A stretch of DNA of 64,000 nucleotides from Marinobacter salinus. GTDB taxonomy: Bacteria; Pseudomonadota; Gammaproteobacteria; Pseudomonadales; Oleiphilaceae. Positions 1 through 64,000 of this stretch are shown here, one piece after another. Position numbers and translations under genes: made by a program. Below the pieces are notes generated by a model that was given only the letters and a program-made list of their open reading frames with translations, searched no databases and was not told the origin of the DNA. The stretch lies in contig NZ_CP017715.1 in NCBI RefSeq assembly GCF_001854125.1, positions 3,782,001 to 3,846,000 on the forward strand, written 5' to 3'. Each line of letters starts with the position of its first letter. Position 1 is the stretch's first letter.

Positions 1-333
1 CATGGCTGCTTCGCGGTTGGTGAGGTGTCCTTCGAGGACCAGGGGCGGAGTCGTGTGATTGGTCGGAACCGAGGCCTGCTCAGAGTCTATGGGGAGCACG
101 GCAGTGGCTTGTTCATGGGCGCGGAAATGTTTGGCCCGGCGGCGGAACATATTGCCCACTTACTGGCGTGGTCGGCCCAGCGGCGACTGACCGTAAGTGA
201 AATGCTGGAAATGCCGTTTTACCATCCGGTGATCGAGGAGGGGCTGAGAACCGCCCTGAAAGACCTGAGCCGTAACCTCAGCATTGGTCCGGCACCTGAA
301 GAGGGGTGTACCGATTGCGGACCCGGTGTTTAA
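1..333 (+). CDS. Dihydrolipoamide dehydrogenase-like protein, C-terminal part (cut by window edge)
   Basis: The frame is open from the first base and ends at a TAA, giving about 110 residues of a C-terminus. The visible part matches the dimerisation domain of the pyridine nucleotide-disulfide oxidoreductases (dihydrolipoamide dehydrogenase group): a [17 protein letters not shown] strand, then [15 protein letters not shown], then FYHPVIEEG. In that family the His-Pro...Glu of the last segment is the catalytic His/Glu pair that serves the partner subunit's disulfide. The FAD and NAD domains lie outside the window, so the exact substrate cannot be judged. A GTG at 25 would be an internal codon, not a start. 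Confidence 0.75.
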
Positions 334-503
334 TAGCTTTAATAAACAGTAGGTTACCCCGTAATTTCGGTTGTTTAAATATTGATTTAAAAATCAATAA
401 CCAATAACTATTAAAAGGATTGGCTAACTACACTTCCCGATGCTTGGTTGAATGCCCTAAAGTAGAAACATATTGAATCCCTAAACTGTCAAGGAGACGC
501 GCA

Positions 504-977
504 ATGGGTAAGAACTTTATTGGTCTGGATACCGAAAAGACGGCAAAACTTGCCGATTCGCTGAACGATCTGCTGTCCAACTACCAGATCTTTTATATGA
601 ACGTGCGTGGGTACCACTGGAACATTAAGGGTGACAACTTCTTCGAGCTGCACGTGAAATTTGAAGAGCTCTACGATGACCTGCTACTGAAAATCGACGA
701 AATTGCCGAGCGGGTACTCACTCTTGGCCATCGTCCTGCGCACGCCTACAGCACCTATATTGAGCGTTCCGAAGTGCCCGAGCGGAAGGACGTTTCCGAT
801 GGTAAGGAAGCCATGGAAAACATTGTGGAAAGTTTTGCCAAGTTGATTGGCAAACAGCGTGAACTGCTGAGCCTCGCTGGTGAAGCGGAAGACGAAGGCA
901 CTGTGGCGCTGATGAGCGATTATATTTCCCAGCAGGAAAAGACGGTGTGGATGTATCGCAGTTACCTCGGCCACTAA
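504..977 (+). CDS. dps: Dps family ferritin-like DNA-protection protein
   Basis: 157 residues, the usual Dps length. Dps proteins form 12-subunit shells that oxidise and store iron and protect DNA in stress or stationary phase. The inter-subunit ferroxidase signature is visible at about residues 37-58 (YHWNIKGDNFFELH then KFEELYDD; His38, His50, Glu54). The Lys-containing N-terminus is short. AAGGAG at 491-496 is eight bases upstream of the ATG and fixes the start. The gene stands alone: 170 bases of AT-rich sequence precede it and a rho-independent terminator follows at 1001. Confidence 0.93.
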   Translation: MGKNFIGLDTEKTAKLADSLNDLLSNYQIFYMNVRGYHWNIKGDNFFELHVKFEELYDDLLLKIDEIAERVLTLGHRPAHAYSTYIERSEVPERKDVSDGKEAMENIVESFAKLIGKQRELLSLAGEAEDEGTVALMSDYISQQEKTVWMYRSYLGH

Positions 978-1000
978 GCTGGTCGAAGCAGTAGATCTGA

Positions 1001-1023
1001 CCGGGCAACAAGCCCGGTTTTTT
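1001..1023 (+). terminator. Rho-independent terminator of dps
   Basis: Stem CCGGGC / GCCCGG (1001-1006 and 1012-1017) with a five-base loop, followed by six T. It lies 23 bases after the dps stop. Its end touches the stop codon of the opposite-strand flavoprotein gene, for which there is no T-run in the right direction. Confidence 0.85.
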
Positions 1024-2146
1024 ATACCGCCAGGCTTACTGGAGGTATTTCCTGATGCAGGAACCACTTCTCCGTCACCACCTTTCGGGTGAACCAGTGT
1101 GAGCGCATCAGGGCACTGGCCAGTGGCGTCTTGACCCAGTCCGGTACCTGCCAGCCCTGTTCTGTGTCGCCTGCCCGGTTGCCGAATCGTTCGGCAATGG
1201 CATCTCCGTATATTTGCAGGGCGGAGGCGGAATAGTCGGGGGCATGTTCTATCACGTCGGCCGCCATCAAGGCTGACTCAATCGCAGGTCGTATACCCTC
1301 GCCACTCTGGGTATAGGCCAGCCCGGCAGAATCACCGATCAGCATAATTCCGTCATCCAGCAGTGGCCGTTCTGCGTGCGCATACAGAAGGTACGCGTGG
1401 CCCTTGAACCGGCCTGGCAGGTCTGGGGGAATTCGGCCTGTGGCCTTCATTTCATCCACAAAGGCCTGAAGGTGTGCGGTCAGCTTGTGATTGTCTTCCC
1501 TGCCCAGTCCGATGTTCAGGTAGTTGCCCTTTCGAAATACCCAGGCGTAGCCCTTGAGGTCCCTGCAAAACCAGAGCTCGGGTGTGTCACCACGAGCCTG
1601 ACAGGTTGCTGCCTGCTCGGGTGTCATTTCAAACTCAACTTCTTTCGCTGCCACCACGGTTTCGTGACTGCCGGGGCCCTCTCCCAGGAGTCGGGCGACG
1701 GGGCAGAAGTGTCCTCCGGCTCCCACGATGAGGGGCGCTTCCCAGGTGTCGTTGACTATCCAGTTTGCCCCCTTTCGAACAATGGACCTGACGGGAGTGG
1801 AGAGCTGTTTGGGGGCCTCGACCCGATCCAACAGATACGCGTCAAATTCGCAGCGGCGAATGCCATAGCTCACGATATCGCCGTGGTCGTTTTCCACGGC
1901 CGGTTGCCCCATCATGCCAATCCGGAACCGGCGGATCGGCTGAAGTGTCCGGCTGTTGCCGTAATCGTCGAGATCAATGCGCAACGTTTCCATCACCGCC
2001 GGTGTGACCCAGCCGGCGCAGGTCTTGTCCCGGGGGAAGTCCTGTTTGTCGATGATCAGTATTCGTTTTCCGCTGTCTTTCAGAGCGTGAGCCAGGGTTG
2101 AACCCGCCGGACCGGCGCCGACGATGATGAGGTCATAATATTCCAT
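1022..2146 (-). CDS. FAD-dependent oxidoreductase, geranylgeranyl reductase-like
   Basis: 374 residues. The N-terminus has a FAD-binding Rossmann motif (DLIIVGAGPAGSTLAHAL, then IIDK at about 31-34), followed by KTCAGWV and a second FAD contact GDSAGLAYTQSGEGIRPA at about 270-287. This pattern is typical of the geranylgeranyl-reductase-like group of flavoproteins, which reduce double bonds of lipids or isoprenoids. The start codon overlaps the stop of the upstream cfa gene (ATGA), so the two are translationally coupled. A lipid-modifying role acting on the same membrane phospholipids is a reasonable inference; the substrate is unknown. Confidence 0.8.
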   Translation of the reverse strand: MEYYDLIIVGAGPAGSTLAHALKDSGKRILIIDKQDFPRDKTCAGWVTPAVMETLRIDLDDYGNSRTLQPIRRFRIGMMGQPAVENDHGDIVSYGIRRCEFDAYLLDRVEAPKQLSTPVRSIVRKGANWIVNDTWEAPLIVGAGGHFCPVARLLGEGPGSHETVVAAKEVEFEMTPEQAATCQARGDTPELWFCRDLKGYAWVFRKGNYLNIGLGREDNHKLTAHLQAFVDEMKATGRIPPDLPGRFKGHAYLLYAHAERPLLDDGIMLIGDSAGLAYTQSGEGIRPAIESALMAADVIEHAPDYSASALQIYGDAIAERFGNRAGDTEQGWQVPDWVKTPLASALMRSHWFTRKVVTEKWFLHQEIPPVSLAV

Positions 2147-3459
2147 CAGGCCTCCTCCGGTGCCGCTGGAAAGGCGTAAAGGTCCTGACGGTTTTGGGGC
2201 AACCGGTTGTTGTCTCCGTGAGTGAAGACCACCTGGAACAGCTGCAGCGAACCGGCTCTGAACGCCGCAATGGAACCAGCCAGATACATGCGCCAGGCGC
2301 GGGTGAAGTGCTCGTCGTACATTGTCGAGACTTCCTCTTCATTGCTGCTGAACCGCTCCATCCAGTGCGTCAGTGTCTGGGCATAGTGAAGCCGGAGATT
2401 CTCGACATCCAAAACGGAGAAGTCACCGTGCTCGCAGATTTCCATGAACTCTCCGATGCTGGGCGGGTAGGCGCCCGGGAAAATGCGTTTTTCGATCCAG
2501 GCATTCATCAGCATAGGGCGATTGCGGCCGATACTGTGCAAGAGTGCAATGCCATCGGGTTTGAGGCTTCGCTTGATCAGCTCGGACAGTGCCAGGTAAT
2601 TTTCCTTTCCGACATGCTCTAGCATGCCAATGGACACAAAGGCATCGTACTGACCGTTTATGTTGCGGTAGTCGTCCTCAATGAAGTTGACAAGCTGGTC
2701 CAGATTTTCTTTGCGGGCCTGTTCCCGGGCATAGGTGAGCTGCTCTTTTGAGATATTGTAAGCGTCGACTCTGACGCCATAATGCCGGGCCATATATCGA
2801 GCCAGCCCGCCCCATCCACAGCCGGCCTCAACCACGGTCATGCCGGGCCTTAATCTTAGCTTGCGACACACGTGCTCCAGCTTGGCAAGCTGCGCTTGCT
2901 CCAGAGTCAGCTCGGGCCGTTCGTAATAGGCGCAGGTATACTGCATGGCAGCATGGTCCAGCCAGAGCTGGTAGAACTCATTGCCCAGGTCGTAATGGTG
3001 GTGAATGTTTTCCTTTGCTTCAGCAATTCCGGTGGGGCGTGGATTGTGATTTCGCCAGAGGGCCTCGAGCCACTTCGGCCATTTTTGCCGTGCAGCATGG
3101 ACCGCCCGGTACAGGGTTTCCATCAGATCGGGCAAGTCACCCTCTACTTCCAGTCGCCCTGCGCTGTACAAGTCGCCAAAGGCAAGGTTGGGATTGGTGA
3201 CCAGTGAATAGAGAGCCTTGGGATCACTGAGGTGTATGGTGAACCGGGCCTCCTGATCCCCGATGTCAATCAATTCGCCGTTCCACAACCGGAATCTCAC
3301 CGGCGGCGACCCTGCCATTCTCATCAGTTTGGCGACGAGCCAGCGTTCGTAGCTGTGAGGGTTTCTGTCTGTCCGGGTCTGTTCCAGTGGCAAGGTCAAT
3401 ACGTGAGGCTTATGTTCACGTTCGGCCTGCGTGGATTTTTGGGCAGTACTCTGATCCAT
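2146..3459 (-). CDS. cfa: Cyclopropane-fatty-acyl-phospholipid synthase family methyltransferase
   Basis: 437 residues. The enzyme family transfers a methylene group from S-adenosylmethionine to cis double bonds of membrane phospholipid acyl chains. The SAM-binding motif VVEAGCGWGGLARYMA lies at about 210-225. The family segment QYTCAYYERPELTLEQAQ precedes it. The C-terminal half (SIGMLEHVG, SIGRNRP, FIFPGAYPPSIGE-like) follows the Cfa pattern. Cyclopropanation protects membranes in stationary phase. First gene of a two-gene unit with the flavoprotein, which starts inside this gene's stop. About 230 gene-free bases lie upstream, holding the promoter; no operator was recognised there. Paralogues that add a plain methyl group exist, so the product could be a methyl-branched lipid. 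Confidence 0.88.
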   Translation of the reverse strand: MDQSTAQKSTQAEREHKPHVLTLPLEQTRTDRNPHSYERWLVAKLMRMAGSPPVRFRLWNGELIDIGDQEARFTIHLSDPKALYSLVTNPNLAFGDLYSAGRLEVEGDLPDLMETLYRAVHAARQKWPKWLEALWRNHNPRPTGIAEAKENIHHHYDLGNEFYQLWLDHAAMQYTCAYYERPELTLEQAQLAKLEHVCRKLRLRPGMTVVEAGCGWGGLARYMARHYGVRVDAYNISKEQLTYAREQARKENLDQLVNFIEDDYRNINGQYDAFVSIGMLEHVGKENYLALSELIKRSLKPDGIALLHSIGRNRPMLMNAWIEKRIFPGAYPPSIGEFMEICEHGDFSVLDVENLRLHYAQTLTHWMERFSSNEEEVSTMYDEHFTRAWRMYLAGSIAAFRAGSLQLFQVVFTHGDNNRLPQNRQDLYAFPAAPEEA

Positions 3460-3654
3460 GGATCGTGCTCTCCTTTTTGCCTTAACCTCAACGTCACTGT
3501 TACGGATGACGCCCTGACGTCACCGAATACTGATCTGAGAATCGTCGACTATTTGTTCAGTATAGAAAACGATTGGATTTTGTCAGGTTAGCGGCTTATC
3601 GAGGATAGCCATGAGCCTAAAGGCAGAAACCGGAAAGAGCGAGAATGGGCAGAT

Positions 3655-3683
3655 AAAAAAAACCGGGCTCGGGGCCCGGTTTT
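3655..3683 (-). terminator. Rho-independent terminator of the TRAP operon
   Basis: Read on the minus strand: CCGGGCC, a short loop, GCCCGG, then a run of seven or more T. It lies just downstream of the dctM stop at 3691. Confidence 0.85.
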
Positions 3684-3690
3684 CAGAAGA

Positions 3691-4986
3691 TCAGTACGTG
3701 GCACTCATCCCGAACCACTCCGGGAAAATCACAATGAGTGCCAGCACCAGTATCTGTATGAGGATAAAGGGGATGATGCCCTTGTAGATATCCGTCGTTT
3801 TAACGTTCGGCGGGGCCACCCCCTTCAGGTAGAAGAGCGAGAAACCAAAGGGTGGTGTCAAAAAGCTCGTCTGCAGGTTCATGGCGATCAGAATGGCGAA
3901 CCAGAGCATGTTGATACCCATGGCTTCTGCCACCGGCGCCAGAATCGGCACGATGATGAAGGCAATCTCCACAAAGTCGATGAAGAACCCGAGCACCAGA
4001 ATGACCAGCATGGCGAGAATGATGAATCCCCACTTTTCACCAGGTAACGCATGCAGCCAGCCTTCAAGGATATAGTCGCCACCGGTATAGCTGAATACCA
4101 TGGAGAATGCGGTGGCGCCGATCAGGATCGCGAACACCATGGCGGTGACCTTCACGGTGTCCTTGGCGCTGTCCCAGACCATCCGGAACGAGAACTGGCG
4201 GTAAATAATGGCCAGAACAACCGCGCCTACTCCGCCCAGCGCGGAAGATTCCGTAGGTGTTGCAATACCCGCAAAGATTGACCCCAGAACAACAACGATC
4301 AGAGCGAGCGGAGGAATAATGGCGAGCAGTGCAGAGGCGACTTCCTGCTTGCGGGATCTCGTTGGATCCTCCGGCATCGCTGGCGCGGTTTCCGGCCTCA
4401 GGCGGGTCATGACCAGAATGTAGATAATGTACAGGCCGATCAGCACGATGCCCGGCCAGACCGCTGCCTTGAACAGATCCCCGACCGGCAGACCCAGTAC
4501 GTCGCCCAGAATGATCAAGATGATGGACGGCGGCACGATCTGTCCCAAAGTCCCCGCTGCGCAGATGCTGCCTGTGGCCAGGCGCTTGTCGTACTTGTGT
4601 GCGAGCATCACGGGCAGGGAAATCAGGCCCATGGCAACAACGCTGGCGCCCACCACCCCGGTTGATGCTGCCAGCAATGCCCCGACCAGAACGGTTGAGA
4701 TGGCGAGACCACCTGGCAACCCGCCAAAAAGGCGGCCCATGGATGTCAGCAGTTGTTCAGCCAGCTTGGTGCGCTGGAGAACAACGCCCATGAAGATAAA
4801 CAGAGGAACCGCCATCAGCACGGTATTCTGCATCACGCTCATGATGCGATAGGGCATGAACGCGAAAAGATCCATGCCTTCAGAGAAAACGCCAAAGAAG
4901 AGCGCGACGCCGCCAAAGGTAAAGGCAACCGGGAAGCCCAGCATCAGCATGATGAGTGCCGCCCCAAACATGATTAGACCGATCAT
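3691..4986 (-). CDS. dctM: TRAP transporter large permease (DctM family)
   Basis: 431 residues, almost wholly hydrophobic, with about 12 predicted membrane helices. This is the ion-coupled transport subunit of tripartite ATP-independent periplasmic (TRAP) transporters. Family signatures are present: VPLFIFMGVVLQRT near 60-73, GLPGGLAISTVLVGALLAASTGVVGAS near 88-115, and NLQTSFLTPPFGFSLFYLKG near 370-390. It overlaps the small permease gene by four bases (ATGA). Third gene of the dctP-dctQ-dctM unit. Confidence 0.93.
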   Translation of the reverse strand: MIGLIMFGAALIMLMLGFPVAFTFGGVALFFGVFSEGMDLFAFMPYRIMSVMQNTVLMAVPLFIFMGVVLQRTKLAEQLLTSMGRLFGGLPGGLAISTVLVGALLAASTGVVGASVVAMGLISLPVMLAHKYDKRLATGSICAAGTLGQIVPPSIILIILGDVLGLPVGDLFKAAVWPGIVLIGLYIIYILVMTRLRPETAPAMPEDPTRSRKQEVASALLAIIPPLALIVVVLGSIFAGIATPTESSALGGVGAVVLAIIYRQFSFRMVWDSAKDTVKVTAMVFAILIGATAFSMVFSYTGGDYILEGWLHALPGEKWGFIILAMLVILVLGFFIDFVEIAFIIVPILAPVAEAMGINMLWFAILIAMNLQTSFLTPPFGFSLFYLKGVAPPNVKTTDIYKGIIPFILIQILVLALIVIFPEWFGMSATY

Positions 4987-5528
4987 GCCAGGCCCTCCCC
5001 GCTGTGCTCCACTTCGTAGCTTTTCTCACCGGACAGCACCCGAATCGCGAAAGTCACCATGCCAAGGCCACTGGTTGCAATAAAGAATGCTGATACGGGG
5101 ATAACGGCTTTAATAATCCAGCGATAGGGCAGGCCGCCGGGATCACCGCTGCCTTCGCCCATAGAGTAGGAATCGAGCGCAAAATCGTAACCGTAAGAGC
5201 CAATGAGGTAGGCGAACGGGATAACGAAAAGAACCGCGCCCGACAGGTTAACCCAGGCCTTGGCCTTGTTGCTCCAGTTCGTGTAGAAAACATCTACACG
5301 TACGTGGCCATCCGTGCGGAGCGCGTAAGGAATACCAAGCAGGAAAACAACCGAGTAAAGGTGCCATTCCATCTCCTGCATGCCAATTGAAACTTCGTTG
5401 AACGCGTAGCGGGACACAACATCATAAAAGACGTTGCCGGCCATCAGTATCATGGCAGCACAGGCAACCCAGCCACAGAGATTGGATAGTCGGGCCAGGC
5501 CCTCATCCAGTTTGATAATCCACCGCAT
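4983..5528 (-). CDS. dctQ: TRAP transporter small permease (DctQ family)
   Basis: 181 residues with four hydrophobic segments (about 15-40, 50-70, 95-118 and 140-165). The motif EWHLYSVVFLLGIPYALRTDGHVRVDVFY at about 52-81 is characteristic of DctQ subunits; it is longer here than a short motif but clear. DctQ couples the binding protein to the large permease. It lies between dctP, 103 bases upstream, and dctM, which it overlaps by four bases. Confidence 0.92.
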   Translation of the reverse strand: MRWIIKLDEGLARLSNLCGWVACAAMILMAGNVFYDVVSRYAFNEVSIGMQEMEWHLYSVVFLLGIPYALRTDGHVRVDVFYTNWSNKAKAWVNLSGAVLFVIPFAYLIGSYGYDFALDSYSMGEGSGDPGGLPYRWIIKAVIPVSAFFIATSGLGMVTFAIRVLSGEKSYEVEHSGEGLA

Positions 5529-5577
5529 TTCCAGTCCTCCGCCAAGCGGATTGGCGATTTTTCAGATTCTATAAACG

Positions 5578-5612
5578 AGAAAACCGGGATCGCCCAGAGA
5601 GAACGATCCCGG
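5578..5612 (-). terminator. Hairpin between dctP and dctQ (attenuator or mRNA stabiliser)
   Basis: Minus-strand stem CCGGGATCG / CGATCCCGG (5604-5612 with 5584-5592), nine base pairs, eleven-base loop, followed by only four T. It lies directly after the dctP stop. Such intercistronic hairpins commonly let the periplasmic binding protein be made in excess over the permease; that use here is inferred. Confidence 0.65.
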
Positions 5613-5631
5613 CTCAGGAACGGCTGATATC

Positions 5632-6708
5632 TTACTCGACTTCGGCCATTGTGTTGAGGTATGCGCGCTCTGAAATATCAGTGTAAGCGCGTGTCTTCTC
5701 CAGATAGTCTTCCTGGGACTCAACAATCTTGGCGGCAAGTTCGTCACCAGCGGCAGCTTCCTTCAGCAGCTTCTGGTTAGCCTTGTACATGGTCTGGAAC
5801 ACTTCTGTCGGGAACTTCTTGATCTGGACGTTCGGATACTCTTCCTTGATGCTGGCCCAGGCCTTCGCGTTTTCATGCTGCGACTGGATCAGCATGTCGT
5901 ACGCGGCAGTCCGCATGGAGATGCGCAAGATTTCCTGAAGGTCAGCCGGCAGCTTGTCCCAGACTTTCTGGTTGACCAGGAACTGCAGCTCGGTTGCAGG
6001 TTCGTGCCAGCCGGTGTAGTAGTAGTCGGCAATCTGCTGGAAGCCGAGACGCAGGTCCAGAGCCGGGCCTACCCACTCAACAGCATCGATGGTGTTCCGC
6101 TCAAGGGCGGTATAAAGCTCACCCGGTGCGATATTGGTCGGGCTGACGCCAACCTCGGAAAAGACTTCACCGGCGAACCCCGGGATACGCATCTTCAGAC
6201 CCTGAAGATCTTCTATAGATTTGATTTCCTTGCGGAACCAGCCACCCATCTGGATGCCGGTGTTGCCGCCCGGGAAGGACTTCAGTCCCAGAGGCTCGTA
6301 CACTTCCTGCATCAGCTCCATGCCGTCGCCGTAGTAGAACCACGCGTACTGCTCGAGAGCGGTCATACCGAATGGCATGCTGGTGAAAAACAGGGTGTTG
6401 GGTACCTTGCCTTTCCAGTAGTAGGAGGCGGAATGCCCCATGTCATATTGTCCGGCCCTGACCATATCAAACACGCCCAGTGGGGCTTTGTGCTTATTAG
6501 AGGAGTCAATGCGGATTTTCAGTCGGCCATCAGACATCTTCTCGGCCATGGCCGCCATGCTTTTGGTGGCGTCACCAAAAATCGGGAAGTTCGGCCCCCA
6601 GGTTTCTGCGAGACGGAGTGTGAATGTGTCTTGTGCGAGCGCTTGTGTGGCGGCAAAGGTGGTTGCTACAGCCAGCACAGCCGCGGAAAGAACAGAACGG
6701 ATCTTCAT
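5632..6708 (-). CDS. dctP: TRAP transporter substrate-binding protein (DctP family, TakP-like)
   Basis: 358 residues. A Sec signal peptide is clear (charged start, hydrophobic core, ALA then Gln26), so the protein is periplasmic. The DctP core is present: LKMRIPGFAGEVF with Arg174, the family's carboxylate-binding arginine, and PGELYTALERNTIDAVEWVGP, which is the pattern seen in the TakP branch that binds 2-oxo acids. The substrate is therefore probably an organic acid, but the sequence alone does not settle which. First gene of the TRAP operon; transcription would begin in 6709-6851, where an 18-base palindrome lies. Confidence 0.9.
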   Translation of the reverse strand: MKIRSVLSAAVLAVATTFAATQALAQDTFTLRLAETWGPNFPIFGDATKSMAAMAEKMSDGRLKIRIDSSNKHKAPLGVFDMVRAGQYDMGHSASYYWKGKVPNTLFFTSMPFGMTALEQYAWFYYGDGMELMQEVYEPLGLKSFPGGNTGIQMGGWFRKEIKSIEDLQGLKMRIPGFAGEVFSEVGVSPTNIAPGELYTALERNTIDAVEWVGPALDLRLGFQQIADYYYTGWHEPATELQFLVNQKVWDKLPADLQEILRISMRTAAYDMLIQSQHENAKAWASIKEEYPNVQIKKFPTEVFQTMYKANQKLLKEAAAGDELAAKIVESQEDYLEKTRAYTDISERAYLNTMAEVE

Positions 6709-6830
6709 TGCTCTTCTATCCTCTTATCGTTTTTGTATTTTAGAGTGTCTTCCAGTGGGGAAGGGTCAACTCTTAACGCTAGCCCAAGGTAGCAATTATC
6801 GGTAGTAAACGGAATGAAAAACACTTTCAT

Positions 6831-6848
6831 CTACGACCTAGGTCGTAG
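6831..6848. promoter_or_regulatory. Perfect 18-base palindrome upstream of the TRAP operon
   Basis: CTACGACCTAGGTCGTAG reads the same on both strands. It lies 122 bases before the dctP start and three bases past the stop of the ferritin-like gene. It has no T-run, so it is not an ordinary terminator. The TAC...GTA ends are the kind of half-site many NarL/LuxR-type regulators use. A regulator of the TRAP genes is plausible; the protein is unknown. Confidence 0.5.
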
Positions 6849-6851
6849 GTG

Positions 6852-7310
6852 TTAAACGTCGTCCATCCGGCCGATCTGGCGAGCCAGGCGCATCGCTTCG
6901 TGCTCCTCCAGAGCTTTCAGGTCCTCCAGCAAGCTTTTTGCTTCGGGGATTTCGGCTTTGCCGATCAGGGCATCATAAAGATCCATGACCTGGTCATGAA
7001 AATCGAAAATTTCCCGCTCAATACCTTCAAAATCAAGATCCGCGTAATGAGTATCACAAGTTCGGTTTCTTTCGATCGGCTTGTGATTGGCGTAATCGTA
7101 AAGTCGAGTTTGCATGGCTCTGGGGTCGGCCTGTTTCTCGAACTCGGCCACCGCTTTTTCCAGAAGGCTTTCATGACTGCTGACATAGTCGAGAAGAGCG
7201 CTCGCCCGCTCGTTGGTGTTCTTTGCTGCGGATTCATGGAGGCATTTGGCAAGATGGGCGTGTAACTGGCGCGTCCAGTCGATGAGATCTTCAAAGGTTT
7301 TTATTTCCAT
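6852..7310 (-). CDS. Hypothetical protein, ferritin-like helical bundle
   Basis: 152 residues from the ATG at 7310, which is preceded by AGGAG at the right distance; the frame stays open further upstream but without a better site. I do not recognise a named family. The protein looks all-helical and acidic, with spaced Glu/His pairs (SSHESLLEKAV, FDFHDQVMDLYDAL, LKALEEHEAMRLARQ). The last resembles the E-x-x-H iron ligands of rubrerythrin/ferritin-like bundles. A cytoplasmic metal-binding or stress protein is a guess from these residues only. It is transcribed alone, divergent from the GH84 gene. Confidence 0.7.
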   Translation of the reverse strand: MEIKTFEDLIDWTRQLHAHLAKCLHESAAKNTNERASALLDYVSSHESLLEKAVAEFEKQADPRAMQTRLYDYANHKPIERNRTCDTHYADLDFEGIEREIFDFHDQVMDLYDALIGKAEIPEAKSLLEDLKALEEHEAMRLARQIGRMDDV

Positions 7311-7473
7311 GGCAGGCTCCTGAAGTCCGTTGTTTTTATGAATTGGTTTAATGACCAGTCTAGTCAATATTGTTGCCAATTGTCTCGTTGCAGCTTTCCG
7401 CGAGGCCTTCGCTGATTACACGGATGTATCAGGTCGGTTATTATCAAAGTTCCTGTTAACGGAAAGTGAGGTC

Positions 7474-8541
7474 ATGATGACCATGCTGGGGATCATCGAG
7501 GGATTTTACGGGCCCATGTGGAACTGGCAGGAGCGTCGGCAACTTGTGCGCTCCCTGGCTGCTCACGGTTACGGTTTTTATCTTTATGCACCCAAGGCAG
7601 ACGTGTTTCTGCGCCGGCGCTGGCAGGAGCCTCATCCGCCGGCAGTGGCTGCGGAGTTGGCGGATTTTGCCCGTTTCTGCCGGACGGAGGGTTTACGCTT
7701 CGGCATTGGATTGAGTCCGTTCGAGATTTTTAATCACTTTGATGACGACGCACGGGCAGCGCTGGCGGACAAGCTGGCATGGCTTGACCGGATCGGCATT
7801 GACGAGCTCGCGATTCTGTTCGACGACATGCGCTCGGATACGCCGGATCTGGCAGAAACCCAGGTTGAGATCGTGCACTGGATCAAGGAGCGCACCTCCG
7901 CGAAACAGCTGAGTGTCTGCCCAAGTTACTATTCCGACGATCCGGTACTGGACCGGGTGTTCGGCGAGCGACCGGCAGATTACCTGGAGGCGCTCGGTCG
8001 CAAACTGGACCACTCCGTCAATGTGTTCTGGACCGGCGAGGAGGTCTGTTCCCGGGAAATTTCCCCGGGCCATCTCAAACGAGTAGGGGACTTGCTGGGG
8101 CGTAAGCCGGTTCTCTGGGATAACTACCCGGTCAATGACGGAGACCGGATGTCACAGCACCTGCACCTGCGGGCATTTACTGGCAGGTCGGCCGCGAATG
8201 CGGCTCATATTGCCGGCCATGGCATCAATCCCGCGTTACAGCCGACGTTAACAGCGATTCCTGCCATTACCCTGGCCGAGTCCTATCGCCTCGGACCGCA
8301 GTACCAGTACGGCCAGGCGTTTCGCCATGCGGCCCGGGAGGTTCTGGGGCGGGACCTGGCAGCTCAGTTGCTCGCAGACCTGCTGGTGCTTCAGGACGCT
8401 GGGCTGAGTCGCATCAGTGATGAAAAGCGGCAAAGCCTCCAGCACACCTATGACGCGTTTGACCACCCTGCTGCAAACGAGATCCTGCGCTGGCTGGGCG
8501 GCGAGTACCAGGTCACCGACGAGATGGTTGAGACCCAGTAA
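7474..8541 (+). CDS. GH84 family beta-N-acetylglucosaminidase (O-GlcNAcase-type)
   Basis: 355 residues from the ATG at 7474, next to a GTGAGG site; the longer frame from 7351 adds unrelated sequence. The catalytic domain of glycoside hydrolase family 84 is plain: GIIEGFYGPMW near the N-terminus, ILFDDM with the catalytic Asp117-Asp118 pair, PSYYSDDPVLDRVFG, FWTGEEVCS and DNYPVND. These enzymes cleave terminal beta-N-acetylglucosamine, in animals from serine/threonine of proteins. No signal peptide is visible, so it would act in the cytoplasm. The extra carbohydrate-binding domains of clostridial members are absent. Neighbours give no pathway. Confidence 0.85.
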   Translation: MMTMLGIIEGFYGPMWNWQERRQLVRSLAAHGYGFYLYAPKADVFLRRRWQEPHPPAVAAELADFARFCRTEGLRFGIGLSPFEIFNHFDDDARAALADKLAWLDRIGIDELAILFDDMRSDTPDLAETQVEIVHWIKERTSAKQLSVCPSYYSDDPVLDRVFGERPADYLEALGRKLDHSVNVFWTGEEVCSREISPGHLKRVGDLLGRKPVLWDNYPVNDGDRMSQHLHLRAFTGRSAANAAHIAGHGINPALQPTLTAIPAITLAESYRLGPQYQYGQAFRHAAREVLGRDLAAQLLADLLVLQDAGLSRISDEKRQSLQHTYDAFDHPAANEILRWLGGEYQVTDEMVETQ

Positions 8542-8550
8542 CCGGGCTGA

Positions 8551-9261
8551 CTACCGGAGATAGTAGTCAATGGTTGAGACGACCCGAACGGTCTTGGTCG
8601 GTTGCTGTCCTTCCATGACGCCGGGTGCCTGATCCCGGGCCAGAATCTGGAAGACGCCCTGATTGGCCCGGCGCAGGCCGCCCAGTTCGGCATTGGCGTC
8701 CTTGGCAAACTGAGCGGCCGCCTCCCGTGCCGATGCCGTTGCTTCAGCAATCATGGCTGGCTTGATTGCATTCAGCCCGTTGAACACGTACGTAGGGCCT
8801 GCGGGGCCATAGTCAGACGATAGCACCACGCCGGAATCCACCAGTTCGCTGACACCCTGGGCAGCCTGCCGGATCTTGTCGATCTCCTCACTGCGAACCA
8901 TCAGCGTCTGATTGATGATGAATTTCTGCTCGCCGTTGTTGCCCTGATAAGGGTTGGCGCGAGTGTCGGTGACGTCCAGTCGCTGCAGTTCAACCGCGGT
9001 TTCGTTGATGGCCTGGAGGTTCAGGAATGCCATGATCGCCTCGCGGCTGCGCCGAGCTTTTTCCTGAGCTTTGCCCAGGGTCTCGCCGGTCGCGACAAAA
9101 CGAATGGGCCACAAGGCGAGATCTGCATTGACCTCCCGCTCAGCAACACCTTTGACGGTGACATAGCGGTCGCCTGTGCGAAGGTCGGTCAGTCCGTCGC
9201 CAATCAGGGATGCGGAGACAATAGCGCTAATTCCGAGAATCAGGGCGGCGAGTACTTTCAT
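8551..9261 (-). CDS. SIMPL domain-containing exported protein
   Basis: 236 residues. A hydrophobic N-terminus (residues 3-20) acts as signal peptide or anchor. The rest fits the SIMPL (DUF541) domain: VTVKGVAEREVNADLALWPI, then the repeated alpha/beta pattern with KFIINQTLMVRSEEIDKIRQA and the end VSTIDYYLR. Periplasmic SIMPL proteins of Gram-negative bacteria are linked to oxidative-stress tolerance, but the molecular role is not established. Single gene, convergent with the GH84 gene (nine bases between stops). Confidence 0.85.
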   Translation of the reverse strand: MKVLAALILGISAIVSASLIGDGLTDLRTGDRYVTVKGVAEREVNADLALWPIRFVATGETLGKAQEKARRSREAIMAFLNLQAINETAVELQRLDVTDTRANPYQGNNGEQKFIINQTLMVRSEEIDKIRQAAQGVSELVDSGVVLSSDYGPAGPTYVFNGLNAIKPAMIAEATASAREAAAQFAKDANAELGGLRRANQGVFQILARDQAPGVMEGQQPTKTVRVVSTIDYYLR

Positions 9262-9365
9262 GACGGTTTCCTTCAGTCATCCAAACAGTGCTGCGAGTGC
9301 AGAGGCTGCTATCCTGAACAGCAAAGGCAAGATTAGCGTCTCAGGATGAGGGCTAAAAGGAAATA

Positions 9366-9905
9366 ATGATGACAGATGTGAAAGTTGAGTGTGTTCAGGG
9401 CAACATCGCCGCGCAGCCGGATATGGATGCGGTGGTCAATGCAGCCAATGCCCGGCTGATGCCTGGTAGCGGAGTTGCCGGCGCCATTCATGACGCCGCT
9501 GGCCCCGGGCTTGCTTTGGAATGCCAGGGTCTGGCGCCGATAGAACCGGGGCAAGCGGTTATCAGCTCTGGGCATGACATGCCGAACCGATACATCATTC
9601 ATTGTCTTGGTCCGGTCTACGGGGTTGACGAACCTTCTGACCAGCTGCTGGCTGACTGTTACCGGAATGCCCTGGCACTGGCAGAGCAATACCAGCTGTC
9701 ATCCATAGCCTTTCCGGCTATTTCCACCGGGGTTTTCGGCTACCCGGTGCGCGAAGCCGCGACTGTGGCCATGGCTGCGATCAGCGAAAAACTAACGGCT
9801 CTCCAGTCGGTCCGGAAAATCCGGATGGTGCTGTACAGCGGTTCGGACCTGAACGTTTTTAAAGAAGCTCTGGAACGTACACCGTTGGCTGGCTGCAACG
9901 GCTGA
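9366..9905 (+). CDS. Macrodomain protein (O-acetyl-ADP-ribose deacetylase type)
   Basis: 179 residues forming one macrodomain. ADP-ribose-binding features are seen: QGNIAAQPDMDAVVNAAN at about 11-28, MPGSGVAGAIHDAAGPGL at about 32-49, and FPAISTGVFGYPVREAA at about 115-131. Relatives such as YmdB hydrolyse O-acetyl-ADP-ribose or remove ADP-ribose from proteins. The usual NNSL loop reads NARL here. Start MMTD follows an AAAAGGAAAT site. It stands alone between SIMPL and chaN. Confidence 0.87.
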   Translation: MMTDVKVECVQGNIAAQPDMDAVVNAANARLMPGSGVAGAIHDAAGPGLALECQGLAPIEPGQAVISSGHDMPNRYIIHCLGPVYGVDEPSDQLLADCYRNALALAEQYQLSSIAFPAISTGVFGYPVREAATVAMAAISEKLTALQSVRKIRMVLYSGSDLNVFKEALERTPLAGCNG

Positions 9906-9923
9906 GCAAAGGAGGGGGTCGTA

Positions 9924-10925
9924 TCAGTCGCAGTTTTGCGTTGCAGGGCGACTGAAGCGGGCCTTCATTGCCTCGCGTTCCCGCTCTTCATCGCGATACT
10001 CGTCTGGCAGTGGCTGAATGAAGTAGAGGTAGTCGCCTTCCCCGCGACGGTCTTCCAGCGGTATGCCTTTGTCGCTTGTCGTCCAGAATGCCGGTGTTAT
10101 AACCGCCACCGAGAGGTCCGGGGCCCGCCGTGTCAGCAGCGCCACCGTGCCCAGCCGGCCTTCGCTGTGAAAGGTGCCGGTCAGGTGAAGAATCTGGTGC
10201 CCCGGGTGCGTTTCGCGAGCCTCCAGAATTCGGGCTGCCATGGTGTTGTCGCGCAGGAGCTGAGCCCGGTAAGTGTTATTCATGCGTTCGCTTATGGCCG
10301 GGTCACCGGTGCCATGGCTGCCGGTGATCGCTTGCACGAATTTCTCGCTGTAGCCCGGGGTATCGATGAAAGGCTGTTCGGGTAGTCGGGCGCGAATGCC
10401 GGCGCCGAGTTTATCGAGGTAGGCCGGCCCCATGCGGCCAACGCACCTTACGATCTGCGCCGGGGCATTGGCGGCAACCAGAGGAACCTTGTGTGTCCTG
10501 GCAAACTCCACCAGGGGCCGGTACGACGCCCGATAATTATCCCAGGCTCCGGCGTCCTCTATCATTTCGGTCTCGCCGGTTTTCCCGGCCATGTAGAGGT
10601 CCAGTTCCGCTTGATGGGCAAGGTCGAACTGCTCCATTGTCAGTACCTGCTTCGGCCGGAGCTGGAACAGTGCCCGCTGGAGCTGTGACTGGAGCAGGTG
10701 GGAGCCGTGGTGGCCGTGATACTCGCCAACCACGACCACGTCCGTTGTGACGAGCTGGTCCGCGAGCGCTTCGATAGAGAGCTGCCTGCCAGTAGATGCC
10801 TCAACTATCCGGGCATCGTACTGGGTCTCCGGTGGTGTAACCGGGGCCGTTGCTGGGGTGATGGTCATACATCCACCGAGGGTGGTCAGTGTTGCGAATG
10901 TCAGGGCAATGGATACTGTTTTCAT
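9924..10925 (-). CDS. ChaN family lipoprotein
   Basis: 333 residues from the ATG at 10925. The start gives a lipoprotein signal peptide with lipobox LGGC; the longer open frame upstream belongs to another gene read in another frame. ChaN-family features: VVVGEYHGHHGSHLLQSQLQRAL at about 60-82, TMEQFDLAHQAELD, and LHLTGTFHSEGRLG near 270. Known ChaN is a haem-binding outer-membrane lipoprotein tied to iron uptake. No Fur box was recognised upstream. The RHH gene ends 26 bases before the start, so the two may be cotranscribed. Confidence 0.87.
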   Translation of the reverse strand: MKTVSIALTFATLTTLGGCMTITPATAPVTPPETQYDARIVEASTGRQLSIEALADQLVTTDVVVVGEYHGHHGSHLLQSQLQRALFQLRPKQVLTMEQFDLAHQAELDLYMAGKTGETEMIEDAGAWDNYRASYRPLVEFARTHKVPLVAANAPAQIVRCVGRMGPAYLDKLGAGIRARLPEQPFIDTPGYSEKFVQAITGSHGTGDPAISERMNNTYRAQLLRDNTMAARILEARETHPGHQILHLTGTFHSEGRLGTVALLTRRAPDLSVAVITPAFWTTSDKGIPLEDRRGEGDYLYFIQPLPDEYRDEEREREAMKARFSRPATQNCD

Positions 10926-10951
10926 AGCCGGAGTATACGAAAGCATCTGGG

Positions 10952-11131
10952 TTATGGTTGTTGCTTTGTTTTTCCCCGCCAGTCTGTTCCCAGTCTTTCC
11001 TCGACATATTCCCGAATAAACTGGCGAACTTTCTGGGACGGTGTAACGTCTTCCTCTTTGCACAGGGCTTCAAAGACCGCTTTTTTTTCCGGGTCAATCA
11101 GCAGTGTCAGTCGTGCAGTGCGGTTTTCCAT
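10952..11131 (-). CDS. Small ribbon-helix-helix-type protein (59 aa)
   Basis: 59 residues starting MENRTARLTLLIDPEKK and ending with a TAA at 10952. The pattern, a short basic beta-strand RTARLTLLID followed by two helices (KKAVFEALCKEED and PSQKVRQFIREYVEERL), fits the ribbon-helix-helix fold of CopG/Arc-type DNA-binding proteins. It reads toward chaN (26 bases) and diverges from the sulP gene. A perfect inverted repeat lies 33 bases upstream of its start and is the obvious candidate operator. No toxin partner is next to it. I do not recognise a named member. Confidence 0.72.
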   Translation of the reverse strand: MENRTARLTLLIDPEKKAVFEALCKEEDVTPSQKVRQFIREYVEERLGTDWRGKTKQQP

Positions 11132-11163
11132 GGCGTGTTCCGGGCTCTTGTCGGTGATGATTT

Positions 11164-11182
11164 ATGTTAACCATATTAACAT
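11164..11182. promoter_or_regulatory. Perfect inverted repeat, candidate operator between RHH gene and sulP
   Basis: ATGTTAA, five bases, TTAACAT. It lies in the 111-base divergent gap between the ribbon-helix-helix gene and sulP, in AT-rich DNA that must hold both promoters. A partial second copy of the half-site (TAACTTAA) follows near 11210. Confidence 0.6.
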
Positions 11183-11242
11183 TGAATACTTATTGGATGA
11201 CCATATAATGTAACTTAACGCTCTGCAACAGGTTGGACATTC

Positions 11243-12961
11243 ATGCCCCATCGTGCCTACCTCTTTTCGCTCCGGTTTGCCCATGCCTTTCGCGAGGCCT
11301 GCCTGGATGAACGGTACAGTCGTGGTCGCTTCCTGCACGATGTCATGGCCGGCGTTACGGTTGGTATTATTGCCATTCCGCTGGCCATGGCATTAGCCAT
11401 CGCCAGCGGCGTGGCGCCGCAATACGGTTTGTACACGGCCTTCATTGCCGGCTTTGTCATTGCGCTCACGGGGGGCAGCCGTTTCAGCATCTCCGGCCCG
11501 ACTGCGGCCTTCGTTGTGATCCTGTACCCCATTGCCCAGAGCTACGGACTCGGTGGCCTCCTGCTTGCCACCCTGATGTCGGGCATCCTGCTGATAATTA
11601 TGGCTCTGATGCGGCTGGGACGCTTCATTGAATACATTCCCGAATCGGTAACCCTGGGATTTACCGGGGGAATCGCTGTAGTGATTGCCACCTTGCAGAT
11701 AAAGGATTTCTTCGGTCTGCAGCTGGAAGCCATGCCGGAGCAATACTGGGACAAGATTGCTGTGCTGGTCCAGGGTATGCCAGCACTTGATGCAGTCAGT
11801 ACACTGGTGGCCGCTGCAACATTCATGGTTATGCTGCTCTGGCCACGGCTGAAGACACCTGTGCCAGCTCACCTCCCGGCTGTCGTGGTGGGCAGCCTTC
11901 TGGCACTCTGGTTCAATGCGCATGGAGCCTCCATAGAGACCATAGGTTCCCGATTCAGTTACTTGCTGCCGGATGGTACCCGGGGAGCTGGAATTCCGCC
12001 TTTTCTGCCGGAGTTTTCCTGGCCTTGGCATCAGGCCAACGCCAGTGGCGAACCGCTTGGGTTGTCCTGGAATATGGTAAGGGAACTGCTGCCCTCAGCG
12101 TTCGCCATTGCCATGCTCGGTGCCATTGAATCCTTGCTCTGTGCGGTGGTTCTGGATGGCATGACGGGTAAGCGGCACAGCGCCAACAGTGAGCTGATGG
12201 GGCAGGGCCTGGGTAACATCATTGTCCCGTTTTTCGGGGGTATCACCGCAACGGCGGCTATTGCCCGCTCCGCTGCGAACTATCGGGCTGGTGCGGAGTC
12301 GCCCGTGGCCGGAATGGTTCATGCCCTGGTGGTGCTGTTGGCCCTGGTGTCCCTGGCAGGTGTCCTTGCGTATCTGCCCATGCCTGCCATGGCAGCCTTA
12401 CTGGTCATGGTGGCCTGGAACATGAGTGAGGCCCCCAAAGCGTTACATTTGCTGAAAACAGCTCCGCGCAGTGACATTCTGGTTTTCCTGACCTGTTTTT
12501 CACTGACAGTGATCCTGGATATGGTTATTGCAATAACCACCGGTATCCTGCTGGCGGCCGTACTGTTCATGCGTGAGATGGCACAGATGACCCGGGTAAC
12601 GGATATCACCCATGACAAACGCATCATAAGCTCGGATCTGCCCGACGGCTGGCGGGTCTTCAAAATCAACGGGCCTCTGTTTTTCGCCGCAGCAGACCGA
12701 ATATTCGGCGAACTCGCGGAGCTGTCCAGCAATGCCCGCGGCTTCATTCTCTACATGGACGGCGTCACCATCCTTGATGCCGGTGGCCTGTCAGCGCTTA
12801 ACAAACTGATTGCCACCTGCCAGAAGGACGGCACCGAGGTGGTCATTGCAGACCTGCAGTTTCAGCCGCTGCGGACATTAGCCCGAGCGGGCGTAAAACC
12901 CATCGATGGTGTGAGCCGGTTCTGTCCTTCCCTGCACGAAGCCCTCAATCTGGTCAGCTAA
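11243..12961 (+). CDS. SulP family anion transporter with STAS domain
   Basis: 572 residues. The first 430 or so are a multi-pass SulP transport domain (VMAGVTVGIIAIPLAMALAIASG near 35-57, QYGLYTAFIAGFVIALTGGSRFSISGPTAAF near 60-90). A cytoplasmic STAS domain follows (about 450-565; ILYMDGVTILDAGGLSALNKL). SulP proteins move sulfate, bicarbonate or, for E. coli DauA, C4-dicarboxylates; the order of domains and length match DauA-type proteins, but the substrate is open. Transcribed alone, divergent from the RHH gene. Confidence 0.9.
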   Translation: MPHRAYLFSLRFAHAFREACLDERYSRGRFLHDVMAGVTVGIIAIPLAMALAIASGVAPQYGLYTAFIAGFVIALTGGSRFSISGPTAAFVVILYPIAQSYGLGGLLLATLMSGILLIIMALMRLGRFIEYIPESVTLGFTGGIAVVIATLQIKDFFGLQLEAMPEQYWDKIAVLVQGMPALDAVSTLVAAATFMVMLLWPRLKTPVPAHLPAVVVGSLLALWFNAHGASIETIGSRFSYLLPDGTRGAGIPPFLPEFSWPWHQANASGEPLGLSWNMVRELLPSAFAIAMLGAIESLLCAVVLDGMTGKRHSANSELMGQGLGNIIVPFFGGITATAAIARSAANYRAGAESPVAGMVHALVVLLALVSLAGVLAYLPMPAMAALLVMVAWNMSEAPKALHLLKTAPRSDILVFLTCFSLTVILDMVIAITTGILLAAVLFMREMAQMTRVTDITHDKRIISSDLPDGWRVFKINGPLFFAAADRIFGELAELSSNARGFILYMDGVTILDAGGLSALNKLIATCQKDGTEVVIADLQFQPLRTLARAGVKPIDGVSRFCPSLHEALNLVS

Positions 12962-13054
12962 TGCACAAGCCCTGACATCCCGGAAAGATTGCTGTTTTCA
13001 GCCTTCTATCAGCTATGCTTGCGGTATCTTTGATGGCCCGACACAGGACCCCGC

Positions 13055-15001
13055 ATGCTCCCTTTCCGGATTGTTGACCGAATCAAATTCATTGTTGAGC
13101 GACAGCTGGTCAAGGGTGCCGGTTTCCAGTTGCTGGTGGTTGCTGCCTTTATTGCGCTGATCTCCCTTATCGGAGGTCTGCTGGTGGTGCCACTGGGGGA
13201 GTCATTCGAGAACGTGGGATCAGCCATCTGGTGGGCCTTCTTACGGCTGACCGATCCCGGTTACCTGGGAGACGATGTCGGTACCTGGCAACGTTTTGTG
13301 TCCACCCTGCTCACGGTCAGTGGCTATGTGGTGTTCATGGGTACCCTGGTGGCCATCCTGACACGGTGGTTGATTGCCAAAATGGCGGACCTTGAGCGCG
13401 GTCTCACGCCGGTGACTCTTAAAAATCATGTGGTGGTACTGGGCTGGACCAGCCAGACCCTGCCGCTACTCTCTGAATTGCTGGGCTCCAGTGGCCGGAT
13501 GCGCCGTTTCCTGGAGAAGCACGATGCCCAGAAGCTGAACCTGGTGGTGTTGTCGGAGGAGGCTTCTGCGGCCCAGGTGCATGAGCTGCGCAGTGAGCCG
13601 GGTATCGGGCGCAGAGCCCGCCAGATCATCCTGCGTTCAGGATCGGCGATACAGCCGGATGCCCTGCACCGGGTGGCCTGCCTGGATGCAGCGGCCGTGA
13701 TCGTTCCCAGCGCAGCCCATGAGGCCGGCAGCCTGGTGACGTCGGATGTGGAAACCGTTAAGGCACTGCTTTCCATTGCCGCCCAGGCCAGGCACTTTCA
13801 GGCTTCCCTGCCGTTCGTCGTGGCTGAGATCCAGGACGTCCGAAAGCTGCCGGTGATTGAACGGGCCTATCCCGGCGCGGTGGAAGTCGTGGCCGGCGAT
13901 GCCACCATCAGTCGTCTCATGGTTCAGAACATTCTTCATCCCGGGCTGTCGGAAGTTTACAACGAGTTGCTCACGGCCGGTGAGGGCAACGAAATCTATA
14001 TCCGGGGCGGAGAATCGCTGGGCGGAATGACGCTTGGTGAGCTGGCCGCGGCCCGGCCCGAGGTTATCGTGCTGGGGCTTCTGAAACACCGCGATGCAGG
14101 CTGGGACGTCCAGCTGCTGACACCTTCAGACTCGCGAATTGATCCGGCCGATCGGGTCGTCATCATGGCCCGGGACTATTCCGAGACCGAACCCGATCCC
14201 AAAAAGGCAACCTTGCCAGAGCTGGAGAGAGGACAAGCGGTGCGCGTCGACCGGCCTGCCGATCAGGCGAACCACCGGGTTCTGGTGTTGGGCTGGAACC
14301 GGCGGGTGCCCAGCCTGATCGCGGAGTTTCTGAGCTACGGACACCGCCATTTTGAAGTGGACCTGGTTTCCGTGGTTCCGAGAGCCGAGCGGGAACAGGC
14401 CATAGCCCGGTACGTGGAGAATTCTGAACGCCTGACCTGTCGGCATATCGAGGCGGATTACATGGTGGAAGGCGAGCTGCGCCGGATCGGGCCGGCGGGC
14501 TACGATACCGTGATCCTGCTTAGCAGTGATCGACTGGCCTCAGGCGAAGAGGCCGATGCTCGGGCGATGGTAGGTTACCTCCAGCTTGAAGATATCCTGG
14601 CCGATTTTGCCCGGAGGCCCCAACTGATCATGGAGTTGAGCGACCCTGACAACCGGCACCTGTTGGATGGGCATCAGAGCGAAATGATGATCAGCCCCAT
14701 GATTCTGAGTCATGTTCTGGCCCAGGTGGCCTTGCGGCGGGAGCTTCGAATCGTGTTGGATGAGCTGTTCACCGTGGGCGGTGCCGAGATCCAGTTCCGG
14801 GACCCCGCGGATTACCCGTTGCCGGCCAGTGCAACCTTTCAGGTTCTGGAAAAGACCGTGGCGGCGGAGGGCGAGTTGGCTCTGGGTGTGTTTCGCCACA
14901 GCGCCGATGAACGTGGTCGCCACCTGCAACTGAATCCGTCCCGGAAGGACTATCTGGAGCTGCAGCCGGGCGACCGACTGGTGGTGCTGTGCCTGACCTG
15001 A
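13055..15001 (+). CDS. CASTOR/POLLUX-like ion channel with RCK-type cytoplasmic domains
   Basis: 648 residues. Two membrane helices (about 23-48 and 85-108) flank a pore-like segment FLRLTDPGYLGDD at about 63-75, in place of the TVGYG potassium filter. The rest is cytoplasmic: two Rossmann/RCK-like halves, HVVVLGWTSQTLPLL at about 126-140 and RVLVLGWNRRVPSLI at about 408-422. This is the architecture of the CASTOR/POLLUX/SYM8 channels of plant nuclei and their bacterial homologues. Ion selectivity and ligand are unknown. It is convergent with the CBS-PII-DUF1538 operon, seven bases apart. Confidence 0.82.
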   Translation: MLPFRIVDRIKFIVERQLVKGAGFQLLVVAAFIALISLIGGLLVVPLGESFENVGSAIWWAFLRLTDPGYLGDDVGTWQRFVSTLLTVSGYVVFMGTLVAILTRWLIAKMADLERGLTPVTLKNHVVVLGWTSQTLPLLSELLGSSGRMRRFLEKHDAQKLNLVVLSEEASAAQVHELRSEPGIGRRARQIILRSGSAIQPDALHRVACLDAAAVIVPSAAHEAGSLVTSDVETVKALLSIAAQARHFQASLPFVVAEIQDVRKLPVIERAYPGAVEVVAGDATISRLMVQNILHPGLSEVYNELLTAGEGNEIYIRGGESLGGMTLGELAAARPEVIVLGLLKHRDAGWDVQLLTPSDSRIDPADRVVIMARDYSETEPDPKKATLPELERGQAVRVDRPADQANHRVLVLGWNRRVPSLIAEFLSYGHRHFEVDLVSVVPRAEREQAIARYVENSERLTCRHIEADYMVEGELRRIGPAGYDTVILLSSDRLASGEEADARAMVGYLQLEDILADFARRPQLIMELSDPDNRHLLDGHQSEMMISPMILSHVLAQVALRRELRIVLDELFTVGGAEIQFRDPADYPLPASATFQVLEKTVAAEGELALGVFRHSADERGRHLQLNPSRKDYLELQPGDRLVVLCLT

Positions 15002-15008
15002 TTAATCA

Positions 15009-15398
15009 TCAGTCGATGCTGTCGAGCAGGGCCGCCATGATGTCGTCCATGACCACGAAGCCTTTGAGATCATTGTCGGCCAAAACCAGAAGACGCTTTA
15101 CCCGGTATTTGCTCATCAGGCTCGCCGCATGTCGGACGTTCAGGTTCTCACCGACGCTGATCACAGGCTTGGCACAGGCGTCGTAAACATTCAGAAGATC
15201 TATATCGCCGTCTTCGGCGATGACGGTTTTCAGTACATTGGTATAGGTAATCAGCCCCCAGGCATCGTGCTCGCTTGTCTTTTCCACCACCAGAGACTTC
15301 AAAGAATGCTGCTTCATCTTTGATAGCGCCTCACGGATGCTGGCAAACGGAGAGATGGTTATTACGTCCCGCACCATCACATCTTTGACCAGTTTCAT
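15009..15398 (-). CDS. CBS-domain pair protein
   Basis: 129 residues, essentially two CBS motifs (VKDVMVRDVITISPFASIREAL and LNVRHAASLMSKYRVKRLLVL). CBS pairs bind adenine nucleotides and act as energy or ligand sensors. Third gene of the unit DUF1538 - PII-like - CBS, starting 14 bases after the PII-like stop. A sensory role for the DUF1538 membrane protein is the natural inference from position. Confidence 0.88.
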   Translation of the reverse strand: MKLVKDVMVRDVITISPFASIREALSKMKQHSLKSLVVEKTSEHDAWGLITYTNVLKTVIAEDGDIDLLNVYDACAKPVISVGENLNVRHAASLMSKYRVKRLLVLADNDLKGFVVMDDIMAALLDSID

Positions 15399-15411
15399 GG
15401 CTGTTCTCCGG

Positions 15412-15762
15412 TTACAGTGAATCTTTCAGGTGTTGTTCGAACTTCGCGACCTGTGACATATCGATCCCGCCCAGGTGTTCGAGGGGAAGCGTGAACACAA
15501 GCCCCTTTGAGTCGTTATGGTCTGGCATCAGAATCCTCTGGATGGCCTTCAGAATATCGAGCGAAAGGCCCTTCTCCAGCACCATCAGCAGAACGCTCTG
15601 GCTGCCATCGTAGGTCAGGCCGAAGAATGTTTTCTTGGCGGTGTTACTGATGCCTCGACCGGAAAGCACCGTAATGCCACCGGCGCCAAGATCCCTTGCG
15701 GCATCAACGCATTCCTGCTCCTGATCCTCGGGAACGATTGCAACCAGTACCGAAAATTTCAT
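15412..15762 (-). CDS. PII-like signalling protein
   Basis: 116 residues with a ferredoxin-like PII core: FSVLVAIVPEDQEQECVDAARDLGAGGITVLSGRG, a short T-loop region around KKTFFGLTYDGSQ, and the last strand GLVFTLPLEHLGGI. The uridylylated tyrosine motif of GlnB/GlnK is not evident, so this is a PII-like protein rather than canonical GlnB. Its start overlaps the DUF1538 stop by four bases, so it is translationally coupled to the membrane protein, as GlnK is to AmtB. Confidence 0.82.
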   Translation of the reverse strand: MKFSVLVAIVPEDQEQECVDAARDLGAGGITVLSGRGISNTAKKTFFGLTYDGSQSVLLMVLEKGLSLDILKAIQRILMPDHNDSKGLVFTLPLEHLGGIDMSQVAKFEQHLKDSL

Positions 15763-17252
15763 GAGTCTGTTTTCCTCTGCTTTGCAAGCATTTCAACGAT
15801 GATGGCGTAGCTCATCACCGTCACAATCGGAAAGATGGAGGCGAAGGCGATCAGGCCGAAACCGTCGATCAGCACGTTGCGGCCTTCAATACTACTGGCC
15901 AGGCCAATACCAAGCGCGGTCACCAACGGCACGGTAACCTCTGAGGTGGTTACCCCGCCGAGATCGTACGCCAGGGGTATGATGTACCTGGGGGCCAGCG
16001 CGGTCAGGATGATGACCAGAATATAGCCGCCAATGATGTAATGGTGAATTGAATCGCCACTGATAATCCGGTGGACCCCAAGGGTGATCCCCACGGCGAC
16101 CCCGATGGCCACTATGATTCGGATGGCATTGCCATTAATGGTGCCGGCCGCTGCCTGTTCTGCCTGGTGTCCGATGGCGATCAATGCTGGTTCGGCCATG
16201 GTGGTGGCAAAGCCGATCATGAACGCGAAGAGATAGACGAACACGAAGCCCTCCATGCTCATCAGCTGCCGGGCCATACTGGTGCCAATTGGAAACAAGC
16301 CGAGTTTCAGACCGACCACGAAGGCATATAGCCCCAGCACCACCAGGGCAAATCCGAACAGGATCTTGCGGGGATTGGTCAGCCCACGGCGCAGTATCAG
16401 GTATTGAAAAAACAGGATGGTAATGATGATTGGCAGGACATCCCGGAGCATTCCGGCAAGATCGAGCAGCATGCCCAGCAGAACCGGGGTTTGATCGGCT
16501 GTTCCATTCTGGGTCAGGATTGGCAGCCCCGTCGGATCTGAGGTTTCACCGGAATACACCACAATCCCGTACAGCTGAACGGTGATCATGGGGACCATTA
16601 CGGCGAGTGCCACCAGGCCGAAGCCGTCGAGTAACGGATTGCGACCTCGAATGGAGGCCGCCAGGCCGATGCCCAGGGCCGCAATGAGAGGCACGGTGAC
16701 GATATTGGTGGTGACGCCGCCGGAATCATAAGCCAGGCCAACTATCTCCGGTGGTGCGAACCAGGTGATGATCACCACAACGATATAGCCGATGATCATG
16801 AACCAGTGCAGCGGGTAACCGAAGATGGTCCGGAACACGCCCAGGGCAACCACCAGCCCGACAGAGACGGCTACCAGTATCCTGAGCGTCAGGGCCTTGA
16901 TCTTGCCTTCACTGATTTCTTCCGCCTGCTGCGCCACGGCAATCAGTGCCGGCTCTGCCACTACTGCTGAAAAACCCATGGCGAAGCCGAACGATAGCAG
17001 AACCGGTACCGATCCCTTTCTGGCAAACTGATTGGACAGGCTTTTTCCGACCGGAAAAATGCTGAGTTCAAGACCCTGAAGAAACAGGGCAACGCCCACC
17101 GCCACAATCAGCAAACCTGCTGCCATCATGAGGGTGTTCTCCGGTATCTGCTGGAGAATCACGAGCTGGAAGAAGACAACAACGGCGATGATCGGAAACA
17201 GATTCTTCAGGGCATGCACAAGGGAATGGCTGAAAGCTCGCAGATAGAACAC
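15759..17252 (-). CDS. DUF1538 family multi-pass membrane protein
   Basis: About 497 residues if started at the GTG at 17252 (FYLRAFSHSLVHALKNLFPI); a TTG at 17330 would add 26 unlikely residues, so the start is uncertain. The protein is an internal duplication: two similar halves each with a GLELSIFPVGKSLSNQF or GLKLGLFPIGTSMARQL segment, a GFSAVVAEPALIAVAQQAEE or GFATTMAEPALIAIGHQAEQ segment, and a LAYDSGGVTTN or LAYDLGGVTTS segment. This is the DUF1538 signature, a presumed transporter family of unknown substrate. It heads an operon with a PII-like and a CBS protein. Confidence 0.82.
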   Translation of the reverse strand: MFYLRAFSHSLVHALKNLFPIIAVVVFFQLVILQQIPENTLMMAAGLLIVAVGVALFLQGLELSIFPVGKSLSNQFARKGSVPVLLSFGFAMGFSAVVAEPALIAVAQQAEEISEGKIKALTLRILVAVSVGLVVALGVFRTIFGYPLHWFMIIGYIVVVIITWFAPPEIVGLAYDSGGVTTNIVTVPLIAALGIGLAASIRGRNPLLDGFGLVALAVMVPMITVQLYGIVVYSGETSDPTGLPILTQNGTADQTPVLLGMLLDLAGMLRDVLPIIITILFFQYLILRRGLTNPRKILFGFALVVLGLYAFVVGLKLGLFPIGTSMARQLMSMEGFVFVYLFAFMIGFATTMAEPALIAIGHQAEQAAAGTINGNAIRIIVAIGVAVGITLGVHRIISGDSIHHYIIGGYILVIILTALAPRYIIPLAYDLGGVTTSEVTVPLVTALGIGLASSIEGRNVLIDGFGLIAFASIFPIVTVMSYAIIVEMLAKQRKTDS

Positions 17253-17530
17253 TGTTTGCGCCTGGTGGGTTCCGGTAGGAAGTGCTCGTCGATAACAGTA
17301 ACAATAGCCACTGTTCCTGTGTTGATCCAACTCAAAACCTGCGCCTTTTCGTCATTCATCAGAAAAATGCCGAAAATAGATTATATAAATTTCAATTATA
17401 AATTTGAAAGCACTAAAGTAACCGTCAACGTCAGCGCCTAGCTCAAAAAGTGAGCAGGTTGTTGGCTCCGGATGTCGCAGTATGCTTCTCCGCATCGACT
17501 TAGAAAACCAACGTAGAAAGGATTGAGACC

Positions 17531-19123
17531 ATGCCCTACGCACAAGACGTTGACCAGATTGCTTCCATCCTGAAGCAGAATCCGACCTGGAATGCCATCA
17601 ACCCGAAGCACGCCGCTCGCATGCGCGCCCAGAACAAGTTCAAGACTGGTCTGGACATCGCCAAGTACACCGCCAAGATCATGCGCGAAGACATGGCGAA
17701 CTACGACAACGACACTTCCCAGTACACGCAGTCCCTGGGTTGCTGGCACGGATTTATCGGCCAACAGAAGATGCTGTCCATCAAGAAGCACTTCGGCACT
17801 ACCAAGCGCCGCTACCTGTACCTGTCTGGCTGGATGGTTGCCGCCCTGCGTTCCGAGTTTGGCCCGCTGCCTGACCAGTCCATGCACGAGAAGACGGCTG
17901 TATCCGGTCTGATCGAAGAGCTGTACACCTTCCTGCGCCAGGCGGATGCCTGGGAACTGAACCACCTGTTCCGTGCCCTGGAAGAAGCCGAGAACGCTGG
18001 CGACAACGCCAAGGCTGAAGAGCTGATCAAGCAGATCGACAACCACGAGACTCACATAGTGCCGATCATTGCCGACATCGACGCCGGTTTTGGTAACGCT
18101 GAAGCGACCTACCTGCTGGCCAAGAAGATGATCGAAGCCGGTGCCTGCTGCATCCAGATCGAAAACCAGGTGTCTGATGAGAAGCAGTGTGGTCACCAGG
18201 ATGGCAAGGTTACCGTGCCGCACGCTGACTTCCTGTCCAAGATCAATGCCGTTCGTCTGGCGTTCCTGGAACTGGGTGTTGATGACGGGGTTATCGTGGC
18301 CCGTACCGACTCCCTGGGCGCAGGCCTGACCCAGAAAATCGCCGTCACCGACGAGCCGGGCGATCTGGGCGACCAGTACAATAGCTTCATCGATGGTGAA
18401 GTTATCGAGAAGGCTGAAGACATTAACAACGGCGACGTTGTGATCAAGCAGAACGGTCAGCTGGTTCGTCCGAAGCGCCTGGCCTCTGGCCTGTTCCAGT
18501 TCAAACCGGGCACTGGTGAAGACCGTGTTATCCTGGACTGTATCACTAGCCTGCAGAACGGTGCAGACCTGCTGTGGATCGAAACCGAGAAGCCCCACGT
18601 TGGCCAGATCGCTGCCATGGTTAACCGCATCAAGGAAGTGGTTCCCGACGCCAAGCTGGTCTACAACAACAGCCCGTCCTTCAACTGGACTCTGAACTTC
18701 CGTCAGCAGGTATTCGACGCATGGAAGGAAGAAGGCAAGGACGTATCTGCGTACGATCGCGCCAAGCTGATGAGCGAAGAGTACGACAACACCGAGCTGG
18801 GTCAGCTGGCTGACGAGTGGTGCCGTAACTTCCAGCGTGATGGTTCACGCGAAGCCGGGATCTTCCACCACCTGATCACCCTGCCGACCTACCACACCGC
18901 GGCTCTGTCTACCGACAACCTGGCCAAAGGCTACTTCGGTGACGAAGGCATGCTGGCCTACGTTGCCGGTGTTCAGCGCAAGGAAATCCGTCAGGGTATC
19001 GCCACCGTTAAGCACCAGGATATGGCTGGTTCCAACATCGGTGACGACCACAAGGAATTCTTCGCTGGTGAAGCCGCGCTGAAGGCCGGTGGTAAAGACA
19101 ACACCATGAACCAGTTCGGTTAA
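17531..19123 (+). CDS. aceA: Isocitrate lyase
   Basis: 530 residues, the long Pseudomonas-type form. It splits isocitrate into glyoxylate and succinate in the glyoxylate shunt, allowing growth on acetate and fatty acids. Catalytic segment KQCGH lies near residue 220 (SDEKQCGHQDGKVTVPH), with VARTDSLGAG and LLWIETEKPHV farther on. AAAGGA precedes the ATG. Codon use is strongly biased (CTG, AAG, GGT), as expected for a highly expressed enzyme. The 200 bases upstream are AT-rich (an A/T repeat near 17380-17411) and hold the promoter; no named operator was recognised. Two hairpins end the transcript. Confidence 0.95.
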   Translation: MPYAQDVDQIASILKQNPTWNAINPKHAARMRAQNKFKTGLDIAKYTAKIMREDMANYDNDTSQYTQSLGCWHGFIGQQKMLSIKKHFGTTKRRYLYLSGWMVAALRSEFGPLPDQSMHEKTAVSGLIEELYTFLRQADAWELNHLFRALEEAENAGDNAKAEELIKQIDNHETHIVPIIADIDAGFGNAEATYLLAKKMIEAGACCIQIENQVSDEKQCGHQDGKVTVPHADFLSKINAVRLAFLELGVDDGVIVARTDSLGAGLTQKIAVTDEPGDLGDQYNSFIDGEVIEKAEDINNGDVVIKQNGQLVRPKRLASGLFQFKPGTGEDRVILDCITSLQNGADLLWIETEKPHVGQIAAMVNRIKEVVPDAKLVYNNSPSFNWTLNFRQQVFDAWKEEGKDVSAYDRAKLMSEEYDNTELGQLADEWCRNFQRDGSREAGIFHHLITLPTYHTAALSTDNLAKGYFGDEGMLAYVAGVQRKEIRQGIATVKHQDMAGSNIGDDHKEFFAGEAALKAGGKDNTMNQFG

Positions 19124-19145
19124 TCGAACGGTCTGGTTGTCATTG

Positions 19146-19201
19146 CTCCCGGGGGTTGCCCGGGAGTGATAAAAGAGCCCCGCCATCGGCGGGGTTTTTT
19201 T
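19146..19201 (+). terminator. Tandem hairpins ending aceA
   Basis: First a stem CTCCCGGG / CCCGGGAG (19146-19153, 19159-19166). Then a strong rho-independent terminator CCCCGCC, three bases, GGCGGGG (19178-19194) followed by seven T. Confidence 0.9.
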
Positions 19202-19397
19202 ATGGGCTGGGATTTTTAACACTTTCTTTTCTGCGCATCTGAATGATTTTTAAAACAAAAGGCAAATGGACACCAAAAGCCACGGTTTTCCCTGTTTCAG
19301 CTTTGAAACAGTTAGCCAAGTACGGGTGGGGCCCAAATTGCGGGACTAAATGTAAATAGACAATAAAAACAACCATCTGCAGTTTTTCTTTGAGATC

Positions 19398-19413
19398 TGG
19401 CACGGGAATCGCT
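19398..19413 (+). promoter_or_regulatory. Candidate sigma-54 promoter for the SDN-repeat operon
   Basis: TGGCACGGGAATCGCT matches the sigma-54 consensus TGGCACG-N4-TTGCW at all but one position, with GG and GC ten bases apart as required. The transcript would start near 19424, about 88 bases before the ATG at 19512. Confidence 0.72.
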
Positions 19414-19423
19414 CTGGTAATAG

Positions 19424-19511
19424 CCGTGGGCCTGAATCACGGATGTACCCGAAGGCTAGCGGGTCTGGGCAGGCTCCCTGATAAGCCAACAACCTCAAAG
19501 GAATTGACGTT
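19424..19511 (+). other. Structured 5' leader of the SDN-repeat gene
   Basis: Three short hairpins follow one another: CCGTG-N9-CACGG, ACCCG-N8-CGGGT and GGCT-N8-AGCC. The segment AAGGCTAGCGGGTCT ... GATAAGCC faintly recalls the 3' half of a c-di-GMP-I riboswitch, but the conserved 5' half is absent. ACGGAT near the first stem and AAAGGAAT at the ribosome binding site match the CsrA/RsmA core. The rest of the 388-base gap (19202-19397) shows no gene. Confidence 0.4.
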
Positions 19512-20459
19512 ATGAACACCAAAAGAAGCATGCTAGCGATTGCTATCGCCGTGGGCCTGGGTATCTCAGGAGCGGCATTGGCAGAGGACGACCAGGGGGG
19601 AGATGGAAGCCCGAACACTAATGCGGATAACACATCGACCGCCAATAACAATTCTGGAAATGATAATTCCACCAACACTGACAGCTCGGACAACAGCGCC
19701 AATTTGAACGACGCGTTCAAGATTGCTGACAGTGGCAATGACATGTCCGACAACTCTGACAATTCGGACAACTCCGATAATTCGGATAACTCCGACAGCT
19801 CGGACAACAGCACCAGCCTGAACGATGCCTTCAAGATTGCCGACAGCGGCAATACTGATGCATCGGACAACTCCGATAACTCTGACAATTCAGACAACTC
19901 GGACAACTCGGACAACTCGGACAACTCGGACAACTCCGACAATTCCGATAACAGCACCAGTGTGAATGACTCGTTCAAGATTGCTGATAGCGGTAACGAT
20001 AACTCCGATAATTCGGACAACTCCGATAACTCCGACAATTCGGACAATTCGGACAACTCCGATAATTCGGACAACTCGAACAACAGCACTAACGATTCAT
20101 TCAACACAGCAGATAGCGGCAACAGTGACAGTTCAAACAACTCCACTAATGCTGCTGGTTCCTATAACACCGATAACAGCGACAACTCAGACAGCAGCAC
20201 GACTGAGCTGAACGTGTCGCTGGAGGTGTTCATGAACGATGCCGAGCTCGACGGCACTGTCAGTGGAACCAACGTGACCTATGGAGACGCTATTGGTGGC
20301 GGCTCTTACACAGAGGCTCGTGCCGGCAACGAGATTTCTGGAGGCTCGGCCAACTTCACCGGTGTGGGTGCGTTTGCCCAGAACGCCGGCGTAGGCAGCG
20401 TGACCCAAGCCAATGTGAGCGTCATGTCCAACCTGTCCACAGGTGGTGGCAGCAACTGA
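19512..20459 (+). CDS. Exported Ser-Asp-Asn repeat protein, candidate fibre or matrix component
   Basis: 315 residues. A Sec signal peptide ends near Ala24. Residues 79-99, 118-147 and 165-188 are tandem SDN triplets (about 6, 10 and 8 units). Between them a module recurs four times: SANLNDAFKIADSGN, STSLNDAFKIADSGN, STSVNDSFKIADSGN and STNDSFNTADSGN. The C-terminal 85 residues are different: LNVSLEVFMNDAEL, then FTGVGAFAQNAGVGSVTQAN, a Gln/Asn-spaced pattern like that of curli or Fap-type amyloid subunits. The protein is very acidic and has no Cys. First gene of a four-gene unit with a C39 peptidase. A secreted amyloid-like fibre or calcium-binding matrix protein is my inference; the family is not recognised. 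Confidence 0.75.
   Translation: MNTKRSMLAIAIAVGLGISGAALAEDDQGGDGSPNTNADNTSTANNNSGNDNSTNTDSSDNSANLNDAFKIADSGNDMSDNSDNSDNSDNSDNSDSSDNSTSLNDAFKIADSGNTDASDNSDNSDNSDNSDNSDNSDNSDNSDNSDNSTSVNDSFKIADSGNDNSDNSDNSDNSDNSDNSDNSDNSDNSNNSTNDSFNTADSGNSDSSNNSTNAAGSYNTDNSDNSDSSTTELNVSLEVFMNDAELDGTVSGTNVTYGDAIGGGSYTEARAGNEISGGSANFTGVGAFAQNAGVGSVTQANVSVMSNLSTGGGSN
19746..20075 (+). repeat. Three tandem SDN-codon tracts
   Basis: Nine-base units coding Ser-Asp-Asn: tract A 19746-19808, tract B 19863-19952, tract C 20004-20075. Synonymous codons are mixed (TCC/TCG/TCT/TCA, GAC/GAT, AAC/AAT), so the DNA repeat is imperfect while the protein repeat is exact. Nine-base steps keep frame, so slippage would change length without breaking the gene. 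Confidence 0.92.
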
Positions 20460-20467
20460 GCGAGGCC

Positions 20468-20494
20468 GGCCGCACCCTGAACCCGGGTGCGGCC
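20468..20494 (+). other. Ten-base-pair intercistronic hairpin
   Basis: GGCCGCACCC, seven bases, GGGTGCGGCC, nine bases after the SDN-protein stop and 24 bases before the next start. There is no T-run, so it is probably an mRNA-stabilising or processing element that raises the first gene's output above the later ones, as expected for a structural subunit. Confidence 0.65.
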
Positions 20495-20517
20495 CGGCTT
20501 CTGCCGGGAGACGTGTC

Positions 20518-20868
20518 ATGGGTAACGTGATCAGAGGGATTCTGGGTGCCGCATGTTTATGTGCTGTCTTGGGACAATCTGGCGTAGCCGCTGCCGAAGA
20601 GTGGATGGATTTACCCCCGATGAGTACGGATCAGCTGGAAGGTGCCAGTGGCCGTCAGGGAATTCCGCTGCAATGGCAGCTCAATGAGAATCAGCAAAGT
20701 GCAATGGTCACGGGGAACGTGTTGTCAGGACCGTCCATGACCGGAGATAACCTGATCTCAGATCACGCATTCGAGAACATGAGTGGTATTGCTACGGTGA
20801 TTCAGAACACCGGTAACCAGGTGGTGATTCAGGACAGCACCCAGGTAAACATCCTCATTAATCGTTGA
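20518..20868 (+). CDS. Small exported protein with leader-like motif, operon partner of the C39 peptidase
   Basis: 116 residues from the ATG at 20518, eight bases after GGGAG; the longer frame upstream runs through a hairpin and is rejected. Signal peptide ends near VAAAEE. Soon after comes PPMSTDQLEGASGRQG, which resembles the L-S-x-x-E-L-x-x-x-x-G-[GR] recognition motif of C39 peptidases in weak form. The C-terminus, IATVIQNTGNQVVIQDSTQV then NILINR, shares a Gln/Asn pattern with the last protein of the unit. No named family. Possibly a minor fibre subunit or nucleator (inferred). Confidence 0.72.
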   Translation: MGNVIRGILGAACLCAVLGQSGVAAAEEWMDLPPMSTDQLEGASGRQGIPLQWQLNENQQSAMVTGNVLSGPSMTGDNLISDHAFENMSGIATVIQNTGNQVVIQDSTQVNILINR

Positions 20869-20881
20869 AAGGAGGTGGGCC

Positions 20882-21574
20882 ATGGCAAAGCAGACACTTG
20901 CGGCGTTCGGTGCATGTGCTGTCATGTTGTGGTCTGCCGCATTTGCCGGAACCGTCATGGTACCTGGACTGGGTGGCGGGCTTCAGCTGGATGTCCGCAG
21001 TTTCAAGGAACAGCGTTTCAGTTCCGTGATGCGGCAGCAATATGATTTCAGCTGCGGTTCGGCGGCGCTTGCCTCGTTGCTTTCGTACCATTACGGGTAT
21101 GAAGTGACCGAGCAGGAAGTGTTTTCCGGAATGTATGCGCTCTCGGATCCGGAGAAGGTTCGGCGGGAGGGGTTTTCCATGCTGGATATGAAGCGGTTTC
21201 TGGAATCGGAGGGTTTTCGGGCCGATGGTTTTCGTATGCCGCTGGCCGGCCTGAGGGAAAAGGTGCGGTTGCCGGTTATTGTTCTTGTGAACATAGACGG
21301 GTTTCGTCATTTCGTGATTATCAAGGGAATCAGCGAGACCGAAGTGTTCGTTGGTGACCCGGCGCGGGGCCTGAAGGTCTATTCCAGAACTCAGTTCGAG
21401 GACTACTGGGACGGTGCCGCGTTCGTTATTCGCAGCCATCTCGCCCAGGGGAGGGAGACCTTCCTGGTTGAGGGGGACTGGCCACAGCTTGCCCGTGCGC
21501 CCTTATTTGAGGGCCAGAAGGGGCCGTCTCTTGGCCACACCCTGCCATATTGGCCATCTTCGAGGGAGTGGTAG
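20882..21574 (+). CDS. Periplasmic C39-family cysteine peptidase (FapD-like)
   Basis: 230 residues. AAGGAGG precedes the ATG. A signal peptide (residues 1-22, SAAFA then GTVMV) exports it. The C39 catalytic pattern is complete: QQYDFSCGSAALASLLSYH with Cys58 and oxyanion Gln52/53, FRHFVIIKGI with His143, and FVGDPARG with Asp159. Unlike bacteriocin exporters it has no ABC transporter domains. Free-standing exported C39 peptidases are typical of Fap amyloid loci (FapD) and of a few other secretion loci. It lies between two small exported proteins that carry leader-like motifs, its likely substrates. Confidence 0.85.
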   Translation: MAKQTLAAFGACAVMLWSAAFAGTVMVPGLGGGLQLDVRSFKEQRFSSVMRQQYDFSCGSAALASLLSYHYGYEVTEQEVFSGMYALSDPEKVRREGFSMLDMKRFLESEGFRADGFRMPLAGLREKVRLPVIVLVNIDGFRHFVIIKGISETEVFVGDPARGLKVYSRTQFEDYWDGAAFVIRSHLAQGRETFLVEGDWPQLARAPLFEGQKGPSLGHTLPYWPSSREW

Positions 21575-21578
21575 TGTG

Positions 21579-22070
21579 ATGATCAACCGACAATCATATT
21601 TGGCTGCGATTATGTCCCTTGCGCTCGGTTGTGTCGTGACGACAGCCAATGCCGATGGCATATTTCCGGAGCAGGCGCTGACGAATGACGAGCTGGCATC
21701 TCTGAGGGGAGGCTTTATGCTCGATAATCTGGAGATATCCATTGGTCTGGAGCAGGTCGTTTCTGTGAATGGTGAAACTCTGGCGATCAACCGTCTGACT
21801 ATTCCCAATCTGAATCAAATGGTGAGTGGGCAGGCTATTCCGCACCAGATGGAAACAGTTCTCGGCATTATCAGCCCCGGCAACAGTGGCCAGGCCCTTA
21901 TTTCAGCGACAGCGGGCGACAGCGGGTGGATGACGCTGATCCAGAATAACCTGGATAGCACGGTTATCCAGAATGCCCGGCAACTGAATATTGAACTGAA
22001 TAATCTGGGCTCCGGGTATCGTCTTCCCGACGTTATGAGGGAGCCTGTTCTCCAATTCCTCGGTCAATAG
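21579..22070 (+). CDS. Exported protein with double-glycine-type motif, likely C39 substrate
   Basis: 163 residues from the ATG at 21579 (a GTG at 21576 is possible; GGGAG lies upstream). The Sec signal peptide ends near TANADG. Residues 34-45 read LTNDELASLRGG, a textbook match to the double-glycine leader cleaved by C39 peptidases, yet placed after a Sec signal. Further on, WMTLIQNNLDSTVIQNARQL then NIELNN repeats the Gln/Asn pattern seen in the second gene. It starts four bases after the peptidase stop. Position and pattern recall FapE/FapB-type accessory subunits, but I cannot assign one. Confidence 0.75.
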   Translation: MINRQSYLAAIMSLALGCVVTTANADGIFPEQALTNDELASLRGGFMLDNLEISIGLEQVVSVNGETLAINRLTIPNLNQMVSGQAIPHQMETVLGIISPGNSGQALISATAGDSGWMTLIQNNLDSTVIQNARQLNIELNNLGSGYRLPDVMREPVLQFLGQ

Positions 22071-22086
22071 CTACATCGGCAGTGTT

Positions 22087-23148
22087 TCACAGGCTGATTG
22101 GCAGTTTCAGCGTGATCTCACTATTTGGCGCATTTTCGGTTACGCCGATACTGACAGTCAGGCTCAGGGTTGTGCTGGATGAAATTTTCTGAGAAAGACC
22201 GAACGACAGCGAACCGATCTGAATGCTGTCAAAGGTTGCGCCAAACAGATCAATATCACGCTCGTAGGTTGTCTTGCGGATGATCGAGTGATCATAGCCA
22301 AGACTGAACGACGTCCGTTCATTAAACGCGAACCCCATGCCAAACCCATAGCGAATCACATCCCCTGGGTTCACCGTAAGGCCATTCTCGTATCCTTTAT
22401 CGTCTTTCAGAGTGTAAACATAACTGAGGCTGCCATAGAGCACGGCCGGGTCCGACGGGTAGATGAATGAGAACCCTGGCTCAAATGACCAGAATCCGGA
22501 GCCTGTAGGGCGCTCTTCCAGTTCAATTCCGATTGGATTGCCTCCGCTGTCCTCAATAATCTTTTGATCAACATCGTATGGGCTGTCTCCCGTGGGCGTT
22601 TTGACCCGAACGACGCCAATGATGTAAGGCCAGCCATCCAGGCCGTCATTAAGCTGGTAGCGCACCGAGAGCTCAACGTCTCCAAGGCCCTCGCCTGAGG
22701 ATTCACGCAGCGTATCCACCGGAGTTCCCTCGAATGCTTCCCGTTCCCGAAGGTCTTCCTGGATGCTCAGGTAGGGCACTCGCACTGCTGCCTCAAACCG
22801 GCTGGTGAAACCGTATTTGAGCGACAGCGCTCCGACGAAAATATCCCGCTGGATTTCCGAGATATTGATCAGCCCCACCAGCAACGCGGGAATGACGGTA
22901 TAGCCCTCCACCGCGACCTGAGTGGCGTTACTGTGGGCATGGGAGAATGACGGTTCGATAGTGAAACGACCGGGGCGAGTGACAATGCCCCGATCCGATG
23001 TGATTGAAGCAATATCCGTTGCCTGGTCTTTTTGCTGTTCCGTGCGTGACGCTGATTCCCCAAAGTCATCATATTCAGGCTTCGCAACGCCGGTTGCGGA
23101 AAGCAGGCATGCGCTCATGGTGATCAGCAAACAGGTGCGTGCTCTCAT
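22087..23148 (-). CDS. Outer-membrane beta-barrel protein, FapF/phenol-degradation MetA-like
   Basis: 353 residues from the ATG at 23148, which overlaps the stop of the regulator gene (ATGA); the longer frame is the regulator's coding region in another phase. Signal peptide ends near ATGVA. After a short polar linker comes an outer-membrane barrel: RPGRFTIEPSFSHAHSN, GALSLKYGFTSRFEAAVRVPYL, EGLGDVELSVRYQLNDG, VRVKTPTGDSPYDVD. This order matches the FapF transporter family, which secretes amyloid subunits in Pseudomonas. The N-terminal plug helix region is shorter than in FapF. Convergent with the C39 operon, 16 bases between stops. Confidence 0.75.
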   Translation of the reverse strand: MRARTCLLITMSACLLSATGVAKPEYDDFGESASRTEQQKDQATDIASITSDRGIVTRPGRFTIEPSFSHAHSNATQVAVEGYTVIPALLVGLINISEIQRDIFVGALSLKYGFTSRFEAAVRVPYLSIQEDLREREAFEGTPVDTLRESSGEGLGDVELSVRYQLNDGLDGWPYIIGVVRVKTPTGDSPYDVDQKIIEDSGGNPIGIELEERPTGSGFWSFEPGFSFIYPSDPAVLYGSLSYVYTLKDDKGYENGLTVNPGDVIRYGFGMGFAFNERTSFSLGYDHSIIRKTTYERDIDLFGATFDSIQIGSLSFGLSQKISSSTTLSLTVSIGVTENAPNSEITLKLPISL

Positions 23149-24536
23149 GACAGGTCCCCCTTTCGGTAATTCTCTGGTTGGGTGTGGCGGTTGTGCGCGG
23201 CTGTGTTGTACTTGTCCAGCAGCCGGTAAAATGACACACGGGAAATTTTCAGGATTTTCGCGGCCTTGGAAACGTTGTGGTCTGCCAACTTGAGACTGCA
23301 TGAGAGCGCCTGCCGCTCTGCCCGAGCGCGGAACTCTTCAAGACTGAGGTTGGAGGGTGCGCCGCTGTCCAGGAAAGCCTCGGCAAGCCCCAGGTCGGAA
23401 GGCTCAATGACCGGGCGCTCGCTGAGCAGTAAACCCTGGCGCAACCGATTCTGAAACTCTCTGAAATTGCCGGGCCATGAATGGTTAACCAGACTGCGGA
23501 TCGCCTCGTTGCTCAGGTGTTTTTGCTCTGACCCTTGTTGCAGCAAGTCGAGCAAAGAACTGGCAAGCGTCGGTATGTCCTCAAACCGGCTTTTTAAAAC
23601 AGGAAGTCTTACCTCAAGACCGCCAAGCCGGTAGTAAACATCGGCCCGAAACTGGCCAGTCGAAATCAGGTCCGGCAAAGGGCGGCAGGTGGTTGTAATT
23701 ATCCGGCAATCGACGGCTATGGAGCTGCTGCCACCGATCCTTTCAATTTGCCCTTCCTGGAGAAAACGCAGGATGGCGGATTGCTGCTCAAGGTGCAGCT
23801 CGTCGATGCCAGACAGTACCAAAGAGCCTCCGTTCGCCTGCTCAAGTCGCCCCTGGCGCGCATTGAGAGCGTGGGTAAAGGCGCCTTTTTCATAGCCGAA
23901 CAGCTCGCTCTGGGTGAGAGCATCGGGCAGGGCAGCGCAATTGATGGTAATCAGGGGACCGGACGCGCGGGAGGAGTGGGCATGAATGAAGCGGGCAGCC
24001 GCCTCTTTGCCGGTGCCGCTTTCTCCGGTGATCAGGACCGGTTCCATCGTTGTCGAGAAACGACGGAGCAGACTGCGGGTATGGCGAATGGGTTCGGAGT
24101 CTCCTTCCAGTACCAAGGCCTGGTAGTCATCTCTTGTCAGTTTGTGCGCGGGCCCCTGGATGCTCGCCATGCCCCAAAGATGGCCCAGAACCGTATTGAT
24201 CCGCTCGTAATCTACGGGCAAGGTATGGAAATCTGAACAGTAACTGGTGATGACTTGGGCCGTGCGTGTTCCTGTGATGGGGCGGTGGGGGACGATGCCG
24301 ACCCAGTAAACCAGACTGAGTGCCTCGCACCAGTGTTCCAGTCCCGGCAGATCCCCGTCCGGAAGGCCGGAGAGATCCAGCACCCCGACTTTAGCGTTAT
24401 CCAGGGCTGAAACAAGCGTGGGTACGGGGTCGTCAAGGTTAAAACGGATCAGATCCCAATTTGCCTCCAGTTCCTTCGTCAAAGAGGCATTGCTGTTTGC
24501 CGCTGACAACCAAACAAGCGGTCTCTTTTCCTGCAT
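23145..24536 (-). CDS. AAA+ enhancer-binding-type regulator with degraded ATPase motifs (VpsR-like)
   Basis: 463 residues: an N-terminal receiver-like domain without clear phosphorylation Asp pocket (1-125), an AAA+ domain (150-385), and a Fis-type helix-turn-helix (about 415-455). Walker A is intact (GESGTGKE, 171-178). The sigma-54 contact loop GAFTGA reads GAFTHA (218-223). The Walker B Asp-Glu is replaced by Ser242-Gly243 (LVLSGIDEL). It may therefore not hydrolyse ATP or open a sigma-54 promoter in the usual way; VpsR of Vibrio is a known regulator of this degenerate kind. GGAGG precedes the start. It is coupled to the outer-membrane gene and is the likely controller of the locus. Confidence 0.85.
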   Translation of the reverse strand: MQEKRPLVWLSAANSNASLTKELEANWDLIRFNLDDPVPTLVSALDNAKVGVLDLSGLPDGDLPGLEHWCEALSLVYWVGIVPHRPITGTRTAQVITSYCSDFHTLPVDYERINTVLGHLWGMASIQGPAHKLTRDDYQALVLEGDSEPIRHTRSLLRRFSTTMEPVLITGESGTGKEAAARFIHAHSSRASGPLITINCAALPDALTQSELFGYEKGAFTHALNARQGRLEQANGGSLVLSGIDELHLEQQSAILRFLQEGQIERIGGSSSIAVDCRIITTTCRPLPDLISTGQFRADVYYRLGGLEVRLPVLKSRFEDIPTLASSLLDLLQQGSEQKHLSNEAIRSLVNHSWPGNFREFQNRLRQGLLLSERPVIEPSDLGLAEAFLDSGAPSNLSLEEFRARAERQALSCSLKLADHNVSKAAKILKISRVSFYRLLDKYNTAAHNRHTQPENYRKGDLS

Positions 24537-24891
24537 GGCAAACCTCCATAAGAGTGGTGCCTCGGGAATCGGACTGCTAGTCGTTCAGGATTGCGTTAGT
24601 TAACCGGTACGGCGGAAAGCTCCGGCCACTGCCCTGTGACCTGCCACTCTGCCGCAGGGGCAGAGGTGGATGATGCGCTGTTTTGACTTCAGGCATTCAG
24701 AATGCATGCCAGGAGCTATATAAGTACGGCTTTCAGGTGGTTGCGAAATCCAGATGCGGCGCACTGCGTAAAACTGTAAAGCCGGCCGACATCTGACGGC
24801 GATTGTGAACCTCTGTACCCGTGGCGGGTTCTGTTATGCTGGAAAAAAATCATGGAATGTTACGAGTCGCTTTATGGGTGAGAGGAAGGTC
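24537..24891. other. Divergent gene-free gap
   Basis: 355 bases between the regulator and the EgtB-type gene. It should carry both promoters. I see no ORF, RNA gene or repeat in it. A sigma-70-like TATGCT lies near 24835. Confidence 0.5.
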
Positions 24892-26243
24892 ATGACGGAC
24901 GAACAGTCAGTAAGGGAGGATTTGCTGGCGGAACTTGAACATACCCGCCAACGCACCCGTCAACTGATCACGTCGCTTTCAGAGGCGCAACTGGACGTGC
25001 CCTATCATCCCGGCGTGAACCCGCCACTTTGGGAGATGGGACACGCAGCGTTCTTCTATGAAGTGTTTGTCTTTAATCTCCTGGACGGCGCGCCGAGCTT
25101 TGATCCGGCCATGGACGACCTCTGGGACTCGTTCCACATTGAACACCGGGACCGCTGGAATCGTGACCTGTTTCCCGGACGGGTGGAGACGCTCGATTAT
25201 TTCGACACGATCTATGACCGGGTGGCAGAGCGTATCCGTGTGCAGCCTCTGACAGATCAGGCCTTGTATCTTTATCGCTATGCGATCTTCCACCAGAACA
25301 TGCACATTGAATCGTTGATCTGGTGCCGTCAGACGGTCGGCTATGCTGCGCCTCCGGGGATGACCCGTGAGCGCTCCTCACCGGGAACACCGGCTTCCGG
25401 CGATACGGTTATCCCCGCTGGCCGTTGGTTGATTGGCATGCCCGGTGAGTCAGAATCCTTCGCAACCAAGGATTTCGCCTTTGACAACGAGAAGCCGGGA
25501 TTCGAGGTGGATTTGGAGTCATTCGCGATTTCCCGTCAACTGGTAACGAACAGGGAGTATCTGGCGTTTGTCGATGACGGAGGTTATCGCAGACCAGAAC
25601 TCTGGTCGTTCGGGGGCGGAAGTGGCTGGAGACAGAAGTGGACATGGCTCTGGTACATGGCTGCTCGGAACCCCTCATGAGGACACCGGCACACCCGATC
25701 TACTGGCGCTGGCACGAAGGGCGCTGGCAAGAGCGTTTATTTGATCAGTGGCAACGGCTTAATCCCGATGTGCCGGTCACTCATGTCAGTTACTGGGAAG
25801 CCGAGGCTTACTGCAACTGGGCCGGAAGGAGGCTGCCGACCGAATTTGAATGGGAAGTGGCCGCTCTGGGCAATCGCCCGGGCAAGGCGTGCCGCCGATA
25901 TCCCTGGGGAAACGAGCGTCCTGACGCGTCCCTGGCGGATATGGACGGCCAGCATATGGCGCAAAATCCGGTGTTCGATTATCCGGAGGCAGACAGTCCG
26001 TTCGGATGTCGGCAGATGATCGGCGCCGTATGGGAATGGACCAGCAGCCAGTTTTTCCCCTATGACGGGTTCAGAATCGACATGTACCCCTTCATGTCGA
26101 CTCTTCAGTTCGGCGATCACAAGGTATCCCGTGGTGGCAGCTGCGCGACATCTTCGTGTCTGATCCGCGGCACCTATCGCCAGGCTTACTTGCCTCAGCG
26201 AAACGATGTATTCACCGGTTTCCGGACTTGCGCACTGTCATAG
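24892..26243 (+). pseudogene. EgtB/SenA-type nonheme iron enzyme, interrupted by a frameshift
   Basis: Two open frames together encode one protein of about 450 residues. The first part (from ATG 24892, after GAGGAAGG) has a DinB-like domain with NPPLWEMGHAAFFYE and HQNMHIESLIW, the metal-binding His set. It stops at 25680. The second part continues in the frame shifted by one base: KWLETEVDM, then AHPIYWRW, and the FGE-sulfatase fold to SRGGSCATSSCLIRGTYR. The switch falls at the G5 run 25612-25616; one extra G would restore WSFGGRKWLETEVDM. The family joins Cys or a selenosugar to trimethylhistidine (EgtB, SenA). No egtD or senB lies nearby. Confidence 0.85.
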
Positions 26244-26257
26244 CCACTTTGGCCCGG

Positions 26258-27811
26258 TCAGTGCTCCCGTTCTGCGGAACGGCCCATAATATGGCTGGCC
26301 AGGGCAACGCCGGTTTCGTTCATGGTCAGGTAGGCGTCGTTGGCCCCGGCCTCCCGGATCTGGCGGGCCTCGTCAGCGTACATGGTATGGGCTACGATGT
26401 AGCCCTTGAAGCCAAGCTTTCTGAGCATGCGCGCAGCGATGAGCTTACCCTCGATATCCCCCAACGCCAGAATTACCGAATGAACATCCGGCATGTGCAG
26501 GCCGTTCCAGAAGGAAGCGTCCTCTGCATCGGCAAAGACCACGTTACGTCCTTCCTTCTGATGCTCGCGGGCCTTGGAAGGGTCTGAGTCCAGCCCTATC
26601 AACTTCGTTTCCTGCTTCTTTAACCAGTCGTAGGCGGCCGTGCCTGTGCGCCCCATTCCCATAATCAGAACCCTGGTACTGCCCAGGGAGAGTGGCTGCT
26701 CGTCCGGGTGGTGCTTCTGGCCTTCGAAACGGCTCAGACGGTGGGCAAAACGTTCGTAAAGGCTGTGGGCCAGCCGGTTCAGCGGCGCCGAGATCAGAAA
26801 CGAGACCGAAACCGAAATGGCCAGAGGTACCAGCCACTGTGGTAAGGCAATGCTGGCGACAATAAGTCCGAACTCGCTGTAGTTGGAGAGCGCGAGAGCA
26901 CTGAGAAACCCGCTTCGGGCGCGTAACCGGAACGCAAGTAGCAGAAAGAAAAACAGAATGCCCTTCAGCGGTAGCACCAGCGCGGCTACCAGAGCAAAAG
27001 TCAGTGCCTGGCTGTCAGGAAGCCCGCCAATGCCAATTTGCAGGAAAAACCCTACCAGGAAGACTTCTTTCACACTCCACAGGGATTTGGACAATTCCTG
27101 GGAACGAGGGTGGCTGGCCAGCATCGCACCGAATACCAGAGCGCCCAGCTCCGAGCTTAGCCCGACGGATTCGAATCCATAGCCGCCCAGTACGAGTGCG
27201 AGCAATAGGCCTAGCAGGACCAGAAGTTCGTCGTGACCACTGGCATCAAGCAGCCGGAACAGTGCCGGCCGCAGCAGGGGGAGACCAAACACGATCAGTG
27301 CCCACTGGGAAGGAGTCTGACCCGCGGCCAGGCTCATGACGATCAGTGCGATCAGGTCCTGCATGATCAGGATGCCGATGGCAACACGACCATGGAAAGC
27401 CCGAAGCTCCCGTTTGGACTCCAGGACCTTGGCTGCAAGTACGGTGGAAGAAAACGACAGGGCGATCGCCAGCATGAGAGCCGTCTGCCAGGAGAGATCC
27501 ATGAGCAGATAGAGGCCAGGGGTAAAAACCGAACAGGTTATGCCGAAGTGCAGCAGGCTGCCGCCGATGACTTCCGGACTGACGATGGAGCGGAGTTTCA
27601 GTTTGAGGCCGACGGTAAACAGCAGCAGAAGCACGCCCATATGGGCGATATGGCCCAGCGCATCCGTGGCTTCTATGGCTATACCGGTGGAGGCGGACAG
27701 GCCGCTCAGGACAAAACCCGCGGCAAGGTAGCCCACCAGTGGCGGTAAACCGATGCCCTTGACCATCAGGCCAAGAACAAATGCAAATGATATCCAGATA
27801 GCTTCAGGCAT
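26258..27811 (-). CDS. CPA2-family cation:proton antiporter with TrkA-N domain (Kef/YbaL type)
   Basis: 517 residues. About 11 membrane helices of the Na+/H+ exchanger fold fill the first 375 residues (KGIGLPPLVGYLAAGFVLSG at about 18-37, IMQDLIALIVMSLA near 150). A cytoplasmic NAD-binding TrkA-N domain follows (RVLIMGMGRTGTAAYDWL at about 387-404, then LIGLDSD). This is the arrangement of KefB/KefC/YbaL, potassium efflux systems gated by nucleotides or glutathione adducts. The regulatory KefF/G partner is not adjacent. Convergent with the frameshifted EgtB-type gene. Confidence 0.88.
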   Translation of the reverse strand: MPEAIWISFAFVLGLMVKGIGLPPLVGYLAAGFVLSGLSASTGIAIEATDALGHIAHMGVLLLLFTVGLKLKLRSIVSPEVIGGSLLHFGITCSVFTPGLYLLMDLSWQTALMLAIALSFSSTVLAAKVLESKRELRAFHGRVAIGILIMQDLIALIVMSLAAGQTPSQWALIVFGLPLLRPALFRLLDASGHDELLVLLGLLLALVLGGYGFESVGLSSELGALVFGAMLASHPRSQELSKSLWSVKEVFLVGFFLQIGIGGLPDSQALTFALVAALVLPLKGILFFFLLLAFRLRARSGFLSALALSNYSEFGLIVASIALPQWLVPLAISVSVSFLISAPLNRLAHSLYERFAHRLSRFEGQKHHPDEQPLSLGSTRVLIMGMGRTGTAAYDWLKKQETKLIGLDSDPSKAREHQKEGRNVVFADAEDASFWNGLHMPDVHSVILALGDIEGKLIAARMLRKLGFKGYIVAHTMYADEARQIREAGANDAYLTMNETGVALASHIMGRSAEREH

Positions 27812-27925
27812 GAGTCAGTCTTTCAGGTGACGCTGGGCAATGCCTGCAAGGCTATCCTGTTTTGTCGGCCCGTTACAGTGGATGTAGGTCGAATCTCCCT
27901 GAATTTGCTCGAATTCTGATTTCGA

Positions 27926-28861
27926 TCACCGTTGATCGTCGATGAACTCAAGGAACAGCCTGGCAGACTCTTCGGGAGCCTCAATCATGGGCGCGTGGCC
28001 AATGCCTTCCAGAACTTCCAGGCGAGCATCCGGAATGGTCTCAGCAAACAGTTCGCCGTTACGGTAGTCAATCACCCGGTCTTCCCTGCCCCAGATCACC
28101 AGAACCGGGTCCTGGATATGGGTAATAGTGTCGCGGAATTCCGACTCGTATCCACTGTCGCGGATGGCGGTGAAAATGACCTTGTTCACCGCCTGATTCT
28201 TGATGGCCTTCTCTTCCATGACCTCAAGAACCGGCCAGGGTACAAACGGCTTTTCTTCAAGCGCGAAATTCATCAACCGCTTGAAGTCTCCGGGCTTTGC
28301 GGGAATCAGCGGGTTATCGCCCTCGAGAACCAGATCCACCAGTTCACTTTCGTATTCAAGGATGCCGGCCGGGTCGAACAAGACTGCGGTCTTGACCTGA
28401 TCGGGATAGTTGGCCGCGTAAAGGGCGGTGATGGCACCGCCCATCGAGTTGCCCATAATATGGGCTTCGCCGATTTTTAAGGCCTTCAGAATGTCGGCCA
28501 GGTGCGCGGTCTGTTCTTCAAGGCTGTACCCCAGGTCCAGTGGCTTGCTGCTTTCGCCGTGCCCGGGAAGGTCTATGGCATAGACGTTAAAGTCGCTGGT
28601 CAGTTCGCTGGCAAGGCGGGTCCAGTTATCCTTGTTCGCGCCAAAGCCATGGATCATGACGATCGCATCGCCGTTGTTCCGTTCCTGATTGCGAAGATAG
28701 GTGATTTGGAGCTCCCCCAGCTGAATGCTGTCCGCTTCCAGGCCGGCGCTGGTTCGTTCCAGGTTGATGGCGGTGTCATAAAGACTCTGGCGTGAGCAGG
28801 CGCTGAGCAGCAGGGCCGTGATGACCAGAAAAAACAGGGTAAACGGTGCTTGACGAGGCAT
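27926..28861 (-). CDS. Alpha/beta hydrolase lipoprotein (lipase-like)
   Basis: 311 residues from the ATG at 28861 (MPRQAPFTLFF); an upstream ATG at 28894 would spoil the signal peptide. The lipobox LLSAC marks an anchored lipoprotein. The hydrolase core is complete: VMIHGFGANKDNW (oxyanion), IDLPGHGES, GNSMGG with the nucleophile Ser, VIWGREDRV with the acid Asp, and GIGHAP with the His. Close in type to secreted or membrane lipases/esterases of Pseudomonas and Marinobacter. Transcribed alone, with the purD terminator downstream of its start on the far side. Confidence 0.86.
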   Translation of the reverse strand: MPRQAPFTLFFLVITALLLSACSRQSLYDTAINLERTSAGLEADSIQLGELQITYLRNQERNNGDAIVMIHGFGANKDNWTRLASELTSDFNVYAIDLPGHGESSKPLDLGYSLEEQTAHLADILKALKIGEAHIMGNSMGGAITALYAANYPDQVKTAVLFDPAGILEYESELVDLVLEGDNPLIPAKPGDFKRLMNFALEEKPFVPWPVLEVMEEKAIKNQAVNKVIFTAIRDSGYESEFRDTITHIQDPVLVIWGREDRVIDYRNGELFAETIPDARLEVLEGIGHAPMIEAPEESARLFLEFIDDQR

Positions 28862-28923
28862 GTAAGGCTCCTGGATGTGGCGGTGACAAGGCATCCTGTG
28901 CAGCGCCCTTTAAAGTACCCCAT

Positions 28924-28948
28924 AAAAAAGCCCGGTCAATGACCGGGC
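28924..28948 (-). terminator. Rho-independent terminator of purD
   Basis: Minus-strand stem GCCCGGTC / GACCGGGC with a three-base loop and six T. It lies 20 bases past the purD stop. Confidence 0.9.
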
Positions 28949-28967
28949 CCCCATTCCGTGTGCTGGG

Positions 28968-30254
28968 TCAGGATTGTTCCCGGGCTATGGCCCGATATGC
29001 AATATCCTTGCGGTAAAACGCACCGTCCCACTGGATGGTGGCTGCCAGCTTATACGCCCGCTGCTGGGCTTCGGTGACGGTATTGCCGAGGGCTGTTGCA
29101 CAGAGTACACGCCCGCCATTGGTTACAACCTGCTCGCCGTGGAGTCGTGTTCCGGCATGAAAAACCTTCTCGCCTTCCGTTTCGGTCTCCGGCAAGCCGG
29201 AAATGACGTCGCCCTTGTTGTAGCTTCCCGGGTAGCCGCCAGCGGCCAGGACGATCCCCACCGCCGCGCGGTCATCCCAGTCAGAACTGCACTGGTCCAG
29301 CTTCCCGTCGATTGCGGCACCGCAGAGCTCCACCAGGTCAGACTGCATGCGCAGCATGATTGGCTGGGTTTCCGGGTCACCAAAGCGACAGTTGAACTCT
29401 ATAACCTTGGGCGCTCCGTCGGTGTCAATCATCAGACCCGCATACAGAAACCCCTTGTAGGGGTGACCTTCGGCCGCCATGCCACGGACTGTCGGATAAA
29501 TCACTTCATCCATGATGCGCTGGTGTATGTCGTCGGTGACAACCGGTGCCGGGGAGTAAGCGCCCATTCCGCCAGTGTTGGGACCGGTATCACCATCGCC
29601 AACCCGCTTATGATCCTGGGAGGTGGCCATGGGCAGTACGTGCTCACCATCCACCATGACGATGAAGCTTGCTTCCTCGCCGTCCAGAAACTCCTCAACG
29701 ACAACACGGCTACCAGCATCGCCGAAAGCATTGCCTGCAAGCATATCCCGGATGGCGTCCTCGGCTTCGGCCAGGGTCATTGCAACAATGACACCCTTGC
29801 CTGCTGCCAGACCGTCAGCCTTGACCACGATAGGGGCACCCTGTTCGCGTACGTAGGCCAGAGCCTGGTCCACGTCCGTGAAGTTGGCGTAGGCGGCTGT
29901 CGGGATTTTCTGACGAGCCAGAAAGTCCTTGGTGAAGGCCTTGGAGCCTTCAAGCTGGGCAGCTCCCGCGCTTGGCCCGAATACTCGCAGGCCGCGCTCT
30001 TCAAACCGGTCGACAATGCCGGCGACCAAGGGTGCTTCCGGGCCTACAATGGTCAGTTCGACGTTGTTGGTGGCGGCAAAGTTGGCCAGTCCATCCAGGT
30101 CCACGACGTCGATATCGACATTTTCCAGCCCTGTTTCGCGGGCGGTGCCGGCGTTGCCCGGAGCAACAAACACTCGGTCTGCATCCGGAGATTGTGCCGC
30201 TTTCCAGGCCAGGGCGTGTTCGCGTCCACCACTGCCAATCACAAGAATGTTCAT
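28968..30254 (-). CDS. purD: Phosphoribosylamine-glycine ligase
   Basis: 428 residues, the standard length. An ATP-grasp enzyme that joins phosphoribosylamine and glycine in purine synthesis. N-terminus MNILVIGSGGREHALAWK, the family motif FGDPETQPIMLRMQSDL at about 290-306, and the ATP-binding VKADGLAAGKGVIVA near 145-159 are all visible. It lies 27 bases after purH on the same strand, the usual purHD operon, and ends at a strong terminator. Confidence 0.96.
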   Translation of the reverse strand: MNILVIGSGGREHALAWKAAQSPDADRVFVAPGNAGTARETGLENVDIDVVDLDGLANFAATNNVELTIVGPEAPLVAGIVDRFEERGLRVFGPSAGAAQLEGSKAFTKDFLARQKIPTAAYANFTDVDQALAYVREQGAPIVVKADGLAAGKGVIVAMTLAEAEDAIRDMLAGNAFGDAGSRVVVEEFLDGEEASFIVMVDGEHVLPMATSQDHKRVGDGDTGPNTGGMGAYSPAPVVTDDIHQRIMDEVIYPTVRGMAAEGHPYKGFLYAGLMIDTDGAPKVIEFNCRFGDPETQPIMLRMQSDLVELCGAAIDGKLDQCSSDWDDRAAVGIVLAAGGYPGSYNKGDVISGLPETETEGEKVFHAGTRLHGEQVVTNGGRVLCATALGNTVTEAQQRAYKLAATIQWDGAFYRKDIAYRAIAREQS

Positions 30255-30281
30255 ATTCAGAATCCTTTAGCTGGTCCGGGA

Positions 30282-31862
30282 TCAGTGACGGAAATGGCGC
30301 ATGCCGGTGAAGACCATAGCAATGCCATGTTCGTTGGCTGCATCAATCACTTCCTGGTCGCGCATTGAGCCGCCCGGCTGAATAACGGCTGTAATGCCCG
30401 CTTTGGCTGCCGCATCTATGCCGTCCCGGAACGGGAAGAAGGCATCCGATGCCATGACGGAGCCTTTGACTTCCAGGTTCTCGTCAGCGGCTTTGATTCC
30501 GGCGATTTTGGCGCTGTATACACGGCTCATCTGACCTGCGCCAACGCCAATGGTACGTCCTGCTTTGGCGTAAACGATGGCGTTGGACTTGACGTACTTG
30601 GCCACTTCCCAGGCAAACAGCAGGTCATTCAGTTCTGCTTCTGAGGGCTGGCGCTCGGTGACCACTTTAACGTCTTCCATGGCAACCATGCCGAGATCGC
30701 GGTCCTGAACCAGAAGGCCCCCGGTCACACGTTTGTAGTCCATGGTCTGGACCCGTTCACTGTCGAGCTCACCACAGGCCAGGAGCCGCACGTTTTTCTT
30801 GGCAGCCACGATTTCCACCGCTTCCGGCGCAACGGTCGGGGCGATGATGACTTCAACAAACTGGCGGTCAACGATTGCTTTGGCGGTTTGCGCATCCAGC
30901 TCCCGGTTGAAGGCGATGATCCCGCCAAAGGCCGATGTGGGGTCTGTGGCAAAGGCCAGATCGTAGGCCTGAGCGATATCGGCGCCGATGGCGACACCAC
31001 AGGGGTTGGCGTGTTTGACGATCACGCAGGCCGGATCGGCGAACGGCTTCACACACTCCAGTGCCGCATCGGTATCGGCCACGTTGTTGTAGGAGAGCTC
31101 TTTTCCCTGAAGCTGCTTTGCGGTCGCCACACAAGCTTCCCTGGGGTTGCGTTCGGCATAGAAAGCTGCGCGCTGGTGCGGGTTCTCTCCGTAGCGCATG
31201 TCCTGCACCTTCACGAACTGGGCGTTGAATGTGCGTGGGAAGTCGGCGTTGTCGTTATCCGGTGTGCGGCCACCCAGGTAGTTGGCAATAGCACCGTCAT
31301 AGCCAGCCGTGTGCTCGAAAGCTTTCACCGCCAGGTCAAAGCGAGTGCTGTAGGTCAACTCGCCGTCGTTGGCTGAAAGCTCTTTGAGTACTCGGCTGTA
31401 ATCGGAGGCATTAACCACAATGGTGACGTCGTTGTGATTCTTGGCAGCGGCGCGAACCATAGTAGGGCCACCGATATCGATGTTCTCGATGGCGGTTGCC
31501 AGATCGCAGTCCGGGTTGGCGACGGTTTCCTCGAACGGGTACAGGTTCACGATCACCATATCGATCGGGCTGATACCGTGTTCGCCCATAATGACGTCAT
31601 CAGTGCCACGACGGCCAAGGATGCCGCCGTGAATCTTCGGGTGCAGGGTTTTTACCCGGCCGTCCATCATTTCCGGAAACCCGGTGTGGTCGGATACTTC
31701 TGTCACCGGAATGTTGTTTTCCTTCAGGAGACGGAAAGTACCTCCGGTTGAGAGCAGTTCGATACCGCGTTCGGTGAGGGCTCGACCGAAGTCTACGATG
31801 CCGGTTTTATCACTCACGCTGATCAATGCGCGACGGACGGGGGAGTTAGCCTGGTTTGCCAT
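30282..31862 (-). CDS. purH: Bifunctional AICAR formyltransferase / IMP cyclohydrolase
   Basis: 526 residues. The N-terminal IMP cyclohydrolase (MGS-like) domain starts [22 protein letters not shown]; the C-terminal AICAR transformylase contains [12 protein letters not shown] and the Lys-His-Asn motif near 270. It carries out the last two steps of IMP synthesis. First gene of purH-purD. A hairpin separates it from fis upstream. Confidence 0.96.
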
Positions 31863-31893
31863 GATTCACTTTCTTCGCTGGAGATGAACGAAT

Positions 31894-31926
31894 AAGGGCC
31901 TCGCGAATGGTTTCCGGGAGGCCCTT
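31894..31926 (-). terminator. Hairpin between fis and purH
   Basis: Minus-strand stem AAGGGCCTC / GAGGCCCTT (31926-31918 with 31902-31894), 15-base loop, followed by TTATTCG. The weak T-run means it could be an imperfect terminator of dusB-fis or an attenuator before purH. Confidence 0.6.
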
Positions 31927-31946
31927 GTCAAGTCAGGGTGTCTGGA

Positions 31947-32264
31947 TTATAGCAGACCGTACTGCTTGAGCTTCTTGCGGAGCGTGCCGCGGTTCAGACC
32001 GAGCATGGTGGATGCTTTGGTCTGGTTGTTGCGGGTGTACTTCATAACCTGCTCCAGCAGGGGCGCCTCCACTTCGGAGAGCACCAGTTGGTATACCTCG
32101 GTTACGGGCGCGCCATCGAGCTGGGCGAAGTAGTTTTTCAGGGCGACCTCGACACTGTCACGCAGGGTGACGCTGTTGCCACTGCTGTTCACCGTCTGCA
32201 ACTGGTGAATATCATCGTTGGCCGGGGTGCTCAGGTTGTCATTTGCCAAAGTCTCAGCGGTCAT
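31947..32264 (-). CDS. fis: DNA-binding protein Fis
   Basis: 105 residues, slightly longer than E. coli Fis (98). The C-terminal helix-turn-helix [20 protein letters not shown] then KQYGLL is nearly identical to the family. The preceding dimer helix [20 protein letters not shown] is also conserved. Fis is a nucleoid protein that bends DNA and activates rRNA and other growth genes. Its start overlaps the dusB stop by four bases, as in the classic dusB-fis operon. Confidence 0.95.
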
Positions 32265-33259
32265 GCTGCGAATACCTCTCCATTTCGTAAGCCTGCAAAG
32301 TACTGTTGAATGCTGTCTTTCTGCTCCAACGCATCACCGATGGTGTTGAAGCTTTTGCGGAACTGTTTGCTGTCGTCGTGTGACTGGAGATACCAGCCCA
32401 CATGTTTTCTGGCAATGCGCACACCCATGGTCTCGCCATAGAAGCTGTGCAATGCTTCCAGATGCTCGCTCAGGATCTGCTCCACTTCATGAAGTGGCGG
32501 CGCCTGAAGGTGCCGGCCGGTCTCCAGAAAATGCAGGATTTCCTGAAAAATCCAGGGCCTGCCTTGGGCTGCACGCCCGATGAGCAATCCGTCCGCCCCT
32601 GTATGCTTCAGCACAAAACGTGCTTTTTCCGGTGATGTGATGTCACCGTTGGCGAACACAGGTATGCCGACCCGCGACTTAACTTCTGCAATGGTGTCGT
32701 ACTCCGCATCCCCATTGTATTTGTCGGTGCGGGTCCGGCCATGGATTGCCAAGGCCTGGATGCCGGCATCTTCCGCCATGCGCGCTATGAGTGGTGCGTT
32801 TCGGTGATCGCGGTCCCAGCCGGTACGCATCTTCAGGGTGACCGGAATGTCGACAGCATTTACCACGGCTTCGAGAATTTCCCGGACCAGTCCTTCGTCT
32901 TTCATCAGCGCAGAGCCGGCGGCCTTATTGCAGACCTTCTTTGCCGGACAGCCCATGTTGATATCAATGATCTGGGCGCCAAATTCGGCGTTTTGGCGGG
33001 CCGCATTGGCCAGCATCTCCGGATCGCCACCCGCAATCTGAACGGATCGGGGTTCCGGCTCTCCACTGTGGTCCAGGCGGAACCTGGACTTTCGGGTATG
33101 CCAGAGTTTGCTATCCGCTATGACCATTTCTGACACCGCCAGTCCGGCACCCATCCTGCGGCACAAAAGCCGGAAGGGTCGGTCTGTTACACCGGCCATG
33201 GGCGCAACAATGAGCGGGTTGGGCAAGGTGTACGGCCCGATTTTTGCCGTTGGCAGCAT
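32261..33259 (-). CDS. dusB: tRNA-dihydrouridine synthase B
   Basis: 332 residues from the ATG at 33259; a GTG at 33277 would add six residues and neither has a strong ribosome site. An FMN enzyme that reduces specific uridines of tRNA. Motifs: [43 protein letters not shown] with the catalytic Cys, [10 protein letters not shown], and [12 protein letters not shown]. Coupled to fis. The gap 33278-33484 upstream holds the promoter; I see no other feature there. Confidence 0.94.
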
Positions 33260-33484
33260 GATCTGAGTCCGTGTCACAGCGGGTTAAGCAAGAGTCGGAT
33301 TTGAGCGGTTGTTCAATAAATAACCGATCCAGTTTCCGAAGGGCGCTAATGATACCGCCGGGGGAGGTGTGATTGAAGGGGCTGGGCGGCGAAAAAGTTG
33401 ATTATTTTTCGTGCTTTCTGGTTGACTTTTGTTCTGGTCGGTGGCCCCTGCTTGTCAACGCCAAGTAAACACCTACTAATGCCC

Positions 33485-34657
33485 TCAGGGCGAAACCGGG
33501 CGGAAGTTTATGTTGTAGTTCACTGCATCCCTGCCAGGGTCGCGGATATTAATGGCTATGCGCACCGGTGTACCTTGCGGCATGGCTTCGAGGTTTCTGC
33601 CTTCTCCGGCCAGGTATTCATCAGGCGTGAAGATGCTTTGTGCGACGATATCTCCGTTGAGGTTGGAGAACGTCAGCGCGATGGCGGGGAAGGGCTGCTC
33701 AAACGCCGCCCGGTTGATGATCACGGCATCCACCAGAAGCTGGCTGCGGTTGTCGGGATCCGTTCGGACAACCAGCTTTCGGCTTTGAATGGCGTCGACG
33801 TTGATCAGCGGCTGCAATTCACAGCCTGCCAGTTCGCACCCTTTCTCGTAAAAAGGCCGAAGCTCTGGAATGGAAGAGAGCCGGTCGAACTGGAACCAGG
33901 TGACCTGGGCTACGAGAGTGCCCGCCAGGGCCAGGACTACAAGGGTCCACAAGACTGTTCGCAGTTTGCCGCCGTTACCGCCTCCCACCGAAACCGGGTC
34001 GCGGCGGAGATCGTTGAACGGCATAGTGGCTGCCATTGATTCGGGGTTTCGGTTGTCGTCGCGATCGAAGTCAAAACCGGGCTCTGCCGGAAGCGGCTCG
34101 TAGAAGTCATCCGGCTCCGGGAGAGTGGGTGCAGGCTCAGTGGATACGGGTTCGGGCTTTGGTGTCGGAGCCGGAGGCTGCTCTTTTACTGCAGGCGCAG
34201 AGGAGGGCTTGTCGCTGTCTTGAAGGATTGCCTCTGCCCAGCTCTCATCAACCTTTTCGTGCCCGACGTCTTCGTCAGTATCCTGAAAGTCAGCCCCGGC
34301 GGTTTCGTCAACCGTGCGGAAGCTGTCGCTCAGCTCATCATCAGAGAATGTCAGTTTCGTGCCGGCATAAGGACCTTCTGCCGCATCCTCTTCAGGGTTG
34401 TCCGCAAAGACAAAATCTTCTTCCGTAGCATGCCGGTTTTCCGGAGTGGCAGCGCTGGTGCCGGGAGAGCTGTCGATGGTCGGTCGGGCGGCTCCTGGCT
34501 TTGCGGTGCGAGGAATAACCTGATGTTCAATGGCGTTGAAAACCTCCATGCAGTTGCCGCAGCGAACCTTGCCCTTGGCAATACCAAGCTGTTCATCGGT
34601 TACCCGGAATCGGGTCTGACAATTTGGGCACTGTGTCTGCAGGCTGCTCTGGGTCAT
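33485..34657 (-). CDS. Zinc-ribbon and DUF3426 domain membrane protein
   Basis: 390 residues. N-terminal zinc ribbon of the MJ0042 type (CPNCQTRFRVTDEQLG, then VRCGNC; two CxxC pairs at about 10-36). A long acidic, Pro-rich linker (60-200) follows. One membrane helix (LRTVLWTLVVLALAGTLVA, about 233-251) leads to a DUF3426 domain (ELAGCELQPLINVDAIQSR onward), outside the cytoplasm. Function unknown; the gene commonly follows prmA in gammaproteobacteria, as here (62 bases). Confidence 0.87.
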   Translation of the reverse strand: MTQSSLQTQCPNCQTRFRVTDEQLGIAKGKVRCGNCMEVFNAIEHQVIPRTAKPGAARPTIDSSPGTSAATPENRHATEEDFVFADNPEEDAAEGPYAGTKLTFSDDELSDSFRTVDETAGADFQDTDEDVGHEKVDESWAEAILQDSDKPSSAPAVKEQPPAPTPKPEPVSTEPAPTLPEPDDFYEPLPAEPGFDFDRDDNRNPESMAATMPFNDLRRDPVSVGGGNGGKLRTVLWTLVVLALAGTLVAQVTWFQFDRLSSIPELRPFYEKGCELAGCELQPLINVDAIQSRKLVVRTDPDNRSQLLVDAVIINRAAFEQPFPAIALTFSNLNGDIVAQSIFTPDEYLAGEGRNLEAMPQGTPVRIAINIRDPGRDAVNYNINFRPVSP

Positions 34658-34719
34658 GCTTCGTTCCTGAAAGCGACTAGGCTACGAGTCACGGAGTTTA
34701 GTCGTTAAGGCGGTATTCG

Positions 34720-35616
34720 TCATCTATCGTTACGTCGTCCTGTGAGGCGGATCCAGTCTTCACGCTGTTCTGGTTCGTCCATGACGAACCAGGGCTCGTA
34801 GGCGTCCATAACGTCACGTGCCTGATAGGCGAGGATGCCGGACAACACAATGTCTCCGCCCGGCCGTGTCAATGCTGCGAGGTGCGGTGCCAGGCTAATC
34901 AAAGGCTGTGCAAGAATGTTGGCGAGCATGACATCCGCTTTGGTGTCGGGCTCGTCCTCGGGTAGGTAGAGGTCCAGTTTGCTCTCATCAACGCCGTTGC
35001 GCCTGGCATTCTCGCGGCTGGCTTCTAGGGCCTGGGGGTCGGTATCGACGCCGACCACATGGTCGCACCCCAGTAGCAGGGCCGCCAGCCCGAGAATACC
35101 GGAACCGCAGCCGTAATCGATAACCTGCTTGCCCTGAACCTCATGGCCGTCAAGCCATTCCAGGCAAAGTGCTGTGGTCGGGTGAGTACCGGTGCCGAAT
35201 GCAAGGCCGGGGTCAAGCATCAGGTTGGCGGCACCCGGGTCCGGTGCTTCGTGCCAACTGGGAACAATCCAGAGCCGCTCGCCAAACTTCAGGGGGTGGA
35301 AGTCCTCCATCCAGGCTCGCGCCCAGTCTTTGTCTTCAACCAGTGTGACGTCTATTTCTGCGAGGCTCTGCTGGCTTTGCTGGTGCCAGGCGTCGCGGAT
35401 GTCCGCACATAGCTGATCGATGTCCCGGTCGGACTGGAACAGGCCGGTGACCGTCGTATGGCTCCACAACGGCGTTGTTCCCGGATCTGGTTCGTAAAGA
35501 GGCTGGTCGGCGGCATCTTCCATGGAGACGGCATCCGCGCCCATCTCCATGAGCAGATCTTCAAGCTGGTCCGCATTGTCCGGATCAGCCGGGATCTGGA
35601 GTTGTATCCACGGCAT
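34720..35616 (-). CDS. prmA: Ribosomal protein L11 methyltransferase
   Basis: 298 residues, standard length. It methylates lysines and the N-terminus of ribosomal protein L11 with SAM. Motifs: PGLAFGTGTHPTTALCLEWL at about 135-154, VIDYGCGSGILGLAALLLG (SAM site), and MLANILAQPLISLAPHL at about 228-244. It follows accC by 29 bases on the same strand, the usual accBC-prmA order. Confidence 0.95.
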   Translation of the reverse strand: MPWIQLQIPADPDNADQLEDLLMEMGADAVSMEDAADQPLYEPDPGTTPLWSHTTVTGLFQSDRDIDQLCADIRDAWHQQSQQSLAEIDVTLVEDKDWARAWMEDFHPLKFGERLWIVPSWHEAPDPGAANLMLDPGLAFGTGTHPTTALCLEWLDGHEVQGKQVIDYGCGSGILGLAALLLGCDHVVGVDTDPQALEASRENARRNGVDESKLDLYLPEDEPDTKADVMLANILAQPLISLAPHLAALTRPGGDIVLSGILAYQARDVMDAYEPWFVMDEPEQREDWIRLTGRRNDR

Positions 35617-35645
35617 ATATTTTCCTGCATTGATGATGTGGGACG

Positions 35646-36992
35646 TCAGTCCCGCATCAGTTTTTCAAGGTAATGGATGGTGAAGTCTACCTGCTTGAAG
35701 CCACCATCGCGTACCAGTTTTCTGTGCAGGGGTTGGTTGGTCTTGATGCCTTCGACAACCAGCTCGTCCAATGCGTTTTTCATGCGCCGCCTTGCGATTT
35801 CACGGTCATCTCCCCAGGTGATCAGTTTTGCCACCAGGGAATCGTAAAATGGCGGGACTGTATAACCACTGTAAAGGTGCGAGTCGACGCGAATGCCGTT
35901 GCCGCCGGGAGCATGGAAGTGCTTCACCTTGCCAGGACTGGGCACGAAGGTTTTCGGGTCTTCCGCGTTGATCCGACACTCGATGGCGTGCCCGGAAATG
36001 CGAATGTCGTCCTGGGTGTATTGCAGCGGTAACCCGCTGGCGATACGAAGCTGCTCGCGCACGATGTCCACGCCAGTGACCATCTCGGACACCGGGTGCT
36101 CCACCTGCACGCGGGTGTTCATTTCGATGAAGTAGAACTCACCGTCCTGGTAGAGAAACTCGAAGGTACCTGCGCCCACATAGCCGATTTCCTTGCAGGC
36201 GTCCACGCACGCCTTGAGTGTTCGTGCCCGGGATTCTGGGTCGACGTTCGGTGCAGGGGCTTCTTCTATCACCTTCTGATTCCGGCGTTGCATGGAGCAG
36301 TCGCGATCACCCAGGTGAATGCAGTTGCCGTGCATGTCTGCCAGAACCTGAACTTCCACGTGGCGGGGAGCCTCGAGGAATTTTTCCAGGTATACGGTGG
36401 GGTCACCAAAGGCGTTTTGTGCTTCACTCTGGGTAATTTGCACGCCTTTGAGCAGAGCTGCTTCCGAATGGACCACCTGCATGCCGCGGCCGCCGCCGCC
36501 AGACGCTGCCTTGATCATTACCGGATAGCCGATCTTGCGGGCAACTTTCAGCGTTCGCTCATCATCATCGGTCAGCGGACCGTCGGATCCCGGAACCGTT
36601 GGCACGCCGGCCTTGATCATCGCGCTGATGGCTGAAACCTTGTTGCCCATCAGGCGGATGGTCTCCGCTTTCGGGCCGATAAAGCGGAAGCCGCTTTTTT
36701 CAACCTGTTCGGCAAAATCCGCATTCTCCGCAAGGAAACCGTAGCCGGGATGAATGCCGACGGAATCTGTGACTTCAGCGGCACTGATGATGGTCGGAAT
36801 ATTGAGGTAGCTTTCCAGCGGGCTGTTGGGACCGATGCAGACAGATTCGTCTGCCAGTCGCACGTGCATCAGGTCACGATCGACCTGTGAGTGCACAGCC
36901 ACTGTTTTAATGCCCAACTCCTTGCAGGCACGCAGAATCCGGAGGGCAATTTCACCCCGGTTTGCGATCAGAACTTTTTCTAACATGGCCAT
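35646..36992 (-). CDS. accC: Biotin carboxylase subunit of acetyl-CoA carboxylase
   Basis: 448 residues from the ATG at 36992; GGTGAT lies eight bases upstream. ATG 36986 ([12 protein letters not shown]) is the family-like alternative. The enzyme carboxylates biotin on AccB with ATP and bicarbonate, the first step of fatty acid synthesis. Motifs: [28 protein letters not shown] (ATP loop), [17 protein letters not shown], and [14 protein letters not shown] with catalytic Arg. Follows accB by 18 bases. Confidence 0.96.
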
Positions 36993-37010
36993 GAGTAGCA
37001 ATCACCGAGT

Positions 37011-37469
37011 TCAGGAAATGACGATCAGGGGCTGATCAAACTCCACCGGCTGGCCGTTCTCGACCAGAATTTCAGTGACAGTGCCGCTCTTGTCGGCCTC
37101 GATCTGGTTCATCATCTTCATCGCTTCCACGATGCAGACAACGTCACCTGCTTTCACCGATTGACCGACCTCAACAAAGGCTTTTGCGGTAGGGGAGGGT
37201 GAGCGGTAGAAGGTGCCAACCATGGGCGACTTGACGGAGTGGCCGCTTGGCGCTGCCGGAGATGCTTCAGTCTGTGCCGGTGCTGCCGCTTCAGGCGCAG
37301 GCGCGGCCTGTGGTGCGGGAGCCGGATAGTGACTCACGTACTGAGTACCGGCAGCCTGTTCGCGCCGGCGTGAGATGCGAACAGAATCATCGCCCTCATG
37401 AATTTCCAGCTCCTCGACGTCGGACTCTTCGAGAAGTTCGATAAGTTTCTTGATCTTGCGAATATCCAT
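37011..37469 (-). CDS. accB: Biotin carboxyl carrier protein
   Basis: 152 residues. The N-terminus ([16 protein letters not shown]) and the biotinyl domain at the C-terminus are conserved, with the biotinylated Lys in [10 protein letters not shown]. An Ala/Pro-rich flexible linker (about 48-75) connects them. Lies between aroQ (27 bases upstream) and accC. Confidence 0.96.
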
Positions 37470-37496
37470 AATTAATCCAGTCCTGTTCTGTCAGGT

Positions 37497-37937
37497 CTAT
37501 CGGTGAATTCGTTGCAGGGCCGCCTGGAGAGCAAGGTCATACCCCTGGCTGCCCAGCCCGCAGATAACGCCTGTTGCGATATCGGAAAAATAGGAGTGAT
37601 GGCGGAAGGGTTCCCGCGCATGAACATTGGAAAGGTGCACTTCGATGAACGGGATGCCTGACGCCAGCATGGCATCCCGAAGGGCAACGCTGGTGTGGGT
37701 GAAAGCGGCTGGATTGATGATGACGAAATCCACACCTTCTGCCCCTGCCTCGTGAACCCGCTCGATCAACTCATATTCAGCATTGGACTGAAGGTGCAAC
37801 AGGTGGTGGCCTGCATCCGCCGCTTTTTGTCGGAGTCGGTCGTCAATGTCGGCGAGAGTCTCGTAGCCATAGACCTCGGGCTCGCGGGTGCCAAGCATGT
37901 TGAGGTTGGGGCCATGGAGCACGAGAATTGTCGACAT
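37497..37937 (-). CDS. aroQ: Type II 3-dehydroquinate dehydratase
   Basis: 146 residues, standard for the dodecameric type II enzyme of the shikimate pathway. Motifs: [21 protein letters not shown] with catalytic Tyr, [16 protein letters not shown], and [17 protein letters not shown] with the catalytic His. First gene of aroQ-accB-accC-prmA. The 253-base gap upstream (37938-38190) holds its promoter; no other feature seen. Confidence 0.96.
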
Positions 37938-38190
37938 GGTTCAGGTTGCCTTGATGTCTTTTTTTACAGGATCACCGAAAATAACGGCACTTTCCCATAA
38001 TGGTGCGTGCTTGTTTCCCTCAGATCAACACTTTTTGACAATCATCGGTGTTGTCAATTGGTCGTAAAAAGACGGCTTTTAAATGGAAGCGGGATCTTTC
38101 CTCTGATGACAGTGATTGTCGTCAAGCGGGGGCGGAACTTCTATAAGACGTTGGTTTCATAGTGTCGCCACGTATTTATTCCGTCAGCAG

Positions 38191-39804
38191 CTACTCTTCT
38201 GAGGCCATAACGCAGTTTCGTCCTGCATTCTTGGAGCTATAGAGTGCGCGGTCTGCGCGCTCACACAAAGCCTGTGACGAATCCCCCTGCCAGGCTGCCA
38301 CGCCGCAGCTGAAGGTGACATTGAACTCCCTGTCTCCGGCAGGCTGCTGAAGCTCGGAGAAACGCTCTCGGATTTCGTTCAGGACGTTACGTGCATCACT
38401 GGGGCGTGTGTTGGGAAGGATAATGGCGAACTCTTCGCCGCCGTACCGGCCAATGTGGTCTGTTTTGCGCAGGCGCTGTTTAAGAAACATTGAGAGGCTG
38501 CGCAAGACCCTGTCACCAATGGGGTGACCAAAGGTATCGTTGACCTTCTTGAAGTAGTCAATGTCGATCATGGCAAAACACAAAGGGTGATCCTTCTGCC
38601 GCGCCCGCACAATTTCCTGGTCCAGCAGGTGCAGGGTATGTGTGTGGTTGTAGAGCCCGGTCAGACTGTCGCGGATCATCAGTGCCAACAGTGAGCGCGC
38701 CCGACGCCCGCGGTTGTGGATAGTGGCAATGAGGTGCTTGGGGTCAATGGGCTTGGTCAGGAAGTCGTCACCACCAAGGCTCATTGCATGCAGCTGTTTG
38801 GTAACGTCCTCTTCGGCTGACAGATAAATGATAGGAACACTGTGGAACCGGTCCTGCTGACGGATAACCCGGGCAATTTCCATACCGGTGCAGCCGGGCA
38901 TGTACATATCCAGGATGATGATTTCGGGCGAGAATTCTTCAAGGGCGTGGATGATCTGCATCGGATCGGTGATGATATGGGCCGTCATGCCGGCCTTTTT
39001 CAATACCGTCTCCATGTACTTTGCCTGGGCCCGGGAATCGTCCAGCACCAGGACTTTATAGGGTTCGACGGTATTGCCGTGGGTGTACGTCTCAATCTTC
39101 TCGATCAGCTGGCCCGGGTCTACCGCCGGGTAGAAGAACTCCTCACCACCACACCGCGATGCCTGCAACCGGGTTTCGATGGTGCCGTCCTCATCGCTCA
39201 TGAAAATGATGGGGATGGGTGTGTCGTGGCGCTCCTGTAATTGTTCGATTGTGGCGATGCCCGTGTTTGCTTTACCCCCGAAGTTAACGTCCATCAAAAT
39301 GGTTTCGGGTTTGTGAAGAGCGCAGGCTTCGATGAGCTCCGATGCGTTGGTAAAAGCGGATGCCCGAAAGCCGAAAAATTCGAGCTGGCGTATCAGACGC
39401 CCCGCCATTTCCTCATTGGCCAACGCAATGTAGACAGGTGTGCGGCGGAACTGGTGCGGTGTTTCGGCGCCTTCCTGGTCTGTGCTTCGGAGAGTGCTGC
39501 GAGAGAGCGATTCAATGGCGTCCTGGATCTGTCGCTCTAGTGCTTCATTCAGTGGAGCTCCATTGCTCCATTGCTCCATGAGTTCAAGGATCTTCTCGGC
39601 GGCGTCTGCGTGGCTGGCCATTTCAAAACGCTTGGCATAGCGCACCAGTTTGTCGGTGGCGGTTTTGAATTCGCTACGGTGGGCGCCGGACATCTTCCGG
39701 TCCTCGTGAATCTTCTGCCAGGTGTCCAGAACAACCCGGGCCTGGGTTGTTACACGTCGTGCGAAATGCTGCCTGAGTTTTTCTTTCTGGCTCTCGTCGT
39801 TCAT
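38191..39804 (-). CDS. Response regulator with two receiver domains and a diguanylate cyclase (GGDEF) domain
   Basis: 537 residues from the ATG at 39804; the frame is open far upstream but reads into the divergent promoter and the lapD-like gene. Order: an Hpt-like helical domain (1-100), a first receiver (about 125-240, LMDVNFGG), a second receiver (about 250-370; LVLDDSRAQ, ILDMYMPGCTG, FLTKPID), and a GGDEF domain (380-537). The active site is GGEEF, and RKTD five residues earlier is the product-binding I-site. It should make c-di-GMP in response to phosphorelay. Divergent from the LapD-like receptor. Confidence 0.88.
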   Translation of the reverse strand: MNDESQKEKLRQHFARRVTTQARVVLDTWQKIHEDRKMSGAHRSEFKTATDKLVRYAKRFEMASHADAAEKILELMEQWSNGAPLNEALERQIQDAIESLSRSTLRSTDQEGAETPHQFRRTPVYIALANEEMAGRLIRQLEFFGFRASAFTNASELIEACALHKPETILMDVNFGGKANTGIATIEQLQERHDTPIPIIFMSDEDGTIETRLQASRCGGEEFFYPAVDPGQLIEKIETYTHGNTVEPYKVLVLDDSRAQAKYMETVLKKAGMTAHIITDPMQIIHALEEFSPEIIILDMYMPGCTGMEIARVIRQQDRFHSVPIIYLSAEEDVTKQLHAMSLGGDDFLTKPIDPKHLIATIHNRGRRARSLLALMIRDSLTGLYNHTHTLHLLDQEIVRARQKDHPLCFAMIDIDYFKKVNDTFGHPIGDRVLRSLSMFLKQRLRKTDHIGRYGGEEFAIILPNTRPSDARNVLNEIRERFSELQQPAGDREFNVTFSCGVAAWQGDSSQALCERADRALYSSKNAGRNCVMASEE

Positions 39805-40003
39805 TGAGTTCCGGCCTGTCTCTTTTTTCGTTATTGGTCGCCCGTGTCCGGTCTGGACGATTTTTTCAACCTTAGTCCTTTTCCAGAGTCTATAGTGTTT
39901 AGTGTTGTCGGCGTAGGTTGCGCTATGTAAATGTTTGTCAACTCTGCGGCGCAGGTCACAATCCGTCAGCCGGATGGCGCGAAGCCAACGAGTGGGGTCT
40001 TTC

Positions 40004-42004
40004 ATGGCAGGGACGCACGCCAGTACAAAGCACAAACAGAGGGGGGTAGCCACTCTGCGAACCATACTTCTGCTGTTTACCGGTGGTTTGCTGGTGCTGA
40101 TCCTGATCGCTGGCTTTATTACGAGCTTTGGCTACTTTCGTGACTATGTTGCCGGGCAACTTGCGGGGCATGCCCGTGATGGTGCCACCGCCGTTGGTTT
40201 GTCTCTTTCGAATGCCATTGATGCCCGAGATCCTGTTGCCGCTGCGTCCCTGATCGACGCGGTGTTCGACAGTGGTCGTTACCTTTCTGTGAAATATCTG
40301 AATCATAAAGGGGGTGAAGTCGCGGGCCGCTCGATGGCGCTCAGCGATATTCGTGTGCCGCCCTGGTTTCGCTCCATTGCGAACCTGAAGCTTCATGTGG
40401 CCGAGGCAGAGGTCGTTCGGGGCTGGAGTCGGCTGGGTAAGGTTCAGGTCGTCAGTCATCCCGGACGGGCCTATGAGGACCTGTGGCGAATAACCGTAGG
40501 ACTGGTTGCCAGTACCGCAATAATCGGGGGCGTCGGTCTGTTTGCATTGTTTCTGTTGCTACGGCGAACCTTGCGCCCCCTTGATGAGTTGGAGCAGCAG
40601 GCACAGGCGGTCGGGCAACGGGATTTCCGTCGCCGGGTGACGGTCCGGTCAACCCGGGAGCTGAACCAGGTGACGGCCGCGATGAATCAGATGGCAGATG
40701 ACCTCGGCCAGCTGTTTGATGGTCAGGCAAAACTGATTCAGCATCTTCGCCGATTGAATAATGAGGATTCCGTGACTGGACTGCTCACCCGAAATGCCTT
40801 CGATCAGCGCCTGAAGGTGGAGGTGGAGTCGGAGGAGAAAGCGGCGCCCGGGGTCGTGATAATGGTTCAACTGTCAAATTTCGCGGGGTTCAATCAAGCC
40901 TATGGCCGCAGCGAAGCAAACCGCTTGCTGTTGCGTATCGCGGGCGTGGTGCATAGCTTTCTGGAGACACACGCAGGGTCGTTTGCCAGTCGTCCGACGG
41001 GGGCGGAATTTACCATCTTTGTGCCTGGTGCAATGCCTGCGGATGCCGGTGTCTGGTGTCGTGAGCTGGTGGTCGAGATGGACGGCGTCTATGCCGATAT
41101 GGCTGCTCCAATGGATACCGCAGTTCATGCGGGTATGGCGCGCACACGGGAGGGGCGGGGTACACGGGATCTGATGGCAGCCGCGGACGAAGCTTTGCGG
41201 CAGGCGCAGGCCGGCGAGGAGTCGGCTTGTCATCTGGCGGACGCAGAAAAAGAGGGGCACCACGACCTGGAAACATGGCGCATGATCATCAGTCAGGCCA
41301 TCCGGGACCAGTCTATCTCTTTGTGGTTGCAGCCTATGGTCAGCGAGGAGCAAGCGGTTCCGGTTTATCACCAGGTGTTTTCGAGAATTGATAACGTGGA
41401 GGGGTCACTGAAGGCGGGCGTGTTCGTGCCCATGGCGGAACGCTTCGGTTTAATAGCGGATATAGACCGGCTGCTTGTCCAGCGGGTGCTGGCGCGTCTG
41501 GCCGAGGTGCCTGATCAACCCCTGGCGGTTTCCCTTGGCAGTGCGTCCGTGGCCAGTGAATCTTTCCGAAACGATGTCCTGGGTATGCTGGAGCAAGCTG
41601 GTCCGAACGCCCGTCAGCTTTGGATTGGCATAGCGGAACAGGCGATTCACCATCATCGCACGGCGGTGCGGCTGTTTGTCAGGGAGCTTGGGCGTCTCGG
41701 AGTGCCGGTATTAGTGGACCGTTTTGGGGTGGGTGGCGTGCCTTTCAGTTATCTCAGGAATCTGCGGTTCCAGGCGTTGCGTATTGATAACAGTTTCATC
41801 CACGATGTTGATACTCATGAGGACAACCGCTTCTATCTGGAATCGGTGCTTGCCATTGCTCATAGTCGCGGGGTGAAGGTTTTTGCCACCGGAGTGGAAA
41901 CCGCGGCGGAATACTCGGTACTCTCGAAACTGGGTATTGACGGGGCCATGGGTTACCATCTTGGTCGGCCATTTGCTGCTGACAACCAATTGACGGGGGA
42001 TTAG
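40004..42004 (+). CDS. lapD: LapD-like c-di-GMP receptor with degenerate GGDEF and EAL domains
   Basis: 666 residues from ATG 40004 (GTGGGG upstream); 39935 is an alternative. Membrane helix (about 18-42), a LapD/MoxY-type periplasmic domain (45-150), second helix (about 150-172), HAMP (LRRTLRPLDELEQQAQ), then GGDEF-like (TGAEF instead of GGDEF, Asp-Glu lost) and EAL-like domains (YHQVFSRI instead of E-x-L). The catalytic residues of both are missing, the mark of LapD, an inside-out receptor that holds the periplasmic protease LapG and so keeps adhesins on the surface. lapG is not in the window. Confidence 0.82.
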   Translation: MAGTHASTKHKQRGVATLRTILLLFTGGLLVLILIAGFITSFGYFRDYVAGQLAGHARDGATAVGLSLSNAIDARDPVAAASLIDAVFDSGRYLSVKYLNHKGGEVAGRSMALSDIRVPPWFRSIANLKLHVAEAEVVRGWSRLGKVQVVSHPGRAYEDLWRITVGLVASTAIIGGVGLFALFLLLRRTLRPLDELEQQAQAVGQRDFRRRVTVRSTRELNQVTAAMNQMADDLGQLFDGQAKLIQHLRRLNNEDSVTGLLTRNAFDQRLKVEVESEEKAAPGVVIMVQLSNFAGFNQAYGRSEANRLLLRIAGVVHSFLETHAGSFASRPTGAEFTIFVPGAMPADAGVWCRELVVEMDGVYADMAAPMDTAVHAGMARTREGRGTRDLMAAADEALRQAQAGEESACHLADAEKEGHHDLETWRMIISQAIRDQSISLWLQPMVSEEQAVPVYHQVFSRIDNVEGSLKAGVFVPMAERFGLIADIDRLLVQRVLARLAEVPDQPLAVSLGSASVASESFRNDVLGMLEQAGPNARQLWIGIAEQAIHHHRTAVRLFVRELGRLGVPVLVDRFGVGGVPFSYLRNLRFQALRIDNSFIHDVDTHEDNRFYLESVLAIAHSRGVKVFATGVETAAEYSVLSKLGIDGAMGYHLGRPFAADNQLTGD

Positions 42005-42010
42005 GGCTCT

Positions 42011-43063
42011 ATGCCAGGCAAAATCAGACAATACTTCAGGGACAGGAAAGACGACGCTCGGGATTATGCCGGTGGTAGCGGTGTGATTGGTAAATTCGTA
42101 CTGATTGTGTTGGTTGTCTATCTGCTGGTGGCCGTGATTCTGGGTATGTACTGGAGCAGTGAGCCTGAGACCTTCTCGGTAAGAGAGCACACGCGCTCCG
42201 TGGCCAATAGTATGGAGCGGGAGCCGGTAACGGGGTTTGCCACCACCGTTACCATGATTCGCATTGCTGAAACCCTTCTGGACAAACCTGGTGGTTACAT
42301 CTCCAATGATATTTTTCCGCCGGGGCTCTGGCTGGATAATATGCCCAGCTGGGAGTTTGGCGTGCTGGTTCAGCTGCGCGACCTGTCCCGTGCCATGCGC
42401 CGCGATATTGCGCGCTCCCAGAGTCAGTCTGCCGAAGATCCGGACCTTATTATCGCCGAGCCGCAGTTACACTTTGATAGCGGTAGCTGGGCGATTCCTT
42501 CAACCGAGGCTGAGTACGGCCGCGGTATCGATGCTTTGAAACGTTATCTTAACCGGCTGTCGAATCCGGAGCAGTCCAATGCCCAGTTCTTCGCCCGTGC
42601 GGACAACCTGAGCAATTGGCTGGCCGATCTGGAAACCCGACTGGGCAGTCTCTCACGCACCCTGGGCGAAAGCGTTGGCAAGGCTTCTGTATCCGACGCT
42701 GTCGCCAATGTTGATGAAGATAATCCTCTTGCAGAAGAAACGGGTTCGATTGACGTAAAAACTCCCTGGACCAGAATTGATGACGTGTTTTACGAGGCCA
42801 GGGGCAGCTCCTGGGCGTTGTTGCACATTTTCCGTGCTATCGAAGTGGACTTCCGGAAGGTATTGCAGGACAAGAATGCGATGGCCAGTGTAAAGCAGAT
42901 CATCATCGAGCTTGAAGGTGCTCAGGGACCGATGTGGAGTCCGGTTATCCTGAATGGCAGTGGTTTCGGAATTATGGCCAATCACTCTCTGACCATGGCG
43001 GCCTATATTTCCCGTGCCAGCGCGGCAATCAGCGACATGCGGGATCTTTTGTCCCGGGGTTGA
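42011..43063 (+). CDS. DUF2333 family membrane-anchored protein
   Basis: 350 residues. One N-terminal membrane helix (VIGKFVLIVLVVYLLVAVILG, about 25-45) with the bulk predicted on the periplasmic side. The family pattern GGYISNDIFPPGLWLDNMPSWE at about 95-116 is clear. Function unknown. Starts seven bases after the lapD-like stop, so the two are cotranscribed and share a terminator. Confidence 0.87.
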   Translation: MPGKIRQYFRDRKDDARDYAGGSGVIGKFVLIVLVVYLLVAVILGMYWSSEPETFSVREHTRSVANSMEREPVTGFATTVTMIRIAETLLDKPGGYISNDIFPPGLWLDNMPSWEFGVLVQLRDLSRAMRRDIARSQSQSAEDPDLIIAEPQLHFDSGSWAIPSTEAEYGRGIDALKRYLNRLSNPEQSNAQFFARADNLSNWLADLETRLGSLSRTLGESVGKASVSDAVANVDEDNPLAEETGSIDVKTPWTRIDDVFYEARGSSWALLHIFRAIEVDFRKVLQDKNAMASVKQIIIELEGAQGPMWSPVILNGSGFGIMANHSLTMAAYISRASAAISDMRDLLSRG

Positions 43064-43083
43064 TCAGCGTGTCCTGCAGGCAT

Positions 43084-43115
43084 AAAAAAAACCGGGCATT
43101 CAGCCCGGTTTTTTT
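43084..43115. terminator. Bidirectional terminator between DUF2333 gene and ppa
   Basis: AACCGGGC, five bases, GCCCGGTT, with A8 before and T7 after. It can serve both converging genes. Confidence 0.92.
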
Positions 43116-43133
43116 ATGGATCGTATTGTCAGA

Positions 43134-43661
43134 TCAGCCTTTGTAGGCGCTGATTGACTCCACGATGGCTTTTCGGGCCGCGTCGGCGTTGTCCCAGCCT
43201 TGTACCTTGACCCACTTGCCCGGCTCAAGAGTCTTGTAGTTCTCGAAGAAATGCTTGATCTGGTCGCGCAGCAGCTCGGGCAGATCGTCGATTTCCTTGA
43301 CGTCGTGGTAGGTGGTAGTCAGCTTGTCATGGGGAACCGCAACCAGCTTGGCATCGCCACCGGCTTCGTCTTCCATGTTCAGGACACCTACCGGACGGCA
43401 GCGAATCACAGAGCCAGCCTGGATCGGGTAGGGGGTCACAACCAGCACGTCCAGGGGGTCACCGTCATCAGCCAGAGTGTGCGGGATGAAGCCGTAGTTG
43501 GCTGGGTAGAACATGGGTGTAGCCATGAAGCGGTCTACCAGCAGGGCGCCCATGTCTTTGTCCAGTTCGTACTTCACCGGGGAGCTGTTGGCCGGGATTT
43601 CGATGGCAACGTAGATGTCTTCAGGCGGGTTCTTGCCTGCGGGAATGTTGTCGAATTGCAT
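43134..43661 (-). CDS. ppa: Inorganic pyrophosphatase (family I)
   Basis: 175 residues. Hydrolyses pyrophosphate in the cytoplasm. Metal-binding signature [15 protein letters not shown] with its Asp residues at about 66-80, NYGFIPHTL before it, and [17 protein letters not shown] at the end. Single gene. Confidence 0.96.
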
Positions 43662-43781
43662 GTGCGATCCTTCCTGGTACGTTAAAGGTACGTTTAACTG
43701 CGGTTAAAAAGTGGCCGCAATTATACGGGAGTCTCCTGCAGTTCGAAACTAAACCTTGGTCGTTGAATTCAGTGCATACGG

Positions 43782-44921
43782 CTACAGTTTTATCTGCTTG
43801 GCAATCAGTTCTTTCATGATTTCAGTTGTGCCGCCGCCGATGGAGAGAATTTTGGCGTCCCGGTAGAGCCGTTCGACAACGGTTTCCCGCATATACCCCA
43901 TGCCACCGAACAGCTGCACCGCTTCCCGGGTGACTTTTTCGCAGACCTCCACCGAGAAGTTCTTGGCCATAGCCACTTCCTTGATGGGGTTCTTGCCGGC
44001 CTGCATCAGGGCGGCGCAGCGGTAGGTGTACTCCCGGGCCACGTCGATCTGGGTTGCCATGTCCACCAGCTTGTGCCGGGTTACCTGGAAGCCGACAATG
44101 TTGCGGCCGAACGCCTTGCGTTGCTGGGTGTATTCCAGGGCCGCCTCGTAGGCGAGTTGGGCGGTCATGTAGGCCATGATTGCCAGGCTGAGGCGTTCGA
44201 ACAGGAAGTTGCTCATGATGGCGATGAAGCCAGCGTTTTCGGCGCCGATCAGGCGGTCCGACGGGACACGGCAATCCTCGAAGAAAAGCTCGGCGGTGTC
44301 GCTGGCCCACCAGCCCATTTTTCGCAGTTTCTTGCCGGTGGAGAATCCGGGCATGTCCCGGTCGATCAGTAACAGGCTGATACCGCCGTGGCCCTCGCCA
44401 CCGGTGCGTACGGCGACGGTGTAGTGGTCGGCGCGCATGCCGCTGGTGATGAAGGTTTTGCTGCCGTTGACGATGTAATGGTCGCCGTCACGGACCGCCC
44501 GGGTTTTCAGGTTGGCGACATCGGAACCGCCGCCAGGTTCGGTAACGGCCAGGGCGGCAATTTTTTCGCCCCGTAGAACTGGCGGTACGATCTGTTCGCG
44601 GATTTCCTTTTTCGCCCATTTGGCCACCGGCGGCAGTCCGATATCCAGGGAGCCGAGGCCGGCCACCAGGCCGCCGGAGGTGGAGCGCATCAGTTCTTCG
44701 GAGACAGCCACTTTCAGAAAGATGTCGCCTTCGCCGATACCGCCCAATGCTTCGGGAAAGCCGATGCCCAACAAACCAGCGTCCCCAGCTTTTTTGTAGA
44801 GATCCCTGGGAAATTCGCCCGCTTCTTCCCAGTCGTCGATGTGAGGTAACACGTGGGTTTCGATGAACTTGCGGGCGCTCGCTCTGACCTGCTCGTGGGT
44901 TTCATTGAAGTATTCGGACAC
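43782..44921 (-). CDS. Acyl-CoA dehydrogenase family protein
   Basis: 379 residues, the usual length. FAD enzyme that makes the 2,3 double bond in acyl-CoA. Motifs: LAVTEPGGGSDVANLKT at about 124-140, GSKTFITSGMRADHYTVAVRTG, QVTRHKLVDMATQIDVAREY, and FGGMGYMRETVVERLYRDAK near 340-359. No pathway partners adjoin it, so substrate chain length or branching cannot be told; it may serve amino-acid or terpenoid degradation as well as fatty acids. Confidence 0.92.
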   Translation of the reverse strand: MSEYFNETHEQVRASARKFIETHVLPHIDDWEEAGEFPRDLYKKAGDAGLLGIGFPEALGGIGEGDIFLKVAVSEELMRSTSGGLVAGLGSLDIGLPPVAKWAKKEIREQIVPPVLRGEKIAALAVTEPGGGSDVANLKTRAVRDGDHYIVNGSKTFITSGMRADHYTVAVRTGGEGHGGISLLLIDRDMPGFSTGKKLRKMGWWASDTAELFFEDCRVPSDRLIGAENAGFIAIMSNFLFERLSLAIMAYMTAQLAYEAALEYTQQRKAFGRNIVGFQVTRHKLVDMATQIDVAREYTYRCAALMQAGKNPIKEVAMAKNFSVEVCEKVTREAVQLFGGMGYMRETVVERLYRDAKILSIGGGTTEIMKELIAKQIKL

Positions 44922-45014
44922 TGTTAGGCTCCCTCTGACTCGGAATCAATGGAGAGCAGTGTCGCCCAAATGCTGCCACCAAGCAAGCGCTTGGTAGTCA
45001 GGGGTTCGGGCAAT

Positions 45015-45041
45015 AAAAAAGCTGGCCCGAAAGGCCAGCTT
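45015..45041 (-). terminator. Rho-independent terminator of rpiA
   Basis: Minus-strand stem AAGCTGGCC / GGCCAGCTT with a five-base loop and a run of six T. Follows the rpiA stop by 28 bases. Confidence 0.9.
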
Positions 45042-45068
45042 CTACGATCGAGGCGTGACAGGAACCGG

Positions 45069-45749
45069 TCAGGCGCCTTCGCTCGAGATGCTTTTCACGC
45101 CGTCTTTGGTTCCCAGCAGCAGCAGGTCCGCCCGGCGGCGGGCGAACAGGCCGTTGGTGACCACGCCGACAATGTTGTTGAGCCGCTCTTCCACCCGGAT
45201 CGGTTGGGAAATATCCATGTTGTGGACATCGATAATAATGTTGCCGTTATCGGTCACGACACCTTCCCGGTAAACCGGGTCGCCGCCAAGTTTCACGATT
45301 TCCCGGCCGACATGGCTGCGGGCCATGGGGATAACTTCCACCGGCAGCGGGAATTTGCCCAGAATACCTACCATTTTGGAGTCGTCGGCGATGCAAATGA
45401 AGGTCTTGGCGACCGCCGCCACGATTTTTTCCCGGGTTAGTGCGGCGCCGCCACCCTTGATCAGTTCCAGGCGTTCGTTGGTTTCATCGGCGCCATCGAC
45501 GTAGAACTCCAGTTCACCGGCACTGTTGAGCTCATACACCGGGATGCCGTGGCTTTTCAGGCGATCGGCGGTGGCTTCGGAACTGGCGACTGCGCCGTCG
45601 AATTCATTTTTCAAGTCTGCAAGCATGTCGATGAAGAAGTTGGCGGTGCTCCCGGTGCCAACACCAACAATGCTGTCGCTATCAAGGCGCGGGGCGATGT
45701 AATCAATGGCGGCTTTGGCGACGGTTTTTTTCAGTTCGTCCTGGGTCAT
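45069..45749 (-). CDS. rpiA: Ribose-5-phosphate isomerase A
   Basis: 226 residues from the ATG at 45749, with GGAG seven bases upstream; the longer frame begins at a TTG without support. Interconverts ribose 5-phosphate and ribulose 5-phosphate. Motifs: [43 protein letters not shown], and [14 protein letters not shown]. Divergent from ilvA, an arrangement usual in gammaproteobacteria. Confidence 0.95.
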
Positions 45750-45889
45750 GGGAGGCTCCGGCTGCAAATCAGATTGGCTTTGTGCGCATTATAGCGCTTA
45801 AGGGACCTCTGCTTATAGACGGCTGCCGTGCAAACTTTCTACACTATTGGTTTTTTCCCAGCCATCCATCAGCAACAACTGGAATCACT

Positions 45890-47422
45890 ATGCCGCAACG
45901 CTACATCAAGAAGATTCTCGATGCGCGCGTCTATGACGTGGCCATCGAAACGCCGCTCACTGAAGCCCGCAGTCTTTCAAAGCGCTTTGGCAACAATATT
46001 TTGCTTAAGCGTGAAGACCTTCAGCCGGTGTTTTCCTTCAAGATTCGTGGTGCGTATAACCGGATAGCCCAGTTGTCCGAAGAGCAGAAAGCCAAGGGCG
46101 TAATTTGTGCTTCTGCCGGCAATCACGCCCAGGGTGTGGCGCTGGCGGCCAAGAATCTGGGCATCAAGGCGATCATTGTGATGCCCCAGACCACTCCGGA
46201 GATCAAGGTGCGTTCGGTGCGGGACCACGGTGCCAAGGTGGTGCTCAAGGGAGATGCCTTCGACCAGGCGGCTGATCACGCACAGGAGCTCCTTGAGAAA
46301 CACGGCTATACCTACATTCCACCCTATGACGACCCGGACGTGATCGCGGGCCAGGGTACGGTGGCCATGGAATTGATGTGGCAGTTCAGCAAGCCCATCC
46401 ATGCCGTATTCATCTGTGTGGGCGGGGGTGGCTTGATTGCCGGAATGGCGGCCTACATCAAATATCTGCGGCCTGAAATCAAAGTTATTGGCGTGGAGCC
46501 CGAGGATTCCAACTGTTTGCAGGCTGCCTTGAAGGCCGGCAAGCGCGTGGTGCTGGATGAGGTCGGAATTTTCGCTGATGGTGTGGCAGTCAAGCAGGTT
46601 GGCAAGTACCCCTGGGAGATCTGCAAGGACCACGTGGATGAGGTAATCACCGTATCCACCGACGAAATCTGTGCGGCGATCAAGGATATCTTCGAAGACA
46701 CCCGGTCCATCGCGGAACCGGCGGGCGCTTTGGGTGTTGCCGGGATCAAGAAGTATGTTGAGCGGGAAAAAATTGAGAACGAAAACCTGGTGGCGACACT
46801 CAGTGGCGCCAACATGAACTTCGATCGCCTGCGTTATATTTCCGAGCGCACGGAGGTCGGTGAAAAACGGGAAGCGATTCTGGCGGTGACTATCCCCGAA
46901 AAACCGGGCGCGTTTAAGGCATTTATCAACGCCCTGCACAAACGCAGCATCACCGAGTTCAACTATCGTTATGCCGATGCCAGTCAGGCCACCATTTTCG
47001 TGGGTATACAGATTCAGGCTGGCGGCCTGGGCCGGGATGAGTTGGTGCAGGATCTGCGGGAAAATGGTTACTCGGTGGTTGATCTGACCGATAGCGATGT
47101 GGCGAAACAGCATATTCGCCACATGGTGGGTGGCCATGCACCGAGTATTACCAATGAAAAGGTATTTCAGTTCGAGTTTCCGGAGCGCCCGGGTGCATTG
47201 CTGAAATTCCTGATGTCCCTCGGCACACGCTGGAACATTTCGATGTTCCACTACCGCAATCATGGTGCTGCCTATAGCCGGGTATTGCTGGGCGCACAGG
47301 TGAATGACGATGAAGTGAAGGACTTCGAGCAGATGCTCGACAAGGTAGGCTTCCGGTATGAGAACATGACGGATAATGAGGCCTACCAGCTGTTTCTGGG
47401 CTCTGGAAACAACCCGGCATAG
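45890..47422 (+). CDS. ilvA: Threonine deaminase, biosynthetic
   Basis: 510 residues from ATG 45890 (MPQRYIKKILDARVYDVAIE); the open frame upstream is not family-like. PLP enzyme turning threonine into 2-oxobutanoate, first step of isoleucine synthesis. The PLP lysine is in FSFKIRGAYNRI; the glycine loop is FICVGGGGLIAGMA. Two C-terminal ACT-like regulatory domains (EAILAVTIPEKPGAFKAF and VFQFEFPERPGALLKFL) confer feedback control by isoleucine. Ends at a strong palindromic terminator. Confidence 0.96.
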   Translation: MPQRYIKKILDARVYDVAIETPLTEARSLSKRFGNNILLKREDLQPVFSFKIRGAYNRIAQLSEEQKAKGVICASAGNHAQGVALAAKNLGIKAIIVMPQTTPEIKVRSVRDHGAKVVLKGDAFDQAADHAQELLEKHGYTYIPPYDDPDVIAGQGTVAMELMWQFSKPIHAVFICVGGGGLIAGMAAYIKYLRPEIKVIGVEPEDSNCLQAALKAGKRVVLDEVGIFADGVAVKQVGKYPWEICKDHVDEVITVSTDEICAAIKDIFEDTRSIAEPAGALGVAGIKKYVEREKIENENLVATLSGANMNFDRLRYISERTEVGEKREAILAVTIPEKPGAFKAFINALHKRSITEFNYRYADASQATIFVGIQIQAGGLGRDELVQDLRENGYSVVDLTDSDVAKQHIRHMVGGHAPSITNEKVFQFEFPERPGALLKFLMSLGTRWNISMFHYRNHGAAYSRVLLGAQVNDDEVKDFEQMLDKVGFRYENMTDNEAYQLFLGSGNNPA

Positions 47423-47426
47423 GCTT

Positions 47427-47464
47427 GCCCGGAATCGGGGCCGCGGCCCCGATTCCGGGCTTTT
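47427..47464 (+). terminator. 34-base perfect palindrome terminator after ilvA
   Basis: GCCCGGAATCGGGGCCG followed at once by its complement (47427-47460), then TTTT. The centre CCGCGG leaves almost no loop. Confidence 0.82.
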
Positions 47465-47603
47465 GAAAATATTACTGAATTGTAACCTGTCAAAAATTGT
47501 AAAATTGAAGATGCATGTTAGTCTTTCGTCTAATTCTGGAAAACAAGAATAGCTCTCTGATTTTCCGCTAATTTAACATTCGCATTTGAAGGAACCGAGG
47601 TCC

Positions 47604-47768
47604 ATGGGTGGCAAGCCGGACATCATCAAAGCCATAGTACTGATTTTTGCTGTTGGCCTTGTTATTACCGGGTTTAGTTCCATTCATGCATCTGAAGACA
47701 AGCCGCGGGTTCAGGATAATGTCACGATTGGCTCGATTCAGGCGGGCAACGATCGTTTAAACCGGTAA
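47604..47768 (+). CDS. Small exported or membrane-anchored peptide (54 aa)
   Basis: 54 residues from ATG 47604, with GAGG just upstream. A hydrophobic helix (KAIVLIFAVGLVITGFSS) with two lysines before it and SSIHA-SED after it reads as a signal peptide or anchor, leaving a short polar tail. The 140 bases before it are AT-rich and separated from ilvA by a terminator, so it has its own promoter. Its end overlaps the convergent cyclo-ligase by 31 bases. Not recognised; I count it as probable because start, signal and promoter region agree. Confidence 0.5.
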   Translation: MGGKPDIIKAIVLIFAVGLVITGFSSIHASEDKPRVQDNVTIGSIQAGNDRLNR

Positions 47769-48385
47769 TACCCTCTGTCTGTAACCACGCTGTGCAAAGG
47801 CACGTCCCAGGGTTCAGTCGGTAAGGCTTCCACCCTCTGGAAGTCATGAGCCAAGCCAATCAGTTTTGGTGCCAGTCGTGGTCTTAGTCGGCTGAACGCA
47901 AAAGTTCGGTCATAGAAACCTCCTCCCATGCCCAGGCGCCCGCCACTCTCATCGAACCCAACCAGTGGAAACAGCACTGCGTCCAGGGCCCAGGCCGGCC
48001 GCTTTATGCCCTTGCTGAACGGTGGCTCAGGTATGCCAAAACGATTGGCGATCAGTTCAACACCGTCAAAATAGGGGCTGAACACCAGTTTGCCCTGATA
48101 AATCGGGTGCAGTACTGGCAGATAGAAATGAATGCCTTTGCGCTGGGCGATGTCCAGGTACAGATGGGGATCAATCTCACCGTCGTTGGGCAAATAGATG
48201 GCAATGTGACGCGCGCGGTGCAGGTCCGGATTTTTCAACAGATTCAGGGCGAGATACTCGGAAGCCTGCTGTTGTTGCTCGAACGACAATGCTCGACGTT
48301 GCTGGCGTAGCTCCTTTCGCAGCTGGCTGCGTGAGAGGTTGTCCGGGTGGGACTCAAAGGGTTGGGGGTCGATAAACTGGCTCAA
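47738..48385 (-). CDS. 5-formyltetrahydrofolate cyclo-ligase
   Basis: 215 residues from a TTG at 48385. The frame is open to 48433, but that stretch is the 3' arm of 6S RNA; GGGAAG at the base of the 6S stem lies ten bases before the TTG. The enzyme makes 5,10-methenyl-THF from 5-formyl-THF. Motifs: SRSQLRKELRQQRRALS, IYLPNDGEIDPHLYL, and PLVGFDESGGRLGMGGGFYDRTF. Same order 6S RNA - cyclo-ligase as ssrS-ygfA in E. coli. Confidence 0.9.
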   Translation of the reverse strand: MSQFIDPQPFESHPDNLSRSQLRKELRQQRRALSFEQQQQASEYLALNLLKNPDLHRARHIAIYLPNDGEIDPHLYLDIAQRKGIHFYLPVLHPIYQGKLVFSPYFDGVELIANRFGIPEPPFSKGIKRPAWALDAVLFPLVGFDESGGRLGMGGGFYDRTFAFSRLRPRLAPKLIGLAHDFQRVEALPTEPWDVPLHSVVTDRGYYRFKRSLPA

Positions 48386-48389
48386 AAGA

Positions 48390-48567
48390 AAGCTTCCCGG
48401 GCTGCCGTTATCGGATGTGGCCCTTGAACCCAAAGTTCAAGGTCGGTGGCCGCTGTGACATATTAGGCTTTCCCCTGTCGGGGACGTGCTCACAATGCCC
48501 TGTAGTAGCCACCTGGGTAGTGCGCATCGGCTCGAGGACGAATCCGACCAGCGAACAGCCCAGGAAG
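48390..48567 (-). ncRNA. ssrS: 6S RNA
   Basis: About 178 bases. The 5' arm CTTCCTGGGCTG pairs with the 3' arm CAGCCCGGGAAG to close the long stem. Conserved 6S segments follow in order: GAGCCGAT, GTGAGCACGT, GAAAGCCT-like AAAGCCTAAT, and CCTTGAAC-TTTG-GGTTCAAGG near the 3' end. 6S RNA mimics an open promoter and binds the sigma-70 RNA polymerase in stationary phase. A TATAAT box lies seven bases upstream. Located between zapA and the cyclo-ligase, as in E. coli and Pseudomonas. Ends are estimated to within a few bases. Confidence 0.92.
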
Positions 48568-48574
48568 TTGATCC

Positions 48575-48580
48575 ATTATA
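48575..48580 (-). promoter_or_regulatory. -10 box of 6S RNA
   Basis: TATAAT on the minus strand, placed so that transcription starts at or near 48567, the first base of the terminal stem. Confidence 0.75.
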
Positions 48581-48643
48581 CGGGTACAGCCCGGGCCGAA
48601 TGCAATAGCTGTTTCGGAAACTCTTTTAATCATCCGCAGAACC

Positions 48644-48940
48644 TCAGTGCCCCGATGAGTCGCTGAGCGCGGTATCCAGTTTGTCACCCATGGCCTTGAG
48701 AATTGTGCTGGTGGTATCAGACATGGTGTCTTGTTCCAGCAGCTCGTGAGTAATGTTCAGGGCTGCCATAACCGCGATACGTTCCGTGCCGAATACTTTG
48801 CCGCTGGCGCGGATTTCCCGCATCTTGCTGTCCAGATGCCGGGCGGAGCGAAGCAGGGCTTCGCGCTCCTCTTCGGGGCACGCAACCAGATATTCCTTGT
48901 CGAGAATTTTCACCTCAACGGTGGTGGGTTGCTGTGACAT
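48644..48940 (-). CDS. zapA: Cell division protein ZapA
   Basis: 98 residues. ZapA binds FtsZ and bundles its filaments at mid-cell. Motifs: VEVKILDKEYLVACPEEEREAL at the N-terminus (the globular head), GTERIAVMAALNITHELL, then a C-terminal coiled coil. Its start overlaps the stop of the upstream small coiled-coil gene. 6S RNA follows. Confidence 0.93.
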   Translation of the reverse strand: MSQQPTTVEVKILDKEYLVACPEEEREALLRSARHLDSKMREIRASGKVFGTERIAVMAALNITHELLEQDTMSDTTSTILKAMGDKLDTALSDSSGH

Positions 48941-49146
48941 CAGTGGTGCTCCAGCGCCCGCAGGCGGCCAATCATGGCTTCAATCTTGTTTTTGGCAAGA
49001 TCATTCTTGTGCATTAGCTGGGCCCGTTCCCGGTTCCAGTCATCTTGCAGTTCCCGCAGCGTGGCGTTGTCACGCTCGAGTTTCTGGCAGTGCTCGATCA
49101 GCTTATCCAGCTTGTCCGCTAATGCCTGTAGTTCGGACTGTTCCAT
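48940..49146 (-). CDS. TIGR02449-type coiled-coil protein (ZapB-like)
   Basis: 68 residues, one long coiled coil (ELQALADKLDKLIEHCQKLE onward). Proteins of this length and pattern are encoded just before zapA in many gammaproteobacteria and are thought to act with ZapA at the division ring. ATG 49146 follows a GTG at 49149; either could be used. Coupled to zapA. Confidence 0.85.
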   Translation of the reverse strand: MEQSELQALADKLDKLIEHCQKLERDNATLRELQDDWNRERAQLMHKNDLAKNKIEAMIGRLRALEHH

Positions 49147-49248
49147 CACGGGCCCAACGTCGGTTGTTGTGAATGCAAGTAACTATAAGTGTGGACGCTA
49201 AGTCGGTCAATTTACAGGGTTGTCATTGCAACACTTGCGTGATGCAGG

Positions 49249-50523
49249 TCACTGATCAGCGGCCTCCCCGAGCCCGAGCTTTCTACTCTGGCGCCAACCG
49301 CTGAACGCCGGTATCAGGGCTACCACAAAAGACGCCAGAGGCACTGCGGCCAGAAGCCCCCATTCGGTAACCGTCAGCGGTCTAAGGGAGATCTGTAATC
49401 CGAAGCTGGTTAACAGCCAGGAGCTTGCCAGCGACAGGCAGGCCGCCCCGATGGCGATGGCCAGCAGGCAGGCGATCAGGGCAAGGGAAACGCATTCCAG
49501 TATGTACAGAGAGGCAATCAGCGCGGGCGAAGCGCCAGTTGCCCGAAGTACGGTAATCTCGTGAGCCCGCTGGGCCTGAAGAGTAAGTAAAACCGCGATA
49601 AGTCCGATCAGGCTGGTAACCACGACAAAGCCGGTAATGCCTAGCAGAGCCCTCTCGAACTGCCCCATCAGGCGCCAGAGTTCGCTCAGCGAGACCCCGG
49701 GAAGGATGGCAGACAGTGGTTCGTCGGCAAACTGGTTGATCTCCCGCTGCACACGGAAGGTCAGGACCTTCCGTTCAATGCCAACAAAGGCGGCGGTGAT
49801 TGCCTCGGGAGTGAAGTCTCTCCCCTGGGCCTTTTCCGGTGTCAGGGTACGACCGGGTATGGCTACACCGGACTCCCAGCCTACATGCATCGCCTCCATG
49901 CCATTCAGTCCGATATAAACCGCCTGGTCCACCGGTGTACCCGTTGGCTCCATAATGCCGGTCACGGTAAACGGGGTGTCTTTATGGTTGGAAAAGCTGG
50001 TCCGGCCGCCACCGTGGGACAGTACTAATTTTTCGCCTGTCTGGTGTCCGAGGTCTCTGGCGACGCCGGCCCCGAGCACAACCTCAAAAACACCTGAAAA
50101 CCAGTCTCCCTCCGCCAGCGCCAGCGGTAGGTCACGGCCGTAACGGAAATGCTTCAGGAAGTTCTCGTCGGTGGCCACGACCCGGTAACCCCGGTAGCTG
50201 TCTCCCAGAGAGATGGGGATTAGCCAGTCCAGACGGCTGTCATTTTTGAGAGCCTGGTAGGTGGGCCAGCGAATATTGTTGGTGGCATCGCCGATATGGA
50301 ACACCGTGTATAGCAGCAAATTCAGCTGGCCGCTGCGGGCGCCCACGATCAGATCCGTGCCGCTGATGGTGCTGGTGAAAGACTGCTTGACCTCCGTGCG
50401 CAGGTACTGGATGCCGAGGAGCAGCGAAACGCTCAGGGTCAGAGTCAGGCACACCAGGGCCAGAACCTTTTTCCGGTGCCAGAGGCTGGCCAGAGCCAGT
50501 GATACAGCAAGGCGTGCTCTCAC
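49249..50523 (-). CDS. ABC transporter permease, FtsX/MacB-like (zinc locus)
   Basis: 424 residues. N-terminal helix (about 17-38), a large periplasmic domain (40-265), then three helices (about 270-300, 325-350, 375-400) in an FtsX fold (RAHEITVLRATGASPALIASLYI). Overlaps the ATPase gene by four bases, so the two form one transporter. With a ZrgA-type protein and a DUF3299 protein nearby, the set matches the Zrg zinc-acquisition genes of Vibrio; MacB-type proteins usually work in mechanotransmission rather than import. Confidence 0.85.
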   Translation of the reverse strand: MRARLAVSLALASLWHRKKVLALVCLTLTLSVSLLLGIQYLRTEVKQSFTSTISGTDLIVGARSGQLNLLLYTVFHIGDATNNIRWPTYQALKNDSRLDWLIPISLGDSYRGYRVVATDENFLKHFRYGRDLPLALAEGDWFSGVFEVVLGAGVARDLGHQTGEKLVLSHGGGRTSFSNHKDTPFTVTGIMEPTGTPVDQAVYIGLNGMEAMHVGWESGVAIPGRTLTPEKAQGRDFTPEAITAAFVGIERKVLTFRVQREINQFADEPLSAILPGVSLSELWRLMGQFERALLGITGFVVVTSLIGLIAVLLTLQAQRAHEITVLRATGASPALIASLYILECVSLALIACLLAIAIGAACLSLASSWLLTSFGLQISLRPLTVTEWGLLAAVPLASFVVALIPAFSGWRQSRKLGLGEAADQ

Positions 50524-51236
50524 TTGTGGGTACCCCGCAGGTCCAGTTGGTGATGGAAATGGTGGGCAAGGGATCGGTCGTGGCTGACGAACAGTACCGA
50601 GGTCGTGTGCCTATGGGCGAGGCTCAGCAGCAGCTCCAGAAACCGGTCCCGGTTGTCGGTATCCAGGGCCGAGGTAGGCTCATCCGCCAGAATCAGGCCG
50701 GGTGCGCCGATCAGTGCCCGCGCCGCGGCGATTCGTTGCTGTTGACCAATGCTCAGTTTGGTGACCTTGCGCTGCCAGTGGTCTTCGGGAATGGCAAGGG
50801 CTCGGAGCAGGCCCTTCGCTTCGTCCGCCGGGGTGAGTTCGGTACTCTCGCGACGATGTGTGGACAGGCGGCAGGGCAGGGTGACGTTGGCGAGGGTGGT
50901 CAGATAGGGCACCAGGTTGAACTGCTGGAAAATAACGCCGATATGATCAGCCCGGAACTGATCCCGGGCGCCGGCTCGGAGTTGGTAGAGGTCGGTACCA
51001 AGTATGCGGACAGAGCCGGCTCCCGGACGCAGCATGCCGGCGAGGAGGCTCAGTAATGTGCTCTTGCCGCTGCCACTCGGGCCATGGAGGAAAAGGTGTT
51101 CTCCCCGATTCAGGCTGAAATCCGGAAAATTTAATGCCTCCTGCTCCGGACGCCAGGAGAAGCCAAGGCCGTGCACTTCAATGGCGGTTTCGGGGCCGGG
51201 GGAACTGACACTGTATGAGTCTGTCTTGCTGGTCAT
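50520..51236 (-). CDS. ABC transporter ATP-binding protein, LolD/MacB-like (zinc locus)
   Basis: 238 residues from ATG 51236 (MTSKTDS); an open frame extends to 51329 into the divergent promoter region and the true start is uncertain. Walker A GPSGSGKST, Q-loop FQQFNLVPYL, Walker B LILADEP and H-loop FVSHDR are intact. The signature reads LSIGQQQR instead of LSGGQQQR. Divergent from the DUF3299 gene by 68 bases. Confidence 0.88.
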   Translation of the reverse strand: MTSKTDSYSVSSPGPETAIEVHGLGFSWRPEQEALNFPDFSLNRGEHLFLHGPSGSGKSTLLSLLAGMLRPGAGSVRILGTDLYQLRAGARDQFRADHIGVIFQQFNLVPYLTTLANVTLPCRLSTHRRESTELTPADEAKGLLRALAIPEDHWQRKVTKLSIGQQQRIAAARALIGAPGLILADEPTSALDTDNRDRFLELLLSLAHRHTTSVLFVSHDRSLAHHFHHQLDLRGTHK

Positions 51237-51304
51237 GTTGGTTGCTGTCTGCCCGGTGTATGATGGCGTTTTTCCGGAATCCGATCCCAGGAGTGTTTGA
51301 TCCG

Positions 51305-51826
51305 ATGACTCTTTCCCCTGCATGGACACGCTTGTCTCTGCCTTTGTTTACAGTGATCGTTATTGTGCTCCTGCTCCCCGCGACGGGGCGGGCAGAAACC
51401 TGGGAGATTGACTGGCTGGAGTTGATGCCGGCCGAGGATCTCGCTCTGTTGGAGAATATGCCAGAGATTGAGCATGACGGCGATGGTGCGCCCCTGTTAC
51501 CGGACGAGATCATGACCGGTCGGGTTGTGCCGGAAATGGGCGACGTCGAAGGGCGGATTCCCGGCTTTGTGGTGCCGCTGAAAACTACTCAGGACATGCG
51601 CATTCTGGAGTTCTTCCTGGTGCCCTACTATGGCGCCTGTATTCATGTGCCTCCACCACCCCCAAATCAGATTATTCACGTCAAGTTCAAAGAGGGCTTT
51701 ACCCTGGAAGCTCTTTACGATCCGGTCTGGATTGAGGGCAAACTGGTGATTGAGCGTACCGAGAATGACCTTGGCGCTTCCTCCTACTCCATGGTCGCCA
51801 CGGGGGTTGAACCCTACGAGGAGTGA
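51305..51826 (+). CDS. DUF3299 family exported protein
   Basis: 173 residues from ATG 51305, after GGAG. Signal peptide (LFTVIVIVLLLPATGRA). The core matches DUF3299: GRIPGFVVPLKTTQDMRILEFFLVPYYGACIHVPPPPPNQ with a single conserved Cys and His that could bind a metal. Function unknown; it accompanies ZrgA-type zinc genes. It is divergent from the ABC genes and convergent with zrgA. Confidence 0.85.
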   Translation: MTLSPAWTRLSLPLFTVIVIVLLLPATGRAETWEIDWLELMPAEDLALLENMPEIEHDGDGAPLLPDEIMTGRVVPEMGDVEGRIPGFVVPLKTTQDMRILEFFLVPYYGACIHVPPPPPNQIIHVKFKEGFTLEALYDPVWIEGKLVIERTENDLGASSYSMVATGVEPYEE

Positions 51827-51854
51827 CCGCTGAGCGGGCTTGCGGGCAGCCCGA

Positions 51855-52427
51855 TTATTTGGCGGTCAGCGTAAAGTTGCTCTCTCCCTGAGCCAAACGG
51901 ACTGAACCTTGTCCTTCGGACCACACCCATTCCACGCTGAGCTCTTCGAGCTCCGGGAAGCGGGTGGTCAGGGGCGTGGCAAGCTCGTCTGAGTCTTCAA
52001 GCCCCGAACAGGTCAGGGTCTGGGTGACGTCGATATCAGAATGGCTGCCGGGCTGTTCGCCGTGGTCATGCCCATGGTCGTGGTGGTCGCCATTGTCATC
52101 GTCGGGACCTGCGTCCGAGTGCACGTCGGCCTCGTTGAGGCTGCAGCCGGATTCGGGTGTGTTTACCAGGGGCGTGTCTCCGAGCCAGGCAATGGTATCT
52201 TTCACCCGGATTTTCTGTGCTTCAGTGCGGGCTTTGTGCTCGAACCCCAGCAGATTATAGGCGGGGGAAGTGAAAATCAGATCAATCTGGTTGCCACTGA
52301 CAGCAACCTGTAATCCGGCATGACCGTGCTGATGGGCGCCTGGATTGTCACTGGCATATACCATTGCTGGTAAGGCGGTCAGAGCGGCGGCAGCGAAGAT
52401 GTAGGCAGGTAGTTTTTCTGAAGTCAT
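51855..52427 (-). CDS. zrgA: ZrgA (DUF2796) family histidine-rich zinc protein
   Basis: 190 residues. Signal peptide ends near VYA-SDN. Early AHQHGHAGLQVAVSGNQIDL is the family's conserved start; a His/Asp-rich loop (GDHHDHGHDHGEQPGSH) sits at about 112-128. One Cys pair (about 95 and 141) may form a disulfide. ZrgA-type proteins serve zinc uptake in Vibrio. A Zur-like palindrome lies 27 bases before the start, so zinc repression is expected. Confidence 0.87.
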   Translation of the reverse strand: MTSEKLPAYIFAAAALTALPAMVYASDNPGAHQHGHAGLQVAVSGNQIDLIFTSPAYNLLGFEHKARTEAQKIRVKDTIAWLGDTPLVNTPESGCSLNEADVHSDAGPDDDNGDHHDHGHDHGEQPGSHSDIDVTQTLTCSGLEDSDELATPLTTRFPELEELSVEWVWSEGQGSVRLAQGESNFTLTAK

Positions 52428-52453
52428 GGCGTTGTCTCAGGGCAATAAATGAT

Positions 52454-52465
52454 ATGTTATAACAT
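52454..52465. promoter_or_regulatory. Zur-like palindrome upstream of zrgA
   Basis: ATGTTATAACAT, a perfect 12-base palindrome in GATATGTTATAACATTTTG, the core of the gammaproteobacterial Zur box. Located 27 bases upstream of the zrgA ATG, in the divergent gap with ygfB. Confidence 0.72.
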
Positions 52466-52609
52466 TTTGTAAGTTACCTTATTGAAAAGCAACTCCTGTT
52501 ATCCGGTGTAGGAAGGCTCGTGCTTCTCTGGCTCGCCTAAAAAGTGCCTTGAGATCGCCTGAATGCTAGGATAGGAGCTTCATTCAACAACACAGGATTG
52601 TCCTGGTTC

Positions 52610-53209
52610 ATGTCAGAAACCGACACCTCCGGCGCCGCCCGCGCCGCTGAATTTGAGCGTTGGGCCAATGTATTTACCGCTCACAAGGCTTTCAGTCATC
52701 CCTCAGAATTGCATGGTGTCCTATGTGGTCGCCTGTCAGCCGGCTCCCGTATAGAAGAGCCGGAGTGGATGGCGATGGTGTGTGAACACATGGGGCTGCC
52801 CGAAAGCGCCGTCGAGGAATCCGATGACCTGGCGCCGTTTATGAATAAAGCCTATGACCAGAGTCTCGAGCTCTTGAAATCGGCAGACATGAGTTTCCAT
52901 CCTTTACTGCCCGATGACGATTACGCCATTGAGCAGCGTCTTGAGGCCCTGGTGGCCTGGGTACGCGGTTTTCTTGAAGGCATGGCCTTGTCAGCCGGTG
53001 AATCCCTCGGCCAGGCGCCGGAAGAGATTCGCGAGCTGATTGAAGACATGGTGGCCATCAGCCAGCTCTCGGAAGAGGAAGATGCTGATGATGAGAGCGA
53101 ACAACAGCTGCTGGAAATCACCGAATACATCCGGCTGGGGGCTTTGGCCGTGTTCACCGAGTTCAATGCTCCGGAGAAGCCGGCCTCTCAATCACCGACC
53201 CTGCACTGA
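52610..53209 (+). CDS. UPF0149 / YgfB family protein
   Basis: 199 residues from ATG 52610 (MSETDTSG). All-helical UPF0149 fold: HPSELHGVLCGRLSAGS at about 28-44, FHPLLPDDDYAIEQRLEALVAWVRGFLEG at about 93-121, then an acidic stretch. E. coli and Pseudomonas YgfB precede pepP, as here (26 bases). In Pseudomonas aeruginosa it affects beta-lactam resistance through ampDh3; that role here is only an analogy. Confidence 0.9.
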   Translation: MSETDTSGAARAAEFERWANVFTAHKAFSHPSELHGVLCGRLSAGSRIEEPEWMAMVCEHMGLPESAVEESDDLAPFMNKAYDQSLELLKSADMSFHPLLPDDDYAIEQRLEALVAWVRGFLEGMALSAGESLGQAPEEIRELIEDMVAISQLSEEEDADDESEQQLLEITEYIRLGALAVFTEFNAPEKPASQSPTLH

Positions 53210-53235
53210 GCGGGGCGCACACCGCGGGAGAGTTT

Positions 53236-54555
53236 ATGCCGTCAATGATACCCGTTAAGGAATTTGCCGAGCGCCGTAGTCGCCTGATGGAACGCATGGC
53301 GCCGGACAGCATTGCCATTATTCCCGCAGCGCCGGAACGCGTGCGTAACCGGGATGTGCTGCATCCGTTCCGACAGGACAGCGATTTCCATTACCTGACC
53401 GGCTTTGGGGAGCCGGAAGCCGTACTGGCGCTGATTCCCGGTCGTGAACACGGAGAGTCGGTGTTGTTCTGCAAAGAGCGCAATCCTGAGAAGGAAATGT
53501 GGGACGGTTTTCTCGCAGGCCCCGAGGGCGCCATAGAGCGGTTCGGGCTGGACGATGCCTTTCCCATTTCCGATATTGACGACATTCTTCCGGGCATGAT
53601 CGAGGGCCGCAGCCGGGTTTACTACCCACTGGGTAAAGATGACAGCTTCGATACCAAAGTCATGGATTGGGTCAAGGTGATCCGCAGCAAGGTTCGCTCA
53701 GGTGCCCATCCTCCGGGTGAGTTTGTTGCCCTGGAGTACATGCTGCATGACTTGCGTCTGTACAAAAGTGCCAATGAGATCAAAGTGATGGCAAAGGCGG
53801 GCGCGATCAGTGCTGAAGCGCATTGCCGCGCCATGAAGCGCGCCCGCAAGGGTGGCTATGAGTACAATCTCGAAGCCGAACTTATTCATGCGTTTATGGA
53901 TCATGGCGCCCGTTCTACGGCCTACCCTTCGATTGTTGGTGGCGGAGCCAACGGCTGTATCCTGCACTACATCGAGAACCGTGCCCCCCTGAAAGCGGGG
54001 GATCTGGTCCTGATTGATGCGGGTTGTGAGCTCGAATGCTATGCCTCTGACATTACCCGGACCTTCCCGGTAAGCGGCAAGTTCAGTCCCGAACAGCGGG
54101 CTCTCTATGAAGTGGTGCTTGCTGCCCAATATGAAGCCATTGACGCAGTGCGTCCCGGTAACCACTGGAATCATGCCCACGAAGCCGCGCTCAAGGTGCT
54201 CACCCAGGGCTTGATCGATCTCGGGCTGCTGTCTGGAAACGTCGAAGAGGCCATAGCCAAGGAGGCCTACAAGCCGTTTTTCATGCACCGGACGGGTCAC
54301 TGGCTCGGCATGGACGTGCACGACGTGGGTGATTACAAGGTCGGTGATGCGTGGCGGGAGCTGGAGCCCGGTATGGCGCTGACTGTCGAACCCGGCCTTT
54401 ATATCGCGCCAGACAATACCAGTGTGGATGAGAAATGGCGCGGTATCGGTATCCGCATTGAAGACGATGTGGTGGTAACCAAAGAAGGCTGCCGGGTACT
54501 GACCGAAGGCGTGCCTAAAACGATCGCCGAGATCGAAGCGCTGATGGCGGACTGA
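53236..54555 (+). CDS. pepP: Xaa-Pro aminopeptidase
   Basis: 439 residues, standard for PepP. Removes N-terminal residues before proline. Pita-bread metal site: LIDAGCELECYASDITRTFPVSG (two Asp), HRTGHWLGMDVHDVG (His), TVEPGLYIAP and RIEDDVVVT (Glu). GGGAG precedes the ATG. Second gene of ygfB-pepP-ubiH-ubiI. Confidence 0.95.
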   Translation: MPSMIPVKEFAERRSRLMERMAPDSIAIIPAAPERVRNRDVLHPFRQDSDFHYLTGFGEPEAVLALIPGREHGESVLFCKERNPEKEMWDGFLAGPEGAIERFGLDDAFPISDIDDILPGMIEGRSRVYYPLGKDDSFDTKVMDWVKVIRSKVRSGAHPPGEFVALEYMLHDLRLYKSANEIKVMAKAGAISAEAHCRAMKRARKGGYEYNLEAELIHAFMDHGARSTAYPSIVGGGANGCILHYIENRAPLKAGDLVLIDAGCELECYASDITRTFPVSGKFSPEQRALYEVVLAAQYEAIDAVRPGNHWNHAHEAALKVLTQGLIDLGLLSGNVEEAIAKEAYKPFFMHRTGHWLGMDVHDVGDYKVGDAWRELEPGMALTVEPGLYIAPDNTSVDEKWRGIGIRIEDDVVVTKEGCRVLTEGVPKTIAEIEALMAD

Positions 54556-54559
54556 GCCT

Positions 54560-55840
54560 GTGACCCGTTCCGATACTGATCTTGTTATTGCCGGTGGCGG
54601 TTTGGCCGGGGCAACGCTGGCACTGGCGTTATCTCGCGCGGTGCCTTCGCTCAGGGTTACCGTGGTTGAGGCTTTCCCGCTGTCTGCGGATGCTTTGCCC
54701 GAAGACTACCAGCCCAGCTACGATGCCCGCTCCACAGCATTGGCCTGGGGCTCCCGGCTGATTTTCGAGGAGTTGGGGTTGTGGTCAAGGTTATCGGAAC
54801 ATGCAACACCGATTCGTTATATTCATGTGTCGGATCGTGGACGTTTTGGGGCCACCCGCCTGAATGCAGCTGAGTACCAGCAGGAAGCTCTGGGCTATGT
54901 GGCGGACAATCGCTGGATGGGACTGTGCCTGATGCGGGAGCTGCTCGACACCAACGTTGAATGGCGGGCACCGGCAGAAGTGGTCGACATGCTGCCCACG
55001 GAGGATGGCGTTTGTGTCTCTCTGAAAGCCGGGGCTGAAACCAGCACCATCACCGCCCAGTGTCTAATCGTGGCAGATGGCGGTCGATCCGGTCTTCGGG
55101 AAAAGCTTGGTTTCCGGACGCGAACGCACAATTATGGCCAGAATGCCCTGATTGCCAATGTTTCTACCTCCGACAGCCACGGGTTCGCTGCCTTCGAACG
55201 TTTTACCGATGCTGGTCCGATGGCGCTTTTGCCTCATGGGTCACCGACCCGTGCCGGCAATCAGTCGGCGCTTGTGTGGACCCTCACTGATCAATCGCTG
55301 CAGGATATTCTTGCCCTATCCGGTGAAGATAAGTGTCGGCAACTTCAAGCTCGATTCGGCTGGCGACTTGGTCGCTTTACCCGCATTGGCGAGTGCAGCC
55401 ATTATCCGCTGACACTGACTACCGTTGATGAGCCGGTAAGGCCCGGTGTGGCTCTGGTCGGCAATGCCGCCCATGCCCTGCATCCGGTAGCGGGGCAGGG
55501 GTTCAACCTGGCACTCCGGGGCTTAATGACTCTGGTGGAGCAGTTCCGGCTCGCGGTGGAGCAGAATCAGTCACTGGGGGAGCTACGGGTGCTGCGCCGT
55601 TACCAGGAGCTGCATCGTCAGGACTGGCAGCAGACTGTCCGGTTCTCGGATTCCCTGATCCGTCTTTTTGGTCAGTCGCTAATGCCATTGGCAGTCGCCC
55701 GTGATGCCGGTCTTATGGGGTTGGACCTGCTTCCCGGGGCGAAACGCTGGTTTGCCCGCAAGGCCATGGGCATTGGCGGACGTCGAGCGGTCATAACCGG
55801 GCCGGGCTCGGGGAAACGGGAGTCTGCAGACTATGAGTGA
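54560..55840 (+). CDS. ubiH: 2-octaprenyl-6-methoxyphenol hydroxylase (UbiH)
   Basis: 426 residues from a GTG at 54560, four bases after pepP. FAD-dependent aromatic monooxygenase of ubiquinone synthesis. Motifs: DLVIAGGGLAGATLALALSRA, VADGGRSGLREKLG (the DG motif), and VGNAAHALHPVAGQGFNLALRG (the GD-type second FAD site with Asn). The position before a second hydroxylase is the standard ubiH-ubiI order. Confidence 0.93.
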   Translation: MTRSDTDLVIAGGGLAGATLALALSRAVPSLRVTVVEAFPLSADALPEDYQPSYDARSTALAWGSRLIFEELGLWSRLSEHATPIRYIHVSDRGRFGATRLNAAEYQQEALGYVADNRWMGLCLMRELLDTNVEWRAPAEVVDMLPTEDGVCVSLKAGAETSTITAQCLIVADGGRSGLREKLGFRTRTHNYGQNALIANVSTSDSHGFAAFERFTDAGPMALLPHGSPTRAGNQSALVWTLTDQSLQDILALSGEDKCRQLQARFGWRLGRFTRIGECSHYPLTLTTVDEPVRPGVALVGNAAHALHPVAGQGFNLALRGLMTLVEQFRLAVEQNQSLGELRVLRRYQELHRQDWQQTVRFSDSLIRLFGQSLMPLAVARDAGLMGLDLLPGAKRWFARKAMGIGGRRAVITGPGSGKRESADYE

Positions 55841-57056
55841 GACCCGGAGCTACGACATTCTGGTGGTAGGTGGTGGCATGATCGGTTCCGCATTGGCCCT
55901 TGGCCTGTCCCGCCAGGGCTGGCATGTGGGACTTGTGGAGGGGAGCACCCGCGAGGCGCTACTGAAACCGCTGGAGCCAGCGACGGACGTTGAGGATTTT
56001 GAGCCCCGGGTAAGCGCCATCTCTGTCGCCAGCGAGCAGTTGCTTGCATCCCTGGGTATTTGGGAGGACGTCATGGTCGGGCGTCATTGTGACTATCAGG
56101 GGATGACAGTCTGGGATGGTGACGGGACGGGCCGTATCCACTTCGATGCCGCCGAACTGCAGTCTCGGGCTCTGGGAACCATTGTTGAAAACCACAGCAT
56201 TGTCAGGGCGCTTCTGGCCGCCCTGGAAGCCAGTGACGTTGATCTGACGGATGGCGTAAAGGTGACCGGCTGTTGGCAGGAGGGGAAACAGCGGGGTGTC
56301 GAGCTGGCGGATGGCCGAAAACTGGGAGCTGAGTTGCTGGTTGCGGCGGATGGCGCCCATTCCCGACTGCGTCAGTGGGTTGGTCTGCCCACCCGCGAGT
56401 GGGACTACGACCAGCAGGCGATTGTCTGTACCGTTCGCACGGCCCAGAGTCACCGGTATACGGCCTGGCAACGGTTCTCGTCAACGGGTCCGCTGGCTTT
56501 TCTCCCGCTGTTAACCGAGCAGGGCGACGATCACTTCTGTTCCATCGTCTGGTCTCAGGATACGGATGAGGCCCGACGCTTGATGGCCTTGGATGATGGT
56601 GCCTTCGCAGCCGGGCTGGAAACTGCCATTGAGCGTCAGCTGGGTGCAGTCGAAACGGTTTCCAGGCGTTTCGCGTTTCCGTTGCGGCAGCGCCATGCCA
56701 AGGATTATGTCGCGTCCGGTTTCGCGCTGGTCGGGGACGCAGCGCATACCATTCATCCGCTGGCGGGCCAGGGCGCCAACCTTGGCTATGGTGATGTCCG
56801 CGCTTTGCTTGAAGAACTGTCCCGTGCAAAAAGGATTGGTGTTGGTCCCGCTGAAGATCTTGTGTTGGCGCGCTATCAACGCCGGCGCAAGGGCGAAAAC
56901 CTGGCGATGATGGCCGCGATGGAAGGGTTCAAGCAGCTGTTTGCCCGTGACGAACTGCCGCTGAGGTGGCTGAGAAATACGGGTATGCGCTGGCTTGATG
57001 GCCTGGGGCCGGTAAAGAACCGGATAGCTGCAGAGGCCATGGGGCTGGGACGTTAG
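55833..57056 (+). CDS. ubiI: UbiI/VisC-type ubiquinone hydroxylase
   Basis: 407 residues. Same fold as UbiH: ILVVGGGMIGSALALGLSRQG, VAADGAHSRLRQW, and LVGDAAHTIHPLAGQGANLGYGD. Overlaps ubiH by eight bases. By position it is UbiI, the C5 hydroxylase; UbiF or UbiM specificity cannot be ruled out from sequence. It converges on apbE, sharing four bases at the stops. Confidence 0.9.
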   Translation: MSETRSYDILVVGGGMIGSALALGLSRQGWHVGLVEGSTREALLKPLEPATDVEDFEPRVSAISVASEQLLASLGIWEDVMVGRHCDYQGMTVWDGDGTGRIHFDAAELQSRALGTIVENHSIVRALLAALEASDVDLTDGVKVTGCWQEGKQRGVELADGRKLGAELLVAADGAHSRLRQWVGLPTREWDYDQQAIVCTVRTAQSHRYTAWQRFSSTGPLAFLPLLTEQGDDHFCSIVWSQDTDEARRLMALDDGAFAAGLETAIERQLGAVETVSRRFAFPLRQRHAKDYVASGFALVGDAAHTIHPLAGQGANLGYGDVRALLEELSRAKRIGVGPAEDLVLARYQRRRKGENLAMMAAMEGFKQLFARDELPLRWLRNTGMRWLDGLGPVKNRIAAEAMGLGR

Positions 57057-57997
57057 GCGGTAGAGCGCTGAACCCAGAACGGGACGTCTTGTGCTTTCAG
57101 AAAATCCTCCGCGTCTGCGCCCTGAAGCATGGCGAAGGTCGCCAGCATGCCGGCCAGTGTGCAGGTTGGGGCGGCAACCGTAACGCTATGGGGCGCGTCC
57201 GGTACCGGCCAGCCGGTTCGGGGGTCAAGGATGTGGCCATAGCGAATGCCGTCCTTTAGCAAATACCTGCGGCTGTCACCGCTGGTGGCGAGGGCGCCAC
57301 CGTGCAGTGACAGAGTTTCATTGCTGTTGGTCAGCCTCCGGTGGTCTTCCACTCCTACGATCCAGGCTTTGCCATCGGTCCTCGGTCCGCTGCATGCCAG
57401 ATCACCGCCGAAATTCACCAGCACTGAACTGCCGTCCGGCAACAACCGTTTCAGGTCCAGAAGGGTACGGTCTACGGCATACTCCTTTCCGATTCCACCA
57501 AAATCAATTTCCATGCCTTTCGGCAGGGTCAGTTGCGGACGCTGCCAGTCGAGTTTGTTCCATCCGACCAGCTTGAGCAGGGGCGTGATTTCGTCCTGTT
57601 GTGGAAGGTGGTCGCTGCCATCGAAGCGCCAGGCCCGGCGCAGTACCCCGGAGGTGACGTCGAACCGGCCGTCACTGAGTTCGTGACACTGGGCAGCGTA
57701 GTCCAGCATCAGAGCCAGCTCATCGTCGACGGTCACAGGCTCACCCTGACTCTGGTTGATTCTGTCAACGGGATTGCCGGACACGTATCGGGAGAACTTG
57801 TGCTCCAGTCGCCAGGCTTCCCGGGCGGCGTGGCATAGTGCCTGCTCAGCATCGGTGCGCCCGACACCTTCCAGCAAAACCTCGCAGGGGCTGCCCATGG
57901 CCTCAAACCGGCCCTGCCAGGATCGTTGACTGCCCGTGAGCTTGGGTAGGGGGTGTCTGGCGGGATTGGCTTCGGGGCTGACGTCAATCGTGATCAT
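57053..57997 (-). CDS. apbE: FAD:protein FMN transferase (ApbE)
   Basis: 314 residues from ATG 57997, preceded by GAGGA; ATG 58012 is possible, and the open frame beyond it runs into the DUF3570 gene. ApbE attaches FMN to Thr or Ser of target proteins. Motifs: FEAMGSPCEVLL, DFGGIGKEYAVD, LVNFGGDLACSG, ATSGDSRRYL, and GHILDPRTGWPV. No signal peptide is visible with these starts, whereas many Gram-negative ApbEs are periplasmic lipoproteins. Last gene of TlpA-DUF4266-DUF3570-apbE. Confidence 0.92.
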   Translation of the reverse strand: MITIDVSPEANPARHPLPKLTGSQRSWQGRFEAMGSPCEVLLEGVGRTDAEQALCHAAREAWRLEHKFSRYVSGNPVDRINQSQGEPVTVDDELALMLDYAAQCHELSDGRFDVTSGVLRRAWRFDGSDHLPQQDEITPLLKLVGWNKLDWQRPQLTLPKGMEIDFGGIGKEYAVDRTLLDLKRLLPDGSSVLVNFGGDLACSGPRTDGKAWIVGVEDHRRLTNSNETLSLHGGALATSGDSRRYLLKDGIRYGHILDPRTGWPVPDAPHSVTVAAPTCTLAGMLATFAMLQGADAEDFLKAQDVPFWVQRSTA

Positions 57998-58058
57998 GGC
58001 TTCCTCGGGCATCCCGCCGCCAGAGGCAGACGGGATCCGCAGGGTAGATTGGAGTTCG

Positions 58059-59411
58059 TCAGAAACTATAACTGAGTTGAAGCCACATGGCATTGGTGTC
58101 TGGATACAGGTCCTGGCTGGCGAGTTTGCCGAAGCCTTCGTCGCCGTCATTGGTCTGAATCATGTATTCCGCCCGTATCGCCAGTTCCCGGTCTTCGTCG
58201 AAGCGATAGCCCCATTTGGCTCCGAAGGTCAGTCCGGTCAGCTCACCCAGCCGGTAATCGGCGCTGGCTTCAGACAGGACTGGCGTTCCACCGTTATATT
58301 CGGTTGCCGTCAGATACCGTTTGTAGAAGTCGGCCTCGGACTGCAGGTAATACCGGAAATGAGGTTCCAGATAGCTCTTGTCCAATTTCCAGCGGTATTT
58401 CAGGTCCACCGTATGGGAGGTGATGCCCCAGTCGTCGACCATGAACCGGTACGAACCGTCCATGACGTCGCCATTGCCCAGCATGTACTTTGTTTGCCAG
58501 TAGAGCGTGTGCTTCATCCGGGTGTCCGGACGGTTCTCGTACAGGTAAACCGGGTTACCATCGGATTCAATCAGGTTGCCTCCGAAGTTGGCGCCGCTCG
58601 CATCGTCGATAACGCTCAGAATCTTGTATGGATCGGTGAGGTAACCGCTGGAATAGCTGACGCCGTAATTGAACTGCATCAGGGTGCGACGGTTGATGAC
58701 CTGGGTGACACCGAACAGGGCGTCCACCAGGGTTTTGGTGTCATCACTCTCCCGGGTCAAGGCGAATTCCTGGTCGAACTGGGCTTCGGTTTTGTTGGTC
58801 CTCAAGGGCATGCGGGACAGCCCTACCGGTGCTCCGCCAACCGGATCCACGAGATCGACACCCAGAGACAGACCACCGGTCAGAGTGGTGTTCTTGTTGT
58901 TGAGATAGCGGGAGAGGCTGCCGTTTACGGCGGTGGAAAGGTAATCGTACTCCTTTGAGCCATAAGCACCGACAGTGTAGGTGTAGTCCCGGTTAAGCGG
59001 AGCCGTCCAGGAGGCCGACAGGGCAACACGGGTATCCTTGAAACTGTCATCAAGAGGTGGCTCGCCGGCGGGGACGTCGTAGCTGCCGCTGCCCGATGGC
59101 CTGGTAAAGGTTTGCGGCAGGTCACTGGGCGTTGCTCCGGACGGGGATGCCCCGGTGAGCGTGTCGGCAATGAGTTTAAGGTTCAGTTTGCGGTCGCCGT
59201 CGTAATTACGTGTGGCACTGATGACCGGTTCTGCTGCCTGGACCCGGTCATCCGTTTCTGAATAGACCAGGAGCGCCGTTTCGACGTCCCATTCGCCGGG
59301 TTTATCCTTGGCGAGAGTATTCGTTGCCTGAACGCCGAGAAGGGCGCAGGTAGCGGCTGCGAGTGCGCGCCCCACCGGCTTACCGTTTTTGTCTTTATTG
59401 GTCAGTTGCAT
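58059..59411 (-). CDS. DUF3570 family outer-membrane protein with candidate flavinylation site
   Basis: 450 residues. Signal peptide ends near NTLA-KDK. The body is rich in alternating amphipathic strands and ends LQLSYSF with C-terminal Phe, as outer-membrane barrels do. Near the start, ADTLTGASPSGAT (83-94) is notable: Asp83-x-x-Thr-Gly-Ala-Ser89 fits the D-x-x-[ST]-G-A-[ST] site that ApbE flavinylates in FMN-binding proteins. It overlaps the DUF4266 gene by ten bases and precedes apbE. Function unknown; flavin attachment is inferred. Confidence 0.83.
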   Translation of the reverse strand: MQLTNKDKNGKPVGRALAAATCALLGVQATNTLAKDKPGEWDVETALLVYSETDDRVQAAEPVISATRNYDGDRKLNLKLIADTLTGASPSGATPSDLPQTFTRPSGSGSYDVPAGEPPLDDSFKDTRVALSASWTAPLNRDYTYTVGAYGSKEYDYLSTAVNGSLSRYLNNKNTTLTGGLSLGVDLVDPVGGAPVGLSRMPLRTNKTEAQFDQEFALTRESDDTKTLVDALFGVTQVINRRTLMQFNYGVSYSSGYLTDPYKILSVIDDASGANFGGNLIESDGNPVYLYENRPDTRMKHTLYWQTKYMLGNGDVMDGSYRFMVDDWGITSHTVDLKYRWKLDKSYLEPHFRYYLQSEADFYKRYLTATEYNGGTPVLSEASADYRLGELTGLTFGAKWGYRFDEDRELAIRAEYMIQTNDGDEGFGKLASQDLYPDTNAMWLQLSYSF

Positions 59412-59656
59412 CCGCAGCCACCTCCGCCAAAGCCGCGCCCGCCACTGGACGCTTCCTTGCTGAAATAAATGTGATCATCAAGACCGGCGTCGACGCCGGA
59501 TACTGTTAACTGCATATCGGGATCAGCCAGCAGATCGCGCTCCCAGGGCTTGACGCCCAGGCTACTGCAGCCTGCCAGGGCTACTATTGAGACCAGCATC
59601 AATGCAGTGCCGGCCCGCCTGAAACGGCGACCGGTCAACCAGGTGCTATCGGGCAT
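59402..59656 (-). CDS. DUF4266 family lipoprotein
   Basis: 84 residues. Lipobox VALAGC gives a mature lipoprotein of about 55 residues. VKPWERDLLADPDMQL and DHIYFSKEASSGGRG are the family pattern; the tail GFGGGGCGCN ends with two cysteines in a glycine-rich stretch. It lies between the TlpA and DUF3570 genes and overlaps the latter. The Cys-rich tail suggests redox or metal binding, possibly with the neighbouring thioredoxin. Confidence 0.88.
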   Translation of the reverse strand: MPDSTWLTGRRFRRAGTALMLVSIVALAGCSSLGVKPWERDLLADPDMQLTVSGVDAGLDDHIYFSKEASSGGRGFGGGGCGCN

Positions 59657-59698
59657 GTTCTTCTCCTTGTGGTAAGGCGGGCGCTCAATAGCGCCGGA

Positions 59699-60229
59699 TC
59701 AGTTCTGTTCTGCCCGCAGAAGGCTGCGGATTTCCGCTTCGTAGTTATCCTTGCGATCGTTGTGAAAGCCGATGTGTTGACTGTGGATACGGCCTTCCCG
59801 GTCGATCAGGTAGGCACTTGGCATGCCCATGACCTCGTAGGCCTGGGGAGTCTGGCCCTCGGGGTCGTACGCCACGGTGAAGGCCGCCGGAATCTTTGCA
59901 AGGAACTCTGCAGCTGCTTCAGATTCCTGGTCGAGGTTGACCGCAACCACTTCGAATCCCTGATTCCGGTATTTGGCCTGCATGCTGTTCATCCAGGGGA
60001 ATGACTCGCGACAGGGGCCGCACCAGGAGGCCCAGAAATCCAGAAGGACCACTTTACCGCGCAGGTCAGCGAGACTGACTTTGCCGTCCTTTGTGGGCAG
60101 GTTCAGTTCCGGCGCGAGGCCGGTGGTCGCTGCGTGGGTGTTGATGCTTAACAACGCGGCGCCCAGGAGGATCAAGGCGCTGGGGGTGAGACGGATACGG
60201 ATACAGGCGAGTGTTCTTGAGCAAAGCAT
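59699..60229 (-). CDS. TlpA/ResA-type periplasmic thioredoxin
   Basis: 176 residues. Signal peptide (SALILLGAALLSINTHA). Thioredoxin fold with active site FWASWCGPCRESFPW at about 71-85 and cis-Pro in VMGMPSAYLID. Such proteins pass electrons from DsbD to specific periplasmic disulfides. First gene of its unit and divergent from dsbD by 120 bases, which supports DsbD as its electron source. Confidence 0.92.
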   Translation of the reverse strand: MLCSRTLACIRIRLTPSALILLGAALLSINTHAATTGLAPELNLPTKDGKVSLADLRGKVVLLDFWASWCGPCRESFPWMNSMQAKYRNQGFEVVAVNLDQESEAAAEFLAKIPAAFTVAYDPEGQTPQAYEVMGMPSAYLIDREGRIHSQHIGFHNDRKDNYEAEIRSLLRAEQN

Positions 60230-60349
60230 GGCTAAGACTCCAGTGGATCAATGGAGCCAGTCTAAAAGCATAATCTTAAGGAAGTCTTAAGGGTGCCAAA
60301 GGATACTGCAAACAAATGTGTCTGTGGTTGCGGCTCTGGAGAAATGGGT

Positions 60350-62167
60350 ATGGCCCTCAAGAACGATCCTGTCATTCATCAAGCAGACGGAATTCTTTCC
60401 GGGATGCTTCTGGGATTACTGTTGCTGCTGGTGTTGCTGCCGACTTTTGCGGTCGCCGGCGAGGAGGAGTTTCTTTCCGTGGATCAGGCTTTCCGGCCGG
60501 ATGTCACCTACAACGAGGGCCTGCTGGCCATTAACTGGCAAATTGCACCGGGCTACTACCTGTATCAGTCGCGGATCTCGGTAGAGGTAGGCGGGGAAAT
60601 GCCAGCGGCCGGTGAATTTCTCTCGACACCGGAGGTCAAACAGGACCCCTGGTTTGGCGAACAAGCCGTTTACCACAACGAAGCGTCGTGGCAGGTGCCG
60701 GTGAATCTGGGGCCGGCAACCGAAGTGCAATACCGTTACCAGGGCTGTGCGGAGGCAGGTCTGTGTTATCCACCGCAAACCCGGACCTTAACGGTGTCCC
60801 CGGCCCCGGCCGCATCCAGTGCCGACACGGCGGCACCGTTAGTCGTCAGCGCACAAAACATCCCTGAAGAGGCCGCTCCAGCCAGCGAGGCGGAAGGCCT
60901 GGCCGGCCTTCTCAGCGATGCCGGGCTGGTGGTTATTCTGGGGACCTTTTTCCTGTTGGGGCTGGGGTTGACCTTTACGCCTTGTGTCCTGCCTATGGTG
61001 CCCATCCTGTCGAGCATCGTCGTGGGTCAGAACCCGTCAGCGTCCGCGGCCAAAGGCTTTTCGCTGTCGGTAGCCTACGTACTGGGAATGGCTTCCACCT
61101 ATACGGTGTTAGGGATCACTGTGGGTTACCTGGGGGCTCGTGCAAACCTGCAGGCGGCGATGCAGCAGCCCGCGGTAATCGTTGTTTTTGCCGTGCTCTT
61201 TCTGGCGTTGGCCTTATCCATGTTTGGTCTGTTTGAGCTTCAGTTGCCTGCGGGGCTGCGTGATCGCCTTGATCGTCTCGGACAAAAATCCAAAGGCGGC
61301 CAATGGCTCGGGGTCGCTCTCATGGGGCTGATTTCAGCCCTGGTAGTGTCGCCCTGTGTGTCAGCGCCTCTGGCCGGGGCACTGCTTTATATTTCGACCA
61401 CGGGTGATGCGGTTATCGGGGGCGGTGCACTGTTTGCCATGGCGCTGGGCATGGGTGTGCCACTGATCCTGATCGGCACCACCGGTTCCAGAATGCTGCC
61501 CAAAGCCGGCCTCTGGATGGAGCGGGTCAAGCAACTCTTTGGTGTTGGTCTGCTGGTTGTGGCGCTTGGCTTGCTGGAACGTATCCTGCCAGAGACGGCC
61601 GCACTGGCGCTGTGGGGTGCGTTATTGCTGTGGTGTGGCATCCAGCTCGGCGCCCTCGAAGGTGTTTCCCGGGGCTGGGCAGGGTCGCGCAAGACGGCCG
61701 GGGTTTTGTTGTCGGTATGGGGCTTGTTGCTGGTGCTGGGTGCAGCCCGTGGGGAGGGTTCGCTCTGGCAGCCCCTGGCCGGCTTTGGCATTGCCTCGAC
61801 AGAAGCAAGAACGCCAGTCGAGCGCTTTGAGGTGATCGAGGAAATTGCTGATCTTGATGTGGCGCTCGGCAGCGGCCGTCCTGTCATGGTGGATGTTTAT
61901 GCGGACTGGTGCGTCAGCTGCAAGGTCATGGACGAGGAAGTGTTCAGTACCCGGGATGTCATGGCCTGGTCGGATAAGGTGCATTTCATCAAGCTGGATG
62001 TAACGGACTTTACGCAGGCGCAGAAAGACCAGCTTGATAGCTGGCAGGTTCCGGGTCCTCCCGCTGTTTTGTTTTTTTCCGGGACGAACAGCGCACCGGC
62101 AAATCGCCTGCTGGGTGAGGCCTCGCTGGAGTCTGTGGTCTACGGCCTGAAAAAGCTGGGTTCCTGA
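60350..62167 (+). CDS. dsbD: Thiol:disulfide interchange protein DsbD
   Basis: 605 residues from ATG 60350, eight bases after GGAG; ATG 60344 and an upstream GTG are less well placed. Signal helix, then the periplasmic alpha domain with the Cys pair CAEAGLC (about 133-139), eight membrane helices with LTFTPCVLPMVPIL and VVSPCVSAPLAGALL, and a C-terminal thioredoxin domain with YADWCVSCKVMDEE. It carries electrons from cytoplasmic thioredoxin to the periplasm. Confidence 0.93.
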   Translation: MALKNDPVIHQADGILSGMLLGLLLLLVLLPTFAVAGEEEFLSVDQAFRPDVTYNEGLLAINWQIAPGYYLYQSRISVEVGGEMPAAGEFLSTPEVKQDPWFGEQAVYHNEASWQVPVNLGPATEVQYRYQGCAEAGLCYPPQTRTLTVSPAPAASSADTAAPLVVSAQNIPEEAAPASEAEGLAGLLSDAGLVVILGTFFLLGLGLTFTPCVLPMVPILSSIVVGQNPSASAAKGFSLSVAYVLGMASTYTVLGITVGYLGARANLQAAMQQPAVIVVFAVLFLALALSMFGLFELQLPAGLRDRLDRLGQKSKGGQWLGVALMGLISALVVSPCVSAPLAGALLYISTTGDAVIGGGALFAMALGMGVPLILIGTTGSRMLPKAGLWMERVKQLFGVGLLVVALGLLERILPETAALALWGALLLWCGIQLGALEGVSRGWAGSRKTAGVLLSVWGLLLVLGAARGEGSLWQPLAGFGIASTEARTPVERFEVIEEIADLDVALGSGRPVMVDVYADWCVSCKVMDEEVFSTRDVMAWSDKVHFIKLDVTDFTQAQKDQLDSWQVPGPPAVLFFSGTNSAPANRLLGEASLESVVYGLKKLGS

Positions 62168-62228
62168 GGGTTCCGGTTTCGGATAAACTCGGCCGATCTG
62201 GAACCGTTACGCTAAGGACGTCAGCACC

Positions 62229-63143
62229 ATGGCAGGAAGCAGTCTGCTCGCGCTTATCGATGACATCGCCACCATTCTGGACGATGTGTCCCTGATGACG
62301 AAAACTGCCACCAAGAAAACCGCAGGTGTTCTGGGAGACGATCTTGCCCTCAACGCCCAGCAGGTGACAGGAGTGAAGCCCGCCAGGGAGTTACCGGTGG
62401 TCTGGGCTGTAGCCAAGGGGTCATTCGTCAACAAGGCAATCCTCGTTCCGGCAGCGGTCGCCATCAGCTTTTTCGTGCCCTGGCTGGTGACGCCGTTACT
62501 CATGCTGGGAGGGGCTTTTCTGTGTTTCGAGGGTTTTGAAAAGCTGGCCCACAAGTTTCTGCACCGTGAGGAAGATCAGGCCCACAAGAGCGAATTGAAA
62601 GCGGCCCTGAAAAATCCCGAGGCCGATCTGAAGGCTCTGGAGAAGGACAAGATTAAAGGTGCGATTCGTACCGATTTCATTCTCTCTGCAGAAATTATCG
62701 CCATCACCCTCGGCACGGTCACCGGTGAAACCATTGGCATTCAGTTTCTGGTGCTGGCCGTTGTGGCCATCATGATTACCGTAGTCGTTTATGGGCTGGT
62801 GGCCGGTATCGTGAAACTGGACGACGGTGGTTTGTATCTGAGCCAGCAAGACAGCGAACTTGCGCAAAAAATGGGCCGGGGTATTCTCTGGCTTGCGCCC
62901 TACATGATGAAAACCTTGTCCATTCTAGGCACGATCGCCATGTTTCTGGTGGGGGGCGGAATCCTCGCCCACGGCGTGCCACCAGTGTATGAGGCCATCC
63001 ATCACTTTGCCGAGGGATTGGGAGGTGTCGGAAGCGCCCTGATGCCGACCCTGATTAACGGCGCCCTGGGGCTTTTGGCAGGCGCTGTTCTGGTTGCGGT
63101 TATCACCCCGCTGCAAAAGCTCTGGGCTGAACGCTCGGCCTGA
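62229..63143 (+). CDS. DUF808 family inner-membrane protein
   Basis: 304 residues with several membrane helices. N-terminus MAGSSLLALIDDIATILDDV and KTAGVLGDDLALNAQQVTG are nearly invariant in the DUF808 (YedI) family. Function unknown. It follows dsbD by 61 bases on the same strand with no terminator seen, and converges on rsmE with one base between. Confidence 0.9.
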   Translation: MAGSSLLALIDDIATILDDVSLMTKTATKKTAGVLGDDLALNAQQVTGVKPARELPVVWAVAKGSFVNKAILVPAAVAISFFVPWLVTPLLMLGGAFLCFEGFEKLAHKFLHREEDQAHKSELKAALKNPEADLKALEKDKIKGAIRTDFILSAEIIAITLGTVTGETIGIQFLVLAVVAIMITVVVYGLVAGIVKLDDGGLYLSQQDSELAQKMGRGILWLAPYMMKTLSILGTIAMFLVGGGILAHGVPPVYEAIHHFAEGLGGVGSALMPTLINGALGLLAGAVLVAVITPLQKLWAERSA

Positions 63144-63144
63144 G

Positions 63145-63864
63145 CTAGCGGCAGGCGTCGAACAGCCGGCTTATCAGCACGGGTACAGCCGTTTCCACCC
63201 GAAGGATGCGTGGGCCGAGATGGACTGCTTCGCACCCTGCTTCTTCAAGCTTCCCGACCTCGTAGGGTGTAAAGCCGCCTTCCGGCCCGATGCACAGGGC
63301 GGCAGGCTGGTTCAGGTGTGTCGGGCATGGTGTGTTGGTTCCGGGGTGGGCAACCAGGGCCCGCTTTCCGGACAGCAACGCGGGGAGTTCGTCTTCCACA
63401 AAGGGTTTGAACAGCTTTCGGATACGGACCTCCGGCATGATGGTGTCCCTGGCTTGTTCCAGTCCAAGTGTGAGATTTTCCCGCAGGTTGTCGTCGGATA
63501 ACCAGGGCGTTTGCCAGAAACTTTTCTCTACCTTGTAGCTGTTGATCAGCCAGATATCTTTCGCTCCCAGCGTTGCGCACGTCTGCAGAACGCGACGGAA
63601 CATCTTGGGACGAGGCATGGCTATGATCAGTGTGAGCGGCAGGACTGGCGGAGGTGCCTGATCAAATGCCACGGCCAGCTCAGCCTCGGAATCGGTCAGG
63701 GTCAGGATCTCCCCCGTGCCAATCCGACCGTTCACACGACCAACGGGAATGCAGTCACCAACGCCTACCTTGATGACGGACTGCAGGTGAGCCAGGCGGC
63801 GGCCTGTCAGCCGTACCCTGTCCGGGCGCGTGAAATCCTCTTCAAACAGTAACGCCAGATTCAT
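63145..63864 (-). CDS. rsmE: 16S rRNA m3U1498 methyltransferase
   Basis: 239 residues from ATG 63864 ([10 protein letters not shown]); the longer frame reads into tatC. SPOUT-class enzyme. Motifs: [35 protein letters not shown], and [16 protein letters not shown] (the knot). The start overlaps the tatC stop (ATGA). Confidence 0.94.
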
Positions 63865-64000
63865 CCGCCGGACGGCTCTTCGGATTCCGGTTCGGTCACT
63901 TCCCGCTTGGCCAGGCGCCCGAAAATAATCCCGAATTCGAACAGGATCCACATGGGCACGGCCAGTAATGTCTGGGAAATGATGTCGGGTGGAGTCAGCA
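63861..64000 (-). CDS. tatC: Sec-independent translocase TatC, C-terminal end (cut by window edge)
   Basis: 46 residues ending at a TGA at 63861. [17 protein letters not shown] then [11 protein letters not shown] is the last transmembrane part of TatC, where PPD...Q is invariant. The acidic tail is short. Upstream sequence is outside the window. Confidence 0.9.

Follow-up and report, generated by a model that had tools for sequence, protein, structure and literature searches.

A six-gene locus of Marinobacter salinus probably encodes a sigma-54-controlled system that secretes a surface-fibre or matrix protein, and constitutes a sister branch of the Fap system. It lies in a 64,000-nucleotide stretch of contig NZ_CP017715.1 (positions 3,782,001 to 3,846,000; here called the window), and all six open reading frames listed in a preliminary description of this DNA are found at the positions given there. 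That description starts at 19398, exactly where a sigma-54-type promoter begins. Its account of a barrel gene on the opposite strand coupled to an AAA+ regulator is likewise borne out, the activator stop overlapping the barrel start by 4 nt. All of the proteins except the activator (five of six) have a signal-peptide-like N-terminal stretch, as judged by eye. The features are as follows.

19292..19311, no strand assigned: palindrome CTGTTTCA-N4-TGAAACAG, putative activator binding site
19398..19413, plus strand: sigma-54-type promoter TGGCACGGGAATCGCT, 98 nt upstream of the SDN start codon
19512..20459, plus strand: SDN protein, 315 aa; signal peptide, low-complexity Ser/Asp/Asn body and conserved C-terminus; candidate fibre/matrix protein
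20352..20435, plus strand: SDN C-terminal motif NFTGVGAFAQNAGVGSVTQANVSVMSNL, residues 281-308, conserved across families
20518..20868, plus strand: S1, 116 aa; small exported protein with leader-like SGRQG and C-terminus ATVIQNTGNQVVIQDSTQVNI; candidate nucleator
20882..21574, plus strand: C39 peptidase, 230 aa; free, periplasmic, FapD-like
21579..22070, plus strand: S2, 163 aa; small exported protein, FapE-like N-terminal region with double-glycine leader
21678..21713, plus strand: S2 leader LTNDELASLRGG, residues 34-45, then Phe46; candidate C39 cleavage site
22087..23148, minus strand: FapF-like outer-membrane barrel, 353 aa; convergent, with a plug-like helix and without the FapF coiled coil
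23145..24536, minus strand: sigma-54-type activator, 463 aa; VpsR-like N-terminal domain, AAA+ domain and Fis-type HTH

Barrel and peptidase

Judged by its sequence and predicted structure, the barrel is a homologue of FapF: it matches PDB entry 5o67 (E 1.4e-36), and a Foldseek search with its model returned FapF for all of the top 18 matches, the next fold being COG4313 (4rl8). A match to Pfam Phenol_MetA_deg (E 1.7e-6), together with that next fold, would also suit a channel for small molecules like those of Phenol_MetA_deg/COG4313, with a gene linkage that concerns catabolism, but FapF is much closer and the constant partners of the barrel comprise exported proteins together with a C39 peptidase, which makes such a channel very improbable. 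The peptidase is, by its sequence, a homologue of FapD, matching PF03412 (E 5.1e-21) and the NCBIfam FapD model (158.8 bits, E 1.2e-46), and its Cys, His, and Asp catalytic motifs are present in 39/39 sequences. Neither protein groups with a family of unrelated function, in agreement with the FapF-like barrel and free periplasmic C39 peptidase of the preliminary description. Both scores are far under the equivalog cut-offs of the NCBIfam models, which are 330 for FapD and 700 for FapF (156 bits for the barrel).

The FapF coiled coil was not found on the barrel, either in the alignment to the FapF model, which begins at model position 100 of 420 and barrel residue 39 of 353, or in the AF2 model (mean pLDDT 62.5), in which a helix at 34-47 is followed by strands and the only helices of at least 4 residues are 2-20 (signal) and 34-47 (plug-like). 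According to the secretion experiments in PMC5557850, FapF without its coiled coil does not secrete FapC in E. coli, and mutants show that certain FapF charges matter for secretion. These charges are kept in the barrel (E98=D52, E111=E65, R157=K111, and K401=K348, as read off the alignment with numbering worked out by hand), and among 28 barrel sequences D52 and E65 are invariant, K111 is present in at least 90%, and K348 in the majority; Val/Thr stand where FapF has F102/F103. Pseudomonas FapF needs this coiled coil, and a barrel that lacks it offers a simpler object for the study of plug gating.

Conservation and phylogeny

The grouping of these genes is not due to chance, because 41 relatives were fetched using the barrel alone and 39 of them also match the other five genes (38 Marinobacter and one Oleiphilaceae; one copy is broken), all with the same convergent gene order. 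S1 is absent from 52 of the 124 genomes of the genus. Outside the Marinobacter/Oleiphilaceae group, the four core genes (S1, peptidase, S2, and barrel) occur together in 19 of 20 loci, so that the synteny check proposed in the preliminary description shows conserved linkage at both levels. The loci come from more than 10 families, and the channel-plus-protease core is linked in them to very different repetitive proteins. In midpoint-rooted trees of the barrel and of the peptidase the branch forms one group, apart from both canonical Fap and Fil, with support of 97/98 for the barrel and 90/92 for the peptidase, the latter short of the program's 95/80 threshold. With the barrel grouping with FapF, the peptidase with FapD, and strong linkage between them, the preliminary idea of an undescribed Fap-like branch that secretes amyloid or a surface matrix gains support.

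Co-localisation of fapD and fapF homologues outside canonical operons is not new, as it is already in print for five further phyla (PMC6173800). That source also sets a criterion, four or more homologues of fap genes inside 5 kb; scored here with NCBIfam models rather than those of the paper, the locus has two clear homologues (FapD and FapF) and one weak (FapE), short of four. We found no paper that brings together the fap operon, amyloid, and Marinobacter, in a literature search that tests absence from print only weakly.

The locus resembles Fap (fapABCDEF, in Pseudomonas and others) in its FapF-type barrel, its periplasmic C39 peptidase of FapD type, a leader protein similar to FapE in the N-terminal region, and Gln/Asn motifs in exported subunits. 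It differs in that FapA has no match and that FapB and FapC, with their almost always three imperfect repeats, have no counterpart, and in having a Ser-Asp-Asn fibre body, a barrel without coiled coil that is encoded with the activator on the other strand, a leader ending in RGGF rather than RG[K/R], and a separate tree group. FapA is often missing from known fap operons. A divergent canonical operon, with SDN as FapC, S1 as FapB, S2 as FapE, and fapF rearranged, would account for the FapD, FapF, and FapE-like parts, and fapF is separated from the operon in other genera (PMC3792158). Against this, the scores lie far under the equivalog cut-offs, Fap repeats are missing, the branch stands separately in both trees, and one genome (G102) carries fap genes (L077) besides a locus of the present type (L082). 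We therefore reject a canonical fap operon and regard a divergent form of it as unlikely.

The S2 leader

Double-glycine leaders of C39 substrates follow an LSxxELxxIxGG-type consensus, and S2 has a near-textbook example behind its Sec-type signal. The strict leader pattern occurs in 35/39 S2 proteins, compared with 0/548 among the remaining ORFs of these loci and 25/1950 shuffles, and the leader ends in RGGF in 39/39. By position (n=39), Leu-12 is kept in 34, Ser-11 in 24, Glu-8 in 32, and Leu-7, Gly-2, and Gly-1 in 39 each, while position -4 is often not hydrophobic. These six positions are in the register of the double-glycine leaders of ABC-transporter C39 systems, but because a Sec-type signal precedes the S2 leader, cleavage would be periplasmic, and the six genes include no ABC transporter. 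The leader could also point to a C39-processed bacteriocin-like system with S1 and S2 as the secreted peptides; however, the peptidase is free and exported rather than fused to an ABC transporter, neither such a transporter nor an immunity gene is among the six genes, and there is conserved linkage with a FapF-type barrel and with a repeat protein of roughly 250-400 aa, leaving this explanation scarcely credible.

S2 resembles FapE over 32 columns only (hhalign probability 95.2, E 2.7e-8, score 58.7; null maximum 21.2), the null here and below being 100 column shuffles. Where S2 has RGG, 9/9 aligned FapE sequences have RG[K/R], and the S2 leader end and this aligned FapE site are candidate cut sites for the peptidase and FapD. 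A 2025 review (PMC12822426) names two presumed targets of FapD, the N-terminus of FapE and the part of FapF that lies in the periplasm. The match of S2 to the NCBIfam FapE model is weak (E 0.037), and a search of its own genome with that model gave no match, which is uninformative as control genomes likewise gave none.

S1 aligns with S2 (hhalign probability 97.5), its leader-like SGRQG, found in 39/39, falling on the S2 leader region; the strict leader pattern is in 0/39. A profile trained on S2 leaders scores weakly on both FapA and S1, and 77/373 other ORFs score at least as high as S1 of the window. That false-positive count is overstated, because the nine top controls include five (L130, L077, L142, L148, and L137) that position and motif mark as S2 or FapE-like proteins of the same loci, though they carry no such label; two others are barrels (L134 and L137). 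The identification of S1 with FapA was rejected (hhalign probability 0.8, with only four FapA sequences). One S1 relative bears a UniRef name starting "Curlin associated repea".

The SDN protein and its C-terminal motif

The 29 Asp-Asn-Ser triplets of the SDN protein are encoded by 13 different 9-mers, and the repeat is thus maintained at the protein level and not as freshly copied DNA. In 37 SDN proteins of the Marinobacter group, Asp, Asn, and Ser make up 47-79% of the body, and across lineages the body of the fibre protein ranges freely over DNS-rich, Gly-rich, and multi-motif types. The SDN protein has no Pfam family and one weak low-complexity NCBIfam match (E 0.021), and its sole PDB match, a Ser-rich repeat protein (E 2.8), is by chance. 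AF2 predicts no fold in the body (mean pLDDT 41) and is uninformative.

The preliminary description had called this main product unrelated to Fap, which stands as far as repeats are concerned: none of the six proteins matches a FapB or FapC family in Pfam or NCBIfam, and the fibre end does not match FapC repeats (hhalign probability 0.3). It does not stand for the C-terminus, where 38 columns match the last FapB repeat (probability 73.7, score 27.3; null maximum 15.8). The S1 C-terminus shows a modest similarity to the same repeat (probability 42.6, score 25.1; null maximum 16.6), and the SDN end matches the S1 C-terminus (probability 80.8, score 31.8; null maximum 19.1), a value reached after adding other lineages and only 6 with Marinobacter sequences alone. 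These three comparisons, and that of S2 with FapE, each score above all 100 shuffles.

When 412 protein ends are ranked by a profile built from the Marinobacter group alone, the 11 fibre ends from other lineages, all held out, fall among the top 12, and the one remaining place is taken by a second fibre-like ORF in locus L134. The profile recovers the fibre protein in 5/19 loci with default filters and in 13/19 with filters off, 10 of these being training members. The QN pattern fits 9/17 fibre proteins, and four of five Gly-rich relatives have different ends.

The same secretion machine might instead deliver a product that is not amyloid, namely an acidic, disordered coat or brush that the C-terminal motif keeps at the surface. 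The acidic composition, the predicted lack of structure, and the free change of the body between lineages all speak for such a coat, whereas the common QN-type motif of the fibre and S1 ends, resembling the last FapB repeat, and the four motif copies in the fibre proteins of L131 and L132, like an amyloid subunit, speak against it. We regard the coat as a serious possibility, if on the whole a doubtful one, and prefer a fibre or matrix protein.

Promoter and activator

The promoter scores at least 19.5 of 22 in 35 of the 36 upstream regions, compared with 6/1080 block shuffles, using a sigma-54 consensus and weights of our choosing. Lying 84-87 nt upstream of it across relatives, the palindrome is present with at most 4 mismatches in 35/36 regions and at most 2 in 32/36 (block shuffles, 19/720 and 0/720, respectively), and it is a likely binding site for the activator. 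It is the sole perfect match in the genome; the two further imperfect palindromes reveal no convincing regulon, and a reversed control pattern likewise gives two sites.

The activator matches PF20161 (E 1.9e-9), PF00158 (E 3e-55), and PF02954 (E 6.7e-6), and its GAFTGA loop is altered, reading GAFTHA in 27/42. Sigma-54-like sites before the activator gene have a mean best score of 17.1, versus 15.7 for plain-shuffled SDN upstream regions, and we make no claim for them. As at the present locus, a related sigma-54-type activator is encoded within the fetched stretch at 12/14 canonical Fap loci; a passage search of PMC8072697 yielded nothing useful on Fap regulation.

Proposed mechanism and related systems

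We propose that the activator would bind the upstream palindrome and switch on SDN-S1-C39-S2, whose products would cross the inner membrane via Sec. The periplasmic peptidase would cut S2, and perhaps S1, after the double-glycine-type leader, and cleavage of S2 may license export, the unfolded SDN protein leaving through the FapF-like barrel. Outside, the C-terminal QNxGxxxxxQ motif common to the SDN protein and S1 may join subunits, with S1 serving as nucleator or anchor and the acidic Ser-Asp-Asn body as a hydrophilic extension. Curli (CsgA/CsgB) follow a similar two-subunit logic, in which fibre and nucleator have a common motif; the likeness is by analogy only, and CsgE, CsgF, CsgG, and curlin-repeat families have no match among the six proteins in Pfam or NCBIfam.

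A broader rule for the superfamily (Fap, the present branch, and perhaps Fil) could hold, although we place it a little below an even chance. A free C39 peptidase would recut a small Sec-exported protein at L-x-x-x-E-[LM]-x-x-x-R-G-[G/K/R] before [F/Y] and so license FapF-type export, and the main protein would need only a short C-terminal motif, its body being exchangeable (Ser-Asp-Asn, Gly-rich, or motif repeats). The branch supplies a conserved candidate cut site aligned with FapE, and the same channel-plus-protease core occurs in nature with very different repetitive proteins. Such a natural plug-in fibre system would contrast with Fap, which PMC12822426 describes as evolutionarily "fixed", its number of repeats being almost invariably three. 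Should the body prove exchangeable, this would make the system a candidate for the display of designed repetitive proteins.

Fil (FilB, FilC, and FilD; an Acinetobacter-type "putative pilus system") also has a C39 peptidase adjoining a FapF-related barrel, and in L097 a neighbour with a leader-like motif, MDDAALSGVTGQ, which is weak in that 31/373 other ORFs score as high with the S2 profile. It differs in having a FadL-type FilD, of which there is none among the six genes, and a MalM-like protein, as well as its own tree group. The locus proteins reach 116.5 of 475 bits for FilB (E 1.4e-33) and 55.6 of 630 bits for FilC (E 5.4e-15), and the M. salinus genome carries a separate Fil-type locus.

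Conservation and linkage of the locus

The genome is a single 4.12-Mb contig (completeness 99.9%), and all six ORFs of the preliminary description are present as described, with the barrel start codon and the activator stop codon overlapping by 4 nt. Upstream is a gene (17531-19123) that we take to be isocitrate-lyase-like, followed by a stretch that by eye resembles a terminator, and the next gene downstream begins at 24805. The latter is broken into a pair of overlapping ORFs lying in separate frames (24805-26243), reflecting a frameshift or sequencing error; its counterparts near two relatives' loci (L042 and L095) are single ORFs of about 450 aa.

A synteny check had been proposed in the preliminary description, and scanning genome contigs with the barrel alone finds 41 loci. 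Of these, 39 match all six genes and keep the convergent arrangement. The 39 include a broken copy (L040) and a locus that ends at its contig end (L008); the exceptions are a Methylococcaceae locus (L041) with only the barrel and regulator, and L042, with only the regulator and a barrel fragment. The decayed copies in Marinobacter changyiensis (L040/L085) and Marinobacter sp. F4218 (L042) suggest that the system is dispensable.

Within the genus, 72 of 124 genomes have S1 at E 1e-10 or better, the broken copy among them. Across the order, the FapF family model has matches in 58/293 genomes (6 above cut-off). The peptidase matches 39/369 genomes at class level (E 1e-20 or better), a count that takes in canonical FapD and Fil peptidases, and 37/398 at phylum level (E 1e-30 or better), where types are likewise mixed and three genomes lie outside the class. 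Neighborhoods were read at 33 places picked from the FapF-model (order) and peptidase (class) searches, then at 12 more, and 20 loci outside the Marinobacter group have the same barrel type. S1, peptidase, S2, and barrel occur together in 19 of these (L041 is the exception), with the regulator within the fetched stretch in 11 of the 19. Because 14 of the 19 were picked via the peptidase and five via the barrel, S1 and S2 are the actual linkage test. Profiles trained on part of these loci match S1 in 8/8 (E about 1e-4 or better) and S2 in 7/7 (E 2e-13 or better) loci outside their training; in 14 canonical Fap loci, S1 has two marginal matches (E 3e-3) and S2 matches in eight, five of them ORFs listed as FapE.

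We note a tandem duplication of the SDN-S1-C39-S2 cassette in Marinobacter sp. ATCH36 (L018/L092), next to a single barrel. Between the two copies, S1, peptidase, and S2 appear identical but the SDN proteins do not, a pattern suggestive of selection for a second product.

Barrel, peptidase, and relationship to Fap and Fil

The FapF-like barrel of the preliminary description is borne out, and its C39 peptidase is FapD-like. Barrel residues 37-351 match the solved FapF structure (E 1.4e-36), and the barrel scores 156 bits against NCBIfam FapF (cut-off 700) and 55.6 bits against FilC; the peptidase scores 158.8 bits against FapD (cut-off 330) and 116.5 bits against FilB. An AF2 model of the barrel, built with 28 sequences (mean pLDDT 62.5), retrieves FapF chains in places 1 to 18 of a structure search, then COG4313. 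Barrel D52, E65, K111, and K348 align with FapF E98, E111, R157, and K401, and V56/T57 with F102/F103, FapF numbering being derived from the F103A mutation in 5o67; passages of PMC5557850 give FapF mutant phenotypes. FapF needs a coiled coil, whereas this barrel is without one. Some relatives outside the Marinobacter group have, by eye, longer N-termini before the barrel. Leader-like ELAEQRGGK or DLDTQRGGA lies within the first 80 residues of two relatives' barrels (L134:5187-6446 and L137:5212-6405), which brings to mind the proposal in PMC5557850 of FapF as a possible target of FapD cleavage.

In midpoint-rooted trees (barrel, 49 rows; peptidase, 50 rows), loci of this type form one group, supported at 97/98 by the barrel and at 90/92 by the peptidase, the latter under the program's 95/80 mark. 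Canonical Fap is separate (88/55 and 99/94), as is Fil (100/100 in both, the barrel tree holding 2/4 Fil barrels, the others being too short). One genome (G102) has both fap-type genes (L077) and a system of the present type (L082). Beside another complete locus, L080:11816-12423 holds a short remnant of a barrel and a gene resembling fapA, probably fap operon leftovers. M. salinus itself has a further, Fil-type locus pairing a C39 peptidase with a barrel (L044:6653-11214, near 818652-823213 of C1) coding for FilB, FilC, a FilD-like FadL protein, and a MalM/DUF4124 protein; no adjoining FilA-like gene was noticed.

PMC3792158 set aside 69% of the hits to its FapF model and 96% of those to its FapD model as belonging to larger families. 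Passages of PMC6173800 report fapD and fapF co-localized in five more phyla and give no gene content for those loci, SDN-type product, or leader; passages of PMC12822426 describe Fap as 'fixed' in synteny and repeat number. From the contents of these sources, we judge the system to be a widespread variant of Fap-like secretion, undescribed as far as the literature search reaches.

The S2 leader

S2 aligns with FapE over 32 columns (hhalign score 58.7; maximum 21.2 in 100 column shuffles). All 39 S2 proteins (this one and 38 relatives, the L040 fragment excluded) have RGGF with Leu at -7 behind a signal-like stretch, commonly with Leu-12 (34/39), Ser-11 (24/39), and Glu-8 (32/39). The strict leader pattern occurs in 35/39 S2 proteins, 0/548 of the remaining ORFs in these loci, and 25/1950 shuffles. 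With the S2-trained leader profile, 0 to 9 of 373 other ORFs score as high as 12 S2 proteins of other lineages, and 2 to 45 as high as nine FapE proteins. RG[K/R] is at the aligned place in 9/9 FapE, picked from 14 canonical loci.

In passages of PMC5557850, FapD requires its Cys and has an unclear target, and N-terminal processing is complete for FapE alone; in those of PMC12822426, FapD is thought to process FapE as well as the part of FapF in the periplasm, with no cut site given. FapE as a FapD target is thus not new; what this locus adds, by alignment, is a candidate cut site and its double-glycine form.

Candidate fiber proteins and their ends

Both ends of the SDN protein are conserved, unlike its body, which within the genus consists of SDN triplets, STNVADSGNDNSDN units, or TDTDTDNS units. 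Among 16 fiber proteins outside the Marinobacter group, seven are Asp/Asn/Ser-rich (0.54-0.72), five Gly-rich (0.29-0.36), two have four QN motif copies, and two are neither type (L130 and L137); L142 was left out, and the L139 fiber surfaced only in the held-out profile test. The L136 fiber is cut by a contig end and has a DNS-rich tail, and four of the five Gly-rich relatives have a different C-terminal end, e.g., AATNVAAHSNVNIGN. In L131 and L132 (one family, f72), four QN motif copies replace the low-complexity body, possibly the ancestral form.

Our own QN pattern matched 9/17 fiber proteins. In a stronger test, a profile from Marinobacter-group fiber ends alone, run on 412 protein ends, placed all 11 held-out fiber ends in ranks 1 to 12 (E values from 4.6e-9 to 4.5e-3); the remaining rank went to a second fiber-like ORF of L134 initially counted as a control, and two FapB ends come next (E 0.018 and 0.098). 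By hhalign, with 100 column shuffles as the null, the fiber end matches the last FapB repeat (score 27.3 against a null maximum of 15.8) and S1 (31.8; 19.1), and S1 matches the last FapB repeat (25.1; 16.6); the fiber end has no match to FapC repeats, nor S1 to FapA.

Promoter and regulator

A sigma-54-type promoter lies upstream of the SDN gene:
19398-19413, promoter, TGGCACGGGAATCGCT
It scores 19.5 or more in 35/36 upstream regions, a count that leaves out L008, L009, L031, and L040, whose start or upstream DNA is missing or unsure. A palindrome with at most 4 mismatches lies 84 to 87 nt upstream of it in 35/36 regions, with one perfect copy in the genome. In the activator, a VpsR-like domain at the N-terminus accompanies a sigma-54 activation domain and an HTH of Fis type. 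VpsR binds c-di-GMP, and from this analogy it is a fair guess that the locus is under c-di-GMP control. Despite the sigma-54-type promoter, the GAFTGA loop of the activator (23145-24536) reads GAFTHA; among 42 activators, the loop is GAFTHA in 27, GAFTSA in 6, GAFTNA in 3, and GAFTGA in 1, with no match in 5.
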